A stretch of DNA of 64,000 bases from Treponema sp. (GTDB lineage Bacteria; Spirochaetota; Spirochaetia; Treponematales; Breznakiellaceae): the NCBI GenBank assembly GCA_031256445.1, contig JAIRQN010000063.1, forward strand, positions 1-64,000, read 5' to 3'. The notes under the pieces were generated by a model that was not told the DNA's origin, ran no database searches, and saw nothing but the letters and a program-made list of their open reading frames with translations. Positions 1-64,000 of this stretch are shown piece by piece. How positions within the stretch are numbered: the first letter of the stretch is position 1; each line of letters starts with the position of its first letter. Position numbers and translations under genes: made by a program.

Positions 1-113
1 GGAGAGAGTGACAAGTGCGGAGTGAGAAGTGAGGAGGAGCGCATTTGGTTGAGTACCCTCATTTCTCACATAATTCGGGAATTTTAGAAGGTTAAGTATT
101 ATTTTCAAATAAC

Positions 114-250
114 AGGTTCGTTGTGTTCGGAACGGTTCGTGGTTTAAAAATAAAGAGATTTACCACGAACAATTCCGAACAAGCCCGAACCAATGGTTAA
201 AATAATCAAAACAACGGGTTCGTGTCGTTGGTGTGGTTCGTGGTTAAAAA
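114..250. repeat. GTTCGTGG-type intergenic repeat cluster
   Basis: The first 280 bases hold no complete gene. They start with a purine-rich low-complexity stretch (1-40) and then carry several copies of a GGTTCGTGGTT-type word: GTTCGTGGT at 135-143 faces its inverted copy ACCACGAAC at 162-170, with further direct copies near 114-121, 216-223 and 235-245. Each clear copy is followed by an A-rich run. The same words recur at 31644-31654 and 31711-31736, so this is a dispersed repeat and not a single operator. No function can be assigned. Confidence 0.6.
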
Positions 251-280
251 ATCTTCCCGCCAGATCAAAGCAATACGCAT

Positions 281-355
281 ATGGCAAAAATTCCCGATGA
301 TTACATAGAACGCTGCTATTCAGGCTGGCTGGGCAAGCTGATTGGAGTCCGTTAG
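281..355 (+). pseudogene. Remnant of an ADP-ribosylglycohydrolase-family gene (N-terminus only)
   Basis: An ATG at 281 opens a 24-codon frame reading MAKIPDDYIERCYSGWLGKL then IGVR and a TAG at 353. The pattern YIER-x-Y-x-GWLGK-x-IGVR closely resembles the first residues of ADP-ribosylglycohydrolase (DraG/ARH) family proteins, in which the next residues are normally LG followed by a small/acidic stretch. A one-base shift at the stop would restore Leu-Gly, which suggests a frameshift followed by deletion of the remaining ~250 codons. No later part of the family can be seen before the convergent cellulase gene. The family assignment is from memory of its N-terminal consensus on a very short match. 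Confidence 0.45.
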
Positions 356-404
356 GGCTTCATTCAGTGATTGGCGGATTAAAACGGGTTAAACGCCAAT
401 AATT

Positions 405-2003
405 TTATTCAATTCCCAATGAGTCAAAGTATGCCGTTACAAAAATCGCGGGGGAATTCCAGTAAATGGCGTTCTCGTTCGCCGAAGCGGTCCATGTGTG
501 ATCGATGTAGAATTTTGCAGGCGGTGTTTCAGGCGGGATCAGTTTTTGGCAAACCAGATCGGGAAACCGTTTGTTGGGGCCGCCTGAGACAAGACCCGGC
601 ACCGGATCGTCAATGCCGTCCGCGTAAGAGGGTCGGTGGTGCGGGTATCGAAACGCGTTCTCGCCGAAGCCTGTTACAAAGCTGTAGCCTGTCGCGTTCA
701 TTCCAAGCAGATAGTCAAGGTGCGACTGCGCCGCGTTTTGATACTCGTCTTTTCCTGTCAGCAGTTTCGCGCAGATCAGTACAATGGCGTAATTCATAAC
801 GAGCATTGTGGAACCCCAGATGTATTCTTCGGCAACAAGCGCGGTTCCGTAACCGCTGTTTTTTTGTTTTTCAACGTAGTTATCCGCTTCTGCAAGAAAC
901 CTCTGGCGCAGTTTTTTTGTAAAATCGCCGTCAGGGTTTTTAATGGCGAATAGGCAGCATAACGCGCCCAATCCCCCTACATCCCGCCAGCCCAGTTTAT
1001 GAATTTCAATTTTATCCGCCAATGCAAGCATGGATTGCCGGTATTTTTCTTCTTTGGTCGCGGCAAATAATTCGCACGCTGCCCAGAAAATTTCGTCATC
1101 GCAGTTTTCGTCTCCATAACCGCCCGATCTGGTATTTGGCGGGTTTACAAACGGCTCAAATTCGGGATTTTTCTCCAGCCAGTTCCATGCGCGTACAGAG
1201 GCTTCCAGCATTTTTTCCGGGAACGCCCTGTCATGCGTCTTAAACACGCGGTAAGCCTGCGCCAAAGAAGCGGCGAATGCTGCAGTCGCCGTATGCGTTA
1301 CGCGAAACAGAAGAAGCTCTCCCGTGTCATTTTCCGGCATGATAAAAGGAGCGAAAATGCGCGTTGTTACCTTGTGATAGAGTCCGCCGTCTTCCCGCTG
1401 CATTTTCATCATCCATTCAAGCTCATACCGGCATTCATTCAAAATGTCAGGCGTTCCGTTACCGCTTTCGGGAATATCAAGATTGTCCGTGAACGCTTTG
1501 GGGAAAAGTTCATAAGCGTAGAGCATATGCGATACAGTAACAGCGGCGGGAATGACATATCTTCCGTAATCGCCAGCGTCATGCCATCCGCCGGATACGT
1601 CCTTTACTACGCTCTTGTCATTTTCCAGCACGGCCTTGCCTGTGTGACATGCGCCATGGCAAAATTTTCCTGAATATTTTTCTTCAAGAGCGCAGCCGCA
1701 GCGCTGGTAATACATTCCTTTTACAAGAGCGCCCGTAAGAGCGCGGTAAGGACGCCCGCTTATATAAAACTTTTTTTTCATCCCGTCCGCGAACAGGAAA
1801 TACGCGCCAGGTTTTTTTAATTCGCTGAAATCCGCGCAGCGGACTGTATCTCCGGAAACGGAGTCAAAAAACGGCGCGGTTAACTGCGGCTGGAAAATTA
1901 CTTCGTTGTCCTCGGATAAAATGACGCAGTACTCGCCCTTTGTCGTGATGATCGCTTTTTTTGGCATATCTTTATCAAAGCCCACCTGATTTAGATGAAT
2001 CAT
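405..2003 (-). CDS. Glycoside hydrolase family 9 (cellulase-type) enzyme, apparently cytoplasmic
   Basis: This 532-residue protein has the layout of a GH9 endoglucanase/cellodextrinase: an N-terminal Ig-like (CelD_N) domain at about 1-85 and an (alpha/alpha)6 catalytic barrel from about 90 to the end. The catalytic signature GGWHDAGDYGRY lies at 138-149, with Asp142 and Asp145 as the expected base pair. FRYPHHRPS (451-459) and NENAIYWNSP with Glu510 as the expected acid complete the site. It would hydrolyse beta-1,4-glucans or cello-oligosaccharides. There is no signal peptide, so it probably acts on imported cellodextrins. A GGGAG ribosome site precedes the ATG, and the gene starts 12 bases after the EEP gene, so the two are probably cotranscribed. 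Confidence 0.9.
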   Translation of the reverse strand: MIHLNQVGFDKDMPKKAIITTKGEYCVILSEDNEVIFQPQLTAPFFDSVSGDTVRCADFSELKKPGAYFLFADGMKKKFYISGRPYRALTGALVKGMYYQRCGCALEEKYSGKFCHGACHTGKAVLENDKSVVKDVSGGWHDAGDYGRYVIPAAVTVSHMLYAYELFPKAFTDNLDIPESGNGTPDILNECRYELEWMMKMQREDGGLYHKVTTRIFAPFIMPENDTGELLLFRVTHTATAAFAASLAQAYRVFKTHDRAFPEKMLEASVRAWNWLEKNPEFEPFVNPPNTRSGGYGDENCDDEIFWAACELFAATKEEKYRQSMLALADKIEIHKLGWRDVGGLGALCCLFAIKNPDGDFTKKLRQRFLAEADNYVEKQKNSGYGTALVAEEYIWGSTMLVMNYAIVLICAKLLTGKDEYQNAAQSHLDYLLGMNATGYSFVTGFGENAFRYPHHRPSYADGIDDPVPGLVSGGPNKRFPDLVCQKLIPPETPPAKFYIDHTWTASANENAIYWNSPAIFVTAYFDSLGIE

Positions 2004-2015
2004 ATAATCTCCCGT

Positions 2016-3113
2016 TTATCTTAAAACAACCCTGATTTTAACCGGGTTATGATCGGAATATTTAAACCCAAGATCAAACGCCTGCGTCTCCGTTAATTCA
2101 ACGTTAGGTGAAAGAACAAAACCGTCTATTATATAAAACTGCGTTTTTTCCAAATCGCCCGAGTAAGGTTCATTCAGAAGGCGGCAGCTTGGTATACGGG
2201 TATCAGAGGCGTATTGCCAGCCCGGGTAAAGCAGGGAAGGGCTTAAGGTTCCGGCTGTAAAATAATCGCTGTGGCGAAGGGAGAAAAGCTGCGGATCAAT
2301 ACCCGGAAAATTCTGGTTAAAATCGCCTCCTGCGATACAGTAGTTTCCTTTTGCGTATTCGGCGTAAAGGAAATTAAGCATCGCTTTTGTCTGGGCTTCC
2401 CGGCCGGCGCTTGCATCGCCTCCGCCTGAATCGTAGGCTTCCAGATGAAGGTTTACGATAACCAATTGAGAGGAAGCGTTTTCAAGAGGAATGCGGGAAA
2501 TTAAAAGGCAGCGTTTTAAATTTACCGCGCGTACCGGCCATGAGAACGGGTTTGGAAGACTCATTCTGAAAGATTCAACAGTTGCGGCGCGGTTCAATGT
2601 TAAAAGGCCGCTTGATACCCTGCCGATGAATTCGGGAAACGGAATGGGAACAAAAATACTGTTAAAATTATGCGCAAAAGCGGAATTGCCGGAAAAATTT
2701 TCCGTTAAATATGAGCGCTGATCAATGTAATATGAGCGTTTGGAGGCAATATCGATCTCCTGAATCAGCGCAATATCAAAATCCGTATCAAATATAAAAT
2801 CCCTGATGCCGGAGAGATTGCGTCTGACATTCGAGTCATTCGGCGGACGGACGCCTTTTCCTCCGTCCATGAAAAAATCCTGGCTTTCATCAAGAGAGGC
2901 GTAGCCAATATTCCACGTAAGCACGCTGAGAGGAACGCCTGTGGAAATGCCGGAAGGTTTCTGTGTTGAATGGTTTTTTACCTCCAGCTTGTCCATTTCC
3001 CCCGGTTTATATTCAGCGATAGTCAAAATGCCTAAAAATGCGCCCGCCAGCAAAATTATGGAACCCGCGGCAATCGCCAATCCTGTTAAGCAGCGTTTAA
3101 ATATTTTTTTCAT
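2016..3113 (-). CDS. Membrane-anchored endonuclease/exonuclease/phosphatase (EEP) family protein
   Basis: This is a 365-residue protein of the EEP superfamily (DNase I / sphingomyelinase / inositol-phosphatase fold). A lysine-rich start and hydrophobic segment (about 9-33) make an uncleaved signal anchor, placing the catalytic domain outside the cytoplasmic membrane. The metal and catalytic motifs are present in order: TWNIGY with Asn68, LIQEID with Glu119, NLHLEAY with His223, GGDFNQ with Asp264/Asn266, and SDHNP with Asp354/His355. The substrate (phosphodiester lipid, nucleic acid or phosphosugar) cannot be read from the sequence. A strong AGGAGG site lies seven bases upstream of the ATG. 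It is the first gene of a probable two-gene unit with the GH9 enzyme. Confidence 0.8.
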   Translation of the reverse strand: MKKIFKRCLTGLAIAAGSIILLAGAFLGILTIAEYKPGEMDKLEVKNHSTQKPSGISTGVPLSVLTWNIGYASLDESQDFFMDGGKGVRPPNDSNVRRNLSGIRDFIFDTDFDIALIQEIDIASKRSYYIDQRSYLTENFSGNSAFAHNFNSIFVPIPFPEFIGRVSSGLLTLNRAATVESFRMSLPNPFSWPVRAVNLKRCLLISRIPLENASSQLVIVNLHLEAYDSGGGDASAGREAQTKAMLNFLYAEYAKGNYCIAGGDFNQNFPGIDPQLFSLRHSDYFTAGTLSPSLLYPGWQYASDTRIPSCRLLNEPYSGDLEKTQFYIIDGFVLSPNVELTETQAFDLGFKYSDHNPVKIRVVLR

Positions 3114-3140
3114 TTTGCCTCCTTAATCAGTGTATAATTA

Positions 3141-3163
3141 TTATAACAGGCTCTTTGTTATAA
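3141..3163. promoter_or_regulatory. Perfect 8-bp inverted repeat over the putative promoter of the EEP/GH9 unit
   Basis: TTATAACA (3141-3148) and TGTTATAA (3156-3163) form a perfect inverted repeat with a 7-base spacer, 28 bases upstream of the EEP start codon. A minus-strand TATAAT (3140-3145) lies at its edge, so a bound protein would overlap the likely -10 region. The shape fits a dimeric repressor site, but the regulator is unknown and no second copy was found in this window. Confidence 0.4.
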
Positions 3164-3340
3164 CAAAAGCGAAAAGACAGGTTTATATACCCAAAGAGGA
3201 GACAGAAAAAGTCAATAATTGCCGCTTTTTCATGTTTATCAGCGATAAATTATAATAAAAAGTTCAAAAAAAAATGGCAAATTTAGCATTTTTGGTTTAT
3301 ATTATATAGAATACAGATGTTTTCCACATAAGGAGTGTTA

Positions 3341-4765
3341 GTGTTAAAAAACGATTTCCCTAAAATTCACTTTTATGATCAGGATTTTGTTGATATTTAT
3401 GATAAAACATGGGCATGGATACAGGATTGCTGGAATTCAGGAGGCGATAAAAGCGGTATAGAAGGCAAATTCTTCTCATATCCGGAGTCGACAACCGTAA
3501 ATCAATCGGATGCTGTCTTTTCCTCTTTTTTTCTTGTTTATTCCAACAGAATTTTCCAGGCTCATTCAACATTGGATCTGTTTTACGGCAAACAGGAGCC
3601 AAACGGGGCTATTCGCGGCAGTTATGATATTAAAACAGGTTCTCCTGTAACAGACAGGGACAATTCCGAAGGATTGGGAATCCCGCTGTTTGCCTGGGCG
3701 GAGTTCAATATTTACCATAAGTCGGCCAATAAAAAACGGGTAAAAGACGTGCTTCCAATTCTCGGCAGGTATTCCGCATGGATCGATTCAACTTTTAAAA
3801 AACCAAACGGCTTGTATAAAACGCCGCTTTCGGCTACCGGTATGAGCAACTCTCCCAGGGGAGACGCGTATTTTGCCATGGATTTTAACACAATGATGGC
3901 GATTAATATGCTTTACATGTCCGCGTTAGCTGATATTCTCAATGACAAGGAAACCAGTTTTCAGTTTAAAAAACAGTATTTTTCCCTTAAAACGAGAATC
4001 AATTCCCTTATGTGGAATTCCGCGGACGGCTTTTATTATGACATAAACAAGAGTGAAAAGCAGATTCCTGTTAAAACAATCGCCGGTTACTGGCCTCTTT
4101 TGGCGGAGATTTCCAATGATGAAAAAGCTGAACGTATAATAGAAAAACTTACCGATCCTGATTTTTTCGGCACTCCTCATCCCTTCCCGACGCTTGCGGT
4201 TAACGAAAAAGACTTTGATGAAGCGGGGAGGGGATACCGCGGGTCTGTTTACCCTCACATGACTTTTATGGTTACAAAAGGACTGGAACGTTATCAGCGA
4301 TGGGATCTTGCAAGGGAATGCGCCATCAGGCATGTATACTATATGCTCGATTCGATGAGTCCTGACGGCAACCATCACAGGGGCAATCTCTGGGAAGCGT
4401 ACCTTCCCACAAGGGAAGGGCCGGCAAAGTGGCCCGGAAAATCCGTGTTCCCGCGCCCTCAGTACCTGACTTACGACGCGCTTTCCACAATTTGCCTTAC
4501 AATCGAAAATATTGTAGGGCTGTTCATTTCCCTTCCGCGTAAAACAGTTGACTGGGTTATTCCGAACCTGGAAATAATGGGCGTGGAAAATCTTTCGCTT
4601 AAAAATAACATGATTACAATTCTTTCCAACAAAAGCGGAAGGGGCTGGGAAATTCATATGGAAAGCGAAAAATTATATTATTTTACAATTAACATCCTGG
4701 GAAAAAAGAAAAAGACATTGCCCATTCCTTCCGGGAAATGTTCCATGCTGATTGATAAACTGTAA
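3341..4765 (+). CDS. (alpha/alpha)6-barrel glycoside hydrolase, GH63/trehalase-like
   Basis: A protein of about 474 residues with no signal peptide. Its aromatic-rich helices and conserved acidic clusters resemble the C-terminal catalytic domain of GH63 (glucosidase I / YgjK) and clan GH-G trehalases: a substrate-loop region with VTDRDNSEGLG about one-quarter in, RGYRGSVYPHMTFMV in the middle, and GNLWEAYLPTREGP, where the Glu would be the expected base, towards the C-terminus. It probably removes glucose from alpha-linked oligosaccharides in the cytoplasm. A GTG at 3335 is in frame but overlaps the AAGGAG site (3330-3335); the GTG at 3341 sits at the proper distance and is preferred. The gene leads a plus-strand run with ppx and ppk. 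Confidence 0.7.
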   Translation: MLKNDFPKIHFYDQDFVDIYDKTWAWIQDCWNSGGDKSGIEGKFFSYPESTTVNQSDAVFSSFFLVYSNRIFQAHSTLDLFYGKQEPNGAIRGSYDIKTGSPVTDRDNSEGLGIPLFAWAEFNIYHKSANKKRVKDVLPILGRYSAWIDSTFKKPNGLYKTPLSATGMSNSPRGDAYFAMDFNTMMAINMLYMSALADILNDKETSFQFKKQYFSLKTRINSLMWNSADGFYYDINKSEKQIPVKTIAGYWPLLAEISNDEKAERIIEKLTDPDFFGTPHPFPTLAVNEKDFDEAGRGYRGSVYPHMTFMVTKGLERYQRWDLARECAIRHVYYMLDSMSPDGNHHRGNLWEAYLPTREGPAKWPGKSVFPRPQYLTYDALSTICLTIENIVGLFISLPRKTVDWVIPNLEIMGVENLSLKNNMITILSNKSGRGWEIHMESEKLYYFTINILGKKKKTLPIPSGKCSMLIDKL

Positions 4766-4780
4766 CGGGTAAGCTGAAGT

Positions 4781-6313
4781 ATGAGTGTAACGTTAGTTGC
4801 CATTCTGGAAATTGGCTCCACAGGCATCAGGCTCCAGATAGCGGAGATTAATCCTGACGGAAACTGGCAGGTTGTAGACCGCGCGGTGCGCCCCGTGGCG
4901 CTTGGCCGCGACGTGTTTACCTCCGGCTCCCTTTCCAGGGAATCAATGATGGACTGCCTTACGGTGCTTCACAATTACCGCGAACTCCTTTGTGGGTGGG
5001 GAATAGAAGATAAAAATATACATCTTATCGCCACCAGCGCGCTTCGTGTTGCGCGTAACAGGGATATTTTTATTGACCGGGTAAAGCAGGAAACGGGCTT
5101 CAGCGTTTCCATTGTGGAAGGACTTGAAGAAAACAGGCTTATGTATCTTGCCGTAAGGTTCGCGCTGAAGCAGGATCTTCCGCTTTTTTGGCGCGCGAAT
5201 TCCATGATTATCGAGGTCGGCGGCGGCTCGACGGAAATCATGCTGCTGCGCCGCGGGCAGATGGTTGCGGCGCACAGCCTTAAACTGGGAACGATTATTA
5301 TTGATCAGCATTCGCGCCACAGTCTTGGAGCGGGTTTCTTTTACGAGCGTTATCTGAATGAAAATATCAGGAACACATTGAGTCAGCTGAGCGCCGATAT
5401 GGATCTTGCCCATGTGCGGACAATAGTCGCCGCGGGGAATGATGTCCGTCTTGTCGCTGACATAGCGGGAAAAACGCTGAATGAATATTGCCGGATTATC
5501 GACAGGGATGAATATATCAAATTTGTCGATAAAGTGCGCAACTACAACATCGAAGACTGCATTCATCATCTGAAAATCTCCTACGCTGACGCCGAGGGTT
5601 TAGTTCCCGGCTTGTTAACATTAAAACTTTTCCTTGAAAGATCGGGCGCCGCCCAGATTGCCGTGCCGGTTGTTACAATACGGGACGGTTATCTGATTGA
5701 TCTGGCTTCCGGAATTGATTCAGATCTGCAGGAAGAATTTTTTTCCCAGATAATAGCGTCCGCGGTGAACCTTGGGAGGAAATTTCATTTTGACGAGCCG
5801 CACGGGCGGCATGTTGCGAAACACTGCATGACGATTTTTGACGCTCTTACCCAGGTGCATGGCATGGGCAGACGCCAGCGCGTAATTCTTGAAACAGCCG
5901 CTTTCCTTCATGATATAGGCACGTATATTAAAGTATCGGGGCATCAGAAACACGGTCAGTACATTGTTGCGAATTCGGAAATATTCGGCCTGCACAGCGA
6001 CGAGCTTGGACTGATAGCGAATGTTATAAATTATCACAGGGGAAAATCGCCTTCATCTTCCGATATTGAATATATCAAATTACAGAGGGAAGAACGTATC
6101 CTTGTGCTTAAGATGGCGTCTATTCTGAGAGTCGCGGACTGCCTGGACAGGGGGCATACTCAGCAAATAAAAAATATTACAATAGAACGCCGTCCGGAAA
6201 TTCTTGTGCTTCATGTGGATAAAGCGTATGATCTTTCACTGGAACTAATGGGTATTGAAGATAAAGGAGGAATGTTTCAGGATGTTTTCGGGTATAAAGT
6301 GCTTTTAAGCTAA
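4781..6313 (+). CDS. ppx: Exopolyphosphatase / guanosine pentaphosphatase family protein with HD domain
   Basis: This 510-residue protein combines a Ppx/GppA actin-like phosphatase (about 1-310) with a C-terminal HD domain (about 330-510), the usual bacterial arrangement. Visible motifs are the phosphate loop AILEIGSTGIRL (7-18), IATSALRVARNRD (83-95), the catalytic-Glu region VEGLEENRL (112-120) and the second phosphate loop EVGGGSTEIML (145-155). HD residues are His377-Asp378 in FLHDIGTY. It should hydrolyse terminal phosphate from polyphosphate, or pppGpp. The first loop reads EIGSTGIRL where DIGSNS-type sequences are usual. It starts 15 bases after the hydrolase and ends 9 bases before ppk, so synthesis and breakdown of polyphosphate are encoded together. 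Confidence 0.88.
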   Translation: MSVTLVAILEIGSTGIRLQIAEINPDGNWQVVDRAVRPVALGRDVFTSGSLSRESMMDCLTVLHNYRELLCGWGIEDKNIHLIATSALRVARNRDIFIDRVKQETGFSVSIVEGLEENRLMYLAVRFALKQDLPLFWRANSMIIEVGGGSTEIMLLRRGQMVAAHSLKLGTIIIDQHSRHSLGAGFFYERYLNENIRNTLSQLSADMDLAHVRTIVAAGNDVRLVADIAGKTLNEYCRIIDRDEYIKFVDKVRNYNIEDCIHHLKISYADAEGLVPGLLTLKLFLERSGAAQIAVPVVTIRDGYLIDLASGIDSDLQEEFFSQIIASAVNLGRKFHFDEPHGRHVAKHCMTIFDALTQVHGMGRRQRVILETAAFLHDIGTYIKVSGHQKHGQYIVANSEIFGLHSDELGLIANVINYHRGKSPSSSDIEYIKLQREERILVLKMASILRVADCLDRGHTQQIKNITIERRPEILVLHVDKAYDLSLELMGIEDKGGMFQDVFGYKVLLS

Positions 6314-6322
6314 GGTAAACAT

Positions 6323-8551
6323 ATGAATGTGAATGAAGAGAACAGTTCAGATATTCTCTGCTTCAGCCGTGATCTTTCATGGATTGACTTTAATGAGAGG
6401 GTGTTAAATGAAGGGCTGCGCAAAGACCTGCCTCTTCTGGAACGGTTTCGTTTTTTATCGATTGTTTCGTCAAATTTTGATGAATTTTTCATGATCAGGG
6501 TCGCGGCTCTTAAACGAATGGCAGGCTCCGCGGGCCATATTCAGGACCCCTGCGGCCTTTCGCCGCAGCAGCAATTAACGGCAATCTGTGAAAAAGTACA
6601 TTCAATTATTGAAAAGCAGTATGAATGTTTCCGAAATGACATTGTTCCCGGCCTTGCCCAAAACGGGCTTGCCTTCCTGCAGCCTGAAACATGCACTGTT
6701 CCGCAGCTAGATTTTCTGGATTCGTTTTACGTAAGCCAGGTATACCCCGTTCTTACGCCTCTGCGGCTGGAAGATGACAAGCCAATGCCCAATATAAAAA
6801 GCCGTCTGTTATACGCGGCTTTCCTGCTTGAGCCGGAAAGCGCCGAGGTTCTGCCGGCCTCAGAGGCAGGAAACGCGCCGTCTGAACTGAAAATTATTAT
6901 TCCCATGCCGTCCGTGCTGGACAGGATTGTCTGGCTTCCCGGTCTGGAAAACGCGCCTGACGGAGAAAAAGAGAATCTTCAGATGGTTTTGCTGGAAGAC
7001 ATCGTTCTTACATGGGGAGCGTATCTTTTCCCCGGATACAAGGTAAAAGAAAATATGTTATTTAAAATAAACCGTGACGCTGATTTTTCCGTTGATGAGA
7101 GGCGCGATGAGGATTTTATCGAGGCTATGGTGGAAGTCCTTGAGGGAAGAGGCAAATCTGACTGCATCAGAATGGTTTACTCTCCGGGAAGCGTAAGGTT
7201 AAGGGACGAGCTTGCGGGGCGGTTTTCTCTTGACAGCGAATACCTGTATGAAGTTGACGGCCCTATCAATTTATTCAGTTTAATGGAACTGACAAACGTT
7301 GTAGGGCTGGAAGAGATAAATGAAAAACCCTGGAAGATACATAAATCGCCGGATTTCAGCGAAGAAACCGCAATGTGGGATCGAATCAGCCAGGGAGACG
7401 TTATGCTGCATCTGCCCTACCAGTCCTTTGATCCTGTGGTTCGCTTTTTTCAGGAAGCCGCCAATGACAGCAATGTATTATCAATAAAAACAACATTATA
7501 CAGAACCGGAGGCGATATTCCCGGAACCGGCTCAAATTACAGCTCAACAGCGTTTTCATCCGACTATTCGCCCATTGTTCACGCGCTGGAGCAGGCGGCG
7601 CTTAACGGCAAACATGTAACGGCGCTTGTGGAATTAAAAGCCCGTTTTGACGAAGAACGCAATATCTCCTGGGCCAACAGACTGGAAAAAGCCGGGGTTA
7701 TTGTCATTTACGGACTGTCTCATCTTAAAGTGCATTCAAAAATCACAATGGTGCTGCGCCGCGAGAATGACCGCATAAAGCGTTATGTACATCTTTCTAC
7801 GGGGAATTACAACTACAGAACGGCCAAATACTATGAAGACATCTGTTTTTTTACCTGCCGCGAAGATATTTCATATGACGCGGGGCTGCTCTTTAACATG
7901 CTTACCGGCTATTCTACAGTTCAGTCAATGGTCAGGCTCGCAGTCGCGCCCATTTCGATGAAACGCCGTTTCCTTGAACTGATCGAACGCGAGGCCAAGA
8001 GGTCTTTGCATAAATATCCGTCCAGGATAATGGCCAAATTCAATTCGTTAACTGACATTGATATTATTAAGGCATTATACGCCGCTTCCGGCGCCGGAGT
8101 AAAAATCTCGCTTTGCGTCAGGGGCATTTGCGCTTTGGTTCCCGGAGTTAAGGGCGTAAGCGAAAATATCAGGGTAATAAGCGTAATAGATCACTACCTT
8201 GAACATTCGCGGATTTTTTATTTTGCCAACGGCGGCGCGGAGGAAATTTATCTTTCCAGCGCCGATTGGATGACGCGTAACCTTGAGCACCGGGTAGAGC
8301 TTATGTTCCCCGTTCATGATGAAAAGATACGCAATATATTACGCGAAATAATCAATGATTATTTTCTTGATAACTGCCAGGCAAGCGTTCTTGACAGCGG
8401 CGGAAAATGGACAAGGATAAACCCGGTATACGGGGAGAAAAAATTCCGGGTTCAGAAACAAATGCTTTCACGCGCGTCAATGGCGGCTGAAACTCCTGGG
8501 CCTGTAAAGCAGGAGTATACTGTAAGAAGAACGCCGCCTGTCAAAGGATAG
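6323..8551 (+). CDS. ppk1: Polyphosphate kinase 1
   Basis: A 742-residue PPK1, which makes and degrades polyphosphate with ATP/ADP through a phosphohistidine. The N-terminal signature SRDLSWIDFNERVL and NFDEFFMIRVA are intact. The autophosphorylated histidine is in LKVHSKITMV (His471) and the second conserved histidine in LEHSRIFYF (His628); STGNYNYRTAKYYEDICFF is the nucleotide/polyphosphate region. Compared with typical PPK1 there is an extra stretch of about 14 residues between TLYRTGGDIPG and SPIVHALEQAA, just before the active-site loop, and a short acidic insert in the head domain. An AAGG site lies seven bases before the ATG. Directly downstream of ppx. Confidence 0.95.
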   Translation: MNVNEENSSDILCFSRDLSWIDFNERVLNEGLRKDLPLLERFRFLSIVSSNFDEFFMIRVAALKRMAGSAGHIQDPCGLSPQQQLTAICEKVHSIIEKQYECFRNDIVPGLAQNGLAFLQPETCTVPQLDFLDSFYVSQVYPVLTPLRLEDDKPMPNIKSRLLYAAFLLEPESAEVLPASEAGNAPSELKIIIPMPSVLDRIVWLPGLENAPDGEKENLQMVLLEDIVLTWGAYLFPGYKVKENMLFKINRDADFSVDERRDEDFIEAMVEVLEGRGKSDCIRMVYSPGSVRLRDELAGRFSLDSEYLYEVDGPINLFSLMELTNVVGLEEINEKPWKIHKSPDFSEETAMWDRISQGDVMLHLPYQSFDPVVRFFQEAANDSNVLSIKTTLYRTGGDIPGTGSNYSSTAFSSDYSPIVHALEQAALNGKHVTALVELKARFDEERNISWANRLEKAGVIVIYGLSHLKVHSKITMVLRRENDRIKRYVHLSTGNYNYRTAKYYEDICFFTCREDISYDAGLLFNMLTGYSTVQSMVRLAVAPISMKRRFLELIEREAKRSLHKYPSRIMAKFNSLTDIDIIKALYAASGAGVKISLCVRGICALVPGVKGVSENIRVISVIDHYLEHSRIFYFANGGAEEIYLSSADWMTRNLEHRVELMFPVHDEKIRNILREIINDYFLDNCQASVLDSGGKWTRINPVYGEKKFRVQKQMLSRASMAAETPGPVKQEYTVRRTPPVKG

Positions 8552-8571
8552 GTATTGGGAGAAAATTGCAT

Positions 8572-9249
8572 ATGATTGACGAGTATTATTTATTATTGGT
8601 TGTGCCGACATTGATTCTTTCCTTATGGGCGCAGGTTAAGGTTAAATCCACATTTGCGAAATATTCAAAGATCGCCTGTTCGCGCGGAATTACGGGGCAG
8701 GGAGCAGCGATTAATTTATTAAAGTCCAATAACATCGGCGATGTGGTAATTGAGCCTGTAAGAGGCTCTCTTACGGATCATTATTCGCCGTCTGATAAAA
8801 AATTAAGGCTTTCCGAGCCTGTATACGGTTCCTCTTCCATTGCCGCTGTGGGCGTCGCCGCCCATGAAGCGGGACATGCCATTCAGCACGCGGTTCGCTG
8901 GGGGCCGCTTGCCTTGCGAAGCACGCTTGTTCCTGTCGCCAATATCGGCTCCTCCCTTGGGCCGTGGATCGCGATAGCGGGATTAGGTCTTTCTTTTCCG
9001 CTGCTTATCAATATCGGGATACTGCTGTTCAGCGGGGCTGTGCTTTTTTACCTGATAACGCTTCCTGTTGAATTTAACGCTTCCAACCGCGCGATAAAAA
9101 TCCTGAGGGCCAGCAATGTCCTTAATGAACAGGAGTTGAAAGGGGTAAAGAAAGTCCTGACCGCGGCCGCGCTGACATATGTGGCATCCGCTCTTACTGC
9201 GATTGCCAGTTTGCTCAGGCTGGTTTTGCTCTCCCGGAGAAGAAGATAG
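8572..9249 (+). CDS. Membrane zinc metallopeptidase, YugP family (PF04298)
   Basis: A protein of about 225 residues with hydrophobic segments at the N-terminus (about 5-22), in the middle (two adjacent segments, about 120-170) and near the C-terminus. The zincin motif HEAGHAIQH (His98, Glu99, His102) lies just before the central membrane pair, as in YugP-type neutral zinc metallopeptidases. The substrates of this family are not known. A TTG at 8566 is in frame, but the ATG at 8572, ten bases after GGGAG, gives the conventional start and is chosen here. It starts about 20 bases after ppk1 and is probably cotranscribed; any functional link to polyphosphate is unproven. Confidence 0.8.
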   Translation: MIDEYYLLLVVPTLILSLWAQVKVKSTFAKYSKIACSRGITGQGAAINLLKSNNIGDVVIEPVRGSLTDHYSPSDKKLRLSEPVYGSSSIAAVGVAAHEAGHAIQHAVRWGPLALRSTLVPVANIGSSLGPWIAIAGLGLSFPLLINIGILLFSGAVLFYLITLPVEFNASNRAIKILRASNVLNEQELKGVKKVLTAAALTYVASALTAIASLLRLVLLSRRRR

Positions 9250-9276
9250 GGGACAGCGAAAAGCGCGGGGTAAAAG

Positions 9277-9936
9277 TTAAAATATAAATTTATTTAGGGC
9301 GACAGTGTTTTTTCGGGGACAGACGCCTTCCGCTTCGGGTTCAGTGTCAAAGTCGATGTAGACAAGTATTGCCTGCGGATCGAGTTTCGCGATAATATCT
9401 GCCGCCGTATTGACAGCCATCAGGTACTGTTCGGCAGGACTGAAAGCGCGGCAGGCGGGACATTGGCACCATGTGTTTTCATGGCCTTTATCGGGCAGAA
9501 GGTGAAAAATACGCGGCTTTGTTACGACCTGTACTGCGCGGGTCAGCAATATTTGGGCATTTTCAGCGATTATGCTTATGGTCTTTGGATTGGTCGGACA
9601 GAAATGATGATCATTTTTCCTTTTACCCTGCGCCATGCGGAATAAATCACGGTTAAGCATAAACAGCCGGCCGGGGAGAAACAGCGGAAGATCGCACCCA
9701 CCGGCTTCGATATTGATTTCATATTTCTTTGCCAATTTCATGTATTTCAGGTTTTTTTTGCCGCTGAATACAATATCATTCAAAGAGAAGACCAGGGTGT
9801 CGCATTCATTTTCCATCGCCAGTTTGATGGTTTTCTCGCGTTCCCTCGCGCCAGTTTTTGCGCTTATAAACAGCCTCTTCCTTTCCTGTCCTGCGGGAAT
9901 CTTCGATTTGAGTTCCATAATAATAATATATGGCAT
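9277..9936 (-). CDS. DUF4838-like protein, C-terminally truncated
   Basis: The 219-residue product matches the core of DUF4838 proteins, which accompany polysaccharide-degrading enzymes: a CPTNP stretch near residue 115, then GHENTWCQCPACRAFSPAEQ with the CxCxxC cluster, VNTAADIIAKLDP and LVYIDFDTEPEAEG. In the family the chain continues well beyond this point, but here the frame runs into KFIF and a stop, so the 3' part is missing. There is no signal peptide and no clear ribosome site before either ATG (9936 or 9918). It may be a decaying gene. It diverges from the GlpA-like gene with almost no gap. Confidence 0.5.
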   Translation of the reverse strand: MPYIIIMELKSKIPAGQERKRLFISAKTGAREREKTIKLAMENECDTLVFSLNDIVFSGKKNLKYMKLAKKYEINIEAGGCDLPLFLPGRLFMLNRDLFRMAQGKRKNDHHFCPTNPKTISIIAENAQILLTRAVQVVTKPRIFHLLPDKGHENTWCQCPACRAFSPAEQYLMAVNTAADIIAKLDPQAILVYIDFDTEPEAEGVCPRKNTVALNKFIF

Positions 9937-9965
9937 TTATTAATATTAGGCTATATTATAATTAC

Positions 9966-11411
9966 ATGGAGTCAGAACTTCTGGATGTCGCTATTATTGG
10001 CTGCGGAGTATCGGGAGCCAATATCGCCCGCCGTCTTTGCGCGTATTCAATCAAAACCGCCATTCTGGAGAAAGCCGCGGATGTGTCATTTGGGACTTCC
10101 AAGGCCAATTCCGGCATTATTCACGGAGGTTTTCATCATAACAAAAAGTATTTAAAAGCGCGGCTGGAAATGCAGGGCAGCCTTATGTTTGACCAGTTAA
10201 AGCGTGAGCTGAATTTTCCGTTCCGCAGATGCGGAATAATAGTCGCGGCTCTCCATCATGATGAAATGCAGGTTGTTGAACATCTTTACATGCAGGGTGT
10301 GGAAAATAAAGTAATAGGAATTGAACTATGTTCGCGCCAGCGTATCCTGGAGCTTGAACCGAAACTGTCCGCGGATACCGTAGGCGGCCTATACGCGCCC
10401 GGCGGAGGGATAATTGAGCCGTACCGTTTTGTTTTTGCGCTTGTTGAATCGGCGCTTAAAAACGGCGTGCGGCTGCTGACAAATTTCAGGGTAAGCGGAG
10501 CGGAGAGGCAAAAAGACGGCGGCGGCGATTACTGGATTATCCGCGCCGGGGATAACAGGGAAGTAAAAGCCCGTTATGTGATAAACGCCGCGGGTCTTTT
10601 CGCAGATGAAGTTTCAAAAATTTTCGGCGCGGAAGAATTTAGTATCAGCGCCAGAAAAGGCGAATATTTCCTTTTGGACAGGCTCACCAAAGCCTGCCCG
10701 TCCAGAGTGGTCTTTCCGGTTCCGACCGCTGTTTCAAAAGGCATGCTGGTTATTCCGACTGTGGAAGGCACAGTTCTTGTCGGACCCACTGCCGACGACG
10801 CCGAAGATAAGAATGATTTTTCCGCCACCGCGAATCATTTGGAGAAAATTCTTGTTTCCGGAAAGACCATGATACCTTCCTTAAGCCACAACGATGTTAT
10901 CGCTTCTTTTGCCGGTCTTCGTCCATGTCTTGGCGAGGATTTTTACATAGCCCCTTCGCAGAAAGCGCAGGGTCTTGTGCAGGTAGCGGGCATTCAAAGT
11001 CCGGGCCTTACAGCGTCTCCTGCAATCGGAGAATATGTAAAAAATATTTTACTTGAAATGGGTTTGCAGCTAACGGAAAAGCCGGGATGGAATCCGTATG
11101 TGGAGGATCGCCCGCTTGCAAGGGAACTTGACTCCAGCGGACTGGATAATTTAATAGCGAAGGACAAAGCGTGGGGCAATATAGTCTGCCGCTGCGAAAA
11201 TGTCAGCGAAGCCGAAATAGTGCAGGCTGTCAGACTTGGGCACACAACGCTGGACGGAATAAAATATTTTACCCGCGCGCAGATGGGCCGCTGTCAGGGA
11301 GGTTTTTGCACCTACAAGATAATTAAAATTATTATGAGGGAAACAGGCCTTTCATGGGATGAAATTACAAAACACGGCGGGGAAAGCCGCGTACTGGCTG
11401 GCGTATTATGA
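9966..11411 (+). CDS. FAD-dependent glycerol-3-phosphate dehydrogenase-like protein with BFD [2Fe-2S] domain
   Basis: A protein of about 481 residues. The N-terminal DAO/GlpA-type flavoprotein domain has the dinucleotide motif IIGCGVSG (10-17) and the SGIIHGGFHH region. The C-terminal BFD-like domain binds a [2Fe-2S] cluster through Cys408, Cys410, Cys443 and Cys448 (CRC ... CQGGFC). This matches the GlpA-type subunit of operons in which GlpA, a second FAD oxidoreductase and a DUF1667 protein replace classical GlpABC; oxidation of glycerol-3-phosphate is the usual annotation, but a 2-hydroxyacid is also possible. An earlier ATG at 9930 is in frame but lies in the divergent promoter region; 9966 matches the family start. 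The TATATT at 9952-9957 is only eight bases from the ATG, so the mRNA may lack a leader. Confidence 0.85.
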   Translation: MESELLDVAIIGCGVSGANIARRLCAYSIKTAILEKAADVSFGTSKANSGIIHGGFHHNKKYLKARLEMQGSLMFDQLKRELNFPFRRCGIIVAALHHDEMQVVEHLYMQGVENKVIGIELCSRQRILELEPKLSADTVGGLYAPGGGIIEPYRFVFALVESALKNGVRLLTNFRVSGAERQKDGGGDYWIIRAGDNREVKARYVINAAGLFADEVSKIFGAEEFSISARKGEYFLLDRLTKACPSRVVFPVPTAVSKGMLVIPTVEGTVLVGPTADDAEDKNDFSATANHLEKILVSGKTMIPSLSHNDVIASFAGLRPCLGEDFYIAPSQKAQGLVQVAGIQSPGLTASPAIGEYVKNILLEMGLQLTEKPGWNPYVEDRPLARELDSSGLDNLIAKDKAWGNIVCRCENVSEAEIVQAVRLGHTTLDGIKYFTRAQMGRCQGGFCTYKIIKIIMRETGLSWDEITKHGGESRVLAGVL

Positions 11412-12703
11412 AAGAGCTGCGATACGACGCCGTAGTGATAGGCGCGGGAGCCGCGGGTATGGCGGCAGCTCTTGAGATTGAATCTCAGGGTTTTTCCTGT
11501 GCGGTAATTGAGCGGGAGGATCATCCAGGCGGAATTCTCATGCAGTGCATACATAACGGGTTTGGCCTGCATGAATTTAACGAGGAGTTAACAGGCCCTG
11601 AATTTGCCGAGCGCTTTATAGAACGAGTTATTAAATCAAAGATTGACGTTTACCTGAACACAACTGTTACAAAATTCGCGTTAAAAAATAATTGTGCCCC
11701 AAATCATAATTCACTGTTCCCTGCTTCTTCGGCTTATAAAGAACTTGTCTGCGTCAGTCCTGACGGGATAACCGTAATAGAAAGCAAAGCAGTCCTTCTG
11801 GCTATGGGCTGCCGTGAAAGAAACCGCGGAAATGTCCGGATTCCCGGCTCCCGTCCGGCGGGAGTGTTTACAGCAGGTCTTGCGCAGCGTCTTGTGAACA
11901 TAGAAGGTTATATTCCCGGCAGGGATATTGTTGTAATCGGCTCCGGCGACATCGGGCTGATTATGGCGCGGCGCATGAGCTGGGCAGGCTGTAATGTAAA
12001 GGCAGTGGTGGAAATTATGCCGTATCCCGCCGGATTGACGCGTAATATTGTTCAGTGCCTGCGGGATTTTAACATACCTCTTTACCTTTCATCGCAGACT
12101 ACAGGCATTTTCGGCAATGACAGGGTAGAGGGAATTGAGGTTACTCCCCTGGAAAACGGGCGTCTTTTGCCGGAGAAATGTTTCAGGATAGACTGCGACA
12201 CTGTGCTTTTGTCTGTGGGCCTAATCCCTGAGAACGAACTTTCCCGCGCGGCCGGCGTAGAACTGAACACGGTTACAAACGGGCCATTGGTTGATTCCGG
12301 CTTAATGACCAATATGGAAGGGGTTTTTGCCTGCGGCAATGCGCTTCATGTCCACGACCTTGTTGACTGGGTATGCGAAGAAAGCCGCCGGGCGGGACGT
12401 TTCGCCTGCGCCTGGCTGCGCGGACAGAGACCTTCCCTGCAGATATCCGCCAAAGCCGGCTCCCACGTGCGTTATGTGAACCCGGCGCGGATTGCTCCGG
12501 ACAGGGAAAATATTGTTTACATGCGCTCAATGATAGTAAAAAGCGACGCTGTTCTTGAACTTCGCCTTGATAACCGCGTTATCCGCAGTAAGAAAGAACG
12601 GCACATTCAGCCTTCAGAAATGATCAGTTTTAAACTGGGACCGAAAGATTTTGAAGGTTTTGATATTAATTCCGGTTCAGTTCTGGAATTCAGCATTAAT
12701 TAG
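11408..12703 (+). CDS. NAD(P)/FAD-dependent oxidoreductase partner of the GlpA-like protein
   Basis: A 431-residue pyridine nucleotide-disulphide oxidoreductase-fold protein. The FAD-binding GxGxxG is VVIGAGAAGMAAA (from residue 9), and a second Rossmann motif IVVIGSGDIGLIMARR (near 175) binds NAD(P). The ALPHA-type FAD motif near the end reads GVFACGNALHVHDLVDW. There is no CxxxxC redox disulphide of the lipoamide-dehydrogenase type, so it is likely a NADH/FAD electron-transfer subunit working with the upstream dehydrogenase. Its start overlaps the upstream stop by four bases (ATGA), implying translational coupling and a complex. Not GlpB by sequence, but it takes the same place in the operon. 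Confidence 0.82.
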   Translation: MKELRYDAVVIGAGAAGMAAALEIESQGFSCAVIEREDHPGGILMQCIHNGFGLHEFNEELTGPEFAERFIERVIKSKIDVYLNTTVTKFALKNNCAPNHNSLFPASSAYKELVCVSPDGITVIESKAVLLAMGCRERNRGNVRIPGSRPAGVFTAGLAQRLVNIEGYIPGRDIVVIGSGDIGLIMARRMSWAGCNVKAVVEIMPYPAGLTRNIVQCLRDFNIPLYLSSQTTGIFGNDRVEGIEVTPLENGRLLPEKCFRIDCDTVLLSVGLIPENELSRAAGVELNTVTNGPLVDSGLMTNMEGVFACGNALHVHDLVDWVCEESRRAGRFACAWLRGQRPSLQISAKAGSHVRYVNPARIAPDRENIVYMRSMIVKSDAVLELRLDNRVIRSKKERHIQPSEMISFKLGPKDFEGFDINSGSVLEFSIN

Positions 12704-12726
12704 AATCTGTCTGTAAAGGTAGTAGT

Positions 12727-13173
12727 ATGCGTAGTTTAACATGTATTGTGTGCCCGATAGGATGTTCACTTGACATTGAAGAAAATTGCCTGCCTGACGG
12801 ATGCTGCATGCCTGACGGGTGCGGCACGCCTGACGGATGCGGCTCATCCGGCGTTTCCCGCGCTGACAATCTGTCCGTTACGGGCAACCGCTGCCCCAGA
12901 GGAGCTGTTTACGCTCTTGAGGAAATCCGCGCGCCAAAACGCGTTGTTACGGCGACATGCCGTATCAATGACGGCGCTTTTGCCGGACGAGCTGCCTCTG
13001 TAAAGCGCGTTCCCGTAAAGACGGCATCGCCTTGTCCGCGGGAAAAAATTCCCGCTTTGTTACGCGACATTTACGGCCTTGAAATTCCGCTTCCGGTAAA
13101 AGCGGGCGACGTTCTTGTTTCCAGATGGAACGGCGAAGATATGGATATAATCGCCACAAGGACAATCAGCTGA
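12727..13173 (+). CDS. DUF1667 iron-sulphur/zinc protein with a Cys-rich tandem repeat
   Basis: A 148-residue DUF1667 protein, the small third component of GlpA-like redox operons. The N-terminal cysteine set CIVCPIGC (Cys6, Cys9, Cys13) and the later NRCPRGAVYALEEIRAPKRV are typical and probably hold an Fe-S cluster. Between them family members have a short link, but here an 18-base unit is repeated three times in frame (12790-12807, 12808-12825, 12826-12843), encoding LPDGCC, MPDGCG and TPDGCG and adding four cysteines. The rest (KTASPCPREKIPALLRDIYGLEIPLPVKAGDVL) is normal. It starts 23 bases after the oxidoreductase gene. Confidence 0.85.
   Translation: MRSLTCIVCPIGCSLDIEENCLPDGCCMPDGCGTPDGCGSSGVSRADNLSVTGNRCPRGAVYALEEIRAPKRVVTATCRINDGAFAGRAASVKRVPVKTASPCPREKIPALLRDIYGLEIPLPVKAGDVLVSRWNGEDMDIIATRTIS
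12790..12843 (+). repeat. Three in-frame 18-bp tandem repeats inside the DUF1667 gene
   Basis: Three consecutive 18-base units, each containing the core CCTGACGG(A/G)TGC, follow one another without a break and keep the reading frame. They encode x-Pro-Asp-Gly-Cys-(Cys/Gly). Slippage or unequal recombination could change the copy number by multiples of six residues without breaking the gene. Confidence 0.85.
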
Positions 13174-13616
13174 TGCGGTTAAAAAAGGAAGAAAAATCGC
13201 CGGATGTATTCTGGCGCGATTTCGAGGAAAAAACCGGCGAAAAAGTTCTGGCGCGCGGCTTGGGGAAATATATCCGTGGCTGGGACGAATTTGATAATAA
13301 AAACTGGGGCGGGCTGTGGGGTCTTGTAATCAGCACCTCGGGCGGTTTTCATTTTTATCATTTCCCGCGCAACAGCTGGTTTGACGCTCTTACGCAGTTT
13401 GCCGATTCAGGACAGCAGAAAGAAAAAACATTTTTTATCCCGCGCGATGAAATTATTTCGTCTGATGTTGTAAAAGAGGTAAAGTGGTACAAAAGGCTCT
13501 TTAGCTCTTCGCCGCCGAAACTGGTTATAAAGTACAGGGATGAATCCGGCGCCGAAAAACAGGCGCTTTTTGAAGCGGAGTATGCGGGTAATTATACTCC
13601 TGCGGACTCACAGTAA
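13173..13616 (+). CDS. Conserved small protein of unknown function
   Basis: The ATG at 13173 shares one base with the DUF1667 stop (TGATG), giving a soluble protein of about 147 residues; an in-frame ATG at 13125 lies inside the upstream gene and is less likely. The sequence is rich in Lys, Glu, Trp and Phe (VFWRDFEEKTGEK, GWDEFDNKNWGGLWGLV), has no signal peptide or membrane segment and contains no catalytic motif that I recognise. The tight coupling suggests cotranscription with the redox operon, although its function may be unrelated. Confidence 0.65.
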   Translation: MRLKKEEKSPDVFWRDFEEKTGEKVLARGLGKYIRGWDEFDNKNWGGLWGLVISTSGGFHFYHFPRNSWFDALTQFADSGQQKEKTFFIPRDEIISSDVVKEVKWYKRLFSSSPPKLVIKYRDESGAEKQALFEAEYAGNYTPADSQ

Positions 13617-13617
13617 A

Positions 13618-14415
13618 ATGAAAAGTTACCGGAATTTATTGGGTACGATAAATTACAGCGTTATAACCTTTATTATTCTTGTAATGGTTATATTTCCAAT
13701 TCCCGTATTATTTCTGGATTTTTTATTATTGATCAATTTAGTATTTTCTTTTTTACTGCTGCTGGATGTCTGTTTCAGCAAAAAAAGAGGTGATTATTCG
13801 CTGTTTGCGAATTTCCTTATTGTTTTTACGATTGTTAACCTGTCAATCAATATTGTCATAACAAGGCATATTCTGACATTGGGCGAGGATTTTTTCGATA
13901 TTGTAATACGGTCTGCCGTTTTGCCGCTGACAGGATTAAAATCTGACTGGCTGACGGGCATTCTGGTAATTTTAATTGTGTTAGCTGCCATTTATTTGTT
14001 TTTTATCAGGAAAATCATTAACCGTATGTTCAGAATAACGTCTTTTTATAATCAGCAGGTTAAACAGGAAAAAACGCAGGAAATAGAAGCGCAGTATTAT
14101 ACCCGCGTCATTACAGAAGAAGAAGCCTCGGACAGAAAAGACAATCTTGCCTCGGCGTTTGATTTTTTTGGCACATTGGAAGACGCGATCCGGCTGTTGT
14201 CCTTATATGAGAAATTCAGATTAGTTTTTATTTTTTTGAATTCCGCAGGAGGGTATTTTATCGGCACAAGAATTAAAAATGAAACAGCAAATGACGCTTT
14301 TATTAACTACATATCTCTTGCCATAGGAAGCGGGGTTTTATCGCTGGTTTGCGGCATATTTTTGGCTGCGGCGATTAACGTTTTTGCCGGCCGCGTTAAA
14401 ACCCTGTACCCTTAA
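13618..14415 (+). CDS. Integral membrane protein of unknown function
   Basis: A protein of about 265 residues starting at ATG 13618, one base after the previous stop. Hydrophobic segments at about 12-32, 37-57, 66-88, 120-141, 205-227 and 238-258 suggest six membrane passes. Between the fourth and fifth is a polar, glutamate-rich cytoplasmic or periplasmic loop of about 50 residues (QVKQEKTQEIEAQYYTRVITEEEASDR). I do not recognise the family. It ends with a four-base overlap against the convergent methyltransferase gene. An in-frame ATG at 13540 lies inside the upstream gene and was not used. Confidence 0.65.
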   Translation: MKSYRNLLGTINYSVITFIILVMVIFPIPVLFLDFLLLINLVFSFLLLLDVCFSKKRGDYSLFANFLIVFTIVNLSINIVITRHILTLGEDFFDIVIRSAVLPLTGLKSDWLTGILVILIVLAAIYLFFIRKIINRMFRITSFYNQQVKQEKTQEIEAQYYTRVITEEEASDRKDNLASAFDFFGTLEDAIRLLSLYEKFRLVFIFLNSAGGYFIGTRIKNETANDAFINYISLAIGSGVLSLVCGIFLAAAINVFAGRVKTLYP

Positions 14416-15434
14416 AAGCGCGGCTGCCCGGAGTAGAACTCGTTTACCGCCGCGAAAAACGCGTTAATATTGTCCCAGCTTGACAGCGGAGGTATGTCGC
14501 ACCCGGATGATATTATAAAATGCGGGTATTTTCCGCATTGATTAAGAATATCCAGAGCGGCTTTTCTTATTGACTGCGGAGTGCCGCCCATAAACTGTTC
14601 GGCCGGCGATATGTTGCCCATCGCGATAACATTTTCCGGAATATGCGGCATCATTTCGGCCATATCAATCGCGTTGCCAAAATGATACGCGTCCGCTCCC
14701 GTGTTTAAAATTGAATCTATCATTTTGATTGCCGCGTTTCCGCAATTATGGTATACGACAATAAAATTTTCCTCTTTAACAGTATTTATTATTTTTCGCA
14801 TATACGGTTCGGAGAAATCCCTGGCAAGATCCGGCGATAACATTCCGGTTACAGGTTCGGCCATGACAACGCCGTTTACGCCGGTTTTTTTGTATTCATT
14901 TATGTATGCAATTAAAAAATCAGCCGCTTTGGAGAGAACAAGATGCATCATTTCCGGCTCTTCATAACAGTTGATCATCGCTTCAGAAACGCCGGTCAGC
15001 CTGCCTGCGAGCGAGAACGGGCCGATCGTTCCGCCCAGAACCGGACGATCAGTTATCATTTGAACCGCTTTTTCGGCAGCTTTAAGATAAACCGACGTTC
15101 TGCCCGATCCAATAGGCGGAATTTCAAGAGCCTGAGCGCTTTCCATGCCGCTTATGATGCTTCCTGTAACTGTGGGCACTTCGCCGTCAGAGAATTTTAT
15201 CGTTGAGCCGAAACATTCTGCTTCCAGTGAAAGATCCATTAAACTCACCGACGCGGCGCAGTCGCATTTATCGGCGATTAGCTTCATTCCTCTTGCCTGG
15301 GTATCGCTGTCGGAAATTAAATCTTTAACGGTTATTCCCATAAGCTGAATACATGGAAACGAAAGCACAGGCAGCGGTTTTTTCACTTTTGCCGATTTTA
15401 GCTCATAAAGCCACTGGCGCATGTTTCTTTTCAT
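14412..15434 (-). CDS. MtaA/CmuA-type corrinoid methyltransferase (URO-D superfamily)
   Basis: A 340-residue protein of the uroporphyrinogen decarboxylase superfamily. The zinc-binding set of MtaA/MtbA-type methylcobamide:thiol methyltransferases is present: His229-x-Cys231 in VVYHNCGN and Cys312 in ISSGCDIPP, whereas haem-pathway HemE lacks these. GGTIGPFSLAGRL and MAEPVTGMLSP are family landmarks. It should move a methyl group between a corrinoid protein and a thiol or other acceptor, or demethylate a substrate directly. The corrinoid protein, RACo activator and DUF2284 protein nearby support this. It starts three bases after the beta-barrel gene, so the two share a transcript. The physiological substrate is unknown. 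Confidence 0.8.
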   Translation of the reverse strand: MKRNMRQWLYELKSAKVKKPLPVLSFPCIQLMGITVKDLISDSDTQARGMKLIADKCDCAASVSLMDLSLEAECFGSTIKFSDGEVPTVTGSIISGMESAQALEIPPIGSGRTSVYLKAAEKAVQMITDRPVLGGTIGPFSLAGRLTGVSEAMINCYEEPEMMHLVLSKAADFLIAYINEYKKTGVNGVVMAEPVTGMLSPDLARDFSEPYMRKIINTVKEENFIVVYHNCGNAAIKMIDSILNTGADAYHFGNAIDMAEMMPHIPENVIAMGNISPAEQFMGGTPQSIRKAALDILNQCGKYPHFIISSGCDIPPLSSWDNINAFFAAVNEFYSGQPRF

Positions 15435-15437
15435 GAT

Positions 15438-16391
15438 TTATTTGAACCTGTAGGAGAAAACAGCCGCTACGCGGTAGAATTCCAGGCGCTGCGGATCCGA
15501 AGCGTCAAGAGTTCTGCTGCGGTAATACAAACTGTCGCTGTCCGGTTCATTAAAATTTCTTCTTGTTCGGAACTGCGTAATCACTGTTATGCCAAATTTT
15601 TTAATTATTGAAAAATTTAAAACCGCCGAAAAAGTCCAGCGGATTTTATCGTCTCCCCACGCGGCGCGTCCGGGAGTGTCGTACAGATACAAATCGCTTT
15701 CCGCGAGAAACGCGACTGTATCAAGGAATATCGGCATTTGATATCCGATTAAGTAATTGCCGTAATAATTAAATCCGTTGACATTTTCCCCGTCATCGCT
15801 TTCATAGAACCACGATTCGCCGTCTTGCGCTCTTGAGTATCCTCTGTGGTTAATTTCGTGATAACTTCTTGCTACCACATGATTCCAATCGCCCGGAAAC
15901 AGGGCCGCAAGATCAAACTGTATTGCTCCTCCGGCGTGCGCTTTCCATAGCAGTCCGTCAAAAGCGCCGCCGTCATTTTCTCCCATGCCCTGACCATCAG
16001 GTTTGTTAAACCCAATGCCGTAAATATCGCCGCCGAAAAGATTAATGTTCCAGCCCGATCCGATTCTGACGCCGGCTGAAAACTGGAAAAACGCTATTGG
16101 CGTTAATACCGCTTCGGCAATTCCGTTCAGTGAAACAGGCGAAACCTCGCCTGTCAGTGACAGATCAATATTATTATCCGCCATCAATGGATTTTCATTC
16201 TGTAAAAACGGAAATACAAATCTTTGGGTAAAACCGAGCTTTGCTTCGGGCAGAGTGGAAATCTGCAGCGTCAATCCGCTGGAAGACGAAACGCCTTTTG
16301 ATTTATCCGGCTGTTCCTGCGCCGCAGCTTCCTGCGCGAAAAGCCCCTGCGCTGATAGAATAAGAAGCAGTGAAAATGCAATTCTTTTCAT
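15438..16391 (-). CDS. Secreted beta-barrel-like outer membrane protein, unknown function
   Basis: A 317-residue protein with a clear signal peptide (Lys-Arg, a hydrophobic stretch to about 15, then GLFAQ with cleavage near Ala19-Gln20). The mature part is made of alternating hydrophobic/polar strands with many Tyr, Trp, Phe, Asn and Gly, and ends in ...AAVFSYRFK, with aromatic residues near the C-terminus as in outer membrane barrels. The length suggests 10-14 strands. No family is recognised. GGAGAG lies a few bases before the ATG. It is the upstream partner of the MtaA-like gene, so it might be a channel or sensor for the methylated substrate; this is inference only. Confidence 0.6.
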   Translation of the reverse strand: MKRIAFSLLLILSAQGLFAQEAAAQEQPDKSKGVSSSSGLTLQISTLPEAKLGFTQRFVFPFLQNENPLMADNNIDLSLTGEVSPVSLNGIAEAVLTPIAFFQFSAGVRIGSGWNINLFGGDIYGIGFNKPDGQGMGENDGGAFDGLLWKAHAGGAIQFDLAALFPGDWNHVVARSYHEINHRGYSRAQDGESWFYESDDGENVNGFNYYGNYLIGYQMPIFLDTVAFLAESDLYLYDTPGRAAWGDDKIRWTFSAVLNFSIIKKFGITVITQFRTRRNFNEPDSDSLYYRSRTLDASDPQRLEFYRVAAVFSYRFK

Positions 16392-16419
16392 TTTGCTCTC
16401 CTTGTCATTAACGCTGATA

Positions 16420-16455
16420 ATAGCAAAAATCGGCTTTTTATGCTATGCTCCCCGA
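16420..16455 (+). promoter_or_regulatory. Putative promoter giving a leaderless RACo transcript
   Basis: An extended -10 element, TGC TATGCT (-10 hexamer 16444-16449), lies only six bases before the ATG at 16456. About 18 bases upstream, ATAGCA (16420-16425) runs into an AAAATCGG stretch like that of the citrate synthase promoter. No ribosome-binding site fits in the six-base gap, so transcription would start at or beside the start codon. Confidence 0.45.
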
Positions 16456-17928
16456 ATGGGCGATTCTTTTTTTATCAATTTTAAATCTGAAAATGCAAAC
16501 GGCGTTAAAATTGAATCGAAAAAAGGCGAGACTGTTTTGTCTTCTTTTAACCGCGCGGGAGCCGCCCTGTCCGCTCCCTGCGGGGGAAGGGGAGTATGCG
16601 GAAAATGCCGTTTAACTCTGCTTGACGGGGAGGTCTGTTTAAAAGAAAACGGCGCGGTGCCTGGTGCAAAGAAACCTGTTCATATTAAACCTGGCGGCGC
16701 ATTTCCCGCCTGCCGCGCTATGCCTCTCTCTGACATTACAGTCTGCCTGCCGCCTTTAACGGCGAAATATTCAGCGCCGTTATCTGTCATTCAGGCGGAA
16801 AGAAAGATCAAACGCGCAGGAGCCGCCATTGACATAGGCACTACCACAGTGCAGGCGGAATTGATCGATCTTGATACAGGCGAGTGCATGGAGACTTTTT
16901 TTGCGCCCAATGACCAGCGCGGTTTCGGCGCGGATGTGATGAGCCGCATCTGCGCGGCAAAAAACGGAAAACTTGACGATCTTTTCAGGGCAATCAACAA
17001 TCAGACGGAAAATCTGCTGCGGCATTATATCAACAGGTGGAATCTTGACGGCATTGAACAGTGCGCAGTCAGCGGAAACACAACCATGCTGCACATTTTT
17101 TGCCGCGCAGATCCTTCCCCGATGGGAGAAGCTCCCTATGCTCCGCAGTTTCTTGAAGAGCGGATTTTTAAAGGCGGCGAGCTTTCCCTCAGCGCGCGGC
17201 AGGTTGTCATGCTTCCCGGAATTTCAGCGTTTGTCGGCGCTGATATCACATCAGGTTTGGCTTTTATTGACATAATGAACAGAAAGGAAAATTCCCTTTT
17301 TGTTGACATCGGGACAAACGGAGAGATGGCGGTGTGGAATGAAAGCGAAAAACGGCTGCTGTGCTGTTCAACCGCGGCAGGCCCGTGTTTTGAAGGAGCG
17401 CAGATATCGTGCGGCATGAGCGCGTCTGATTTTATTGACACTATTGCGTTAATGAAGAGGACAGGCGCTATAAACGCGGCCGGCGCGTTAGCTGAAGAAT
17501 ATTCGGATGGGCGGCGCGGAGGATACCCCGCGTCCGGAGGCATTGTTACTCAAAAAGATGTAAGAGAGTTTCAGCTTGCAAAAAGCGCGATTTATTCCGG
17601 AATTAAAACGCTTTGCGCTTCTGCGGCATCCATGCCGGCAGAAATTGAGCCGCAGGATTTTGACAGTATTTATATCGCAGGAGGACTTGGATTTTTTATC
17701 AATCTGGAAAGCGCCGCTGAAACAGGACTGCTGCCGCGTTTTTTAAACGGCGGTTTAAAAATAAAGACCGCCGTATGCGGCAACACAAGCCTAATGGGCG
17801 CGGTAAAGAGCATGACAGACCCGTCATTCCTGCCGCGCTGCCGCGAAATAATCAAGCGCAGCAGCGTAATCGATCTTGCCAAATCAGAAATGTTTGCGCG
17901 GGAGTTTACAGATAATATGTGGTTTTAA
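16456..17928 (+). CDS. Corrinoid reductive activase (RACo-like; ferredoxin + DUF4445 ASKHA ATPase)
   Basis: A 490-residue protein from ATG 16456 (longer upstream starts fall inside the divergent barrel gene). The N-terminal plant-type ferredoxin has Cys42, Cys48, Cys51 (APCGGRGVCGKC) and Cys86 (FPACRA) for a [2Fe-2S] cluster. The rest is the ASKHA ATPase-like domain of RACo: AIDIGTTTVQAELID (124-138), AVSGNTTMLHI, FVDIGTNGEMA and IAGGLGFFI. RACo reactivates Co(II) corrinoid proteins to Co(I) with ATP and ferredoxin-level electrons, and the presumed client is the adjacent corrinoid protein. It is shorter than many family members, with a reduced linker between the ferredoxin and ATPase parts. 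Confidence 0.88.
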   Translation: MGDSFFINFKSENANGVKIESKKGETVLSSFNRAGAALSAPCGGRGVCGKCRLTLLDGEVCLKENGAVPGAKKPVHIKPGGAFPACRAMPLSDITVCLPPLTAKYSAPLSVIQAERKIKRAGAAIDIGTTTVQAELIDLDTGECMETFFAPNDQRGFGADVMSRICAAKNGKLDDLFRAINNQTENLLRHYINRWNLDGIEQCAVSGNTTMLHIFCRADPSPMGEAPYAPQFLEERIFKGGELSLSARQVVMLPGISAFVGADITSGLAFIDIMNRKENSLFVDIGTNGEMAVWNESEKRLLCCSTAAGPCFEGAQISCGMSASDFIDTIALMKRTGAINAAGALAEEYSDGRRGGYPASGGIVTQKDVREFQLAKSAIYSGIKTLCASAASMPAEIEPQDFDSIYIAGGLGFFINLESAAETGLLPRFLNGGLKIKTAVCGNTSLMGAVKSMTDPSFLPRCREIIKRSSVIDLAKSEMFAREFTDNMWF

Positions 17929-17933
17929 CGCGG

Positions 17934-18578
17934 TTAATCGAAAAATGCGCGGCAGACATCAGCTGCCGAGGCGGCATCCTGAGTGTATGCGTCAGCGCCG
18001 ATTTCATCCGCAAAACCCTGAGTTACAGGAGCGCCGCCGACCATCACTTTTATTTTGTCCCGTACGCCAGAATCTTTAAGAGCGTCTATAACATCCTTCT
18101 GGACAGTCATTGTTGTGGTAAGAAGAGCTGACAGGCACAGGACTTTCGCGTCTGTTTCTTTCACTTTGTCCACTACCGCCTGGGTATCGCAGTCTACGCC
18201 AAGGTCTTCCACTTCGATGCCCTTGCCCTCGATCATCATTTTTACAAGGTTCTTCCCGATATCGTGAAGATCGCCTTTTACCGTGCATATTATCGCTTTT
18301 CCGACCGGTTGTACGCCTGCCTTCGCAAGATGAGGTTTCAGGGCTTCAGTGGCTTTGTTCATGGCGCGCGCCGCGATCAGCACTTCAGGAACAAATACTT
18401 CGTTGCGTTTGAATTTTCCGCCTACAATATTCATTCCGGACATAAGGGCATCCTGCAGAATATCCGCCGGCTGCGCTCCGGCGTCAAGCGCTTTCTGTAC
18501 TGAACCGACAATATCTTTCGCTTTTCCCTTCTGAAGAAGTTCCGATATTTCATCAAAAATTTCACTATATTCAGACAT
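17934..18578 (-). CDS. Corrinoid (B12-binding) methyl-carrier protein, MtgC/MtbC type
   Basis: A 214-residue protein with the two-domain plan of corrinoid methyl carriers: a helical cap (about 1-88, with GMNIVGGKFKRNEVFVPEVL) and a Rossmann-like cobalamin domain. The signature GDLHDIGKN contains Asp103, His105 (lower cobalt ligand) and Gly108, followed later by SALLTTTM and VGGAPVTQGFADEIGAD. It shuttles methyl groups between methyltransferases. An AGGAGC site precedes the ATG. It converges with the RACo gene (six bases between stops) and lies downstream of the DUF2284 gene. No substrate-specific MttB/MtgB/MtaB-type enzyme is encoded nearby. Confidence 0.93.
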   Translation of the reverse strand: MSEYSEIFDEISELLQKGKAKDIVGSVQKALDAGAQPADILQDALMSGMNIVGGKFKRNEVFVPEVLIAARAMNKATEALKPHLAKAGVQPVGKAIICTVKGDLHDIGKNLVKMMIEGKGIEVEDLGVDCDTQAVVDKVKETDAKVLCLSALLTTTMTVQKDVIDALKDSGVRDKIKVMVGGAPVTQGFADEIGADAYTQDAASAADVCRAFFD

Positions 18579-18648
18579 AACCCGCTCCTGAATTTGATTT
18601 TATTTACAATTGCATTGTAATATTTTTTTTTATTTTAGTCGAGTGTTT

Positions 18649-19206
18649 TCATTCAGTTATATTTAATGGAACCATGGAAAAAAAAGTGACTGTTCCAGGT
18701 CCGTTATTGTAGGCGATACCGGCTGCTTTACTCAGTTCAGTGACATTGACGCCTGCCGCTTCAATAGAGCCAATCATTTTTTTGGGAAACCGGCACCGTT
18801 TCGGGAAAGAACATACATTCCTGCCGTTTATGTTTGTGCATACAGGGCAGCTTCCCGCGCCGTAAACAGGAGACCCTTTAAACTTTTTTTTTACTTCAGC
18901 GGTTAACAAAGCATGCAGTTCCCTTCCTTTTGTCATTCCTTCATAATCAAAAGAATCCTCCATAACATGTTTGGTGGTAAATACCAGAATTTTTTCATGG
19001 GAAAGAATCTTTTTTTTCTGTTCATCTGCGCTTTCGCATACAGGCGGGCAAGTCCATGATTTGTTGTAATTGCCGCAGGCGTTGGTTTTACAGTAATCAA
19101 GCAAGCCAGCGGAGAAGACAAGCGCGGCGGCTGGTATAACCTTCCATTCGTGAATTGAAACGCCCGCTGACACGGCGGCTTTATAAAGGATTTTATTATA
19201 ATCCAT
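18649..19206 (-). CDS. DUF2284 cysteine-rich metal-binding protein
   Basis: A 185-residue protein with the two cysteine clusters of DUF2284: Cys39, Cys44, Cys53 and Cys57 (CKTNACGNYNKSWTCPPVC), and Cys120, Cys123, Cys132 and Cys138 (CPVC ... CSFPKRCRFP). Eight spaced cysteines are consistent with Fe-S clusters or zinc. Family members are often found with corrinoid methyltransferases in anaerobes, and here it sits 70 bases upstream of the corrinoid carrier on the same strand. The biochemical role is unknown; electron delivery to corrinoid reactivation is one possibility. No strong ribosome site is visible. Confidence 0.75.
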   Translation of the reverse strand: MDYNKILYKAAVSAGVSIHEWKVIPAAALVFSAGLLDYCKTNACGNYNKSWTCPPVCESADEQKKKILSHEKILVFTTKHVMEDSFDYEGMTKGRELHALLTAEVKKKFKGSPVYGAGSCPVCTNINGRNVCSFPKRCRFPKKMIGSIEAAGVNVTELSKAAGIAYNNGPGTVTFFSMVPLNITE

Positions 19207-19248
19207 AAATTTTAATAATCCTGTTTTAACATTTTATTTTTATAAGGT

Positions 19249-19280
19249 AGTTGTTCAATAACTGAAGTTATCGAACAACT
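19249..19280. repeat. 32-bp imperfect palindrome (intergenic family member 1)
   Basis: AGTTGTTCAATAACT (19249-19263) and AGTTATCGAACAACT (19266-19280) are 15-base arms with one mismatch around a GA centre. The element lies between divergent genes, so it cannot be a terminator for either, and no T-run follows. Similar elements occur at 26985-27018, 36202-36233 and 59674-59709. A mobile or REP-like repeat is as likely as an operator. Confidence 0.6.
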
Positions 19281-19309
19281 CTATTATATAAATCAGAAAA
19301 ACCGCACAG

Positions 19310-19331
19310 TATAGGGAAAATTCCCTATAAT
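19310..19331. promoter_or_regulatory. Palindrome TATAGGGAA-AA-TTCCCTATA over a putative -10 element
   Basis: TATAGGGAA (19310-19318) and TTCCCTATA (19321-19329) form a perfect 9-bp inverted repeat with a two-base centre. A plus-strand TATAAT (19326-19331) overlaps its right arm, about 77 bases upstream of the signalling gene at 19408. This is a plausible operator, but the regulator is unknown. Confidence 0.4.
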
Positions 19332-19407
19332 AAGCGGACATTAAAAAAGTCATTGCCTGCCTTCCTGTTACTTATTATAATTATTGCTGTAATTTCATGG
19401 AGTATTT

Positions 19408-20715
19408 ATGAGCACTTTGGGTATTATTAATTCAGATCAGAATATTCGCGAAAGTATTGCATATGCTTTTCAAAACAAACGGAATTTTCAGAATCCCAAT
19501 ATCAATAAAGATTTATTTTTCCTTGCTGAAGAAGATGAAATTCTTGAATTTCTTAAATATTCGCTGCCGGAACTGGTTGTTATCAATTTTTCCGATCAAA
19601 AGGTAAAGATCGACAGGATAATAACCCAGATTCAGAATGATAAATTTGTGCTAAATTTCGGTATAATCGGCATTTTTGATACTACTCTGGATTCGGAAGA
19701 GGATCTGCTGAAAAAATACAGATCCATAAATGTGCTTACGCTTATGGACAGAGGCTGGATAACGACACATTTGGTAAAAAGCGTAGAAATTATAGAACAG
19801 AATTATCAGATAATTTTTCAGCGGGAATTTACAAAAACATTCCTTAAGGGCGCAAGCGGCCGTTTTATACTGGATAATGATATTCGTTCTGTGCAGCTTT
19901 ATTCCGGCATAGGCGCCACAATTCTTGCCCAGCGTGAGCTGATAAATCCTGACAGCAAGATGCACCTTCAGCTTGCCTTGAGCGAACTTATTGTCAACGC
20001 GATTGAACATGGAAACTGCGGCATCAGCTATGAAGAAAAAGAACGGGTCATGGAAGACGGTCTTTCCTTTATGGAACTGGTTGCGGAAAAATGCAAGGAT
20101 CCGGCAGTCCGGGCAAAAAAAGTATTTTTCAGTTGGGAGATAAAACCTGACAGATCTGTTTTTATTATCAGCGATCAAGGCGGCGGTTTTGATGTTAAAA
20201 CATTTCTGGAAAAACTGAAAAATCAGAGTAAATACAGCCTGCATGGAAGAGGCATAAAATTGGCGGCAATGCTTACCCATAAATTAAGATATAGTACAAA
20301 AGGCAATAAAGTAGCATTGATAATCAATCATGATATGTCGGTTGAGCACGGCGTTCCGGCAGGTTTCATCAGGGAACAGGTTGTTTTGGTAAATAAGGGA
20401 GATGTGGTAATGCGCGAAGGCGAACGAAGCGACTGCCTTTACTACATTTCTTCCGGCACTTTTGAAGTGCTTCATAACGGTAAATGCGTAGGCTCGCTCT
20501 GCGCGCAGGATATTTTTTTGGGAGAAATGTCTTTTCTTCTTGATCAGCGCAGATCCGCGACCATCAGGGCTACAAGCGCGGGAAAACTGATACTTCTTCC
20601 CCAGAAAAATTTTATTAATATTATCCGGGAATATCCTCATTACGGGGTTTTCCTTTCAAAGCTGCTTGCGAAACGGCTTGTGCGAACCAACGATCAGGCC
20701 GCCGGCCTTCGGTAA
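19408..20715 (+). CDS. Signalling protein: receiver-like N-terminus, HATPase (anti-sigma-like) and cyclic-nucleotide-binding domain
   Basis: A 435-residue cytoplasmic protein with three parts. Residues 1-130 look like a divergent response-regulator fold (MSTLGIINSD at the start; strand LPELVVINFSD), but no normal phospho-Asp loop is evident. Residues 180-305 form a GHKL ATPase of the RsbW/SpoIIAB type: N-box ALSELIVNAIEHGN (190-203), G1 DQGGGFD (256-262) and G2 HGRGIKL (279-285). Residues 320-425 form a cNMP-binding domain (GDVVMREGERSDCLYYISSGTFEVL, then a phosphate-cassette-like stretch at FLGEMSFLLDQRRSATIRA). The combination suggests a ligand-gated kinase or anti-anti-sigma partner switch. 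The next gene encodes bacteriohemerythrin, so O2 or redox input is possible. Confidence 0.75.
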   Translation: MSTLGIINSDQNIRESIAYAFQNKRNFQNPNINKDLFFLAEEDEILEFLKYSLPELVVINFSDQKVKIDRIITQIQNDKFVLNFGIIGIFDTTLDSEEDLLKKYRSINVLTLMDRGWITTHLVKSVEIIEQNYQIIFQREFTKTFLKGASGRFILDNDIRSVQLYSGIGATILAQRELINPDSKMHLQLALSELIVNAIEHGNCGISYEEKERVMEDGLSFMELVAEKCKDPAVRAKKVFFSWEIKPDRSVFIISDQGGGFDVKTFLEKLKNQSKYSLHGRGIKLAAMLTHKLRYSTKGNKVALIINHDMSVEHGVPAGFIREQVVLVNKGDVVMREGERSDCLYYISSGTFEVLHNGKCVGSLCAQDIFLGEMSFLLDQRRSATIRATSAGKLILLPQKNFINIIREYPHYGVFLSKLLAKRLVRTNDQAAGLR

Positions 20716-20783
20716 TTTTTTGACAGTAAATATCCTGTTCAAAACCGCCGCTGACAGTATATAATTGCCGTAGGGAGATATAT

Positions 20784-21200
20784 ATGCCGTATGTATGGAG
20801 TCCAATTCTTGAAACAGGACATGAAAAAGTTGATGAGCAGCACCGCCAGTTATTCAACGCGTTAAACAATATTGTCGTTGCGTACAGGGAAAAAAGAGGT
20901 TCGCAGGAGATTATAAAAACTCTTTTTTTTCTGACCAATTATACAGTTATGCATTTTTCCACAGAAGAAGAGTTAATGTTAAAATTTAATTACCCCGATT
21001 ACGATGCGCATAAGAAAAACCACGAAGATTTTAAGGTAACAGTGCTGGAATTTATGCAGAAATTTCAGGATGAAGGCCCCAGCGAGGATCTTATTGTCAA
21101 TGTTACCTCCGCTGTCGGCGATTGGCTCCTGAGCCACATAAGAGTCGATGATAAAAAAATGGCGTCTTATGTGCTGGAAAAAGCTGATAATCAAGGATAA
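20784..21200 (+). CDS. Bacteriohemerythrin (O2-binding diiron protein)
   Basis: A 138-residue single-domain hemerythrin. All usual iron ligands are present: His20 (DEQHRQLF), His57 and Glu61 (HFSTEEELM), His76 and His80 (HKKNHEDF), and His118 and Asp123 (HIRVDDKK). It should bind O2 at a diiron centre in the cytoplasm, for storage, sensing or detoxification in an anaerobe. The ATG follows AGGGAGA at good spacing, and a TATAAT about 25 bases upstream suggests its own promoter. It follows the HATPase/cNMP signalling gene by 68 bases. Confidence 0.93.
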   Translation: MPYVWSPILETGHEKVDEQHRQLFNALNNIVVAYREKRGSQEIIKTLFFLTNYTVMHFSTEEELMLKFNYPDYDAHKKNHEDFKVTVLEFMQKFQDEGPSEDLIVNVTSAVGDWLLSHIRVDDKKMASYVLEKADNQG

Positions 21201-21245
21201 TTTATAACTGTCAATGCGGCGAAAATTTCCGGCGCATGATTTCAA

Positions 21246-21280
21246 GTGACAAAAATCGGTCTTTGTGCTAATATAGACTC
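21246..21280 (+). promoter_or_regulatory. Sigma-70-type promoter giving a leaderless citrate synthase mRNA
   Basis: The -35 GTGACA (21246-21251), a 17-base spacer and an extended -10 TGC TAATAT (-10 hexamer 21269-21274) make a good promoter. The last -10 base is only six bases before the ATG at 21281, so the predicted first transcribed base is the start codon itself. No ribosome-binding site is present. Confidence 0.6.
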
Positions 21281-22627
21281 ATGGAAAACGGCTTTATGGA
21301 AAAGTATTCAAAACTTGTGCTTGAGCGGGGCTTAATTGACAACGAACTGTACAGGAAGTACGAAGTCAAGCGCGGATTGCGGGATATCAGCGGAAAGGGC
21401 GTACTGGTCGGTCTTACGGAAATTTCCGAGATTGTTTCGTATGTTATTGAGGACGGCGATTACGTTCCCTGCGAAGGAAAACTTTATTACAGGGGAATAA
21501 ACATCGAAAAAATTGTTAAAGGTTTCCTTGATGAAAACCGTTTCGGCTTTGAGGAAGTATGCTTTCTGCTGCTTTTTGGGCATTTGCCGAACAGGAACGA
21601 GATTGAAGATTTTTCAAACCTTATAAAGAAAAACTCCTGTCTGCCGGATAATTTTGTGCGTGACACGATCATGAACGCCGCAAGCAGGGATATGATGAAT
21701 TCTCTGGCGAAGAGCGTTTTAACCCTTTACGCCTATGATAAAAATCCGGATGATATTTCAGTAGAAAATGTTTTACGGCAGTCTATCGGCCTGATTGCCC
21801 AGTTCCCGCTGCTTGCGGTTTACGGATACCAGTCTTACTCTCATTATTACGAAAGTAAAAGTCTTGTAATTCATCCCCCGCAGGAAGGCCTTTCCATCGC
21901 TCAGAATATCCTCTATATGCTCAGGGCTGATTGTTCGTATACAGAGCTGGAAGCGCGCATACTTGATATCGCTCTTGTTCTTCACGCCGAGCACGGCGGC
22001 GGCAACAATTCAACTTTTACAAATCATGTCGTTACTTCTTCTCATACGGACACTTACTCTGCGGTAGTGGCTTCGCTTGGCTCTCTTAAAGGGCCGCGCC
22101 ACGGCGGCGCCAATATAAAGGTTGTGCAGATGTTCCGCGACATGAAAGAAAATGTTTCAGACTGGAACGACGATAACGAAATAAAAACGTATCTTGAAAA
22201 GCTGCTCAACAGGGAAGGGTTTGACAAATCCGGCCTTATCTACGGAATGGGACACGCTGTTTATTCTCTTTCAGATCCAAGGGCGCTGATTTTCCGCCAG
22301 TTTGTCGAACAGCTTGCAACGGAAAAAGGCCGTTATGACGAGTATATGCTTTATACGAAAGTAGAAACCCTGGCTCCGGAAATAATCGGAAAGGTGCGCA
22401 AGATTTACAAGGGCGTCAGCGCGAATATCGACTTTTATTCGGGCTTTGTTTACAGCATGCTTGATTTACCGGAAGAGCTTTTCACTCCGTTGTTCGCCGT
22501 CGCGCGCGTTGTCGGCTGGAGCGCCCACCGCGTTGAAGAACTTGTGAACGAGGGCAAGATTATCCGCCCCGCTTACAAGTCTGTTACAAAGCAGCAGCCC
22601 TATAATCCAATGAAGGATCGCATTTAA
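21281..22627 (+). CDS. gltA: Citrate synthase
   Basis: A 448-residue citrate (or 2-methylcitrate) synthase that condenses acetyl-CoA and oxaloacetate. The active-site set is complete: His238 in VLHAEHGGGNNS, His274 in LKGPRHGGANIK, His325 in YGMGHAVYSLSDPRA, and Asp384 in ANIDFYSGFVY. The N-terminal region of about 40 residues before the core and the HAEHGGGN signature resemble the citrate synthases of anaerobes. In treponemes with an incomplete TCA cycle it would feed the branch to 2-oxoglutarate and glutamate. The gene is monocistronic; it overlaps the convergent transporter gene by four bases at its end. The start lacks a Shine-Dalgarno sequence. Confidence 0.93.
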   Translation: MENGFMEKYSKLVLERGLIDNELYRKYEVKRGLRDISGKGVLVGLTEISEIVSYVIEDGDYVPCEGKLYYRGINIEKIVKGFLDENRFGFEEVCFLLLFGHLPNRNEIEDFSNLIKKNSCLPDNFVRDTIMNAASRDMMNSLAKSVLTLYAYDKNPDDISVENVLRQSIGLIAQFPLLAVYGYQSYSHYYESKSLVIHPPQEGLSIAQNILYMLRADCSYTELEARILDIALVLHAEHGGGNNSTFTNHVVTSSHTDTYSAVVASLGSLKGPRHGGANIKVVQMFRDMKENVSDWNDDNEIKTYLEKLLNREGFDKSGLIYGMGHAVYSLSDPRALIFRQFVEQLATEKGRYDEYMLYTKVETLAPEIIGKVRKIYKGVSANIDFYSGFVYSMLDLPEELFTPLFAVARVVGWSAHRVEELVNEGKIIRPAYKSVTKQQPYNPMKDRI

Positions 22628-23388
22628 CTGATTGTCTGCAAAACAAGGCGTTTCATTTGCGCATAATGCAGCGAATCGTCCCTGTCAAATTCCTCTGAAG
22701 ATAAATAATCTTTCTTCTGCGGGCGGTTTTCCTTAACGTTGATAATTTTCGTTATTTTTCCTGGTTTGCCGTTTAAAATATATATTATATCTGATAAAAC
22801 AAGCGCCTCTTCCACATCATGGGTGATAAACAGTGTGGAAAATTTCATTTCCGCCGCGATACCGGCGTACCACGACTGCATCGCGTTCCTTGTGATTGCG
22901 TCTAACGCCGAGAAAGGCTCGTCAAGAAGAAGCACCTGGTTATGCTGCATGCATGTTCTTAATAAAGCGGCTCTCTGGCGCATTCCGCCGGAAAGTTCGC
23001 ACGGGTATTTTTTTTCATAACCGGAAAGCCCGAACATGGGAAAAAACCCGGCCGCTTTTTCGCGGGCGTTCCTTTTTTTCTCTCCCCGGATTAAAAGCGG
23101 AAGTATAACGTTATCCAGCGTTGTGCGGTATTCAAGAAGCAGATCTTTTTGCAGCATATAACTGACCCTGCCGCTGATGCCTGTAATGTCTTCATCATTT
23201 AAAAAGACCTTTCCGGAATCCGGTTTATCAACGCCGGCAAGCACATTGAACAGGGTGGTTTTGCCTGCCCCGGAAGGCCCAAGAAGGGAGATGAATCCCC
23301 CTTCGCACAGTTCAAGATTGATGTCTTTTATCACAGGCTCGGCTTCGTAATATTTAACAATATTTTCGCAGCGGAAAACAGGTTTCAT
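22624..23388 (-). CDS. thiZ: ABC transporter ATPase of a thiamine-precursor importer (ThiZ-like)
   Basis: A 254-residue ABC ATPase. Walker A is GPSGAGKTT (37-45), the signature is LSGGMRQRAALLR, Walker B is VLLLDEPFSALD and the switch is THDVEEAL. It belongs to the nitrate/taurine/HMP importer group. Its role in thiamine-precursor uptake is inferred from the operon: permease and THI5-like binding protein upstream and a TPP riboswitch in the leader. It begins six bases after the binding-protein stop. Confidence 0.85.
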   Translation of the reverse strand: MKPVFRCENIVKYYEAEPVIKDINLELCEGGFISLLGPSGAGKTTLFNVLAGVDKPDSGKVFLNDEDITGISGRVSYMLQKDLLLEYRTTLDNVILPLLIRGEKKRNAREKAAGFFPMFGLSGYEKKYPCELSGGMRQRAALLRTCMQHNQVLLLDEPFSALDAITRNAMQSWYAGIAAEMKFSTLFITHDVEEALVLSDIIYILNGKPGKITKIINVKENRPQKKDYLSSEEFDRDDSLHYAQMKRLVLQTIS

Positions 23389-23394
23389 GTTAAC

Positions 23395-24366
23395 CTATGG
23401 AAGGTATTCGTTTGTGAATCCGCCTTCGCCGATGTCTTTTTCCAAAAGACCATGTTCAAACATCCAACGGTAAAAGCCGCCCCACCGCCCGGGATCAATT
23501 TCTCCCCAGCGCGCCGCGTCTCCCTGATACCGTGTTTTTAAAAATTCCTGGCTTCTTGCGGCAAGCTGCCTGTCCAGCTCCGGCGCGTGCTTTATGAGAA
23601 TATCCGCCGCTTCTCCCGGATTTTGCATGGCGTAATTGTATCCGCGGCTTACCGCCGAAAGAAATTTTTTAGCTGTCTGAGGATTCGCCTTCGCCCAGTT
23701 TGTGTTCACTGCCAGCACAGGCGTGTAAAAATCCAGGACGCTGTCTATGGCTCCAAGATCAAGAAAGTCAATTTCTATTCCGTTAACTTCGGCGGCAATT
23801 CCATCCCACGCGTAATAAATCCAGATTGCGTCTACGTCAGTCTGGAGGGCGGATATGGCATCCGCCGCGAAGTTGGGAATCATTTTTACCGCGTTAAAAT
23901 CGCCGCCGTCATTTTCCACAATATGGCGTATAACCGCTGTTACCAGCGGCGACTCCCATGACGCGAAACGGTTTCCCGCAAGAGAGGCCGGTCTTTGAAT
24001 TCCGCTTTCCTTCAGGGACATAATACCCGATGTATTATGGCTGATTATCGCCGCGGCCGCCGTTATGGGCAGCGCGTCTTTTTCCTTCGCGATTGCCGGT
24101 CCCATTGATTCCTGGAAAGTAACGGCGAACTGCGCTCTTCCTGAAGCGAGCAGCACGAGCGCTTCATCTTCCGGCGGCTGCGTTATTGTCACATTGAGCC
24201 CTTCTTCCGCATACCAGCCTTTTTCAAGCGCAACAAAAAGCCCTGTGTGATTGGTATTCGGCGTCCAGTCCAGCAATACGCGTATTGCGCCGGCGTCTTT
24301 TTTACCGCAGCCTGTAACCGCGGCAATAACTGCGGCAATAAGCATACATACTGAAATTTTTTTCAT
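23395..24366 (-). CDS. thiY: Thiamine-precursor (HMP-type) binding lipoprotein, THI5/NMT1 family (ThiY-like)
   Basis: From ATG 24366 the product is a 323-residue lipoprotein with a lipobox ending at Cys20 (AAVTGC). The mature part opens with VLLDWTPNTNHTGLFVALEKGWYAEEGL, the hallmark of NMT1/THI5-like pyrimidine-binding proteins. An in-frame ATG at 24378 carries the GGAGG ribosome site itself, so 24366 (spacing about five) is preferred; this start overlaps the permease stop as ATGA. It should present hydroxymethylpyrimidine or a formylamino-pyrimidine to the permease at the outer face of the membrane. Confidence 0.88.
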   Translation of the reverse strand: MKKISVCMLIAAVIAAVTGCGKKDAGAIRVLLDWTPNTNHTGLFVALEKGWYAEEGLNVTITQPPEDEALVLLASGRAQFAVTFQESMGPAIAKEKDALPITAAAAIISHNTSGIMSLKESGIQRPASLAGNRFASWESPLVTAVIRHIVENDGGDFNAVKMIPNFAADAISALQTDVDAIWIYYAWDGIAAEVNGIEIDFLDLGAIDSVLDFYTPVLAVNTNWAKANPQTAKKFLSAVSRGYNYAMQNPGEAADILIKHAPELDRQLAARSQEFLKTRYQGDAARWGEIDPGRWGGFYRWMFEHGLLEKDIGEGGFTNEYLP

Positions 24367-25106
24367 TTTTTCCTCCATGGCATTATTTTTTTCTCTGTAA
24401 GAGTTACAAGTTTTATTAATAACAGACTCAGCGCTGAAACCAGCAGAATAACAGCGAACATTTTATCAAATGAGTAAGTGCGCCTTACGCGGATCATGTA
24501 TACGCCAAGGCCTGCGTCTCCGCCAAGCCATTCGGCTATCACCGCTCCGATAATTGAATATGAGGCGGCAATTTTCAGTCCGGAAAAAAATTCAGGAAGT
24601 CCCTGGGGAATCTTTACATAGAAATACAGCTGCCATTTTTTCGCTCCCATGGACTGAAAAAGACGCAGAGTGTCGTTATCAGCGGAGGCGAACGCGCCCA
24701 AAAGCGCGATTGTAACAGGGAAAAAACAGGTAAGGAAAACCAGTGTTATCTTGGGCGCGAAACCGTAACCCATCCATAAAATTAAAAGAGGCGCTACGGC
24801 TATAACAGGCATTGTCTGCGTAATAAGTAAAATTGGCGTAACGGACTGTTTGATAATGCTGTTCGCGTCCATAATAATGGCCAGGATAAACGACAGCGCC
24901 AGAGCCAGAAAAAGCCCTGTGAAAGCCTCTGTCAGCGTATACAGAAGATGTTTCATCAGCAGCGGAAAGTCACAGGCAAAAGCGAGCGTTACCTGCCATG
25001 GCCCCGGCAGCATATACGGCGGGATGATCGCGCTCATGCTCAGAAGCTGCCATATAAGAATTACGGCGGCGACAGGTATAAAAGGCAGCCAATTTTGCTT
25101 ACGCAA
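24363..25106 (-). CDS. thiX: ABC transporter permease (ThiX-like)
   Basis: A permease of about 247 residues in the BPD_transp_1 family with about six membrane segments; the cytoplasmic EAA loop reads FQSMGAKKWQLYFYVKIPQGLPEFFSGLKIA. I choose the TTG at 25106 because AGGAGG (25113-25118) lies six bases upstream; an ATG at 25133 is in frame but has no ribosome site and lies just inside the attenuator region. It is the first gene of the thiXYZ-type operon, directly behind the TPP riboswitch and terminator. Confidence 0.85.
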   Translation of the reverse strand: MRKQNWLPFIPVAAVILIWQLLSMSAIIPPYMLPGPWQVTLAFACDFPLLMKHLLYTLTEAFTGLFLALALSFILAIIMDANSIIKQSVTPILLITQTMPVIAVAPLLILWMGYGFAPKITLVFLTCFFPVTIALLGAFASADNDTLRLFQSMGAKKWQLYFYVKIPQGLPEFFSGLKIAASYSIIGAVIAEWLGGDAGLGVYMIRVRRTYSFDKMFAVILLVSALSLLLIKLVTLTEKKIMPWRKK

Positions 25107-25154
25107 TTTTTTCCTCCTGATAACGCAAAGCATCGCGTACAGCTTCGCTTCGCA

Positions 25155-25192
25155 TAAAAAAACGCCCTCACGGAAATTCCGCGAAGGCGTTT
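25155..25192 (-). terminator. Riboswitch-controlled attenuator (intrinsic terminator)
   Basis: On the minus strand a stem of AACGCC and GGCGTT closes an inner CGGAA/TTCCG helix (25161-25191) and is followed at once by a run of seven T. It lies between the TPP aptamer and thiX, so ligand binding would favour termination before the operon. Confidence 0.8.
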
Positions 25193-25210
25193 AATTTTCT
25201 TATTAAACAT

Positions 25211-25378
25211 TTCCCTCCGCCGGCATTATCCGGATCAGGTGCGGCTGACAGCAATCGCGTGGCTGAAGCGGCGGCGCTGTCAATCCAGGGTTCCGGGCAT
25301 ATTTTGCTGCGGAGTCTCCCGCGCAAGCCCAATCTCAGCCGAAGAGCGCGTATTGTTAATACGCCAATTCAGCACCCC
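25211..25378 (-). promoter_or_regulatory. TPP riboswitch (THI element), unusually long
   Basis: The minus strand carries the conserved aptamer parts in order: GGGGTGCT (25371-25378), GGCTGAGATT (about 25331-25340), GGAACCC (about 25287-25293) and the 3' half ACCTGATCCGG / ATAATGCCGGCGGAGGGAA (25211-25240). Compared with the ~100-base minimal aptamer it is about 168 bases long: P3 is extended by GCGTATT-AAC-AATACGC, and extra sequence capable of pairing (GGGC...GCCC; TGACAGC...GCTGTCA) is inserted on both sides of the AACCC element. It controls thiXYZ together with the downstream terminator. Confidence 0.92.
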
Positions 25379-25442
25379 AATAATAATTTTATCCTGACAG
25401 GTTTTTACGTTAAAGTCAATACCGGATTATGATATTAAACCT

Positions 25443-25471
25443 GTGACAAAAAACGTTTAATGTGATATTTT
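25443..25471 (+). promoter_or_regulatory. Putative promoter of the transglutaminase-like lipoprotein gene
   Basis: GTGACA (25443-25448), a 17-base spacer and TATTTT (25466-25471) resemble the citrate synthase promoter, including the A-run after the -35 and the TGTG before the -10. Here a normal leader of about 45 bases with a GGGGA ribosome site follows. Confidence 0.4.
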
Positions 25472-25524
25472 TATAAAAGAGAACAATTTAAAATAAATGC
25501 CGAAATAATAACATAGGGGATATT

Positions 25525-26982
25525 ATGTTAAAAAAAGCCATTATATTCATCGCGGCTGTTTGCTTAACAGGCGGTTTATCAAGCTGCGCGTCCGCTAAAA
25601 AGGCGGCGGATATTAAACCTGAAATTATTTTTAATTATATTGCTCCGAAAACCGAAGATACGCCTCACTTCCAGATATTAAAAGCCAGTCTTGAAGCTGA
25701 CGGCTACGCATATACTCATTATGAAACCGGAGCAGGGCTGGTTGTTTGGGGCGCAAAAAACGGCGAAAGCAAAGGTTATGGCAGCAAAGACGAAGGTATT
25801 ATCCGTATTCCCAATGATGATGTCGATAAGGCTTATTTTATAAGCTGGGATCAGTATTTTGCGGCGTTCTCCCAGATGCACAGAGCCTGCTCGGAAGATG
25901 AAATTATCAGGGACATAAAAAAAACAGTTGATCAGCTGGTTCTGGAAACGGATTACGATTATTCAAGAGTATATGGGCTTCCTGACGGCGCCAAGTGGGT
26001 GTTCCACAGGGATACAAAAATGATGTGCCTTGGAGATGAATATGTAAACCTTGTAGTTGACAGGGTAACGGGGCTTAGAGGAGTAAAGGAAGTAGCGAAA
26101 GTATTGTCTTTGAACGGTGAGCATTCGTGGAATGAAATCCTGCTTCAGGATGGCAGTATTATTTATCTTGACGCTTTATGGTATGACACCAGCGGGTTTT
26201 ATCTTGATTCGTACGGGAATTACATGGTAGATCATGTTCCCCAGTATATGCCTGTCATGTTTACCTTCGACAGGGATTTATTCAGTATCGGAGATACCCA
26301 CTATAACTGGAGAGACGCTGTTAGCACCGCTGTTTCCGCCGCGTCTGCTTCAACTATCTCTGCGGAACCTGCTCCGGCTTTCGCCGCTTTAGCGGAACCG
26401 GCTTCGGTTCCCTCGGCGGCTGTTCCCGAAGCGGCCGCTCCCGCAACAGCCGCTCCCGCGGAAACAACTCCGCAAGCCGCCTCCCGGCAAAGAGCGGCCA
26501 AACCTGAAAAGGCTTCGAGAGCTAAATTTGAAAATCCTTTTGAGTTTGTCGGCAGTTTCGGCTTTTATGCTAACGGATGGCACGAAAACCTTGCGTCAGT
26601 TGGCATTCCAGTTCAATTGGGAGCGGAGGTTAACTTTGGGGGTATGGCGTTTGCCCTTCTTGCGGATGGAGGAGCGGGAGTCGCTTTGCCTTCGCTGGAA
26701 GAATGGAGAACCCCTGCGATTGAATGGTATTACGGCGGTCTGGTTGAATATTATATACCGGGTCAAAGGATAGGAGCGGGTTTCAGCTACGGTTTTTGCG
26801 ATACAGTAAAATTTGAGGACAGGGATTCTTTTGAGTGGGATACCTTTGCCAATTCATATATGCGTTTTTCGTTAATTCACCGGAATAGAGCAAAGCAAAC
26901 CGTTTACGGGCAGTTGTATAAAAACGGCAATTGGGGTTTCGGCATCCTGTGGACTTCTGGTTTTACAGGCAGAAGAAAATAA
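25525..26982 (+). CDS. Lipoprotein with transglutaminase-like domain, Ala/Pro linker and barrel-like C-terminus
   Basis: A 485-residue lipoprotein (lipobox LSSC, Cys21). The central region has the arrangement of the transglutaminase/cysteine-protease fold: Cys168 in MMCLGDEYVNLVVDRVTG, His200 in EHSWNEILL and Asp216 (or Asp221) in IIYLDALWYD. About 70 residues rich in Ala, Pro, Ser and Glu (about 270-335) link this to a C-terminal part of about 150 residues that alternates aromatic and glycine residues like an outer membrane barrel and ends in GNWGFGILWTSGFTG. The protein should be at the cell surface or in the periplasm. The domain call is from the motif only; peptidase, cross-linking and inactive structural roles are all open. 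Confidence 0.6.
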   Translation: MLKKAIIFIAAVCLTGGLSSCASAKKAADIKPEIIFNYIAPKTEDTPHFQILKASLEADGYAYTHYETGAGLVVWGAKNGESKGYGSKDEGIIRIPNDDVDKAYFISWDQYFAAFSQMHRACSEDEIIRDIKKTVDQLVLETDYDYSRVYGLPDGAKWVFHRDTKMMCLGDEYVNLVVDRVTGLRGVKEVAKVLSLNGEHSWNEILLQDGSIIYLDALWYDTSGFYLDSYGNYMVDHVPQYMPVMFTFDRDLFSIGDTHYNWRDAVSTAVSAASASTISAEPAPAFAALAEPASVPSAAVPEAAAPATAAPAETTPQAASRQRAAKPEKASRAKFENPFEFVGSFGFYANGWHENLASVGIPVQLGAEVNFGGMAFALLADGGAGVALPSLEEWRTPAIEWYYGGLVEYYIPGQRIGAGFSYGFCDTVKFEDRDSFEWDTFANSYMRFSLIHRNRAKQTVYGQLYKNGNWGFGILWTSGFTGRRK

Positions 26983-26984
26983 TA

Positions 26985-27018
26985 CAGCTCATGCAAAACC
27001 GGAGTTTTACATGAGCTG
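26985..27018. repeat. 34-bp imperfect palindrome between convergent genes (family member 2)
   Basis: CAGCTCATGCAAAAC (26985-26999) and GTTTTACATGAGCTG (27004-27018) pair with one mismatch around CGGA. It begins two bases after the stop of the lipoprotein gene and faces the end of spoVG. There is no T-run, so termination would be inefficient. Size and mismatch position match the palindromes at 19249 and 59674. Confidence 0.6.
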
Positions 27019-27058
27019 CAGGCGCCCGCTAGTTTAACTTTGTCTGCGCTTCAGGTCC

Positions 27059-27343
27059 CTAATCGTCCGATGGATCGTCCTGAACGTCCACGTCTCCGGA
27101 TTCATACTTTTCAAGGATACGCTTCTGCAACTCCGCCCGAAACTCGGGGTGAATGGGGTGGGCGACATCCTTATATTCTCCAGCCCTTGTTTTACGGCTA
27201 GGCATCGCAATAAAAACTCCGGTTTTACCCTCAATGATCTTTATATTGTGAACGACAAAACAATCATCAAATGTAACCGTAACATAAGCTTTTGGTTTGC
27301 CGCCGCCGGTCACTTTCCGGACCCTTATATCTGTAATTTCCAT
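27059..27343 (-). CDS. spoVG: SpoVG family regulatory nucleic-acid-binding protein
   Basis: A 94-residue SpoVG starting at ATG 27343 ([11 protein letters not shown]); GGAGAG lies five bases before it. An in-frame upstream ATG at 27385 would add 14 residues without family support. The conserved body is present ([45 protein letters not shown]). In spirochaetes such as Borrelia SpoVG binds DNA and RNA and regulates gene expression; it has no sporulation role. The acidic C-terminal tail ([13 protein letters not shown]) is typical. Confidence 0.95.
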
Positions 27344-27406
27344 GGCGTCTCTCCTCTCTTCTTGAGGTCCAAGTTTATCCTTCAATTTTAATACCGTTTT
27401 ACCGTG

Positions 27407-27442
27407 AAATCAAGAAAAAAAATAATTTTTCTTGATTTTTTT
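27407..27442 (+). terminator. Strong AT-rich hairpin with T-run upstream of spoVG
   Basis: AAATCAAGAAAAA (27407-27419) and TTTTTCTTGATTT (27426-27438) form a perfect 13-bp stem with a six-base loop, followed by a run of T (27436-27442) on the plus strand. It has the form of an intrinsic terminator for plus-strand transcription, yet no plus-strand gene ends near it. On the minus strand it would lie in the spoVG leader or promoter region. Confidence 0.4.
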
Positions 27443-27616
27443 ATTGGGTTTTAATAACCTAAATTAGTCATTTTTACAAAAACGCTCATCAAATACGCCG
27501 TAATGCTCACATTGAAAGACCGCTTTAAAATTATATTTCAGCTAATTTATATTTCATGCCGCCGGAATTTTACCACTTGAATATATGGCGCGATTTTGAT
27601 AGACTTTCGCTAGTTA

Positions 27617-27688
27617 TGGGATGTCGGCAAGTGGTAAGCCATCGGTCTTTGGAGCCGATATTCACAGGTTCGAATCCTGTCATCCCAA
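27617..27688 (+). tRNA. tRNA-Gln (anticodon TTG)
   Basis: A complete cloverleaf can be folded: acceptor TGGGATG/CATCCCA, D-arm around GGCAAGTGGTAAGCC, anticodon stem TCGGT/GCCGA with loop CTTTGGA giving anticodon TTG, and T-arm ACAGG-TTCGAAT-CCTGT. The discriminator base is A and the CCA end is not encoded. It lies 63 bases upstream of the bL25 gene. Confidence 0.95.
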
Positions 27689-27751
27689 AAGGGATAATCA
27701 ATATCTGTGAAACAGCGGTTTTACAGGAATTTTTACAAACGAGGTAGATAA

Positions 27752-28438
27752 ATGAGCAATGTAGTATTAAAGGCGAAAAATCGTCAGAAAGCAGGTTCAA
27801 CCGAATCCCGCCGGATAAGAAGAAGCGGGCGTATACCGGCAGTTATTTACGGAAGGTCAGGCAAGGCAGTCTCTATCGATCTGGACGCTGTTGAATTTGT
27901 GCATGGCGTAAAAGGCATTTCCGAAAGTACCATTGTCAAAGTACAGGTAGAAGACAAGTCTTACGATGCCTTTGTTAAAGCTACGCAGAGAAATATTGTA
28001 GACGGTAGTATTCTTCACATAGATTTTTATGAGGTTGAAAGCGGCGTTGTCCTCCGCGCCAGAGTTTCCATTATTCTTCAGGGGAATCCCGTCGGCGTCC
28101 GCGAAGGCGGCATTCTTGAAAACCCGCTTCATGAGATTGAAGTTGAGTGTCTGCCCAAGGATCTGCCCGAAAGGATCGAAATTGATATTTCCGGTCTCAA
28201 GGTGAATCAATCGCTGCATGTCCGCGACATTCCTCTTGGCGATGGCGTCAGGCTTATTTCCAGCGCGGATCAGGTTGTGGCGCTTGTGAAGTTTGCCAAG
28301 GCGGAAGCCGCAGCGGCAACCGTTGAAACCGCCGCTGCCGCCGCAGTGCCTGGAACGCCCGCAGCCGCGGCAGCTCCTGCCGCCGCGCCGGATAAAAAGG
28401 CCGCAGCGCCGGACAAGAAAGCCGCAGACAAGAAATAA
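27752..28438 (+). CDS. rplY: 50S ribosomal protein bL25 (general stress protein Ctc)
   Basis: A 228-residue long-form bL25/CTC that binds 5S rRNA. The N-terminal bL25 domain (about 1-95: RIRRSGRIPAVIYGRSGKAV, VKATQRNIVDGSILHIDFYEV) and the TL5 C-terminal domain (about 100-185: GNPVGVREGGILENPLHEIEV, DISGLKVNQSLHVRDI) are both present. The last 40 residues are a low-complexity Ala/Pro/Lys tail with DKKAA repeats that may contact rRNA. A ribosome site (ACGAGG) precedes the ATG. It is followed closely by tilS. Confidence 0.95.
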   Translation: MSNVVLKAKNRQKAGSTESRRIRRSGRIPAVIYGRSGKAVSIDLDAVEFVHGVKGISESTIVKVQVEDKSYDAFVKATQRNIVDGSILHIDFYEVESGVVLRARVSIILQGNPVGVREGGILENPLHEIEVECLPKDLPERIEIDISGLKVNQSLHVRDIPLGDGVRLISSADQVVALVKFAKAEAAAATVETAAAAAVPGTPAAAAAPAAAPDKKAAAPDKKAADKK

Positions 28439-28452
28439 TTTTACTTAGCGCT

Positions 28453-29496
28453 TTGGAAGAAGAAGTCTTCTCAATTCTTAAAAGCTTCCCGCCGCAGACA
28501 AAGTATCTCGCCGCAGTTTCCGGCGGCGCGGATTCAATGGCGATGCTTTCCGCATTGTCCGCTGTTGTGAATAAAGACGCGCTCTTCTGCCTGCATGTGA
28601 ATCATAATATCAGGACAGCGCAGGAAAGCGGCGCGGACGCGGAGTTTGTCCGCGATTTTTGCGAAAAGCGAAAAATTGCCTGCCACGTAGAGACAATCCC
28701 TTCCGGAAAAATCGCATCTTATGCAAAGAGCAGGGGAGTTGGCATTGAAGCGGCTGCCCGTCATTTCCGGCGCAAGGCGCTTCTGGAGGAAGCCGCGCGT
28801 TTGGGCGCGGATACGCGCGTTTTAATTGCCCACACCAAAGACGACCTGCTGGAAACGGCGTTAATGCGCATCCTGCGCGGCTGCGGCCCTGCCGGTCTTT
28901 CGGCAATGCCTGCTGAAAACGGCATTATTCTCCGGCCCTTGCTCTCAATGACCCGCGCCGGTGTTATCGCGTATCTGACAGAAAATAATATTCCCTGGCG
29001 CGAGGATCTGTCAAATAACGATGAAAAGTTTCTGCGTAATAAAATACGCGGCCGCCTTGTCCCGCTCTTAAATGAATCTTTTCCCTCATGGAAAGAGGGC
29101 ATTGGTGCGATGGCGCAAACTCAGAGCATTGCGGCGCAGTTTATCGCCAGTGAAGCGAAAAGCCGCGTCCTTTGGGAATCCCGTACTGACGCAAAAACGC
29201 AGGGCAATCCTGAACTATTCACAAATGAGAAAAACTTTTTCACTCAACCGTTAATTATCCGTGAAGAGGCGGTTTTTCAGGGGATTAATATTTTTTCTTC
29301 TCTGTGCGATCCAAAATCCGGTCATGGTTCCTCCAAAATAAAATCCATTAAACGCGCTGTTGTTAGAAAATTCTGTGCGGGAAACTTCGTTGCAGAAAGC
29401 TCCGCGGCCGCCGGATGCGTAAACGCCGCCGACCTTGGCCCTGTGCGCATCAGGCGGAAGAAAGGGAAAGTTTTACTGGAAATAATTTCACAGTGA
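28453..29496 (+). CDS. tilS: tRNA(Ile)-lysidine synthase
   Basis: A 347-residue PP-loop ATPase that converts C34 of tRNA-Ile(CAU) to lysidine. The ATP motif is AVSGGADSMAML (SGGADS at 23-28), followed by HVNHNIR and the RGVGIEAAARHFRRKAL and LIAHTKDDLLETALMRILRG signatures. The start is a TTG at 28453, 15 bases after the bL25 stop, with no clear ribosome site, which suggests translational coupling. The C-terminal substrate-binding part is short and divergent, as in many spirochaete TilS proteins. Confidence 0.9.
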   Translation: MEEEVFSILKSFPPQTKYLAAVSGGADSMAMLSALSAVVNKDALFCLHVNHNIRTAQESGADAEFVRDFCEKRKIACHVETIPSGKIASYAKSRGVGIEAAARHFRRKALLEEAARLGADTRVLIAHTKDDLLETALMRILRGCGPAGLSAMPAENGIILRPLLSMTRAGVIAYLTENNIPWREDLSNNDEKFLRNKIRGRLVPLLNESFPSWKEGIGAMAQTQSIAAQFIASEAKSRVLWESRTDAKTQGNPELFTNEKNFFTQPLIIREEAVFQGINIFSSLCDPKSGHGSSKIKSIKRAVVRKFCAGNFVAESSAAAGCVNAADLGPVRIRRKKGKVLLEIISQ

Positions 29497-29519
29497 AATG
29501 GCAATTTATAATTTTATTC

Positions 29520-29684
29520 ACATATAGGCTGCGCAAAACCCTAACGGCCGCGGCCTTGTCTAATGACGCTTTGGCGCCCGGGCTTGATATAAAAGAAATA
29601 TTTGATCAGACGGGAGCGGCGGTATCGCGCGCAAGCGAAAGGAAACAGATACCGGCCATATACAGCCAGTACTTAATAAATTAA
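29520..29684 (+). pseudogene. C-terminal remnant of a caspase-like (peptidase C14) protein
   Basis: In the frame ending at TAA 29682-29684 the last ~45 codons read ALAPGLDIKEIFDQTG then AAVSRASERKQIPAIYSQYL. The pattern PGLDIxxVFxxTGxxVxxxSxxxQxPAxYSQ is the typical end of secreted caspase-like proteins common in spirochaete genomes. Nothing of the catalytic His/Cys region lies upstream, where tilS ends. It looks like the tail of a deleted gene. It overlaps the stop of the convergent TPR gene by four bases. Confidence 0.45.
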
Positions 29685-31678
29685 CGCAAAGTGCGCAGTA
29701 ACGCGCGCAGTTCCGGGTTTGCCGCCGATTCGATTACCGGTTTTTTCTTTTCATCGCTCTGTAAAATGATTTCGTCTCCCGGTTCTATGCGGTCGAAAAA
29801 GCCGTTACGTGTCAATGCGCCTGAGGCGATTTCTTCGTCAACATTGTCAATGGTGATTTTTCCTACAAGTTCATCGGCGTTGTAAAGAAGCGAGATGCCT
29901 TCGTTGGCGATTGAAAGGCGGTCTTTTTTAACAACGTCAAAGACAGCGCCCGCCGTAATTCCGTCGGCTTTGCCCTTGTTAATAAGAGCCTGTCCCTGTT
30001 TGCGGATGATAAGTCTTCCGCGCAGGGGCAGGGAAGAGGATAATTGATCGATAATGCCGCGAGATGCGCCGCGCAGCCTGTCTGATCCTGTGCGGTAGGT
30101 GTTAAATGTTCCGGCAGGGGCTCCTGTCCTGCCTGTAAATAATTCGCCCTTTATGGAGATGTCGCGTTCATTTTCGGTCACGGATATGAACATAAAATAA
30201 TCGGCGCCTGCTTCCCTTGCCTGTCTGAAACCCTGGGAGAATGACGCCTGACGCAGTTCCAAATTCATTGGAGCGATGTTTCGGTCATGAACCAATAGTT
30301 CTCTGATTATCGAAGCGGCTGTAATTCCGGCATCCGCGTGATAATAACTGGACTGCCCGGAAAGGGAAAAAACGGCTATTTTCCAGTGACGCTCGGACAG
30401 ATCCACGGGGTTCACCTGCCATTGCCTGAAAAGAGCGTTCGAAAGAAGAGAATTGTACGCCTCTACAGCGTCGGTAAGACTGCGGTCGGTTTTGCCCTGA
30501 TCCTGCAGAAAACGAAGTTCTTCCAGATAGCGGGCAGGGTAGCCTGAGAGCCTTAAAATATCGGCGTACTCTCTCCTGTCAGCGGCAAAGGGGTTAAGCC
30601 TTAAACCGCGGCGGTATTCAAAAAGAGCCTGATCCATTAAATTGCGGGAACGGAACCCCCGCGCCTTTTCAAAATGCCATGAGGCGAATCTTGCCCGGCG
30701 CGGATCTTCAATTGCGGTTGAAGAAATCAGCGCGTCTTCCAGAATTGCGCGGATAAACTCATCATTTTCGTTTATGTAAACCGCAGTGGCAAGTATTGCG
30801 ATAGCCTCCTCCTGACGGTTCATTCTTGTTAGTGAAAGCCCTTTAAGGTACCACGGGCTCATGTTCTGCCTGTTATGCGCTATTGCGGAATCCGCAAGAC
30901 GGATCGCCTCTTCGTACTGCGAGTTGCGGTAGCGCAGAGTCGCCAAAAGCTCCTGAGACGGTACATGATTGCTTTTATATGAGAGGGAGAGCTGCGCATA
31001 ACCGATTGCCTCGGAGAGCCTGTCATTCATGGCGTAAATGTACGCGGCGTAGTAAAACACGCGGTAGTCGTCGGGATGCCTGTCAAGAGCGCTGTTGATA
31101 TATTGAATTGACATATCGCCGTCTCCAAGCGAATGGGAGACAAGGGCAAGAGAAATCAGCAGCCTGCGGTCATCAGGATAGCGGCGCACAGCTTCGCGGT
31201 AACGAAGCATGGCGTCCGAAGTCCTGTTTGTGGCAATGTCAAGTTCGCCCGCGGCGAAAAGCGTTTCCCTGTTGTAAGGTTCTCTTGCCAGAATTTCCGA
31301 GACAAGCGCGGAAGCGGCATCCAGCCGCCCCAGAGCGATAAGCGTGAATACTTCCAGGTTTGCGATGGACATATTTGTCCTGGCTAACAGCCTTGCTTTT
31401 CTTACCCAGTTAAGCGCCTGATCAAATTCCGCCAGTTCGTAGTAACATTCTCCAAGAGCCGCCGTTCCTTCCGCGTGGGCAGGATTCAATCTGACGCATT
31501 CAAGGAAAGATTCTACAGCCGAATACCAGTTTTCCTGAGCCATAAAATTTCTGCCGCGCTCGTAATATGCCGCCGCCGACATTGCTGGCGAACCCTGCTG
31601 CGCGAATAGATTAAACGGATAAATTAAAAATAAAAAAATAATTAACCACGAACCGCGCAAAAACCCCGGACTTTTCAT
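29681..31678 (-). CDS. Secreted TPR protein with signal peptide derived from a repeat
   Basis: From ATG 31678 this is a protein of about 665 residues with a signal peptide (MKSPGFLRGSWLIIFLFLIY, cleavage after NLFA). Residues about 35-370 contain around nine TPR units, such as SAAAYYERGRNFMAQENWYS and AEGTAALGECYYELAEFDQA. A C-terminal region of about 300 residues follows with a predicted alpha/beta domain (WKIAVFSLSGQSSYYHADA) and two beta-rich stretches (INKGKADGITAGAVFDVVKK; IEPGDEIILQ). It is probably a periplasmic or outer-membrane assembly scaffold. An ATG at 31765 preceded by a G7 run is in frame and would add 29 residues before the signal sequence; this is less convincing. The bases encoding the signal peptide match the GTTCGTGG repeat. 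Confidence 0.75.
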   Translation of the reverse strand: MKSPGFLRGSWLIIFLFLIYPFNLFAQQGSPAMSAAAYYERGRNFMAQENWYSAVESFLECVRLNPAHAEGTAALGECYYELAEFDQALNWVRKARLLARTNMSIANLEVFTLIALGRLDAASALVSEILAREPYNRETLFAAGELDIATNRTSDAMLRYREAVRRYPDDRRLLISLALVSHSLGDGDMSIQYINSALDRHPDDYRVFYYAAYIYAMNDRLSEAIGYAQLSLSYKSNHVPSQELLATLRYRNSQYEEAIRLADSAIAHNRQNMSPWYLKGLSLTRMNRQEEAIAILATAVYINENDEFIRAILEDALISSTAIEDPRRARFASWHFEKARGFRSRNLMDQALFEYRRGLRLNPFAADRREYADILRLSGYPARYLEELRFLQDQGKTDRSLTDAVEAYNSLLSNALFRQWQVNPVDLSERHWKIAVFSLSGQSSYYHADAGITAASIIRELLVHDRNIAPMNLELRQASFSQGFRQAREAGADYFMFISVTENERDISIKGELFTGRTGAPAGTFNTYRTGSDRLRGASRGIIDQLSSSLPLRGRLIIRKQGQALINKGKADGITAGAVFDVVKKDRLSIANEGISLLYNADELVGKITIDNVDEEIASGALTRNGFFDRIEPGDEIILQSDEKKKPVIESAANPELRALLRTLR

Positions 31679-31740
31679 GTATTTTTTGGATTTAAGGCAA
31701 TGATTTTGAAGCGCGTGTTCGTTTAGTTCGTGTTTGTTTG
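31640..31740. repeat. Second GTTCGTGG-type repeat cluster, overlapping the TPR gene start
   Basis: AACCACGAACC at 31644-31654, and GTGTTCGTTTAGTTCGTGTTTG within 31711-31736, are the same words as in 114-250. On the minus strand GGTTCGTGGTT plus the following A/T run encodes Gly-Ser-Trp-Leu and part of the hydrophobic core of the TPR protein signal peptide. Confidence 0.5.
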
Positions 31741-31788
31741 TTGTAAAAAAGAAAAAAGATATCATTGTCCCCCCCGTAATAATAACAA

Positions 31789-32535
31789 TTATTCCTTTTT
31801 ATGCGTAACAATTTTAATCGTGTTTATTTTATGGCCGTCCATTTCATGAATTATAAAATCATATTCTTTATATTTTATTTTTTCGTTTTTAACCGGTATC
31901 TTTCCGAACAGATCGAAAACAAAACCGCCCAAAGTATCAAAATCGTCTACGGGAAGCTCCATGTTGGTTTCTTCCGCGAGGAAATCCATGTTTACCCTTG
32001 CGTCGCACATCCATATGCCCTTTTCAAGTTCCACAAGATCTTCTGTCTCATGATCAAATTCATCCTGAATATCGCCGACTATTTCTTCGATTATGTCTTC
32101 CATTGAGACAATGCCGGATACGCCGCCGTATTCGTCTACTACTACTGCAATGTGCACTTTTTTTCTTTTAAGCTCGCCGAGAAGATCGTCAATATGTTTT
32201 GAAACAGGGATGAAATACGGCTTTCGGACCAAATCCTGTATATTAAAAGGTTTATTTTTAACAAGGGCAGTTAAAGCGTCTTTTACATGCAGAATGCCGA
32301 TTACATTGTCTACCGTATCCTGATATACGGGGAAGCGGGAATGTTCGCTTTCGCAGATGCAGTTTAAAAGTTCTTCTTTTGAAGAATCCGCGGAAAGAAA
32401 AACGGTATCTGTTCTTGGAACCATCACTTCCTTGACAGTGGTGTCCGATAATTCAACTACACCGCGGATCATTTCCTTTTGATCATCTTCCAGCTCTTTG
32501 ATTGCCCGTGAATTTAAACTAAAGGGAAGTCTCAT
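31789..32535 (-). CDS. tlyC: CBS-domain CorC/TlyC-type protein
   Basis: A protein of about 248 residues from ATG 32535, which has GGAGGAG four bases upstream (an earlier in-frame codon at 32550 lies inside ybeY). It consists of two CBS domains (VMVPRTDTVFLSADSSKEELL; FIPVSKHIDDLLGELKRKKV) and a C-terminal CorC_HlyC domain (TNMELPVDDFDTLGGFVFDLFGKIPV), without the membrane DUF21 part. It corresponds to the soluble CorC/TlyC proteins, once called hemolysins, linked to magnesium/cobalt efflux. The 17-base overlap with ybeY is a common bacterial pairing. Confidence 0.9.
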   Translation of the reverse strand: MRLPFSLNSRAIKELEDDQKEMIRGVVELSDTTVKEVMVPRTDTVFLSADSSKEELLNCICESEHSRFPVYQDTVDNVIGILHVKDALTALVKNKPFNIQDLVRKPYFIPVSKHIDDLLGELKRKKVHIAVVVDEYGGVSGIVSMEDIIEEIVGDIQDEFDHETEDLVELEKGIWMCDARVNMDFLAEETNMELPVDDFDTLGGFVFDLFGKIPVKNEKIKYKEYDFIIHEMDGHKINTIKIVTHKKE

Positions 32536-33004
32536 TTTTCTCCTCCGCACCGGCGAATATATGTTCGCCTTTTAAACTGTTCAGAATCTCCTCCTGTAAA
32601 ATCAACATTGGCTCTGTTTTATCGTTGGTTCCGTGATCCATGCCGTCTAAATGCAGAATACCATGAATTAACAGTCTGCGTAACTCTTCATCCTGCGGTA
32701 TTTGAAAATACTGTGCGTTTTCGCGCAGGGTGTCAAGGGAAATGACTATGTCTCCGGGCAGGTAAACGCTTGCGTCTCCGTCTTCTATTGTTTCACCGAG
32801 ACGGAATGAAAGAATATCTGTCGCTTCCGGTTTGTCCCTGTACCGGGCGTTTAATTCGGTTATGGTTTTATCGCCGCATAAAAGGACGGAAAGTTCCCAG
32901 TTATCGCGTTTTATTTCGTTCAGTACTTTAACGGCGTATTCGCAGATTGAAGCGCTCCATACCGGCAAAGGGATTTCCTGCGCGTTTACAAAGACCCTGT
33001 TCAT
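32519..33004 (-). CDS. ybeY: Endoribonuclease YbeY (16S rRNA maturation)
   Basis: A 161-residue YbeY with the zinc site HGILHLDGMDH (His114, His118, His124) and the preceding TDILSFRLGE and PGDIVISLDT motifs. It takes part in 16S rRNA 3'-end maturation and ribosome quality control. Its start overlaps the pgpH stop by four bases, and its end overlaps tlyC, within the conserved phoH-pgpH-ybeY-tlyC order. Confidence 0.95.
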   Translation of the reverse strand: MNRVFVNAQEIPLPVWSASICEYAVKVLNEIKRDNWELSVLLCGDKTITELNARYRDKPEATDILSFRLGETIEDGDASVYLPGDIVISLDTLRENAQYFQIPQDEELRRLLIHGILHLDGMDHGTNDKTEPMLILQEEILNSLKGEHIFAGAEEKNETSL

Positions 33005-35181
33005 TCTTCCTCTTTCTGGTTGGGGTATTCAATCCTTGAGTGATAATAGCCTGCCAGCACTTTTACAAAGGCTTTCTTTATCATTTCCAGTTCGCGGAAG
33101 GACAAATCGGAGTCGGACAGTTGACCGTGATCCACTTTCGCGTCAAAAAGCTGCTGGATGAATTTATCTATTTTGGCGGCTGTCGGTTTGTTCAGGGTGC
33201 GCACCGCGGCTTCTGTCATGTCGGCAAGCATAACCACGGCGGATTCTCTTGTCCTTGGAGGGCTTCCAGGGTAGATAAAATCTTCCACGCTGACTATTTC
33301 TTCCTGCTCCATTGCCTTGTTGTAAAACCATGTAATGACCGAATTGCCGTGATGTTCGGAGATTATGTTGATTACATCCTTTGGCAGCCCGAGACTGTGC
33401 GCTTTCTCAACGCCGAGTTTAACATGACTGCGGATAACTGTCGCCGAAAGACGCGGGGATATTTCATCGTGTCTGTTGTGATCTGTCTGGTTTTCCACGA
33501 AATAATCGGGGTTTTCCATTTTCCCGATGTCGTGGTAATAGGCGCCGACCCGCGCGAGCAGAGCGTTGGCGCCGATATCCTGGCAGGCCTGTTCGGCAAG
33601 GGTTGCGACCATCAGCGAATGGCTGTGAGTTCCAGGCGCGACTGTAAATAATTTTCTCAATAACGGAGCGTTTAGGTCTGACAGTTCCATCAGTCTGAAA
33701 GGCGTTACGGCGTTTAAAGCGTATTCCAGAGGCGGCAGAAAACCGAGCGTGAGCATCCCCGAAATAATGCCGTTTAACGCGGCCCAGAAAAGCAGTACCG
33801 GGTAAAAATAAAAATTTGACTGTTTCAGCAGAAGCACTACAATAACCGCGAAACAATTCGCGACCGCGATAATAAGACCGGCTTTTATAAGGCTCATCCT
33901 TTTCTGGGCATTGTGGAGGACGGTAGATGCGGCGGCTCCTGAAACAAGGGCGATAATGTACGAACTGTTGTCAAAAGCGCCGGCGAAGTACGCTCCAAGG
34001 GGAAGCGCAAGCGCGATTATCATGGCTGGTCTTGTTCCCATAAAGACCGATATTATCATTATGAAAAGCGCGGTAGGAATGGCCAGTGATACCGGAAAAC
34101 CTTCCAGCGCCGGGAAAAAATTATTTAACAGAACCGCTCCGATTATGTAAGAGCCGACAAGAGAAGCCAGAAGGTAACGTTCATTTTTGCTCAGTTCCCT
34201 GCCAAGAATAATTTTTCCAAGCAGAATAATGAATAAAATGAAAACCAGCAGCACCAGGAATATAAGACCGGCTGTGTTCCGCGGATCTCTTCCTGGAGAT
34301 GATAAGTAAAGCGCCTGAAGATCCTCCATTTCGGCTTCTGTAATTATAAAACCTTTTCTAATAATTTTTTTTCCAGGTTCTATATTCCTGATTACAGGAG
34401 GCGTCCTTTCCATTGTTTCTTCCATGTTTTTCGCGGATTCACTGTAGGAAAAAAATACATTCTCCCTTATAAAGGGCCGCAGAAGGTCTTCGGCGATTAT
34501 TTTGAACTGAACGGGAGCGTCCGAATTCCTGACAATTTCCCTTAAAGCGCTGCGCGTTCCGGTTGTTGTGATTATATCGTCATAGTAAACAATTTCCCGC
34601 ACGGAACCGGTTTCGGAAATTCTGATTAGTTCTGCTGTTTCCTGGTCGTACTGCCTTATTTCATCGCGGTGGTATGTGTAAACGCCCTGGTTCATGATTG
34701 CGTTTAACGCTTCCAGGCCGTATTCCCTGAAAGAGGCGCGGTTCGCGGAAGACAGGTATATTTCAAGAGTTTCGTCCGAAAAATAACCGGGATACCTGCT
34801 TTCTATCGCAATGAGGGCCTGCGCCCTGTCAATGTCCGCGAAATCGCAGAACGCGTTCCATGAGTCTATCATGTTAATATTTACTTCGTCAGAAAACCAG
34901 AAAACCGCGTGAACATGGCGCAGCGCGGCCTGAAGCCGCTGTCTTGTCGCTTCCTCATCGCGGAATGAAACCGCGATAGCGGCGGTTATATCGCGATCGG
35001 CCACTTTGCCCGCTTCGTAATTGCTTATGTCGTTTATTGACTGCTGATTCCCGCCTGCGATAATTACAATCGCCGCGAAAACGCACAGCGCGAAACTGAA
35101 AAGATTGGGTCCTGAACGGATTTTGATTACGCCATTAGCAACAGTTTTTCTTAAATTGGCTATCAGCAGGTCAGGTTTCAT
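33001..35181 (-). CDS. pgpH: PgpH-type 7TM HD phosphohydrolase (c-di-AMP phosphodiesterase family)
   Basis: A protein of about 726 residues (ATG 35181; an ATG at 35187 adds two residues). It has one N-terminal membrane segment, an extracellular 7TMR-HDED domain (about 60-290), seven membrane segments (about 305-500) and a cytoplasmic HD domain with His550-Asp551 in YYHDIGKMENPDYFVENQ and the later NIISEHHGNSVITWFY. Characterised relatives hydrolyse c-di-AMP to pApA. It overlaps phoH at its start and ybeY at its end, so translation is coupled throughout the block. Confidence 0.93.
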   Translation of the reverse strand: MKPDLLIANLRKTVANGVIKIRSGPNLFSFALCVFAAIVIIAGGNQQSINDISNYEAGKVADRDITAAIAVSFRDEEATRQRLQAALRHVHAVFWFSDEVNINMIDSWNAFCDFADIDRAQALIAIESRYPGYFSDETLEIYLSSANRASFREYGLEALNAIMNQGVYTYHRDEIRQYDQETAELIRISETGSVREIVYYDDIITTTGTRSALREIVRNSDAPVQFKIIAEDLLRPFIRENVFFSYSESAKNMEETMERTPPVIRNIEPGKKIIRKGFIITEAEMEDLQALYLSSPGRDPRNTAGLIFLVLLVFILFIILLGKIILGRELSKNERYLLASLVGSYIIGAVLLNNFFPALEGFPVSLAIPTALFIMIISVFMGTRPAMIIALALPLGAYFAGAFDNSSYIIALVSGAAASTVLHNAQKRMSLIKAGLIIAVANCFAVIVVLLLKQSNFYFYPVLLFWAALNGIISGMLTLGFLPPLEYALNAVTPFRLMELSDLNAPLLRKLFTVAPGTHSHSLMVATLAEQACQDIGANALLARVGAYYHDIGKMENPDYFVENQTDHNRHDEISPRLSATVIRSHVKLGVEKAHSLGLPKDVINIISEHHGNSVITWFYNKAMEQEEIVSVEDFIYPGSPPRTRESAVVMLADMTEAAVRTLNKPTAAKIDKFIQQLFDAKVDHGQLSDSDLSFRELEMIKKAFVKVLAGYYHSRIEYPNQKEEE

Positions 35182-36136
35182 GTTCATTGTACGCCTGTAT
35201 TATTTTTTTTACAAGAGGATTACGCGCAACATCGCCTGTATGCAAAAATGAAAAACTTAAATCTTCAATACCCCTTAAAATTTCCATTGCATGTAACAGT
35301 CCGGAGTCTGTCCTGCGGGGCAGATCAATCTGCGTGACATCTCCCGTAATTACGGCTCTTGCGCCTGTGCCAATCCGCGTAAGGAACATTTTCATCTGTT
35401 CCTTTGTGGTGTTCTGCGCTTCATCCAGAATCACCATACACTCGTTAAGGCTCCTCCCCCTCATATACGCCAAAGGGGCGATTTCCATGGTTCTTGTCTC
35501 TTCCATCCTGTGAATTGCGTCGTAAGGCACAAGGCTTTCCATGGCGTCGTAAAGAGGGCGCAGATATGGGTTTATTTTTTGAATGAGGTCGCCCGGCAGA
35601 AAGCCGAGATTTTCACCGGCTTCCACTACGGGCCGGGTAAGCACCAGTTTTCGCATTTTTCTGGAAAGCACCATCTGAAGGGCGTGCGCGATAGCCAGAT
35701 ATGTCTTGCCTGTTCCGGCAGGGCCGATACAGAAACAAATATCATTTTCCCGCATATTGCGGATATAACATGCCTGATTTTTACTGCGCGGATAAACCCG
35801 GCGGAACCCCTGCGGAATTTGAATTGCCGAATCGGCGGCATATATGGTTTCCTGCGCGGTTTTGCCGTCTTCGCCCGGTATATTTTCGGCAAGAGCCCGG
35901 ATATATTCAGGGGAAGGATGCTCTCCTTCTGTAATTACTGTTATAAGGTTGTCCATAATTGTCCGGAAATGCCTGACGCCGGTTTCATTGCTGCATTCAA
36001 AATGTATTTCATTGCCTCTTGCGGTAATGATCCCGCCAAGAGACATTTCAATTATTTTTAAGTTTCCGTCATTTGCCCCGCATATTCCGGAAAGCAGCTC
36101 TCTGTTTTCGAGAGCGATAGTTATCCCATCCTCCAA
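35171..36136 (-). CDS. phoH: PhoH-like ATPase
   Basis: A 321-residue PhoH-family P-loop ATPase. A KH-like N-terminal part (about 20-90) precedes Walker A GPAGTGKT (138-145); TRPVVEAGENLGFLPGDL, VILDEAQNTTKEQMKMFLTRIG (Walker B and sensor) and SRMVVTGD-type ARAVITGDVTQIDLP follow. It is often next to ybeY and is associated with RNA metabolism or ribosome maturation. The gene sits about 100 bases downstream of lptD, the gap holding a palindromic repeat, so it may also have its own promoter. Confidence 0.93.
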   Translation of the reverse strand: MEDGITIALENRELLSGICGANDGNLKIIEMSLGGIITARGNEIHFECSNETGVRHFRTIMDNLITVITEGEHPSPEYIRALAENIPGEDGKTAQETIYAADSAIQIPQGFRRVYPRSKNQACYIRNMRENDICFCIGPAGTGKTYLAIAHALQMVLSRKMRKLVLTRPVVEAGENLGFLPGDLIQKINPYLRPLYDAMESLVPYDAIHRMEETRTMEIAPLAYMRGRSLNECMVILDEAQNTTKEQMKMFLTRIGTGARAVITGDVTQIDLPRRTDSGLLHAMEILRGIEDLSFSFLHTGDVARNPLVKKIIQAYNEHET

Positions 36137-36201
36137 AGAAACCTCTTCCTTATTTTATAGCCCGTTAAATGACCCGTCAAGCTGGCATTTTGTCACTTGA
36201 G

Positions 36202-36233
36202 GCTTTTCCAAAACTTCAGTTTTTGGAAAAAGC
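36202..36233. repeat. Imperfect palindrome between lptD and phoH (family member 3)
   Basis: GCTTTTCCAAAACT (36202-36215) and AGTTTTTGGAAAAAGC (36218-36233) pair with two single-base bulges around TC. The centre AACTTCAGTT mirrors the AACTGAAGTT centre of the 19249 element. It starts immediately after the lptD stop; no T-run follows on the minus strand. Confidence 0.55.
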
Positions 36234-39200
36234 TCACTTTATTGTGAATTTTTCGAGCCTCTTTTCATACTTTATATCCGATTTTATTTCTGTAATGGCA
36301 GACCATTGCACTAAAAAGGAAATATCTGCGTTTACCTCGTACCTTGGGGGAGAAGACAAGCTGTTCAGATAAGGCGACATTGCGACGTCCAGTGTCGCTT
36401 TCCAGTCGCCCAAATAATGGGTTGCGGTAAGGTTGAATCTTTTCATCTTAAATCCCGATCTGCGCCTTTTTGAATCATCGCCGAAATTAAAAGAATCAAA
36501 CAGGTCAATAAAAATGTTATTCTGATCGCCTTCCGCGTACATATATGTTAAATCTTCCATTCCGGGGAAATTTTTAAAATAGCGGAAAATAACCGCGTTC
36601 TCTGATGTTGATGTAAATGTTAAATCCAGAAAATTCTTGATGTTTGTTGTAAAACCGGAGGTAAGCTGGAAGTTGGAACTGGTATAACGCTGAAGATCAA
36701 AATTAAGCGCTGAATTGACATTGAATGACAAGCCGATCCAGTTTTTAATAATGTTGATATTTCGGAATGAACGGTTGTAACTTAATTTTAAATCACGCGG
36801 GTTTATGGATGGCTCTCCGTCTTCCTGTATCCATCTTCCGCCTTGCGCGGGATAGGCAGGGGAGTCAGGCTGAAATTTGTATTTTAAGGATTTTACCGCG
36901 GAAAAAGACGCCCTGAAATCCCATAATGTCAAAGATGAAGTAATCGTGGTAATTTCATTGTCCAGTTCCGGATCAATAACCATATAATAGGTAAATGATA
37001 TATTTTTGCCTATTTTTAATGTTTCTGTCAGGTTCAGCGGGTCAAATTTCCAGACATCTTCGCTGAGTTCGGCTTCCTTGTTATTCCTGAGACGGATGTT
37101 TGCGTTGGTTTCCGATATCCAGACTCTCATGGTAGCGTTAGATGAAATAACCATATCCAGGGGGGGAAGGTCTGTGGACAGAGTCAGCGTCTGTTGTTTG
37201 TCCATTATATTCGCCGAAAGGTTGGCGGCTATCTGATGGGCGGTAAGCCCGTAAATATCATTGCCGTCTTTTGATTCTTCTTTTGCCCAGATTCCCCATA
37301 CAGGCGTAAGTTCCGGACTGTCTCCGCTTGTGAATCTTTTTGATCTGACCAATGTGCCTCTGAAATTGTACTGTAGACTCGACAGGCTGAATACTGAATT
37401 TCTGTACAACGGCCGCAGGGTTCCGTTATATGAATAGAAAGTAGAATAGTTGGTTTGCCTGTACTGCTGTCTTTTTGCCTCTTCTATTCTGTTTTCGTCT
37501 TTTACCCCGTTCGCTGTCTGGGGAGTCCGGAATGCTTCGGCGTCTTCATTGAGGTAGTTGTAACCGCGGAAGGTGCCGCTGCCCGAAAAACCAACCACAT
37601 TGGAAAAAAAGTTTTCGCTGTGATCCAAACGGAAATTTAAGCTACCGTTCCCGCTGAAGCTTGAAAGAACCGACTGAACTTCGCTCCAGTTCACCTGATC
37701 GTGGGATTGCCAGCGATCATATCCTGACATGAACTGCATTTCCGATGAACCTGTCGGCGCCATCTGGTAGTCAATGGCGAATCTTATGTTTCCGGTTTTT
37801 GGCAGCTCAAAACGCTGGTTTAAAACAGGCGGAATAAGATTGTCTTCGTTAGGCGCGGTTTTTGCTTCTTTTTCTTCTTTTATCCAGGGAGAACGCGGAA
37901 TGCCGATATTTTTTAACGGGTCAGGAAGTTCAGCCTTTTCCTTTGCGCCGGCAGCGGCAGTGACGTTCTGCATGCCAAGCGACAGAGGTTTTCCTGACAT
38001 GGAACCTGACGCGCTGTAAATGGTGTATTTATCCGGCGCGAAAAAGTACCGCCCGGGATGCTCCCTGTTTGTATTATAGATTTGCCTGTCCTGTATTGTT
38101 TTAAAACCCAGGGACATTGATATATTGGAAATGGAAATGCTTGATACATACGGAGCCAGAATGGGCAAAGACGGAGTAAATTGTCCTGTTAACTGCCATT
38201 GATATGAACCGATATCAGCGTCCGATGCCGAGCCGCCGTCAAACGCGGCTCCCTGCTGGATCATGTTTAGCCAGTCCATGCTTTCCGAACGGTTAAGAAA
38301 CTCCCTGTCAACATAAGGATCCGAGTAAAAAGGAAAACTCCAGGAAAAATTTCCGTATTTCCCGCTGATTGAACTGTTGGTTTTTAATCTGTAACGGAAA
38401 GGCACAGACGCGGAAAATAAATTTGAGTAGTTCCAGTCAAATGAGCCGTCAAAATCAGGAGCATATGGGTTATAGTTTCCGTTAATAAGGGTTATTGTTC
38501 TTGTAAAGCCAATGCCCAAAGAAAGCTCAAGAGGATTTATAATGCCGGTTTTGGGAGTTGAAAGATCCGCGCCTGTGTAAATTCCCATATTGGTGTAATA
38601 ATCCAGATATGCCTTTAGAGTAACAGAGCTGGGATTTACTTTCTTTTTTCCCGTGCTGCGGAGGAAAAGGCCGTGCCTTTCTTTTTCCATGTCGTTTGAA
38701 TTGCCGAGGATTCTGCTGATGGAACTTGTTTCCGCGCTGTTTACCTTTGGGCGGCCCAAAATGTAGGCGGTAGTCTGCACAAAGGCGCCTTCTCTGCTGC
38801 GGTATCCCACAACCGGATGAAAGATAAGTTCGTCTGCCGGAAAATAAAACGCCGGAATGTACAAAACCGGGATATTGCCGACTTTTAACAGCGCGTTTAC
38901 AATTGCGAAATCCGATCCGGGAAGCAGCCAGAGTCTGCTTGCGCTTATGGACCAGAAAGCCTGATCTCTATTTGCGTTGCTTATTTCCGCTTTTCTTAAA
39001 TTCATTACGTCTTCTTCATTGCGCGTAATGACAGTTCCCTGGAACAGGTAAGAGGTTCCTTCGCTTGTGAGTTTGCGTTCTGAATCGCCTGCCAGAAAAA
39101 TGCTTGACCAGTCATCTATATTGACCGTTATGTTCTCTCCCCGGAAAATTTCAGTTGTGTCTCCTTTAACCTTTGTGTATTCCACGTTTCCCGATGCGGT

Positions 39201-39776
39201 GATTATATTTCTGGATCTGTTAAAAAGTATCTCGTTTGCCCTGATTTTGTGAACCGAGTCTTTATCCTGCAGGCTGAGGCGGACATCTCCTTTAAGCCTG
39301 GCATAGTCTTCGTCAGCGACTTCTATGCGGAAATATTCCGTAGTTTCCGCGGATTCTATTGTTATTATTTTCTGGCTTTTCTCCGTTGAATCTGTTTTGG
39401 ACTGAGGCAAATCGAAATGTTCCCTTAAACGTCTGGAAAGATCATCACGCGTGCCTCCTTCGGAAAGACCCAACGTTCTGCACCAGAGCGCCAGTTCGCT
39501 AAGCGTAGATGTTTTTATTTCCATCTCCGTGCGCTGTTTCTCAGGAGGAAGATTATTTTTATTTTTGGGCATGCCGTCATCTTGCGCCGGACTGTCCTTG
39601 TCCTCGGCGTTTTCTGCTGCGCCGGAGAGTTTTTGGCCCAGTTCCTCCTGTGGTTCCTGCTGCGCGTACAATGCCTGCTGCGGCGAAAAAAAATAAAAAA
39701 ATATAACCACAATGAATGAGAATGCGTTTATATGCGATCTTGCGGTTAAGTTATTTTTATATTTTTGTTCTTTCAT
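36234..39776 (-). CDS. lptD: LptD/OstA-like outer membrane assembly protein with SAP-like segment
   Basis: A protein of about 1,180 residues from ATG 39776, preceded by GGGAGA and overlapping the uvrA stop as ATGA. Signal peptide at 1-39 (ends ALYAQ). Residues 91-121 ([20 protein letters not shown] and on) look like a SAP motif. An LptA-like OstA domain (about 140-300: [29 protein letters not shown]) follows, then [17 protein letters not shown], the LptD landmark, and a very long beta-barrel region rich in aromatic strands. LptD exports lipopolysaccharide in Proteobacteria; in treponemes that lack classical LPS it may export another glycolipid. Its size is about 1.5 times that of E. coli LptD. 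Confidence 0.82.
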
Positions 39777-42625
39777 TTTCTCCCGGTTTTCTTTACAGTC
39801 TTCAGCGTTTCGGCAATGTAAATGCCCGTATATGAAGAGGCGCATTTCGCGATTTGCTCAGGTGTTCCTGTAGCGATAACCTGCCCGCCCTTTTCGCCGC
39901 CTTCAGGTCCAAGATCGATAATGTGATCCGCCTGCAGCAGCACATCCAGGTTATGTTCTATCATTATAACGGTATTTCCCTGATCTACCAGTCTTTGAAT
40001 TACATCCATCAGCTGCTTTACATCGGCGAAGTGAAGGCCTGTTGTAGGCTCGTCAAGAATGTACAATGTTCTGCCTGTCGAGCGTTTTGAAAGCTCCAGC
40101 GCGAGTTTAACCCTTTGCGCCTCTCCGCCGGAAAGCGTAAGCGCTGACTGTCCCAGTTTCACATAACCCAGGCCTACGGATAAAAGCGTCTCCATTTTGC
40201 GCGATATCTGCGGAATTGGGGCAAAAAAACCAGCCGCTTCTTCGATAGTCATATCCAGAACTTCGCTGATGTTTTTTCCCTTGTACCGGATTTCCAGAGT
40301 CTCCGTGTTAAATCTTTTTCCGTGGCACACATCGCACATAATGTAAACATCCGGCAGAAAGTTCATCTCTATTTTTATTGTTCCGTCTCCTTCGCAGTTT
40401 TCGCATCTGCCGCCGCGCACATTAAATGAAAAACGTCCCGGTCTGTAACCGCGCATCTTTGATTCAGGCAGATTGGCGAACATATCCCTGATTGCCGTGA
40501 ATCCTTCGACATAGGTGATCGGGTTTGAGCGCGGCGTCCTGCCGATTGGGCTTTGATCTATATCTATTACCTTGTCTATATGTTCGGCGCCGTCCAGTTT
40601 TTTATACGCGCCTTCCATGTGATTCGAACCGTAGACTTTATTCGCCAGCGCGGGATATAAAACGTCCGAAAGAAGAGTCGATTTTCCCGAACCGGACACG
40701 CCTGTAATGCAGGTAAAAACTCCAAGGGGAATTTCAACGTTAATATTTTTCAGGTTGTGCTCGCTTACTCCCTTCAGCTTTATTTTCGCGCCGTTTCCCT
40801 TGCGGCGTTCCTCCGGAATGTTTATGCGAAGAATACCGGCAAGGTACTGGCCTGTCAGGCTTTCCTTTACCTTCATTACATCCGCTACAGTGCCCTGCGC
40901 GACAATATGCCCGCCGTGAACGCCCGCGCCTGGTCCAAGATCTACAATATGATCCGCTGTGCGCAGGGTTTGTTCGTCATGCTCAACCACGATGAGTGTG
41001 TTGCCAAGGTCGCGCAGGTAAAGGAGAGTGTCAATAAGGCGCTGGTTGTCTCTCTGGTGAAGCCCGATGGAAGGTTCGTCCAAAATGTAAAGCACTCCTA
41101 CAAGGCTGGAGCCTATTTGAGTCGCGAGCCTGATCCTCTGGGCTTCGCCGCCGGAGAGGGTGGACGCTTTGCGTTCAAGGCTGAGGTAATCAAGACCGAC
41201 ATTCTGCATAAAGCCAAGTCTGGCGTTTATTTCCTTTAGTATCTGATACGCGATTTTATTTTCATTTTTATTAAGTTTTATTTTTTTAAAAAACTGAAGC
41301 GAATCTGTTACGGATAACTGCGATAATTCCCAGATGTTAATGCCGCCGGTTCCTCCGATGGTAACGGAAAGCACTTCCGGTTTAAGCCTTTTGCCGCCGC
41401 AGTCTTCGCACGGTTTCTGACTCATGAATTTTTCCAGCCAGTCCTTAACGCCCTGCGATTGCGTTTCCAGATAGCGCTTTTTTAGCTCGGCGAGTATTCC
41501 CGTAAAACGCGACTGGTATTCAAAATGGCCGGTGCCTTCGCGGTTCACATAACGCACTTTCACTTCGTCGTCGCCGCCGTAAAGGATGGCGTTAACAATT
41601 TTTTTCGGCAGTTTGTTAAACGGAGTGTCAAGACTGAAATTATAATGTTTTGACAGCCCTGCAAAGCGGCTGCGGTTCCACGCGCTGTCCGGGTTATATG
41701 GAATAACTCCGCCTTCGTTAAAGGACAGGCTGCGGTCGGGGATTACAAGGTCCGGATCAAACTCCAGTTTTGCGCCAAGTCCGGTGCATCCGGGGCAGGC
41801 GCCGAACGGGTTGTTGAATGAAAAAAGACGCGGCTGTAAATCGGGAATTGATACGCCGCAGTCAGGACATGAATTCTTCTGTGAAAAAACCTGCTCGCTG
41901 TTTTTGCCGTCTTCATTGATCAATACGATCATAAGGCCGTCCGCTGTCTGTACGGCGCTTTCCACGGATTCTGCAAGCCTTGCCCTGATTCCCTTTCCGA
42001 TTACAAGCCTGTCAACGATAATTTCGATTGAGTGCTTTTTCTGTTTGTCCAGTTTAATGCTTTCATCCAGGTTTACAGGAACTCCGTCTATTCTGGCGCG
42101 CGCGAAACCCGCCTTGCGGGCGTCTTCAATAATTTTCTGATGTTCGCCTTTTTTTCCCCGGATTACAGGGGCTAAAAGCTGGATTTTCGTTCCTTCTTTG
42201 TACTGCAGGATTGTCTCGATAATTAAATCTACAGGCTGTTCGCGGATTTCCTTGCCGCAGACAGGGCAGTGGGGTATGCCGATTCTTGCGTAGAGAAGAC
42301 GGTAATAATCGTATATTTCGGTTACTGTGCCGACAGTTGAACGCGGGTTGCGGTGGGTGGTTTTCTGTTCAATGGAAATTGCCGGGGAAAGCCCTTCAAT
42401 ATAGTCCAAATCGGGTTTGTCCATGCGCCCCAGGAACTGACGGGCATAAGCTGAAAGGCTTTCTACATACCGCCTTTGCCCTTCCGCAAAAATAGTGTCA
42501 AATGCCAGTGAACTTTTGCCTGACCCGGACAGCCCTGAAATTACGATAAGTCTGTCACGGGGCAGTTCCATGTCGATGTTTTTAAGGTTATGCTCGCGCG
42601 CGCCTTTGATGATTAATTTGTCCAT
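39773..42625 (-). CDS. uvrA: UvrABC excision nuclease subunit A
   Basis: A 950-residue UvrA that detects bulky DNA lesions in nucleotide excision repair. It has two ABC modules: Walker [10 protein letters not shown] and GVSGSGKST, signatures [12 protein letters not shown] and [12 protein letters not shown], and zinc fingers CPVCG...CPDCG and CENCEGDG...CDVCHG. The start is ATG 42625 ([17 protein letters not shown]), as in the family; the frame is open back to a TTG at 42643, but that stretch contains the promoter. It overlaps lptD by four bases. Confidence 0.97.
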
Positions 42626-42665
42626 ATATCGTAAGAATAGCAAAGAGTAGCGAGCAGTGACTAGG
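42626..42665 (-). promoter_or_regulatory. Putative leaderless promoter of uvrA
   Basis: On the minus strand an extended -10, TTTGC TATTCT (hexamer at 42634-42639), ends eight bases before the uvrA ATG. No ribosome-binding site exists in the gap. A good -35 is not evident. The geometry is the same as for the citrate synthase and RACo genes. Confidence 0.4.
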
Positions 42666-42753
42666 GTATGACAATTATGGAATGGGGATTGAAAACATGC
42701 TGCATTTTATCTGCGAATTGATTTTTTTCAGTTTTATGATACTATATAACACA

Positions 42754-44814
42754 ATGATAACGGAACAGCAAAATGTCAAGCATAAGAGACCAAAGAGAAG
42801 AGTGTTTTTTTCCCTCAGCGGTATACTTCTTTTGGTTTTCACCTGTATTTTAGTATTTATATATACTTCACAGATAAATGTGTTCTGGAAATCGACAGTT
42901 GAGCAAATAACGCTGAATACGGAAAAGTATGAAAAAATTATTTATATGTGGTTTTTACCGAAACTGGAAATCACAGGAATGATTTGCAATGATCTGACTT
43001 TTTTTGCATTGACAGAGAATAAAGAAATTGAACAGTATTTATCAAAAATAATGGCTGCAAACCCGGTTGTAATAGCGGCATATCTGGCAACAGAAGATAA
43101 AAAAATAGTTGCAGGCAACGGACGGCTTATACCTGCGGGATTTGATCCGACAGAACGCGATTGGTACCTGTACGCGCAAAAAAAACCCGGCAGGGCGGTA
43201 GTCAGCGAGCCTTATATTGATATTATTACAGGCGGAATGGTTATTACAGTTGCGCAGGCGTTACAGCTCAACAATGGATTAAAAGGCGCAATAGGCATTG
43301 ATATTTATTTTTCCGAAATAAGCGATTATGTCAGGAGCGTTCATCCGTATTTAAACGGGATGTCATTTTTACTCTCGCATGAGGGGAATATAATTACCCA
43401 TGCAAACGAAGATTTCCTTCCCAGGAATAAGGATAATTCTGTGGTCTATGTAAAATATTCTGACATTCCCGTAGAAGATATCCGAATGATAAAGACATCC
43501 AGCAATAATGTGACTCTGGAGCGTCTTGTTATGAACGGCGTTCCAAAGTATGTGTCAAAGACTGTGATAGGCGATATTAACTGGTATTACGGCACGGAAA
43601 TCCCCATTTCAGATTTTAATAAAAGCCGTTTAAGCATAGCTTATCCGCTTGTTATTACCCTGTTAATAGGTCTCGGCGTTTTCATCGCCGGCATTATTCT
43701 TTATATCCTGCATATTATCACATTGCTGCGATCCGCGGAAGAAATAAAACGCCGCAAATCACTTACAGATATTTTAAACAGAATGGCCGCGTTATTTTTA
43801 TCCCAAAGCGAAGATACTTTTGAGAATATAATGACCGAAGGCGTAAAGCTATTCGTGGATATGATTGGCATTGACAGAATGTCCGTTTTTCAGAATTCAT
43901 ATATGCAGGAAGGATTGCGCGCAACCCAGGTCTACCGCTGGGACAGGAATTCCGGCGGCACTACAAAACCAAACCCGGTCTTTTACGATTTCGCCTATTC
44001 CCAGTATTTTCCTGAATGGGAAAGCATGTTTTTAAACGGCCAATCGGTTAACGGTCCTGTGAATCTTCTGCCGCAGCGCGAAATGGCTGTGCTTAACGCC
44101 GTATCCGGCGTTATTTCAGTTTATATCACGCCTGTGTTTTTAAGAAAGGAATTCTGGGGTTTTGTTCTGTATGAGGATCACAAAACCGAGCGGTGTTTTG
44201 ACGCTGATTTTATGGATATTATGAGTTCCGCGGCTATATTATGCGTCAATACCATCATTCGTCACAAGATGGAACGCGATATAGCCGAACAGATGCGCAT
44301 GATAGAACTTGTCGGACTCATCGATCCTCTTACAAATATTCCCAACAGAAGGCATTTTGACAATAAAATGAAAGACGAATGGTCGCGCGCCTTCCGCAAT
44401 AAATTGACGTTCAGTTTATGCATTTTGGATATAGATCATTTTAAAAAATTTAATGATAACTACGGACATCTTCACGGAGACGAAGTGCTGAAACTTGTAG
44501 CGCAGATAATAAAAAATTCTCTTAAAAGATCCACGGATTTCGCGGCGCGCTGGGGCGGCGAAGAATTTGCGGTGCTCCTTCCGAATACTGACATTGACGG
44601 AGCGCTGAGAATAGCGGAAGACATCCGGTGTAATATAGAGAGCGCGGTTATACCGAATACTGATGAAGCGGGCCAGAAAATAACGATTAGCATTGGCGTC
44701 GCAAACGCGACTCCTGTTTCCGGCGGCTTGATTACTGACCTGATCGAACGATCCGATAAAGCGCTTTACGAAGCCAAAAACACGGGCAGAAACAGGGTTT
44801 GCTTCTGTCTGTAA
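42754..44814 (+). CDS. Membrane diguanylate cyclase (Cache - GAF-like - GGDEF)
   Basis: A protein of about 686 residues from ATG 42754; an ATG at 42682 is in frame but TTGATT (42718-42723) and TACTAT (42740-42745) form a likely promoter between the two, again almost leaderless. Two membrane segments flank an extracellular Cache domain (about 40-300; FDPTERDWYLYA is its hallmark). A GAF-like region (about 350-510) precedes the GGDEF domain, with LDIDHFKKFNDNYGH and an intact GGEEF (601-605). RSTD five residues before GGEEF is a c-di-GMP inhibitory I-site. It should make c-di-GMP in response to a small extracellular ligand. Confidence 0.9.
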   Translation: MITEQQNVKHKRPKRRVFFSLSGILLLVFTCILVFIYTSQINVFWKSTVEQITLNTEKYEKIIYMWFLPKLEITGMICNDLTFFALTENKEIEQYLSKIMAANPVVIAAYLATEDKKIVAGNGRLIPAGFDPTERDWYLYAQKKPGRAVVSEPYIDIITGGMVITVAQALQLNNGLKGAIGIDIYFSEISDYVRSVHPYLNGMSFLLSHEGNIITHANEDFLPRNKDNSVVYVKYSDIPVEDIRMIKTSSNNVTLERLVMNGVPKYVSKTVIGDINWYYGTEIPISDFNKSRLSIAYPLVITLLIGLGVFIAGIILYILHIITLLRSAEEIKRRKSLTDILNRMAALFLSQSEDTFENIMTEGVKLFVDMIGIDRMSVFQNSYMQEGLRATQVYRWDRNSGGTTKPNPVFYDFAYSQYFPEWESMFLNGQSVNGPVNLLPQREMAVLNAVSGVISVYITPVFLRKEFWGFVLYEDHKTERCFDADFMDIMSSAAILCVNTIIRHKMERDIAEQMRMIELVGLIDPLTNIPNRRHFDNKMKDEWSRAFRNKLTFSLCILDIDHFKKFNDNYGHLHGDEVLKLVAQIIKNSLKRSTDFAARWGGEEFAVLLPNTDIDGALRIAEDIRCNIESAVIPNTDEAGQKITISIGVANATPVSGGLITDLIERSDKALYEAKNTGRNRVCFCL

Positions 44815-44902
44815 TTATGGCGCCAGTCCGCGGATAAAAACGTTTTCATTTTTCCTTGCTCTGCGTTAAAAAACAACTATAATATTAGATGTGAAGATAT
44901 AA

Positions 44903-45772
44903 ATGAAAAAGTTATTTATTGTTTTATTAATTGCAGTCTCCCTTGTTACATGTAAAAAACAGGATGATTCAGGAGGAAATGCCGGTACAGATTTACAGCA
45001 AACGATCGCGGCGAATAATATGACGCGCATTTCCGGCGGAATTTTTACAATGGGCAGTCCTGCCGATGAAACGGGGCGTTTGTACAGCGAAGGACCTCAG
45101 CATCAGGTTACAATAAGTCCTTTCTTTTTAGGCAAATATGAAGTAACGCAGAAAGAATGGCACAATACTATGGAAACTACGGTACAGCAGCAGAGAGAAA
45201 AAAAAATTAACCCGTTTCAGTCTGCAGTAGTCGGTATTGGAGATATTTACCCAATGTATCATGTAAGCTGGTTCGAGGCAATCGATTTCTGCAACAGGCT
45301 AAGCAGAAAAGAAAATCTGACTCCCGCTTATACCATAGCCGGCAGGAATGTATTATGGGATAATGACGCGGACGGATACAGATTACCAACAGAAGCCGAA
45401 TGGGAATACGCCTGCCGCGCCGGTACAACAACAACTTTTTATACAGGCAGCGCGATAAGTGATGATTCCGGCTGGTATGACATGAACAGCGGCCGCAGCC
45501 CTCATCCTGTAGGAAGTAAACCCGCAAACGCATGGGGATTATACGATATGCACGGGAATGTCAGTGAATGGTGCTGGGACAGGTACAGTACATCATACAG
45601 TAAAAATGACGCAATTAACCCGACAGGCGTTACCTGGGGCTGGAATCGTGTTATACGCGGCGGAAACTGGAGCAGCTCTTCTCAATCAGTCAGATCCGCA
45701 GACCGCGGTTTTTATAATCCGACAGACAGGGATAACGGCATTGGTTTCAGGCTGGCGCGGAACGCGCAATAA
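44903..45772 (+). CDS. Lipoprotein with formylglycine-generating-enzyme-like (SUMF1) domain
   Basis: A 289-residue lipoprotein (lipobox ending at Cys17, SLVTC). The SUMF1/FGE-sulfatase domain occupies about 38-289: ISGGIFTMGSPADETGR, ISPFFLGKYEVTQKEW, YRLPTEAEWEYACRAGT, LYDMHGNVSEWCWDRY, VIRGGNWSSS and GIGFRLARN. The cysteine pair used by true formylglycine-generating enzymes near the C-terminus is absent, so a binding or structural role at the cell surface is more likely than catalysis. TATAAT lies about 23 bases upstream, with GTGAAG as the ribosome site. Confidence 0.88.
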   Translation: MKKLFIVLLIAVSLVTCKKQDDSGGNAGTDLQQTIAANNMTRISGGIFTMGSPADETGRLYSEGPQHQVTISPFFLGKYEVTQKEWHNTMETTVQQQREKKINPFQSAVVGIGDIYPMYHVSWFEAIDFCNRLSRKENLTPAYTIAGRNVLWDNDADGYRLPTEAEWEYACRAGTTTTFYTGSAISDDSGWYDMNSGRSPHPVGSKPANAWGLYDMHGNVSEWCWDRYSTSYSKNDAINPTGVTWGWNRVIRGGNWSSSSQSVRSADRGFYNPTDRDNGIGFRLARNAQ

Positions 45773-45877
45773 CCTGTTTCCACCCCCTGTCTCCTGAATT
45801 AGCCTGAATATTGTAAAATACCGGAAAAATGCCTATAATTAAATAATACTGAATATTATGGACAAAGAGGTAGTTTC

Positions 45878-48436
45878 TTGTTTAAAGGATTAACACAACG
45901 GGTGCAGAGGCTTTTATCCACAGATGCTCAGGAAGAGGCAAAACGTTTCAATTCAGATCAACTTCTGCCTGAGCATATAATAATCGCAATGCTGAAAGAC
46001 GGCGGCGGCACTGCCTGTAAGGCGCTGCTGTTTCTCAGGATTGATTTGAGCGAATTCAAGCATATCCTTGAAAGTTCAGTTCCCCGCATCCCTGGTCTTA
46101 TAATAAAAGGCGAAGTGCCGCCTTCAAAACGCACCAAAAGTATGCTTGATATCGCTACGGAAGAAGCAAGAGCCATGGGAAGCGATTTTCTGGGCACAGA
46201 GCATATTTTGTTCGCCGCGATGCGCGAGCAGAACTCCAGCGTTCAGGTGTATCTGAACCAGCGCGCCGTAGATACGGATATGATGCGCGTTATTATTCAG
46301 ACGACATTCAGTCAGAGCGGCTCAAGAAGCGACGACGGGTATGTTCCCGTGGACAAGTTTCAGCCGTATCATGTTCACCGCGAGCGTGTGCCTGTTCATC
46401 ATAAAAACGGAGTTGAAACCGAACGGCATACCCCGCGCATAAAACCGGCAGTGTATCCCGTACTTACTCCGACTCTTGATAATTTTTCACGCGATCTTAC
46501 AGCGCTGGCAAGAGCCGGAAAGATCGATCCTGTGATAGGCCGCAAAGCCGAAATTAACCGCACTGTGCGGATACTTGCAAGGCGGACCAAGAACAATCCG
46601 ATTCTGGTCGGAGAGCCCGGAGTTGGAAAGACAGCGATAGTAGAAGGGTTGGCTCAGTTGCTGGTCAGCGATGATGCGCCGGAAGCCCTGGCGGGAAAAC
46701 GGATACTCAGTCTTGATATGGGCATGATAGTCGCAGGAACAAAGTACCGGGGCGAATTTGAAGAACGGATAAAAAAAATTCTGCGCGAAGTGAATCAAAC
46801 GGGAAACATCATTCTTTTTATTGACGAGATACATTCAATAATCGGGGCAGGAGGCGCGGAAGGCACTCTGGACGCGTCCAATATGCTCAAACCAGGCCTT
46901 TCCCGCGGCGAGATCCGCTGTATAGGGGCTACGACTCTTTGTGAATACCGGAAGCACTTTGAAAAAGACGCGGCTCTTGAACGGCGTTTTCAGCCTGTAA
47001 CAGTTGATGAGCCTGATTTTGATGATACGCTGGAAATTCTTAAAGGCATTGTAAAAAAATATGAAGAGCATCACCAGGTTATTTACGCCGAAAAATCAAT
47101 TACCCTCGCCGCGAAACTCGCGCAGCGCTACATAACAGACCGTTTTATGCCGGATAAGGCGATTGATATTCTTGATGAAGCGGGCGCTATGCGCAAACTG
47201 GAAACGCGCGCTGAGCCGCCGGAAATAGCCGGCCTTGAAACCGAAATTGGAAAATTATGCGAAGAGAAAAATATTTATGTAAACGCGCAGGATTATGAAC
47301 ATGCGGCCGAAGTCCGCGATAAAGTCCGCGCGCTGCGGGTACGCCTTGAAGATGCCCACGCCGCCTGGCAGAACGCGTCAATGAATGAGAGGGCGCATGT
47401 TACAGAAGATGATGTGCGCCGCGTAGTAATGGAAGCGACAGGAATTCCTGTAATGCATCCGGAAGAACAGGAATCGCAGCGTCTGCTTGTAATCGAAGAT
47501 GAACTGAAAAAGACCGTAATAGGGCAGGACGAGGCTATATTGCGCATATCGTCGGCGATAAAGCGGTCAAGAGCCGGCGTCTCATCGCCGCGCCGCCCGA
47601 TGGGTTCTTTCATTTTCCTTGGACCTACGGGAGTGGGAAAGACTCTTCTTGCCAGAAAACTCGCCCAATACCTGTTCGGCAGCGAAGACGCGCTTGTCAG
47701 AATCGATATGTCGGATTTTATGGAAAAGCATAACGCTTCACGCCTTACAGGCGCGCCTCCGGGTTATATAGGTTATGAAGAAGGAGGAATGCTCACGGAA
47801 AAAATCAGGCGCAATCCATACCGCGTAATTCTTTTTGACGAGATTGAAAAAGCGCATCACGATGTTTTTAACATACTGCTGCAGGTAATGGAAGAAGGCG
47901 AACTAAGAGACAGTCTTGGCCATACGGTCAATTTCCGCAACACTGTCATAATAATGACAAGTAACGCGGGGGTAAGGGAGATTTCAAAGGATTCAAGACT
48001 CGGTTTTGATTCGGGAAGCGGCCTGATGAGCCAGTCAGAAATAGAAGCCGCGGCTTTGTCCGAAATGCGCAGAATTTTCAATCCGGAATTTATTAACAGG
48101 GTAGATGAAACAGTTGTTTTTAATCCCCTTAGCCAGAAACATATCGACGCAATTTTTAACATTGAGCTTGAAGGGCTTTCACGCCGTCTTGGCGAACAGA
48201 AATGCTGTCTTAAAGTAACAGACGCCGCAAAAACCTTGCTTGCGGAAAAAGGCTGGGATCCAAAGTTCGGCGGAAGATCGCTTCGACGCAGTCTTCAAAA
48301 AGAACTGGAGTGTCCTTTGTCCGAATTAATCCTGAAAGGAAGCTGGCAGCCGGGCACTGTCTTTACCGCCGATGCCCAAGACGGCGTCATAAAAATTCAT
48401 GCTGAAGGTAAAGCTGAAAGTAAAACCGTACAGTAA
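45878..48436 (+). CDS. clpC: ATP-dependent Clp protease ATPase subunit ClpC
   Basis: An 852-residue Hsp100 with the ClpC plan: double Clp-N domain (1-150), AAA1 with Walker A GEPGVGKT (245-252), a short middle domain with a UVR motif ([20 protein letters not shown]), AAA2 with Walker A GPTGVGKT (582-589) and a C-terminal D2-small domain. It unfolds substrates for ClpP or refolds them. The start is TTG at 45878, seven bases after AAAGAGG. A non-conserved linker of about 60 residues ([20 protein letters not shown]) separates Clp-N from AAA1. Converges with glgC. Confidence 0.95.
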
Positions 48437-48451
48437 TTTAAATTACTGTAC
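48428..48451. repeat. Perfect 24-bp palindrome spanning the clpC and glgC stop codons
   Basis: GTACAGTAATTT (48428-48439) is followed directly by its exact reverse complement AAATTACTGTAC (48440-48451). It holds both stop codons of the convergent genes (clpC TAA 48434-48436; glgC TAA as TTA 48438-48440) and the last codons of each. No T-run is present; it may act as a weak two-way terminator or mRNA 3'-end hairpin. Confidence 0.7.
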
Positions 48452-49709
48452 CGGGGTACAGAATCGTATTCTTGGGTATAACGATAATTCCGTCAACTAT
48501 GTAATAATGACCGTAATTGCCGTCTGTGCGTCTGATATCGTCAACGCCGATTCGGCAGCCTTCGCCTATGCAGACATTTTTGTCAATTATCGCGCCTTTG
48601 ATTATCGCGCCGCGGCCTATTCCGACATTTGGAATTCTGCTTTCGGCATTTTGCAGCTTTTGAGGTTCGGTTTCATAATAGTCGGCGCCCATACACACAA
48701 CACCGTTAAGGCTTGAGCCGGTTTCGATGATAGTACGGATACCGACAATTGAATTGGTAATATTGGCATTTGTTATAATACAGCCTTCCGCAGCTATCGA
48801 CTGATTCATGTTTGAAAAGTTCATTTTTGACGGCGGCAGGTTGCGCATATGGGTGTAAATGGGCTTTTGCTCATCATAAAAATCAAAACGAGGCTTTAAT
48901 GTTGTTAATTCAAGGTTGGCTTCATAAAAATTCTTGATTGTTCCGATATCTTCCCAGTAGCCGTCATAAATGTAAGCGTTAACCTTCAGTTTACTGATCG
49001 CGTTCGGGATTATTTCCTTTCCAAAATCGGTAAGTTCATTGGCAAGACAGTCTTCCATTGCCTTTGCGTTAAAGATATAAATACCCATTGAACCCAGGTA
49101 ACAATCCTCTTTGTTTTTTCCCTTGAAAAGTTCCGCAGGCGCCATGTAATCGGAAATATCTTTGATCGGGCCAGGTTTTTCCAAAAATTCGGTTATTTGG
49201 TTGTTTTTATCCGCTTTTAAAATACCAAGACCGCTCGCGTTTTCCCTGTTTACTCCGGTGCAGGCGATAGAAATTGAAGCGCCTGAATCAATGTGTTTTT
49301 TTAATAATTCCTGTAGATCCATACGGTAGAGCTGATCGCCTGAAAGAATCAGGTAATATGACGGACTTTGCGTCCTGAAATGGGAAAAATTCTTGCGGAC
49401 TGCGTCAGCGGTTCCTTCGTACCAGCCTGAATGTTCCAGTGTCTGTTCCGCCGCCAGGATTTCAACAAAACCCTTGGTAAAAGAGTCGAAAATGTAGGTT
49501 TGACCGATATGCAGATGAAGAGATGCCGAATTAAACTGCGTAACTATATAAATTTGCTTTAAATTCGCGTTTATACAGTTAGAAATGGGTATATCTACCA
49601 AACGGTACTTCCCGCCAAAAGGAACCGCTGGTTTTGCGCGGGATTGTGTCAACGGAAATAAACGAGTGCCTTTGCCCCCGCCCAAGATTATGGATAATAC
49701 ATCTGACAT
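48438..49709 (-). CDS. glgC: Glucose-1-phosphate adenylyltransferase
   Basis: A 423-residue ADP-glucose pyrophosphorylase, the committed step of glycogen synthesis. It has the nucleotide motif LSIILGGGKGTRLFPLT, PAVPFGGKYRLVDIPISNC, WYEGTADAVRKN, the substrate loop GLGILKADKNNQITEFLEKP and a left-handed beta-helix C-terminus with IGRGAIIKGAIIDKNVCIGEG repeats. AGGAGG precedes the ATG by six bases. With ppx/ppk it gives the cell two polymer stores, polyphosphate and glycogen. Divergent from mrfA. Confidence 0.96.
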   Translation of the reverse strand: MSDVLSIILGGGKGTRLFPLTQSRAKPAVPFGGKYRLVDIPISNCINANLKQIYIVTQFNSASLHLHIGQTYIFDSFTKGFVEILAAEQTLEHSGWYEGTADAVRKNFSHFRTQSPSYYLILSGDQLYRMDLQELLKKHIDSGASISIACTGVNRENASGLGILKADKNNQITEFLEKPGPIKDISDYMAPAELFKGKNKEDCYLGSMGIYIFNAKAMEDCLANELTDFGKEIIPNAISKLKVNAYIYDGYWEDIGTIKNFYEANLELTTLKPRFDFYDEQKPIYTHMRNLPPSKMNFSNMNQSIAAEGCIITNANITNSIVGIRTIIETGSSLNGVVCMGADYYETEPQKLQNAESRIPNVGIGRGAIIKGAIIDKNVCIGEGCRIGVDDIRRTDGNYGHYYIVDGIIVIPKNTILYPGTVI

Positions 49710-49751
49710 ACCGTACCTCCTGACATTTTCTAAGTTATTGTATTAATCTTT

Positions 49752-49785
49752 TTATTTTTTGTCGATAGGATCAGACAAAAAATAA
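49752..49785. promoter_or_regulatory. 12-bp inverted repeat between divergent glgC and mrfA
   Basis: TTATTTTTTGTC (49752-49763) and GACAAAAAATAA (49774-49785) are perfect inverted repeats with a 10-base spacer. The gap contains the promoters of two divergent genes, so this is better read as an operator or shared promoter element than as a terminator. The GACAAAAA word also resembles the -35 region of other promoters here. Confidence 0.4.
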
Positions 49786-49864
49786 TAAAAAAAATGATAT
49801 TTTGAGCGTAAAAATGATCATTATTCATATTCCATGTATGAAAAAAAAAGTATAGGATTAAAAA

Positions 49865-52150
49865 ATGAGCGTTCGCGATAATCTTTTACAGCTTCTTGAG
49901 GATCCTGAATTTGCTCCAAATATCGTAATTAACCGGCTTCTGCCTGCGCAGGAAGGCGAATACGCTCCTTTCCCGGAGGATTTGGATTCCAGAATTGTAA
50001 ACGCCTTGAATAAACGCGGAATTGACCGGATATATTCCCATCAGGCTGAAGTCTGGCGTCTTACCCAAAAGGGCAGGAATGTGGTTGTAGTTACTCCAAC
50101 GGCCTCCGGCAAGACGCTATGTTACAATTTACCCTGTCTTAATGCCCTTCTGGCTGATGAAAGCGCGCGCTGTCTGTACCTTTTCCCCACAAAGGCGCTT
50201 TCCCAGGATCAACAGGCTGAATTAAATGAGATTTCCGGCGGAAATGAAGGGTTAAACCTGAAAATAGCCACTTATGACGGTGATACCCCCGAATCTTTAA
50301 GGGTTAGCGCGCGGGATACGGGAAGAATTGTTATTTCCAACCCGGATATGCTTCATACAGGTATACTTCCCAACCATCCCAAGTGGATTAAGTTCTTTTC
50401 GCGCCTGAAATATATAGTTATTGACGAAGCTCATGCCTACCGGGGCGTAATGGGAAGTCATGTAGCCAATGTTATCCGGCGGCTGCGGCGCGTAACGGCC
50501 TTTTACGGCGCTTTTCCTCAGTTTATTCTCTGTTCAGCGACAATCGCCAACCCAGCCGAGCTTGCGTATTCACTTATAGGCCAGGATGTAGAGCTTGTTG
50601 ATAAAAACGGCGCGCCGCGGGGAGAAAAACGAATCATCCTTTACAATCCTCCGCTGGTTGACGCGGTGCAGGGCATACGGCGTTCTGTTATAACGGAAAG
50701 CCGCCGCTGGATGATAGCTCTGCTTAAAGCGGGGGTAAAAACCATACTTTTCGCCCATTCCCGTATCAGAACGGAAGTGGCCGCCTCCTATGTTAATGAG
50801 GATTTGGAAAATATTTACACTGACAATTCCCGCATCAGGGTGGAAGCGTACCGCGGCGGTTTGCTGCCCAATGAGCGCCGGGATATTGAACGCGGCCTTC
50901 GCGAAGGGGAAATTCAGGGGGTTGTTTCCACTAACGCGCTGGAGCTTGGAATAGACATCGGCGGGCTTGACGCCTCTGTAGTGGCGGGCTTTCCCGGTTC
51001 CTTTAACAGTTTTTGGCAGCAGTCGGGCCGCGCCGGCAGAAGGGGCGGCACATCTGTTTCTGTTTTTATAGCAAGCGTATCGCCAATCGATCAGTTTATA
51101 ATGAATGATCCCGAATGGTTCTTCCGCAAAAGTGCCGAAGAAGCCCGCATTGACCCCGATAACCCTTATATATTGACAGATCATGTAAAATGCGCGTGTT
51201 TCGAGCTTCCCTTTATTGATAAGCAGTTAAAAGAGAGCTTTGGCGGCAACGCTAAAGAGGCGCTGGAGTATCTGGAAGAAGCCGGTATCGTAAGGCACGC
51301 GGGCGGCAAGTGGCATTGGGCGGATCGATCCTTCCCCGCCGAGGGAGTGAGCCTTCGCAGCGCGAGCGCGGATAATATCGTCATTATTGACGTAACAGAC
51401 GGCAGGAACGCCGTTATCGGGGAGATGGATCGTCCAAGCGCGAAGGAAATGCTCTTTGTTAACGCTGTGTACATTCACCGCGGCCGGCAGTATATGGTTG
51501 AAAGACTGGATGTTGAGAACAGGAAATGCCATGTCCGCGAAGCCGATGTCAATTATTTTACAGACGGGCTTGTCAAGACAGATATTCAAGTGCTGTCAGA
51601 GGATGAGAAGCGGAGAATAGAAACAAACCTGGAAGCCGTGCTTGGCGATGTTTTGGTGCGTTCGCAGGTTACGAAATTCAAGAAACTGCGCTTCCGTACC
51701 CATGAAAATATCGGTTACGGTGACATTACGCTGCCGGAGGAGGAAATGCAGACACGCTGCCTGGCTCTTCTCTTCGCGCCGGATACATCCAGCGGGAAGG
51801 CGCTGGCTGCGATGGACGAGCAGAAAATCGCGGAAGCGCTCTGCGGCGCGGGTACGCTGATACGCAATATCGCGCCCATTTTCCTGTTATGCGATCCGCG
51901 CGATTTGGGAATTGCCGAACGCGTTAAAGATCCTCACTTTGGAGTTCCGGCGCTTTATATCTACGATAAATATCCTGGCGGCACCGGCCTTACGGAGAGT
52001 CTTTCAAACCGGATTGAGACGCTGTTCCATGCCATTGGGGAGGCGATAGAAAACTGCCCGTGTAAAAACGGCTGCCCTTCATGCGTAGGGCCAGGCGGGA
52101 ATAAAAAGACTGCTTCAATATTAATAAAAGCGGCTGGCAATTATCCTTGA
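49865..52150 (+). CDS. mrfA: DEAD/DEAH-box helicase MrfA (YprA) type, with DUF1998
   Basis: A 761-residue superfamily 2 helicase. Motif I is TPTASGKT, motif II IDEAHAYRG, motif III CSATIANP, and motif VI QQSGRAGRRG. The C-terminal DUF1998 region ends with the metal-binding cysteine set CPCKNGCPSCVGPGG that defines MrfA. In Bacillus subtilis MrfA works with the exonuclease MrfB to remove mitomycin C adducts independently of UvrABC. Here mrfB lies 0.7 kb downstream on the same strand, with a DNA glycosylase gene between them on the other strand. The 3' end overlaps that gene by 30 bases. Confidence 0.9.
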   Translation: MSVRDNLLQLLEDPEFAPNIVINRLLPAQEGEYAPFPEDLDSRIVNALNKRGIDRIYSHQAEVWRLTQKGRNVVVVTPTASGKTLCYNLPCLNALLADESARCLYLFPTKALSQDQQAELNEISGGNEGLNLKIATYDGDTPESLRVSARDTGRIVISNPDMLHTGILPNHPKWIKFFSRLKYIVIDEAHAYRGVMGSHVANVIRRLRRVTAFYGAFPQFILCSATIANPAELAYSLIGQDVELVDKNGAPRGEKRIILYNPPLVDAVQGIRRSVITESRRWMIALLKAGVKTILFAHSRIRTEVAASYVNEDLENIYTDNSRIRVEAYRGGLLPNERRDIERGLREGEIQGVVSTNALELGIDIGGLDASVVAGFPGSFNSFWQQSGRAGRRGGTSVSVFIASVSPIDQFIMNDPEWFFRKSAEEARIDPDNPYILTDHVKCACFELPFIDKQLKESFGGNAKEALEYLEEAGIVRHAGGKWHWADRSFPAEGVSLRSASADNIVIIDVTDGRNAVIGEMDRPSAKEMLFVNAVYIHRGRQYMVERLDVENRKCHVREADVNYFTDGLVKTDIQVLSEDEKRRIETNLEAVLGDVLVRSQVTKFKKLRFRTHENIGYGDITLPEEEMQTRCLALLFAPDTSSGKALAAMDEQKIAEALCGAGTLIRNIAPIFLLCDPRDLGIAERVKDPHFGVPALYIYDKYPGGTGLTESLSNRIETLFHAIGEAIENCPCKNGCPSCVGPGGNKKTASILIKAAGNYP

Positions 52151-52705
52151 TACGAATTTATTTCCTTTTATATAAAACCGCAGTTCAAGTTCCTTGCCGG
52201 CTGAAAGACCTATTCTTGCGGCGGAAACAATTTCCGGTTTTGCGCGGTTATTTAAAATATGAACCGGGCCGTCAATTAAAGACAGATTGTTGTGCCTGCG
52301 GGTGATGCCGAAAGCCTGCGTCAGTTTGCCGGGGCCATTACAGAGGTTCTCAATTTTTTTTGTTTTGCGCCTTTTCTGCATTAATTCAATACCCTGCACA
52401 GGCTCAAGGGCCCGGATAAGCACAGCTTCGCCTTCGCCCTCTTTTCCCGAAACAATATTAAGGCAATGGTACATTCCGTAAATCAGGTAAACATAAGTGC
52501 GTCCCGCAGGACCGAACATCGGCGCGTTGCGTTCTGTAAGCCCGCATCCTGCGTGGCAGCCGGGGTCGTCATGGTACAGGTACGCTTCAGTTTCTACAAT
52601 GATTCCCTTTAATTTGCCGAATGTAAGGTATTTGCCCAACAGTGATTTTGCAAGTTCTACGGTAGGCTGCCTGAAAAACTTCTTCCCTGAAATGTTATTG
52701 CTCAT
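52121..52705 (-). CDS. mpg: 3-methyladenine (alkyladenine) DNA glycosylase, AAG/MPG family
   Basis: A 194-residue AAG-type glycosylase that removes 3-methyladenine, hypoxanthine and similar bases. ARSLLGK-type AKSLLGKYL (19-27), IVETEAYLYHDDPGCH with catalytic Glu40, RNAPMFGPAGRTYVYLIYGMYHCLN and NGPGKLTQAFGI are all intact. The gene is placed between mrfA and mrfB on the opposite strand, and its last 30 bases overlap the end of mrfA. No strong ribosome site is visible before the ATG. Confidence 0.95.
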   Translation of the reverse strand: MSNNISGKKFFRQPTVELAKSLLGKYLTFGKLKGIIVETEAYLYHDDPGCHAGCGLTERNAPMFGPAGRTYVYLIYGMYHCLNIVSGKEGEGEAVLIRALEPVQGIELMQKRRKTKKIENLCNGPGKLTQAFGITRRHNNLSLIDGPVHILNNRAKPEIVSAARIGLSAGKELELRFYIKGNKFVSRIIASRFY

Positions 52706-52785
52706 TGTTATTTATGATATAATATATTTTTATTTTTTAACAATGAATCATACCTTTGATTAATATGGAATTCACATTATAAATC

Positions 52786-52797
52786 CGTGTTAACACG
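52786..52797. promoter_or_regulatory. Perfect 12-bp palindrome CGTGTTAACACG upstream of mrfB
   Basis: The palindrome at 52786-52797 lies 19 bases before the mrfB start, in the gap between divergent mpg and mrfB. It may be a regulator site, perhaps for damage-responsive control, but it does not match the SOS boxes I know well enough to claim LexA. Confidence 0.3.
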
Positions 52798-52815
52798 CGG
52801 AGAAAGGCAATTTAA

Positions 52816-53958
52816 TTGGCAAATTTAAGAGACAGGTTAAAAAGGATACAGGAACTCAAACAAACAGAAACCGCGCGGCAGGCAGTTGCTTTACCGGCGC
52901 AAACTGAATGCGATTCATCTGACGGCGTTAATGAGCTGAAGAACAGGGGCTGGGATGCATGCGGTTTTAAGACAATGAAAAGGAAAGTGAATGTTCCTTC
53001 TCCGTTTAAATCAATAAAGAGCCTGCCTGCGGCATTGGCAGTGCTGGTTCCTGATTTGGCGGGAAGGGATATTCCGCTGCCGGGAGATTTTCTTTTTTTC
53101 GATTTGGAAACAACAGGGCTTTCAGGCGGAGCGGGAACGGCCGCCTTTCTCGCAGCGTTTGGGAAGTTAAAAACAGGCAAATTGCAAATAACCCAATACC
53201 TGCTTTTGGATTATCCCGGCGAAAATGATTTTCTGGAAGCTGTTCTGCAAGAATTTAAAAATGAGCAATCGGTAATAGTTACTTATAACGGCAAATGTTT
53301 TGATTCCCAAATCCTGAGAACGCGCTGCCTTATGAACGCGATTAAGCCGCCTTTTTATTTTCACGCCGACCTTCTGCATCCGGCAAGGCGGCTTTGGAAA
53401 AATATTATTTTAGGCTGCAGCCAGGCTTCGATAGAGGCAAAAATCCTTGGTATTGACCGCGGTGATGATATCCCCGGCGCGCTGGCTCCGGAAATCTGGT
53501 TTGAATTTTTAAAAACCGGCAGGATTGAACGTTTGACCGGTATCTGCGATCACAATTGCGCTGATATAGCGGGTCTTGCTTCCATTCTGGCGGAAATTGC
53601 GCGTATAGCATCAGATCCCGCCGCCGCCGGCAATTACGATATAGAGCGTCTGTCCCTGTACTGGCGCGGTTTTATCCGCCGCCGGGAAAGAAATTCCAGG
53701 TCTGGCGAAAAATCTCCTGACGGCGGCAGTTTCGCCGGTTTACGCCTGACAGGAGAAAAACTTTTGCGCCTTGCCGCCGATAAAAATTCCGGGTGCGCCG
53801 CTTATGTTTATTCTTATGACCTTATGAGAAAAGGAAATTACAGCGAAGCTTTTAAATATATAGACCGCGGATTAAAACTTTTTGAGGAAGGGACTGTCCT
53901 GCATGATAAATTACTGCGCAGAAAAGAAAGATTAATAAAAAAAATAAATTTAAAATAA
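52816..53958 (+). CDS. mrfB: MrfB (YprB)-type DEDDh exonuclease with C-terminal TPR region
   Basis: A 380-residue protein starting at TTG 52816, eight bases after GAGAAAGG. The ribonuclease H-like DEDD exonuclease domain spans about 85-270: FFDLETTGLSGGAGT (exo I), TYNGKCFDSQILRTR (exo II) and DHNCADIAGLASIL (exo III with His). The last ~100 residues include a TPR-like repeat (AAYVYSYDLMRKGNYSEAFK). MrfB acts with the MrfA helicase in mitomycin-adduct repair in B. subtilis. It is the second half of the pair in this window. Confidence 0.87.
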   Translation: MANLRDRLKRIQELKQTETARQAVALPAQTECDSSDGVNELKNRGWDACGFKTMKRKVNVPSPFKSIKSLPAALAVLVPDLAGRDIPLPGDFLFFDLETTGLSGGAGTAAFLAAFGKLKTGKLQITQYLLLDYPGENDFLEAVLQEFKNEQSVIVTYNGKCFDSQILRTRCLMNAIKPPFYFHADLLHPARRLWKNIILGCSQASIEAKILGIDRGDDIPGALAPEIWFEFLKTGRIERLTGICDHNCADIAGLASILAEIARIASDPAAAGNYDIERLSLYWRGFIRRRERNSRSGEKSPDGGSFAGLRLTGEKLLRLAADKNSGCAAYVYSYDLMRKGNYSEAFKYIDRGLKLFEEGTVLHDKLLRRKERLIKKINLK

Positions 53959-53970
53959 TGAATGGTATGA

Positions 53971-54039
53971 ACCCCTTCGGTGACTGCGCTCGTTCGGTCA
54001 TGTCCGAGTAAACTCGGGCACGACTCTCACTTCGCTTGT
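53971..54039. repeat. GC-rich structured spacer between convergent mrfB and plsC-like genes
   Basis: The gap holds a compact GC-rich block unlike the A/T-rich neighbours: CCCCTTCGGTGACTGCGCTC, a TTCGGTCA return arm, the hairpin TGTCCGAG-TAAA-CTCGGGCA (54001-54020), and CACTTCGCTTGTC. The 'TTCGGT / CTTCGCTTG' phrases look like a dispersed repeat. The 8-bp hairpin could serve as a two-way terminator but has no T-run. Confidence 0.45.
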
Positions 54040-54042
54040 CAA

Positions 54043-54798
54043 TCAGTCGTTAAGGCCTTTAATCCGTTCCATCTGGCCACGAAAAAACGCTGAAGATCCG
54101 CCGCGGCGGTCAATTTCGGCCTGCATCTTTTGACGCACCGCTTCGGCAAAGTCCCGGATGGAATCAACTGATAATTCTCCGTTTTCACCGCGTTTTACAT
54201 AACAGGAAGGGTATTCAGGATCGAGCGCAACGAGTGTTTCAAATGGTATTGAACGGCCCAGGAATGACCAGGGGCGGAAAGGGCCATCCGAAAAAACAGT
54301 TACAAGAGGCACTACAGGAATATCCAGCTCGGCGGCAAGCCTGAACGCGCCTGTTTTAAACGGGCGAATTTTCTGGTTATATAAAAAACATTCGCCTTCC
54401 GGGTAAAAGTGAATGAATCTTTGGTATTTAAAAGAATGTCCGCAAATTTCCATTATTTTCCTGAAGCCGGTTTTGCCTCTTGGTACAGGAACCCCTCCCA
54501 GCAATCTTGTAAATGTTCCCAGAAATGGAAACTCAACTGTGGACTCCAGCAATGTCTGATAAATAAAACGCGGAAATATAAGTATTCCAATTTTTACAGG
54601 ATCAAGAAAAGTAGTGTGATTTGACACTGAAATTCCCCTGCGAATTCCGTATACCTTGAAACGGTTCTTATAACGTGTAAAAAACTGCATATGGTTTATG
54701 CAAACCGCAATCGGAGCAATGCTGAAAATGGTCAGGGCAGTCGCGAGCCTGAACGGAAGTGAAAGATCAATTACAGGGCGTCCGTGTTTGTATGGCAT
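54043..54798 (-). CDS. 1-acyl-glycerol-3-phosphate-type acyltransferase (PlsC family)
   Basis: From ATG 54798, which overlaps the upstream glycosyltransferase stop as ATGA and follows AAAGGTCAG, the product is about 251 residues with an N-terminal membrane segment. The PlsC motifs are present: NHTTFLD (HX4D catalytic pair), GGVPVPRGKTGFRK, HFYPEGECF and PVVPLV. It should transfer an acyl chain onto a lipid or glycolipid acceptor. Coupling to a membrane glycosyltransferase suggests acylation of the glycosylated product instead of, or in addition to, phosphatidate synthesis. Confidence 0.85.
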   Translation of the reverse strand: MPYKHGRPVIDLSLPFRLATALTIFSIAPIAVCINHMQFFTRYKNRFKVYGIRRGISVSNHTTFLDPVKIGILIFPRFIYQTLLESTVEFPFLGTFTRLLGGVPVPRGKTGFRKIMEICGHSFKYQRFIHFYPEGECFLYNQKIRPFKTGAFRLAAELDIPVVPLVTVFSDGPFRPWSFLGRSIPFETLVALDPEYPSCYVKRGENGELSVDSIRDFAEAVRQKMQAEIDRRGGSSAFFRGQMERIKGLND

Positions 54799-55946
54799 CA
54801 GCTGACCTTTCTGTCCTTCCACAGGAATCCTCTGCCGGAAACTGTCCTGAACCATGACCATGCAGCCATATACAGAAGGTTCAGATACAATAAAGGCCAC
54901 AGAAAACCGTACCACCAGTTAAGCCGCTGCCCCAAAAACATGAACAGCCATGTTAAAGTGTTAAGCGCGTTTACTATTAAAATATGCAAAAACCAGGGGC
55001 TGTCTGTTATAAAACATCCAATAAAAAGCGCAAATGGAAGGAAAAGAAAGAACAAAACGGCTATGGCAATAAAAAAAATAACAAGCGTGTTTTTTCCAAG
55101 AAAATCAAAAATGTTTTTTCCAATGCCTTCAATGGCGCCTTTGTAACCATTGTACATCCTGCAGCTTACATATTCTGTTATATCCAGAAAACGGGTAGAG
55201 TAGCCTTTTCGTTTAACGTTGCGGGACATATAAATATCTTCGGAGGTTTTCTTTTTGAATGCTTCGCATCCTCCTGCCGCGAAGAAAACATCGCGTTTAA
55301 TGGCGATATACTGGCCTATTGCGGCGGAAAAATGGCTTAATTTTGAATAACGGTTTAAAAACAGAGGTATAAAAAAACCTGTTAAAAAGAACATTAAGGG
55401 AACCGTTATTACTTCTCCGAATGTCTGAAATATCTGTCCGATATAGCCGGAGATCATGTCTACGTTAAGGCGGACCATGTTTGTTACTGCCCAGGAAATG
55501 CTTGCAGGGTTGTGAACTGTATCGGCGTCGGTCAGTAAAAGTATTTCGCCTTTTGCCTGAAAGGATAACTGGTGCAGGGCAAAAGGTTTTCCGAACCAGT
55601 CATCCGGCAGGGGCTTTCCGTTAAAAACGCGCACTCTTGGATCTTCTTTTGCGATACGATCAAGGATTTTTCCGGTATTATCGGTTGAGTTATCGTTAAT
55701 AACAAGAATCTCATAATTTTCATAATGTTGGTTGCGCAGCGAGTTAAGGCAGCGTTCTATATTCCTTTCTTCATTTCTGGCGGGAATTAAAACCGAAACG
55801 AGCGGACCGTTAAAAATCTCCGGTCCGTGCGTAAAACGCCACATTTCATAATGATTTGCAAGGGACAATATAAAAAAGTAAGAAGCCACGACTATCAGCG
55901 TGTAATAATAATAAGGGCTAAGAAGAAGAGCCAGATATTCCAACAT
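54798..55946 (-). CDS. Membrane glycosyltransferase family 2
   Basis: A 382-residue GT2 enzyme: one N-terminal membrane segment (about 13-32), a GT-A domain (about 45-280) with VSVLIPARNEERNIERCLNS, VINDNSTDNT, the DxD-type LTDADTVHN and the acceptor motif KKTSEDIYMSRNVKRKGY, an internal hydrophobic pair (about 175-200), and three C-terminal membrane segments. It resembles ceramide glucosyltransferase, HpnB and CrtQ-type lipid glycosyltransferases. The downstream acyltransferase fits a glycolipid pathway. The acceptor lipid is unknown. Confidence 0.85.
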   Translation of the reverse strand: MLEYLALLLSPYYYYTLIVVASYFFILSLANHYEMWRFTHGPEIFNGPLVSVLIPARNEERNIERCLNSLRNQHYENYEILVINDNSTDNTGKILDRIAKEDPRVRVFNGKPLPDDWFGKPFALHQLSFQAKGEILLLTDADTVHNPASISWAVTNMVRLNVDMISGYIGQIFQTFGEVITVPLMFFLTGFFIPLFLNRYSKLSHFSAAIGQYIAIKRDVFFAAGGCEAFKKKTSEDIYMSRNVKRKGYSTRFLDITEYVSCRMYNGYKGAIEGIGKNIFDFLGKNTLVIFFIAIAVLFFLFLPFALFIGCFITDSPWFLHILIVNALNTLTWLFMFLGQRLNWWYGFLWPLLYLNLLYMAAWSWFRTVSGRGFLWKDRKVS

Positions 55947-55961
55947 TTGCTTACCCCGGGG

Positions 55962-56675
55962 TTACCGCTTTTTTTCAAGCAATGAATTTATATATTTATT
56001 TGTAGGATAAATCGCAAGGGCTTTATTAAACCATTCTCCCGACTGCGCCTGGTTCTTCTGCTGCATATAGGCGTACCCAATTCCCGAATATACGTTAAAC
56101 TGATCATCTTTATCCATATTGCATTCAGTTATAATGGCGCTCATCATTTCAATTCCTCTTTTATAATTATGAAACGGAGAAGGAGCGTAAACCCAGCGGG
56201 CTGCGATCATAATCCTTGCCGCCGCGTTTTTATTGTCAATGGCCGCGGCGTTCTTTGAATATTTCTCAACATTTAAACCGTTGGCTATAACAAAGGAAGT
56301 TGAACGCACAATGCAGGCCTGCGAAAGGTTTTCAGCTAACATCTGCCATCCTTCGGCGCTTTTCCGGATATCCAGTGCCCTTTCCGCCATTTTCATGCCT
56401 TCGGTGAAGTGTCTGTCCGCTTCTTCCTTTCGTTCCTCAAACAGATAAGCTCTGCCCATCATATATTCGCAGCGGGAAAGCATAATATACTGATCGGCTC
56501 CGGAAAGGGATGTCTTTGCTTTGCCGGAAATTTCCCTGTAAACAGACGCGATTTCATCGGCGGTTAATTGCTGTTCATAAATTGCTTCCCTAAGAGGAAT
56601 AAACCAGCCTGGCAGCGTTTCGCCGAAAACGCAGACACCGGGGACAAGCAGTAAAAAAACAAGATGCATTTTCAT
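55962..56675 (-). CDS. Exported TPR-like protein
   Basis: A 237-residue protein with a signal peptide (cleavage near VFGE, residue 18-19). Helical repeats cover most of the chain, and a recognisable TPR near the C-terminus reads NVYSGIGYAYMQQKNQAQSG. A family is not recognised. It starts 15 bases upstream of the glycosyltransferase gene and could share its transcript. The ATG has no ribosome site and is preceded by an A/T-rich stretch. Confidence 0.65.
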   Translation of the reverse strand: MKMHLVFLLLVPGVCVFGETLPGWFIPLREAIYEQQLTADEIASVYREISGKAKTSLSGADQYIMLSRCEYMMGRAYLFEERKEEADRHFTEGMKMAERALDIRKSAEGWQMLAENLSQACIVRSTSFVIANGLNVEKYSKNAAAIDNKNAAARIMIAARWVYAPSPFHNYKRGIEMMSAIITECNMDKDDQFNVYSGIGYAYMQQKNQAQSGEWFNKALAIYPTNKYINSLLEKKR

Positions 56676-56770
56676 ATAATAAATATATCTCTTTCAATAA
56701 AAAAAAACTACATGGGATCGCTTACGATTGAATATTTTTTTAATATAAACTATAGTACTTTTGAAATATC

Positions 56771-58609
56771 ATGTACGATTACATTGCTCCCTGGAAAATC
56801 AAAGTATTTCAGGCGCTTGGCGTTATTTTAAGCGAGGCGGGCATAAAAGAAGAAATTGATCCATCCGCGGTTATAGCGGAAATTCCGCCAAATCCGGAAA
56901 TGGGAGACATTGGTTTTCCAATGTTCAGTTATGCAAAAATATTGCGGAAAGGACCCGCCCAGATTGCGCAAATGGCCGCTGATAAAATCGCTTCCCCGCA
57001 AGAGCCGGGTACTGTGCAGGCGCAGGGACCGTATCTTAATGTAAAACTTGATCGCGGCGCTGCCGCAAAAGCTATACTGAACGCTGTCATTCCGCAGGGG
57101 AGCGGCTCAGAAGACGACTGCGGTTTTGATTTTGGAAAACCAGGGCCGCTATCCGGCAAAAAAGTGATGGTGGAGTTTTCAAGCCCGAATACGAACAAAC
57201 CCCTGCATCTTGGTCATTTAAGAAATAACGTACTGGGGGAGAGCATATCACGTATAATCGCCTCATGCGGGGCGCAGGTGCAAAAGGTCTGCATTATAAA
57301 CGACCGCGGCATACATATCTGCAAATCAATGCTTGCCTATAAAGAACACGGGCAGGGAAAAACCCCTGAATCCGAAGGCGTAAAGAGCGACCGTTTTGTA
57401 GGCGATTGGTATGTCTTGTTCTGCGGTAATGTGGAAAAAGAGGCGCAGCCGCTGATAGACGGCGGGGCGGAAAAGGAAACTGCGGAAGCAAATACGCCGA
57501 CGATGAAAAGAGCGCAGGATATGTTACGCAAATGGGAAGCCGGCGACAGTGAAACTGTCGAGTTATGGAAAAAAATGAACAAGTGGTCGATTGAAGGAAT
57601 GAAAAAAACCTACGAACGCACAGATGTTTCGTTTGATAAATACTACTTTGAAAGTGAAACATACATGCTTGGCAAGGATGAAATTTTAAAAGGTCTTGAG
57701 AAGGGCATTTTCTTCCGGCAGGAAGACGGCTCTGTCGCTGTAGATTTAACAGAAGAAAAACTTGATAAAAAGATTCTTTTAAGGAGCGACGGAACTTCAA
57801 TTTATATAACGCAGGATTTCGGCACTGCTATTTACAGGCATAAAGACTGGCCGTTTGATCAGCTTATTTATGTAGTCGGCTCTGAACAGCAGTACCACTT
57901 TAAAGTGTTGTTTATCCTGCTTGAAAAATTGGGCTACTCATGGGCGAAAAACCTTCATCATCTTTCATACGGCATGGTGAACCTTCCCGAAGGAAGAATG
58001 AAAAGCCGCAAAGGAACCGTAGTTGACGCCGATGATTTGATCGACTCCCTTCGCGATCTGGCGCTTGCGGAAATCAGGGAAAAGGGCAGGGAAGAAGAAG
58101 TAGGCAATCCGGATGAAGTTGCCGAAAAAATCGCGCTTGGCGCCCTTCATTATTACCTTATCCAGACGAGCCCTGTTAAAGACATGTTATACGATCCAAA
58201 GGAATCGCTTTCCTTTACAGGGAACACAGGCCCGTATCTGCAATATATGGGCGCGCGAATTTCCTCCATGCTGCGTAAGAGCGGACAGGGATCAGGAACC
58301 AGGGAGCAGGGAGCAGGGGATATGGATTTTACTTTGCTCATAACTGATGTCGAGTGGGATGTGATTAAAACCATTGCGGCATACCCCGGCGCGGTAAGCG
58401 AAGCGGCCTTAAACCTTGATCCCTCGCGTATTGCGGGATACCTCTACGAGTTATCCAAAGCGTTCAGCCGTTTTTACCATGAGTGCCCGATTTTAAACTG
58501 CGAAGATCCGGCTCTGTCAAAGGCAAGGCTTTGTCTTTCCAGCGCAGTAATGCTCGTATTAAAAGACGCGTTTCACCTTGCATGTATTCCTTTTTTGGAA
58601 ACAATGTAA
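56771..58609 (+). CDS. argS: Arginyl-tRNA synthetase
   Basis: A 612-residue class I synthetase. The HIGH-type motif is SSPNTNKPLHLGHLRNN, with the Arg-tRNA synthetase N-terminal ADD1 domain (1-110); the KMSKS-region reads GRMKSRKGTVVDADDLID, and a DALR anticodon-binding domain follows (about 490-612). Near residue 503 a low-complexity SGQGSGTREQGAGDMDF insert lies where other ArgS proteins have a short link. TATAGT (56751-56756) lies 14 bases before the ATG, implying a leader of about seven bases without a ribosome site. Confidence 0.96.
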   Translation: MYDYIAPWKIKVFQALGVILSEAGIKEEIDPSAVIAEIPPNPEMGDIGFPMFSYAKILRKGPAQIAQMAADKIASPQEPGTVQAQGPYLNVKLDRGAAAKAILNAVIPQGSGSEDDCGFDFGKPGPLSGKKVMVEFSSPNTNKPLHLGHLRNNVLGESISRIIASCGAQVQKVCIINDRGIHICKSMLAYKEHGQGKTPESEGVKSDRFVGDWYVLFCGNVEKEAQPLIDGGAEKETAEANTPTMKRAQDMLRKWEAGDSETVELWKKMNKWSIEGMKKTYERTDVSFDKYYFESETYMLGKDEILKGLEKGIFFRQEDGSVAVDLTEEKLDKKILLRSDGTSIYITQDFGTAIYRHKDWPFDQLIYVVGSEQQYHFKVLFILLEKLGYSWAKNLHHLSYGMVNLPEGRMKSRKGTVVDADDLIDSLRDLALAEIREKGREEEVGNPDEVAEKIALGALHYYLIQTSPVKDMLYDPKESLSFTGNTGPYLQYMGARISSMLRKSGQGSGTREQGAGDMDFTLLITDVEWDVIKTIAAYPGAVSEAALNLDPSRIAGYLYELSKAFSRFYHECPILNCEDPALSKARLCLSSAVMLVLKDAFHLACIPFLETM

Positions 58610-58621
58610 CGCCGGCGTTTT

Positions 58622-59623
58622 TCACGGATTAAGAAAAGCCAGTGATACAGAGCCGTGATTAAAATATAATGTCGCGCTGTCTGTTTTTAAGATGCAGCGC
58701 CCGGCGGGATCAATTCCCTCAAATATTCCGCGCGCCAGTATTTTTCCGGATTTATCGGCGGAGAAATTATCATTGCTGCTGTCAGGTTCAATAACTACAG
58801 TTTTTGCTCCGATGCAGTCAGTCATGGAATTCCATTCGGCGGCAAGCGCCCTGTTTCCCTGAGAATACGCCGCGGTTGATAAAAATGTTTTTTTTACTGT
58901 TTCAATTTCATTCAGTATTTTGGCCAGAATATCCCGCCGTGAAAGCGGATGACCGGTTATTTCCGCGCAACTTGCGGCTTTTCCTGAAGGGACGGCGTTA
59001 TTGACATTTACTCCGATACCGCCGCAAATCCATGAAATAATATCTCCTTCTCCGGAAATCTCTGTGGTAATGCCGGCGATCTTCCGTCTGTTCATGTAGA
59101 CGTCATTCGGCCAGCGCAGGAACGCCTGTTTGCCGCAGACAGATGTAACAGATCGTGTAACCGCTATTTGCATTATCAGCGAGAGTAAAGTGTAATCCGC
59201 TACAGAAAGGCGCGGGCGTTCGACAACTGAAAAGAAAAGCCCTCCCTGTCTTGAAACCCATGTTCTTCCGTTTCTTCCCCTGCCCGCGTTTTGTTTTTCA
59301 GCGCAAACCACGCAGTTGTTCACTCCGCGAAGCGCCAGTTCCCTTGCCCTGTCCATTGTGCTGCCGGTATTTTTAAAATGATAAAAAAGAGATTCCTTTT
59401 CCCCGAATTCCCACGGATATAAAAAATCCCTTTCTTTTTTTGGATCAAGAAGGTATCCTTTTTCTCCTGTTTCAATTGAATAGCCCGCTTCAATAAGAGC
59501 CTGCGCGGCTTTCCAGACAGCGACGCGCGATATGCCAAGTTTCTTTGCCAGAACGCTGCCGCTGACAGATATTCCGTGTTTTTCCCTTAATGAGGCAAGC
59601 AGTTTCGCTTTACTTGATATCAT
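58622..59623 (-). CDS. birA: Biotin-[acetyl-CoA-carboxylase] ligase / biotin repressor BirA
   Basis: A 333-residue group II biotin ligase. The N-terminal winged helix-turn-helix (about 5-60: SVLAKKLGISRVAVWKAAQA) can bind DNA. The catalytic domain has the biotinoyl-AMP loop GRGRNGRTW (114-122) and RWPNDVYMNRRKIAGITTE, with a small SH3-like C-terminal domain. It biotinylates carboxylase carrier proteins and should repress biotin-transport genes. It is the last gene in the bioY-ecfA-ecfT-birA order, and a BirA-type operator is found before bioY. Confidence 0.95.
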   Translation of the reverse strand: MISSKAKLLASLREKHGISVSGSVLAKKLGISRVAVWKAAQALIEAGYSIETGEKGYLLDPKKERDFLYPWEFGEKESLFYHFKNTGSTMDRARELALRGVNNCVVCAEKQNAGRGRNGRTWVSRQGGLFFSVVERPRLSVADYTLLSLIMQIAVTRSVTSVCGKQAFLRWPNDVYMNRRKIAGITTEISGEGDIISWICGGIGVNVNNAVPSGKAASCAEITGHPLSRRDILAKILNEIETVKKTFLSTAAYSQGNRALAAEWNSMTDCIGAKTVVIEPDSSNDNFSADKSGKILARGIFEGIDPAGRCILKTDSATLYFNHGSVSLAFLNP

Positions 59624-59673
59624 AAATTTCCCCTACCTGAAAATATTATACCACGGGATGTCATTTTTAAGGC

Positions 59674-59709
59674 AGTTTGTCCATAATGTGTCTGCATTAT
59701 AGACAAACT
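59674..59709. repeat. 36-bp imperfect palindrome between ecfT and birA (family member 4)
   Basis: AGTTTGTCCATAATG (59674-59688) and CATTATAGACAAACT (59695-59709) are 15-base arms with one mismatch around TGTCTG. Arm length, mismatch position, the AGTT...AACT ends and the following CTA(A/T)-rich sequence match the element at 19249-19280. Confidence 0.6.
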
Positions 59710-59729
59710 CTAATTAATAAATTCACGGA

Positions 59730-60425
59730 TTATTTGCTCCTTGCTTCCAGCGCTTTGGCTTTTTGAGCCGCTTTTTCAAAGCTCAGCGATATTAAAATTA
59801 AAACCATATTTTTTATTTTTAAAATTCCCTGTTTGCCGCGGCGGGCTTTCCATGCCAGATCAATGTTTGCCCATGTTTCAAAAATTTGCGGGATAAAGCA
59901 GAGGAAAAGTGAAATTGTCCGGGAAAAAACAGGCTTTGATAAAATTCTTTTTCCGAAAAACGGCATATATGAAAGGAAACGCCTTATCGCGGTTTCTGTA
60001 AAATTTAAGCTGTCTCTGATTTCTATGGAAGTTGTAGTGCGGAACAGCAAAGCGGAAATTTGCACAATAACCGCAAGGCGGAGCGCGATGCGCAGGAATT
60101 CAGGACGGGGAAGCAGGATAGCGGAATGGATGGCGTCGGGTGAAAAGCGAAGAGAGAAGAGCGAAGAGAAAACAGAGAGCGCGTACATGACAAGGGCGTA
60201 AAAGGCGGCAGGTTTTATATCTGTTAATTGTTCGCGTAATGAAAATCCGCAGATAAGAGCCGTAATAAAAAAAATAACAATGCCGGCGGAAAGCCAATGT
60301 GAAGGCAGCGGCACGCAAAAGACAGAGAATGACAGCAAAAGAATTAATTTTAACAATGCGGGCAGTTTATGAAGAGGGCCTTTTTTTGTTCTATATTTAA
60401 AAACAGTTTGCGTTCCGCTCACCAT
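59730..60425 (-). CDS. ecfT: ECF transporter transmembrane subunit EcfT (BioN-like)
   Basis: A 231-residue membrane protein with about five membrane segments. The two coupling motifs of EcfT that contact the ATPases are visible: AWKARRGKQG (about 193-202) and KALEARSK at the end. It couples ATP hydrolysis to substrate uptake by the S-component BioY. A run of Ser/Phe/Leu codons near residues 80-95 comes from a purine/pyrimidine-rich low-complexity DNA stretch (60136-60180). It overlaps ecfA by seven bases. Confidence 0.88.
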   Translation of the reverse strand: MVSGTQTVFKYRTKKGPLHKLPALLKLILLLSFSVFCVPLPSHWLSAGIVIFFITALICGFSLREQLTDIKPAAFYALVMYALSVFSSLFSLRFSPDAIHSAILLPRPEFLRIALRLAVIVQISALLFRTTTSIEIRDSLNFTETAIRRFLSYMPFFGKRILSKPVFSRTISLFLCFIPQIFETWANIDLAWKARRGKQGILKIKNMVLILISLSFEKAAQKAKALEARSK

Positions 60426-61180
60426 AAGAGAGCTCCCAGTTCACAGGCGCAATTACTCAGAGGATGATGAATGCCCCATTCTTCAAGGTTCAGCGAAAGC
60501 GCCTGCGCGGCTGTTCCGTCAAAGACCTTCTTTCCCTGAAACAACACAATAAATTGATCCGCCAAAGAAAGGCATTTTTCCAGTTCATGCGTAAGTATCA
60601 GGAGTGTTTTTTCACCGGCGATTAATTTTTTAAAAAGCCCGTTTACCTGTACAATGCCGGGGTAGTCCAGATTCGCGTATGGCTCGTCAAAAATAATTAT
60701 ATCGGCGTTCATGGCAAGAACTCCCGCGGCGGCCAAACGGCGCTTTTCTCCGCCTGAAAGCGAACGCGCGGGAAATTCCTCTCTGCCTGAAAGGCCTGTC
60801 TGCTCAAGGGCGGAATCAACCAGCGCTTTAATTTCTTTTTTTGATATTCCGGAATTCGCAGGTCCGAAAGCGGTATCTTCACGCACTGTTTCGCCGAGTA
60901 TCTGAGCGTCCGGTTCCTGAAACACAAGTCCTGTTTTACCGGCAACGTTTACAGTTCCTGAAGTAGGTTCTTCAAGACCCGCGATAATGGACATTAAAAG
61001 ACTTTTTCCGGAACCGTTAGCTCCCGCGATAATCACGCACATGCCGCTTTTGATAACAAGGGAAACATCTTCAAGAGCGTAGAAAAAACCGCCGTGCGCT
61101 TGCCTGTTCGCCGTTAAATGTTCATCGTAAACTGGAAAACGTTTGGTTATGTTTTCAAGCGTTATCGCGTTATTTTTCAT
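60419..61180 (-). CDS. ecfA: ECF transporter ATPase (BioM/EcfA-like)
   Basis: A 253-residue ABC ATPase of the energy-coupling-factor type: Walker A GANGSGKS (53-60), Q-loop VFQEPDAQI, signature SLSGGEKRRLAAAGVLA, Walker B IIIFDEPYANLD and switch HELE. Only one ATPase gene is present beside bioY and ecfT, so the dedicated BioMNY-type complex would use a homodimer. The start overlaps the bioY stop by four bases. Confidence 0.9.
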   Translation of the reverse strand: MKNNAITLENITKRFPVYDEHLTANRQAHGGFFYALEDVSLVIKSGMCVIIAGANGSGKSLLMSIIAGLEEPTSGTVNVAGKTGLVFQEPDAQILGETVREDTAFGPANSGISKKEIKALVDSALEQTGLSGREEFPARSLSGGEKRRLAAAGVLAMNADIIIFDEPYANLDYPGIVQVNGLFKKLIAGEKTLLILTHELEKCLSLADQFIVLFQGKKVFDGTAAQALSLNLEEWGIHHPLSNCACELGALLW

Positions 61181-61755
61181 TTTGCTTCCGGATTTATATA
61201 GCGGGCCGCAATTGGGCGCAGCTTAAGGGCGAGAGGAACGCTTGCGGCAAGCTTTATTAAATCGCCAGGGATAAAAGGCAGAAAACCGGCGGCCATTGCC
61301 GCGGGGAATGTGATTGAATTAAGACGCATCATATAGAAAACTCCGCAAAACAGAATAATTGAAAAGCCTGCCGCGGATGCTGCGGTAATCCTTAAAAGCA
61401 ACAGAGCGTTTGCTTTTTTTTCGCCGGTTTTTGGCTTTCCGCAGATAAGGCCCGCGGCAAGGCTTGCGAAAAAATAACCGGCAAGATAACCTCCAAGCGG
61501 GGTATTAAAAACGCCAATCCCTCCGCCGATAACAAATACCGGGATTCCAATTAACCCCGCGGCGAGAAAAACAAGAACCGCAAGACCGCCGTAAATTCCG
61601 CCAAGGACAGTTCCGGCAAGAACAACAAAAAGATTTTTAAGCACGACAGGTATAACGCCGATTGGAATAATAAAAAAACCAGACACTGCGATCAACGCCG
61701 CGAAAACGACAGAAAAAATATAACGGTTTCCGGAATACTTTAAGGATGCCTTCAT
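61177..61755 (-). CDS. bioY: Biotin transporter S-component BioY
   Basis: A 192-residue membrane protein with six hydrophobic segments and the BioY hallmarks VLKNLFVVLAGTVLGGIYGG, FVIGGGIGVFNTPLGGYLAGY and PGDLIKLAASVPLALKL. It binds biotin for ECF-driven import. It is the first gene of the biotin operon and its ATG lies right at the edge of a BirA-type operator, with little or no leader. Confidence 0.95.
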   Translation of the reverse strand: MKASLKYSGNRYIFSVVFAALIAVSGFFIIPIGVIPVVLKNLFVVLAGTVLGGIYGGLAVLVFLAAGLIGIPVFVIGGGIGVFNTPLGGYLAGYFFASLAAGLICGKPKTGEKKANALLLLRITAASAAGFSIILFCGVFYMMRLNSITFPAAMAAGFLPFIPGDLIKLAASVPLALKLRPIAARYINPEAK

Positions 61756-61795
61756 GTTAACCTAAATATTACCACGGTTAACGGTATATTGTCAA
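61756..61795 (-). promoter_or_regulatory. BirA operator overlapping the bioY promoter
   Basis: GTTAACC (61756-61762) and GGTTAAC (61776-61782) are inverted with a 13-base spacer, closely resembling BirA boxes (TTGTAAACC-N14/15-GGTTTACAA type). On the minus strand a perfect -35 TTGACA (61790-61795), an 18-base spacer and -10 TAATAT (61766-61771) form the promoter. The operator covers the -10 and the likely start of transcription, the expected place for repression. Confidence 0.75.
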
Positions 61796-61796
61796 A

Positions 61797-63416
61797 TTAT
61801 ACTTTCTTTTTTCTGAACGCTTCAAGGCATTCGCGTCTGAAGATGACAACAGAAAGCCCGCGGTGTTCTATCTCAAGGCGCAGTTTGGCGGCGTTATCGT
61901 CAACAAGACCTGGTTTCGCTTCGAGTTCCAGAAGATGCTCCGGGTTTACCCCGCAGCCAAGCAAAAGGTTTTTTAATTTTGCGGAAGGCAGAATACAAGG
62001 CTGGCAGCCGGTCATCGCTACGCTGGAATTGTCCAGAATAATGAGAGTCATCGGAATGTCAGCTTCTACAGCGTCAATCAGGGGAGTTATTCCTGAGTGT
62101 ATAAAAGTTGAGTCGCCAATTACCGCAAGCGCGTGCTTAAGCCCTGCGTCAGAAGCGCCTTTCGCCATGCCGACACAGGCTCCCATACAGACAATGCTTT
62201 CAATGGCGGAAAGCGGGGGGGCGGCGCCAAGGGAATAACAGCCGATATCTGAGTTTATTCCAACATCGGGATGATCCGGCCGCGGATCAATTGCGGCGAC
62301 TGCTTTTTTAATCGCGCCGTAACTGTCACAGTGAGGGCATCCATGACACAGTTGAGGCGGCCGCTGCGGAAGCTGCGCGCCGTTGAATTTTATGCCTTTT
62401 CTGGGCGGCAGCCCAAGCGCCTGCCTTACATTGTCAGGGTCAAGCTCCCCGCATTGAATAATGGGCTTTACGCTGCCGCCTGCGATGCCAAAGAGCTTTT
62501 GCGAAATGAAAGGCTGGCCCTCTTCGATGACAAGAACCTCGTCAGCGGATGAACAGAGTTTTTTGATTTTTTCTTCAGGCAGCGGATAGGCTCCAATGTG
62601 AAAGTGAAGCGGCGCGCTTTTGCCCTGTTTTTTTCTAAAAGCCAGAAAATCTTCAAGGTTTTCTTCGTAGTAATTGCCGCCAAGCCCGGACGTAATAATT
62701 GCCAGATCGTCATTGGAAGAAGCGGGAATGCCCAGTTTATTAACCGGGTGGTTTGCTGACCATTTTTGAAACAGCTTTTGCTTTTCAATAAGTTGCGCGT
62801 AATTTTTTCGCGCGAAGGCGGGAAGCAGCATCCAGCGGGTTTTTTCTGTTGTTTTACAAACCGGATTCTGTTTTTTTTGTTTTCCCGTAACAACGGCGGC
62901 TCTCGCGTGCGATAAGCGCGTAACAAGGCGCAGAAGAACCGGAATTTGGTATTTTTCCGATACGTCAAACGCTTCGCGTGTCATGTCGTAAGCTTCCTGT
63001 TGATTGCGCGGTTCAAGACACGGAATCATCGCGAAGTCCGCGTAAAAGCGGGAATCCTGTTCATTCTGCGAGCTGTGCATTCCGGGATCGTCGGCAACAG
63101 CTATTACAAGGCCGCCTTTTATTCCCAGAAGCGCCGAGTTTATAAAAGGGTCCGCCGCAACATTTAAACCGACGTGTTTCATTGTTACGATTGAGCGGCG
63201 TCCTGCGAATGAAACGCCAAGAGCGGCTTCCAGCGCTGTTTTTTCATTTGAGCACCAGCGCGCGGTATGGCTGCCTTTTTCCGCTTCGTCTATCAAACAC
63301 TGCAGAATTTCCGTGGATGGAGTTCCCGGATAGCCGTACGCCGCGCTTATGCCGGCGTGAATTGCACCTAACGCGACAGCCTCGTCGCCCAGCAGGGCCG
63401 ATTTTTCAATGCTCAT
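61797..63416 (-). CDS. iorA: Indolepyruvate ferredoxin oxidoreductase alpha subunit-like protein lacking the ferredoxin domain
   Basis: A 539-residue 2-oxoacid:ferredoxin oxidoreductase of the IorA type: pyrimidine-binding N-terminus (GDEAVALGAIHAGISAAYGYPGTPSTEI), transketolase-like middle, and TPP-binding domain with GDSTFIHSGITPLIDAVEA and ILDNSSVAMTGCQP. Usual IorA proteins end in two [4Fe-4S] ferredoxin motifs after this point, but here the chain stops at VVIFRRECLEAFRKKKV with no CxxCxxCxxxCP. No iorB is seen downstream. It starts 13 bases after efp and ends at the bioY promoter. Confidence 0.85.
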   Translation of the reverse strand: MSIEKSALLGDEAVALGAIHAGISAAYGYPGTPSTEILQCLIDEAEKGSHTARWCSNEKTALEAALGVSFAGRRSIVTMKHVGLNVAADPFINSALLGIKGGLVIAVADDPGMHSSQNEQDSRFYADFAMIPCLEPRNQQEAYDMTREAFDVSEKYQIPVLLRLVTRLSHARAAVVTGKQKKQNPVCKTTEKTRWMLLPAFARKNYAQLIEKQKLFQKWSANHPVNKLGIPASSNDDLAIITSGLGGNYYEENLEDFLAFRKKQGKSAPLHFHIGAYPLPEEKIKKLCSSADEVLVIEEGQPFISQKLFGIAGGSVKPIIQCGELDPDNVRQALGLPPRKGIKFNGAQLPQRPPQLCHGCPHCDSYGAIKKAVAAIDPRPDHPDVGINSDIGCYSLGAAPPLSAIESIVCMGACVGMAKGASDAGLKHALAVIGDSTFIHSGITPLIDAVEADIPMTLIILDNSSVAMTGCQPCILPSAKLKNLLLGCGVNPEHLLELEAKPGLVDDNAAKLRLEIEHRGLSVVIFRRECLEAFRKKKV

Positions 63417-63429
63417 TTTTATTCCCGGA

Positions 63430-63990
63430 TTAATTTACCCTTTCGACATATTCGTTTGTTTCGGTATTTACAAGTATTCTTTCGCCCTGTTTAATGAAAA
63501 GCGGGACGCGCACAGTAAGACCGGTTTCAGTAACTACAGGTTTTGTGGCTCCTGTCGCAGTGTCGCCTTTAATATAATTTTCACTTTCAGCTACAGTAAA
63601 AATTACCTTGTACGGAATGCTTATATCAATTACTTTTCCTTCCCAGATTGTCAAATCGTAAACGTTTCCTTCCAGCAGATAAAATTTCTTGTCAGGATTT
63701 TCGGACATTAAAACTTCGTATTGTTCAAAAGACTCGTTATCCATAAAGTGATAATTATCCATATCTGAATATTGATACTGGCAGGAATGAAGTTCAACCT
63801 GCGCGTCTTCGACTTCCTGCTGGGTAGGAATTGTAAGGCTTAAAACGGAACCGTCTTTAATGCTTTTCATTTTTACTCTGGCAACGGCAGTTCCCTTTCC
63901 CGGATTGTGAAATTCCCTGTCCACTACAAGGTACGGCTGCCCTTTTTGCAGAAGGCATGAACCTTTTACTATATCTCCGCCTCTTATCAT
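63430..63990 (-). CDS. efp: Elongation factor P
   Basis: A 186-residue EF-P with all three OB-like domains. The modified loop reads HNPGKGTA with Lys32 at the tip, the position used for lysylation or other modification. It relieves ribosome stalling at poly-proline sequences. GGAAAG precedes the ATG at 63990. The gene shows no truncation and is followed closely by iorA. Confidence 0.96.
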   Translation of the reverse strand: MIRGGDIVKGSCLLQKGQPYLVVDREFHNPGKGTAVARVKMKSIKDGSVLSLTIPTQQEVEDAQVELHSCQYQYSDMDNYHFMDNESFEQYEVLMSENPDKKFYLLEGNVYDLTIWEGKVIDISIPYKVIFTVAESENYIKGDTATGATKPVVTETGLTVRVPLFIKQGERILVNTETNEYVERVN

Positions 63991-64000
63991 TTCTTTCCTC

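Follow-up and report, generated by a model that had tools for sequence, protein, structure and literature searches.

In gut anaerobes, corrinoid methyltransferases decide how carbon is recovered from methylated compounds. A termite-gut-type spirochaete, Treponema sp. (assembly GCA_031256445.1; here genome G000, 97.7% complete), carries on contig JAIRQN010000063.1 a group of genes that resembles such a system, which raises the question of what methyl group it would handle and whether its URO-D enzyme would stand on the donor or on the acceptor side of the corrinoid protein. A sequence-only reading of the window, by which we mean the whole stretch of 64,000 nt that was analyzed, had placed genes for a URO-D protein, a corrinoid carrier, a RACo activator, and a DUF2284 protein at 14412-19206, and had interpreted them as a corrinoid methyl-transfer module in which no substrate methyltransferase was visible.

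Results

Gene content and layout of the locus

The four genes were correctly recognized and placed, and a fifth one, absent from the earlier reading, lies among them:

14412-15434, minus strand: UROD-A, an MtaA-like zinc methyltransferase of the URO-D superfamily, 340 aa (PF01208, E = 5e-53)
15438-16391, minus strand: outer-membrane-like protein, 317 aa (no Pfam or NCBIfam match)
16456-17928, plus strand: RACo-type reductive activase of corrinoid proteins, 490 aa (PF14574, PF17651, PF00111; PDB 3zyy)
17934-18578, minus strand: stand-alone corrinoid carrier with the cobalt-ligand motif GDLHDIGKN, 214 aa (PF02310, PF02607; PDB 1y80, E = 1e-56)
18649-19206, minus strand: DUF2284 protein, 185 aa (PF10050, E = 1e-35)

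The grouping is not due to chance, since these genes are also found side by side elsewhere in Treponema and in Lachnospiraceae, Oscillospiraceae, and other Clostridia. Because the genes lie on both strands, with the RACo and corrinoid genes convergent, the module is a neighbourhood, and a single operon of the four genes was rejected on strand and conservation. A longer RACo start at 16045 is probably wrong, given that it overlaps another gene. The 317-aa outer-membrane-like gene is located 3 bp upstream of UROD-A and was found by tblastn of the fetched loci in the source genome only; we therefore rejected it as a conserved part of the module, to which it probably does not belong. Further out, a 291-aa protein (13540-14415) resembles FlhA (FHIPEP) solely over its N-terminal membrane part, the cytoplasmic domain being absent, and GlpA/GlpB-like dehydrogenase genes with DUF1667 (9930-13173) are syntenic beside UROD-A in other Treponema. 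Some Treponema relatives have a beta-carbonic-anhydrase-family gene directly upstream of UROD-A (L080:10503-11069, L082:8755-9318), which is absent from the window.

No B12 riboswitch was found near the locus, the Rfam scan of the window returning only a tRNA, and the promoter and terminator scans gave no more matches than in shuffled sequence. A palindrome, TTGTTCGATAACTTCAGTTATTGAACAA, lies upstream of DUF2284 at 19251-19278; the core of this palindrome, GTTCRATAACTTNAGTTATYGAAC, is found again on contigs C57 and C107, and a role as dedicated operator was rejected on this ground. A PocR/AraC regulator accompanies the carrier, RACo, and DUF2284, which we refer to together as the hub, in both Treponema and Clostridia.

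UROD-A forms a clade of its own

The zinc ligands proposed earlier, H229, C231, and C312, can be read directly from the sequence of UROD-A. They are invariant, within the motif HNCG...SSGCD, across 25 aligned sequences (relatives of 42 to 83% identity) and align with the zinc ligands of MtaA (4ay7); one clostridial copy outside this alignment (L048) reads HNF. The AlphaFold model of UROD-A (pLDDT 93.6) has MtaA as top structural match by TM (4ay8, TM 0.85; HemE, ∼0.8), at an identity of ∼22% in the fold alignment with 4ay7. The best NCBIfam scores, 135 bits, are those of the mtaA_cmuA models (TIGR01463, PRK06252), whose cut-offs of 235 to 244 are not reached; the hemE model gives 69 bits for a cut-off of 303.

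We built trees with HemE, MtaA, and the three URO-Ds of one Acetoanaerobium mlp-type cluster as references. UROD-A forms its own clade (support 100/100) apart from HemE, and is separate from MtaA, from the Acetoanaerobium URO-D with which MtaA groups, and from the two remaining His-Cys-Cys URO-Ds of the Acetoanaerobium cluster; the deep branching order among URO-D clades is not settled by these trees. The sequence-only reading had named grouping with haem-pathway HemE as the outcome that would speak against it; this grouping was not observed, and a HemE identity was rejected on both score and clade.

The UROD-A clade has members in Treponema, Clostridia, Eggerthellaceae, Akkermansia, and Prevotella. 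It is an uncharacterized clade common to many gut bacteria: plasmid and literature searches yielded no characterized member, and to our knowledge none has been assayed. The majority of the Treponema copies fall in a single clade within the clostridial sequences, a topology which suggests that UROD-A was gained in Treponema by horizontal transfer. A second, variable URO-D is frequently linked to UROD-A or fused with it. In Eggerthellaceae and kin (L032-L039), it occurs in a tandem fusion of ∼700 aa with a second URO-D domain, and in Prevotella (L042, L044, and L045; e.g., L044:11669-14497), a URO-D-like N terminus (HLDG) is fused to homocysteine methyltransferase and B12 domains, whereas the MetH folate domain is missing.

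Corrinoid protein, RACo, and DUF2284

With the methyltransferase corrinoid model TIGR02370, the carrier protein reaches 211 bits, versus 131 bits with MetH; assignment to a methionine synthase-only type, the other outcome that would have counted against a methyl-transfer module, was thus not obtained, and the module interpretation is supported. RACo enzymes return corrinoid Co(II) to Co(I), and the one encoded here is of the usual three-domain kind, with 2Fe-2S, middle, and ASKHA C-terminal domains. The DUF2284 protein does contain eight cysteines, as had been counted, and seven of them are invariant in 27 relatives, the exception being residue C57. The best fold matches of its AlphaFold model (pLDDT 92.7), all weak (E of 0.03 to 0.2, TM ∼0.4), are QueG and reductive dehalogenases, which are cobalamin-dependent Fe-S enzymes. 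This match is no more than a hint that DUF2284 may be the Fe-S electron donor of the corrinoid system; our literature search found no paper on DUF2284 function.

The hub is more widespread than UROD-A

We surveyed 200 Treponemataceae genomes, with counts made by hand and orthologs of the window's corrinoid protein defined by an identity of at least 64%. Such orthologs are present in ∼46 genomes and UROD-A in 11. The DUF2284-corrinoid-RACo group occurs without UROD-A in G166, G168, G172, G177, and G188, and in G166 and G177 it adjoins a citrate synthase gene whose family is also represented near the hub of the window. In G007, G080, and G121, the same slot next to the corrinoid gene is taken by a different His-Cys-Cys URO-D, UROD-T; MtaB is encoded beside the hub corrinoid protein in three genomes (G007, G196, and G197), and in other relatives the URO-D beside the hub is of the HSCG or the HLD type. 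At least one URO-D is found in 41 of the 46 hub genomes versus 81 of the 154 others (Fisher p = 4e-6, with no correction for relatedness or completeness), and the five hub genomes without URO-D are 57 to 82% complete. Judged from gene content, the best reading is that DUF2284, the corrinoid protein, and RACo would be an older unit than UROD-A in Treponemataceae, and the pairing with UROD-A, UROD-T, other URO-Ds, or MtaB makes the hub look like a common unit for methyl carriage and repair that serves several URO-D enzymes.

Candidate partners in the rest of the genome

The earlier statement that no MtaB, MtbB, MttB, or MtvB is present holds in so far as MtaB has no match within the window and the suggested genome-wide search for MttB (PF06253) found none in the 97.7%-complete genome. 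Listing MtvB as a separate missing enzyme is misleading, since MtvB belongs to the URO-D superfamily (PMC13222342). An MttB partner for the module was accordingly rejected, and the use of methylamines through the MttB route, one of the donors that had been envisaged, is unlikely.

The only match to the pterin-binding domain PF00809 in the genome is a MetH-like protein on contig C84, cut by the contig end, which ends after the B12 domain; the MetH activation domain (PF02965) is found nowhere in the genome. The Wood-Ljungdahl pathway, which had been proposed as a check, is represented by CODH/ACS on contig C107, where acsA, acsB, acsC, and acsD are all present (AcsA, an AcsB-AcsD fusion, AcsC) together with AcsV, the second RACo of the genome. 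In principle, methyl groups could thus feed acetogenesis; no AcsE was found with these genes and no folate entry enzyme in the genome beside MetH. AcsB and AcsD are fused into one protein of 1155 aa (L089:10512-13979). The CODH/ACS genes are preceded (L089:2667-4645) by those of a stand-alone homocysteine S-methyltransferase of 295 aa and of a 354-aa protein with HCCG...SCGTG motifs that resembles the MetE core, a pair which possibly constitutes a folate-independent methionine route.

The genome encodes two further URO-Ds, on contigs C57 and C60, both without the third cysteine. The contig C57 gene (6176-7204) lies near a GH94 gene (L009:949-7204). Homologs of its product occur in 3 of the 11 UROD-A genomes (G000, G152, and G190 only), and because it does not track UROD-A, it is weaker as a fixed partner.

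Discussion

The locus is a variant of the corrinoid methyl-transfer systems, made of known kinds of parts in an unusual combination. With MtaA, the methylcobamide:coenzyme M methyltransferase of MtaABC, UROD-A shares the URO-D fold, a His-x-Cys...Cys zinc site, and a corrinoid carrier as partner, and related loci encode MtaB next to this carrier. The two differ by their low identity, by their separate clades, and by the curated MtaA/CmuA cut-offs that UROD-A misses, and neither coenzyme M nor methanogenesis is expected for this locus. Also close are the type 1 mlp clusters of anaerobes, in which MtaA-like His-Cys-Cys proteins accompany a corrinoid protein and a RACo-type activase (Kountz and Balskus, PMC10418091), with no folate methyltransferase alongside, as at our locus. 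These clusters are defined by at least two Mlps, a corrinoid protein, and a Ram protein, all transcribed the same way and uninterrupted by a divergent gene, whereas here a single URO-D is found, the genes lie on both strands with RACo opposite, and DUF2284 is present. For the criterion of >25% identity to a characterized SCMT, the comparison covered MtaA (4ay7), at 22%, and for that of a place in the Mlp1, Mlp2, or Mlp3 clades it covered the three URO-Ds of one type-1-like Acetoanaerobium cluster, from whose clades UROD-A is separate. The O-demethylases MtvB, OdmB, and VdmB and the chloromethane enzyme CdmB likewise combine a URO-D superfamily methyltransferase with a corrinoid protein and an activating enzyme; their substrates are O-methyl aromatics or chloromethane, and a pterin methyltransferase is part of these systems, whereas none except MetH was found here. 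CmuA, finally, has a URO-D domain working with a corrinoid domain, as here, but fuses both and has CmuB, whereas our proteins are separate and no CmuB-like partner was found.

Our preferred explanation, to which we give a probability of about 50%, is that a corrinoid hub of general use acquired, by horizontal transfer, an MtaA-type UROD-A that acts on the thiol side, the methyl donors being handled by enzymes encoded elsewhere. RACo would keep the cobalt of the carrier reduced, with electrons probably coming from DUF2284, and UROD-A would be the more recent arrival, whose donor most likely resembled Clostridia. The methyl group would be loaded on the carrier by methyltransferases encoded apart from the hub, with the URO-D of contig C57 as a candidate, and UROD-A would most likely exchange it between the corrinoid of the hub and a thiol, or a selenol, held on the His-Cys-Cys zinc, the role that MtaA has in MtaABC. 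The suggestion of the sequence-only reading that a distant methyltransferase is used remains plausible. We propose the acceptor side as most likely for UROD-A by analogy with the MtaABC of G007 and G197, and in view of the variable second URO-D beside or fused to it. We favour this explanation because of the invariant motif, the 100/100 split from HemE, MtaA as top TM match, the hubs without UROD-A, with UROD-T, or with MtaB, the Fisher association, the second URO-D, and the clostridial nesting. Against it count the ∼22% identity to MtaA, the unsettled deep URO-D branching, the assignment of the contig C57 URO-D as partner by clade only, with homologs that do not track UROD-A, and the homocysteine acceptor domain beside UROD-A in Prevotella, which agrees with a donor role of UROD-A no less than with an acceptor role.

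The converse direction, in which UROD-A would transfer a methyl group from a methyl-sulfur or methyl-selenium compound to the corrinoid protein, as proposed for Mlp, with release to another thiol or to MetH, is possible though not probable. The His-Cys-Cys zinc suits soft donors and is the set associated with S/Se-methyltransferases, ClMlp2 moved a methyl group from methylcobalamin to selenide (PMC10418091), and no first methyltransferase adjoins UROD-A; on the other side, UROD-A lies outside the clades of the mlp-type cluster URO-Ds compared and is often accompanied by the second URO-D. We consider it unlikely that UROD-A directly demethylates methoxylated aromatics or methanol to feed the Wood-Ljungdahl pathway, even with CODH/ACS genes in the genome and MtaB adjoining the same hub in relatives: the zinc set is of the sulfur type, the sole pterin-binding methyltransferase is MetH-like, and neither AcsE nor MttB was found. 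The methoxylated aromatic donor envisaged earlier is hence not indicated.

Quite unlikely, too, is a module serving mainly methionine synthesis, in which the methyl-corrinoid would methylate homocysteine and RACo would also reactivate a MetH devoid of its own activation domain. Prevotella pairs UROD-A with the URO-D/homocysteine methyltransferase/B12 fusion and a separate MetH activation domain, and the lack of PF02965 and the end of MetH after its B12 domain would fit this scheme, but the genome has a second RACo, AcsV, and the stand-alone homocysteine methyltransferase elsewhere, and nothing ties these to the locus. As for a haem-pathway decarboxylase with unrelated neighbours, membership of the same Pfam family speaks for it; the hemE score, the clade apart from HemE, and the conserved linkage with corrinoid genes reduce its probability to a negligible level.

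Returning to the hub with an added UROD-A, the neighbours in relatives offer a lead on the methyl source. A GH10-domain gene directly follows the hub corrinoid gene in four Treponema genomes, L020 contains an overlapping operon of a (sugar) transporter, GH127, UROD-T, GH13, and UROD-A, and UROD-A lies beside GH42/DUF2961 in L088, beside GH2 in L031, and near GH31, GH141, and rhamnosidase genes in Prevotella. Gut bacteria carry many glycoside-hydrolase genes, and these neighbourhoods are a lead only. They bring us to the doubtful, though new, idea that interchangeable URO-Ds on a hub shared by anaerobic gut bacteria might strip methyl groups from the plant cell wall (O-methyl sugars of the 4-O-methylglucuronate type, or methanol) and that UROD-A might pass them to a thiol. 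If true, this would be a methyl source hardly considered so far in termite, rumen, and human guts. Together, a widespread uncharacterized URO-D clade and its swappable carrier unit give DUF2284 a testable role.
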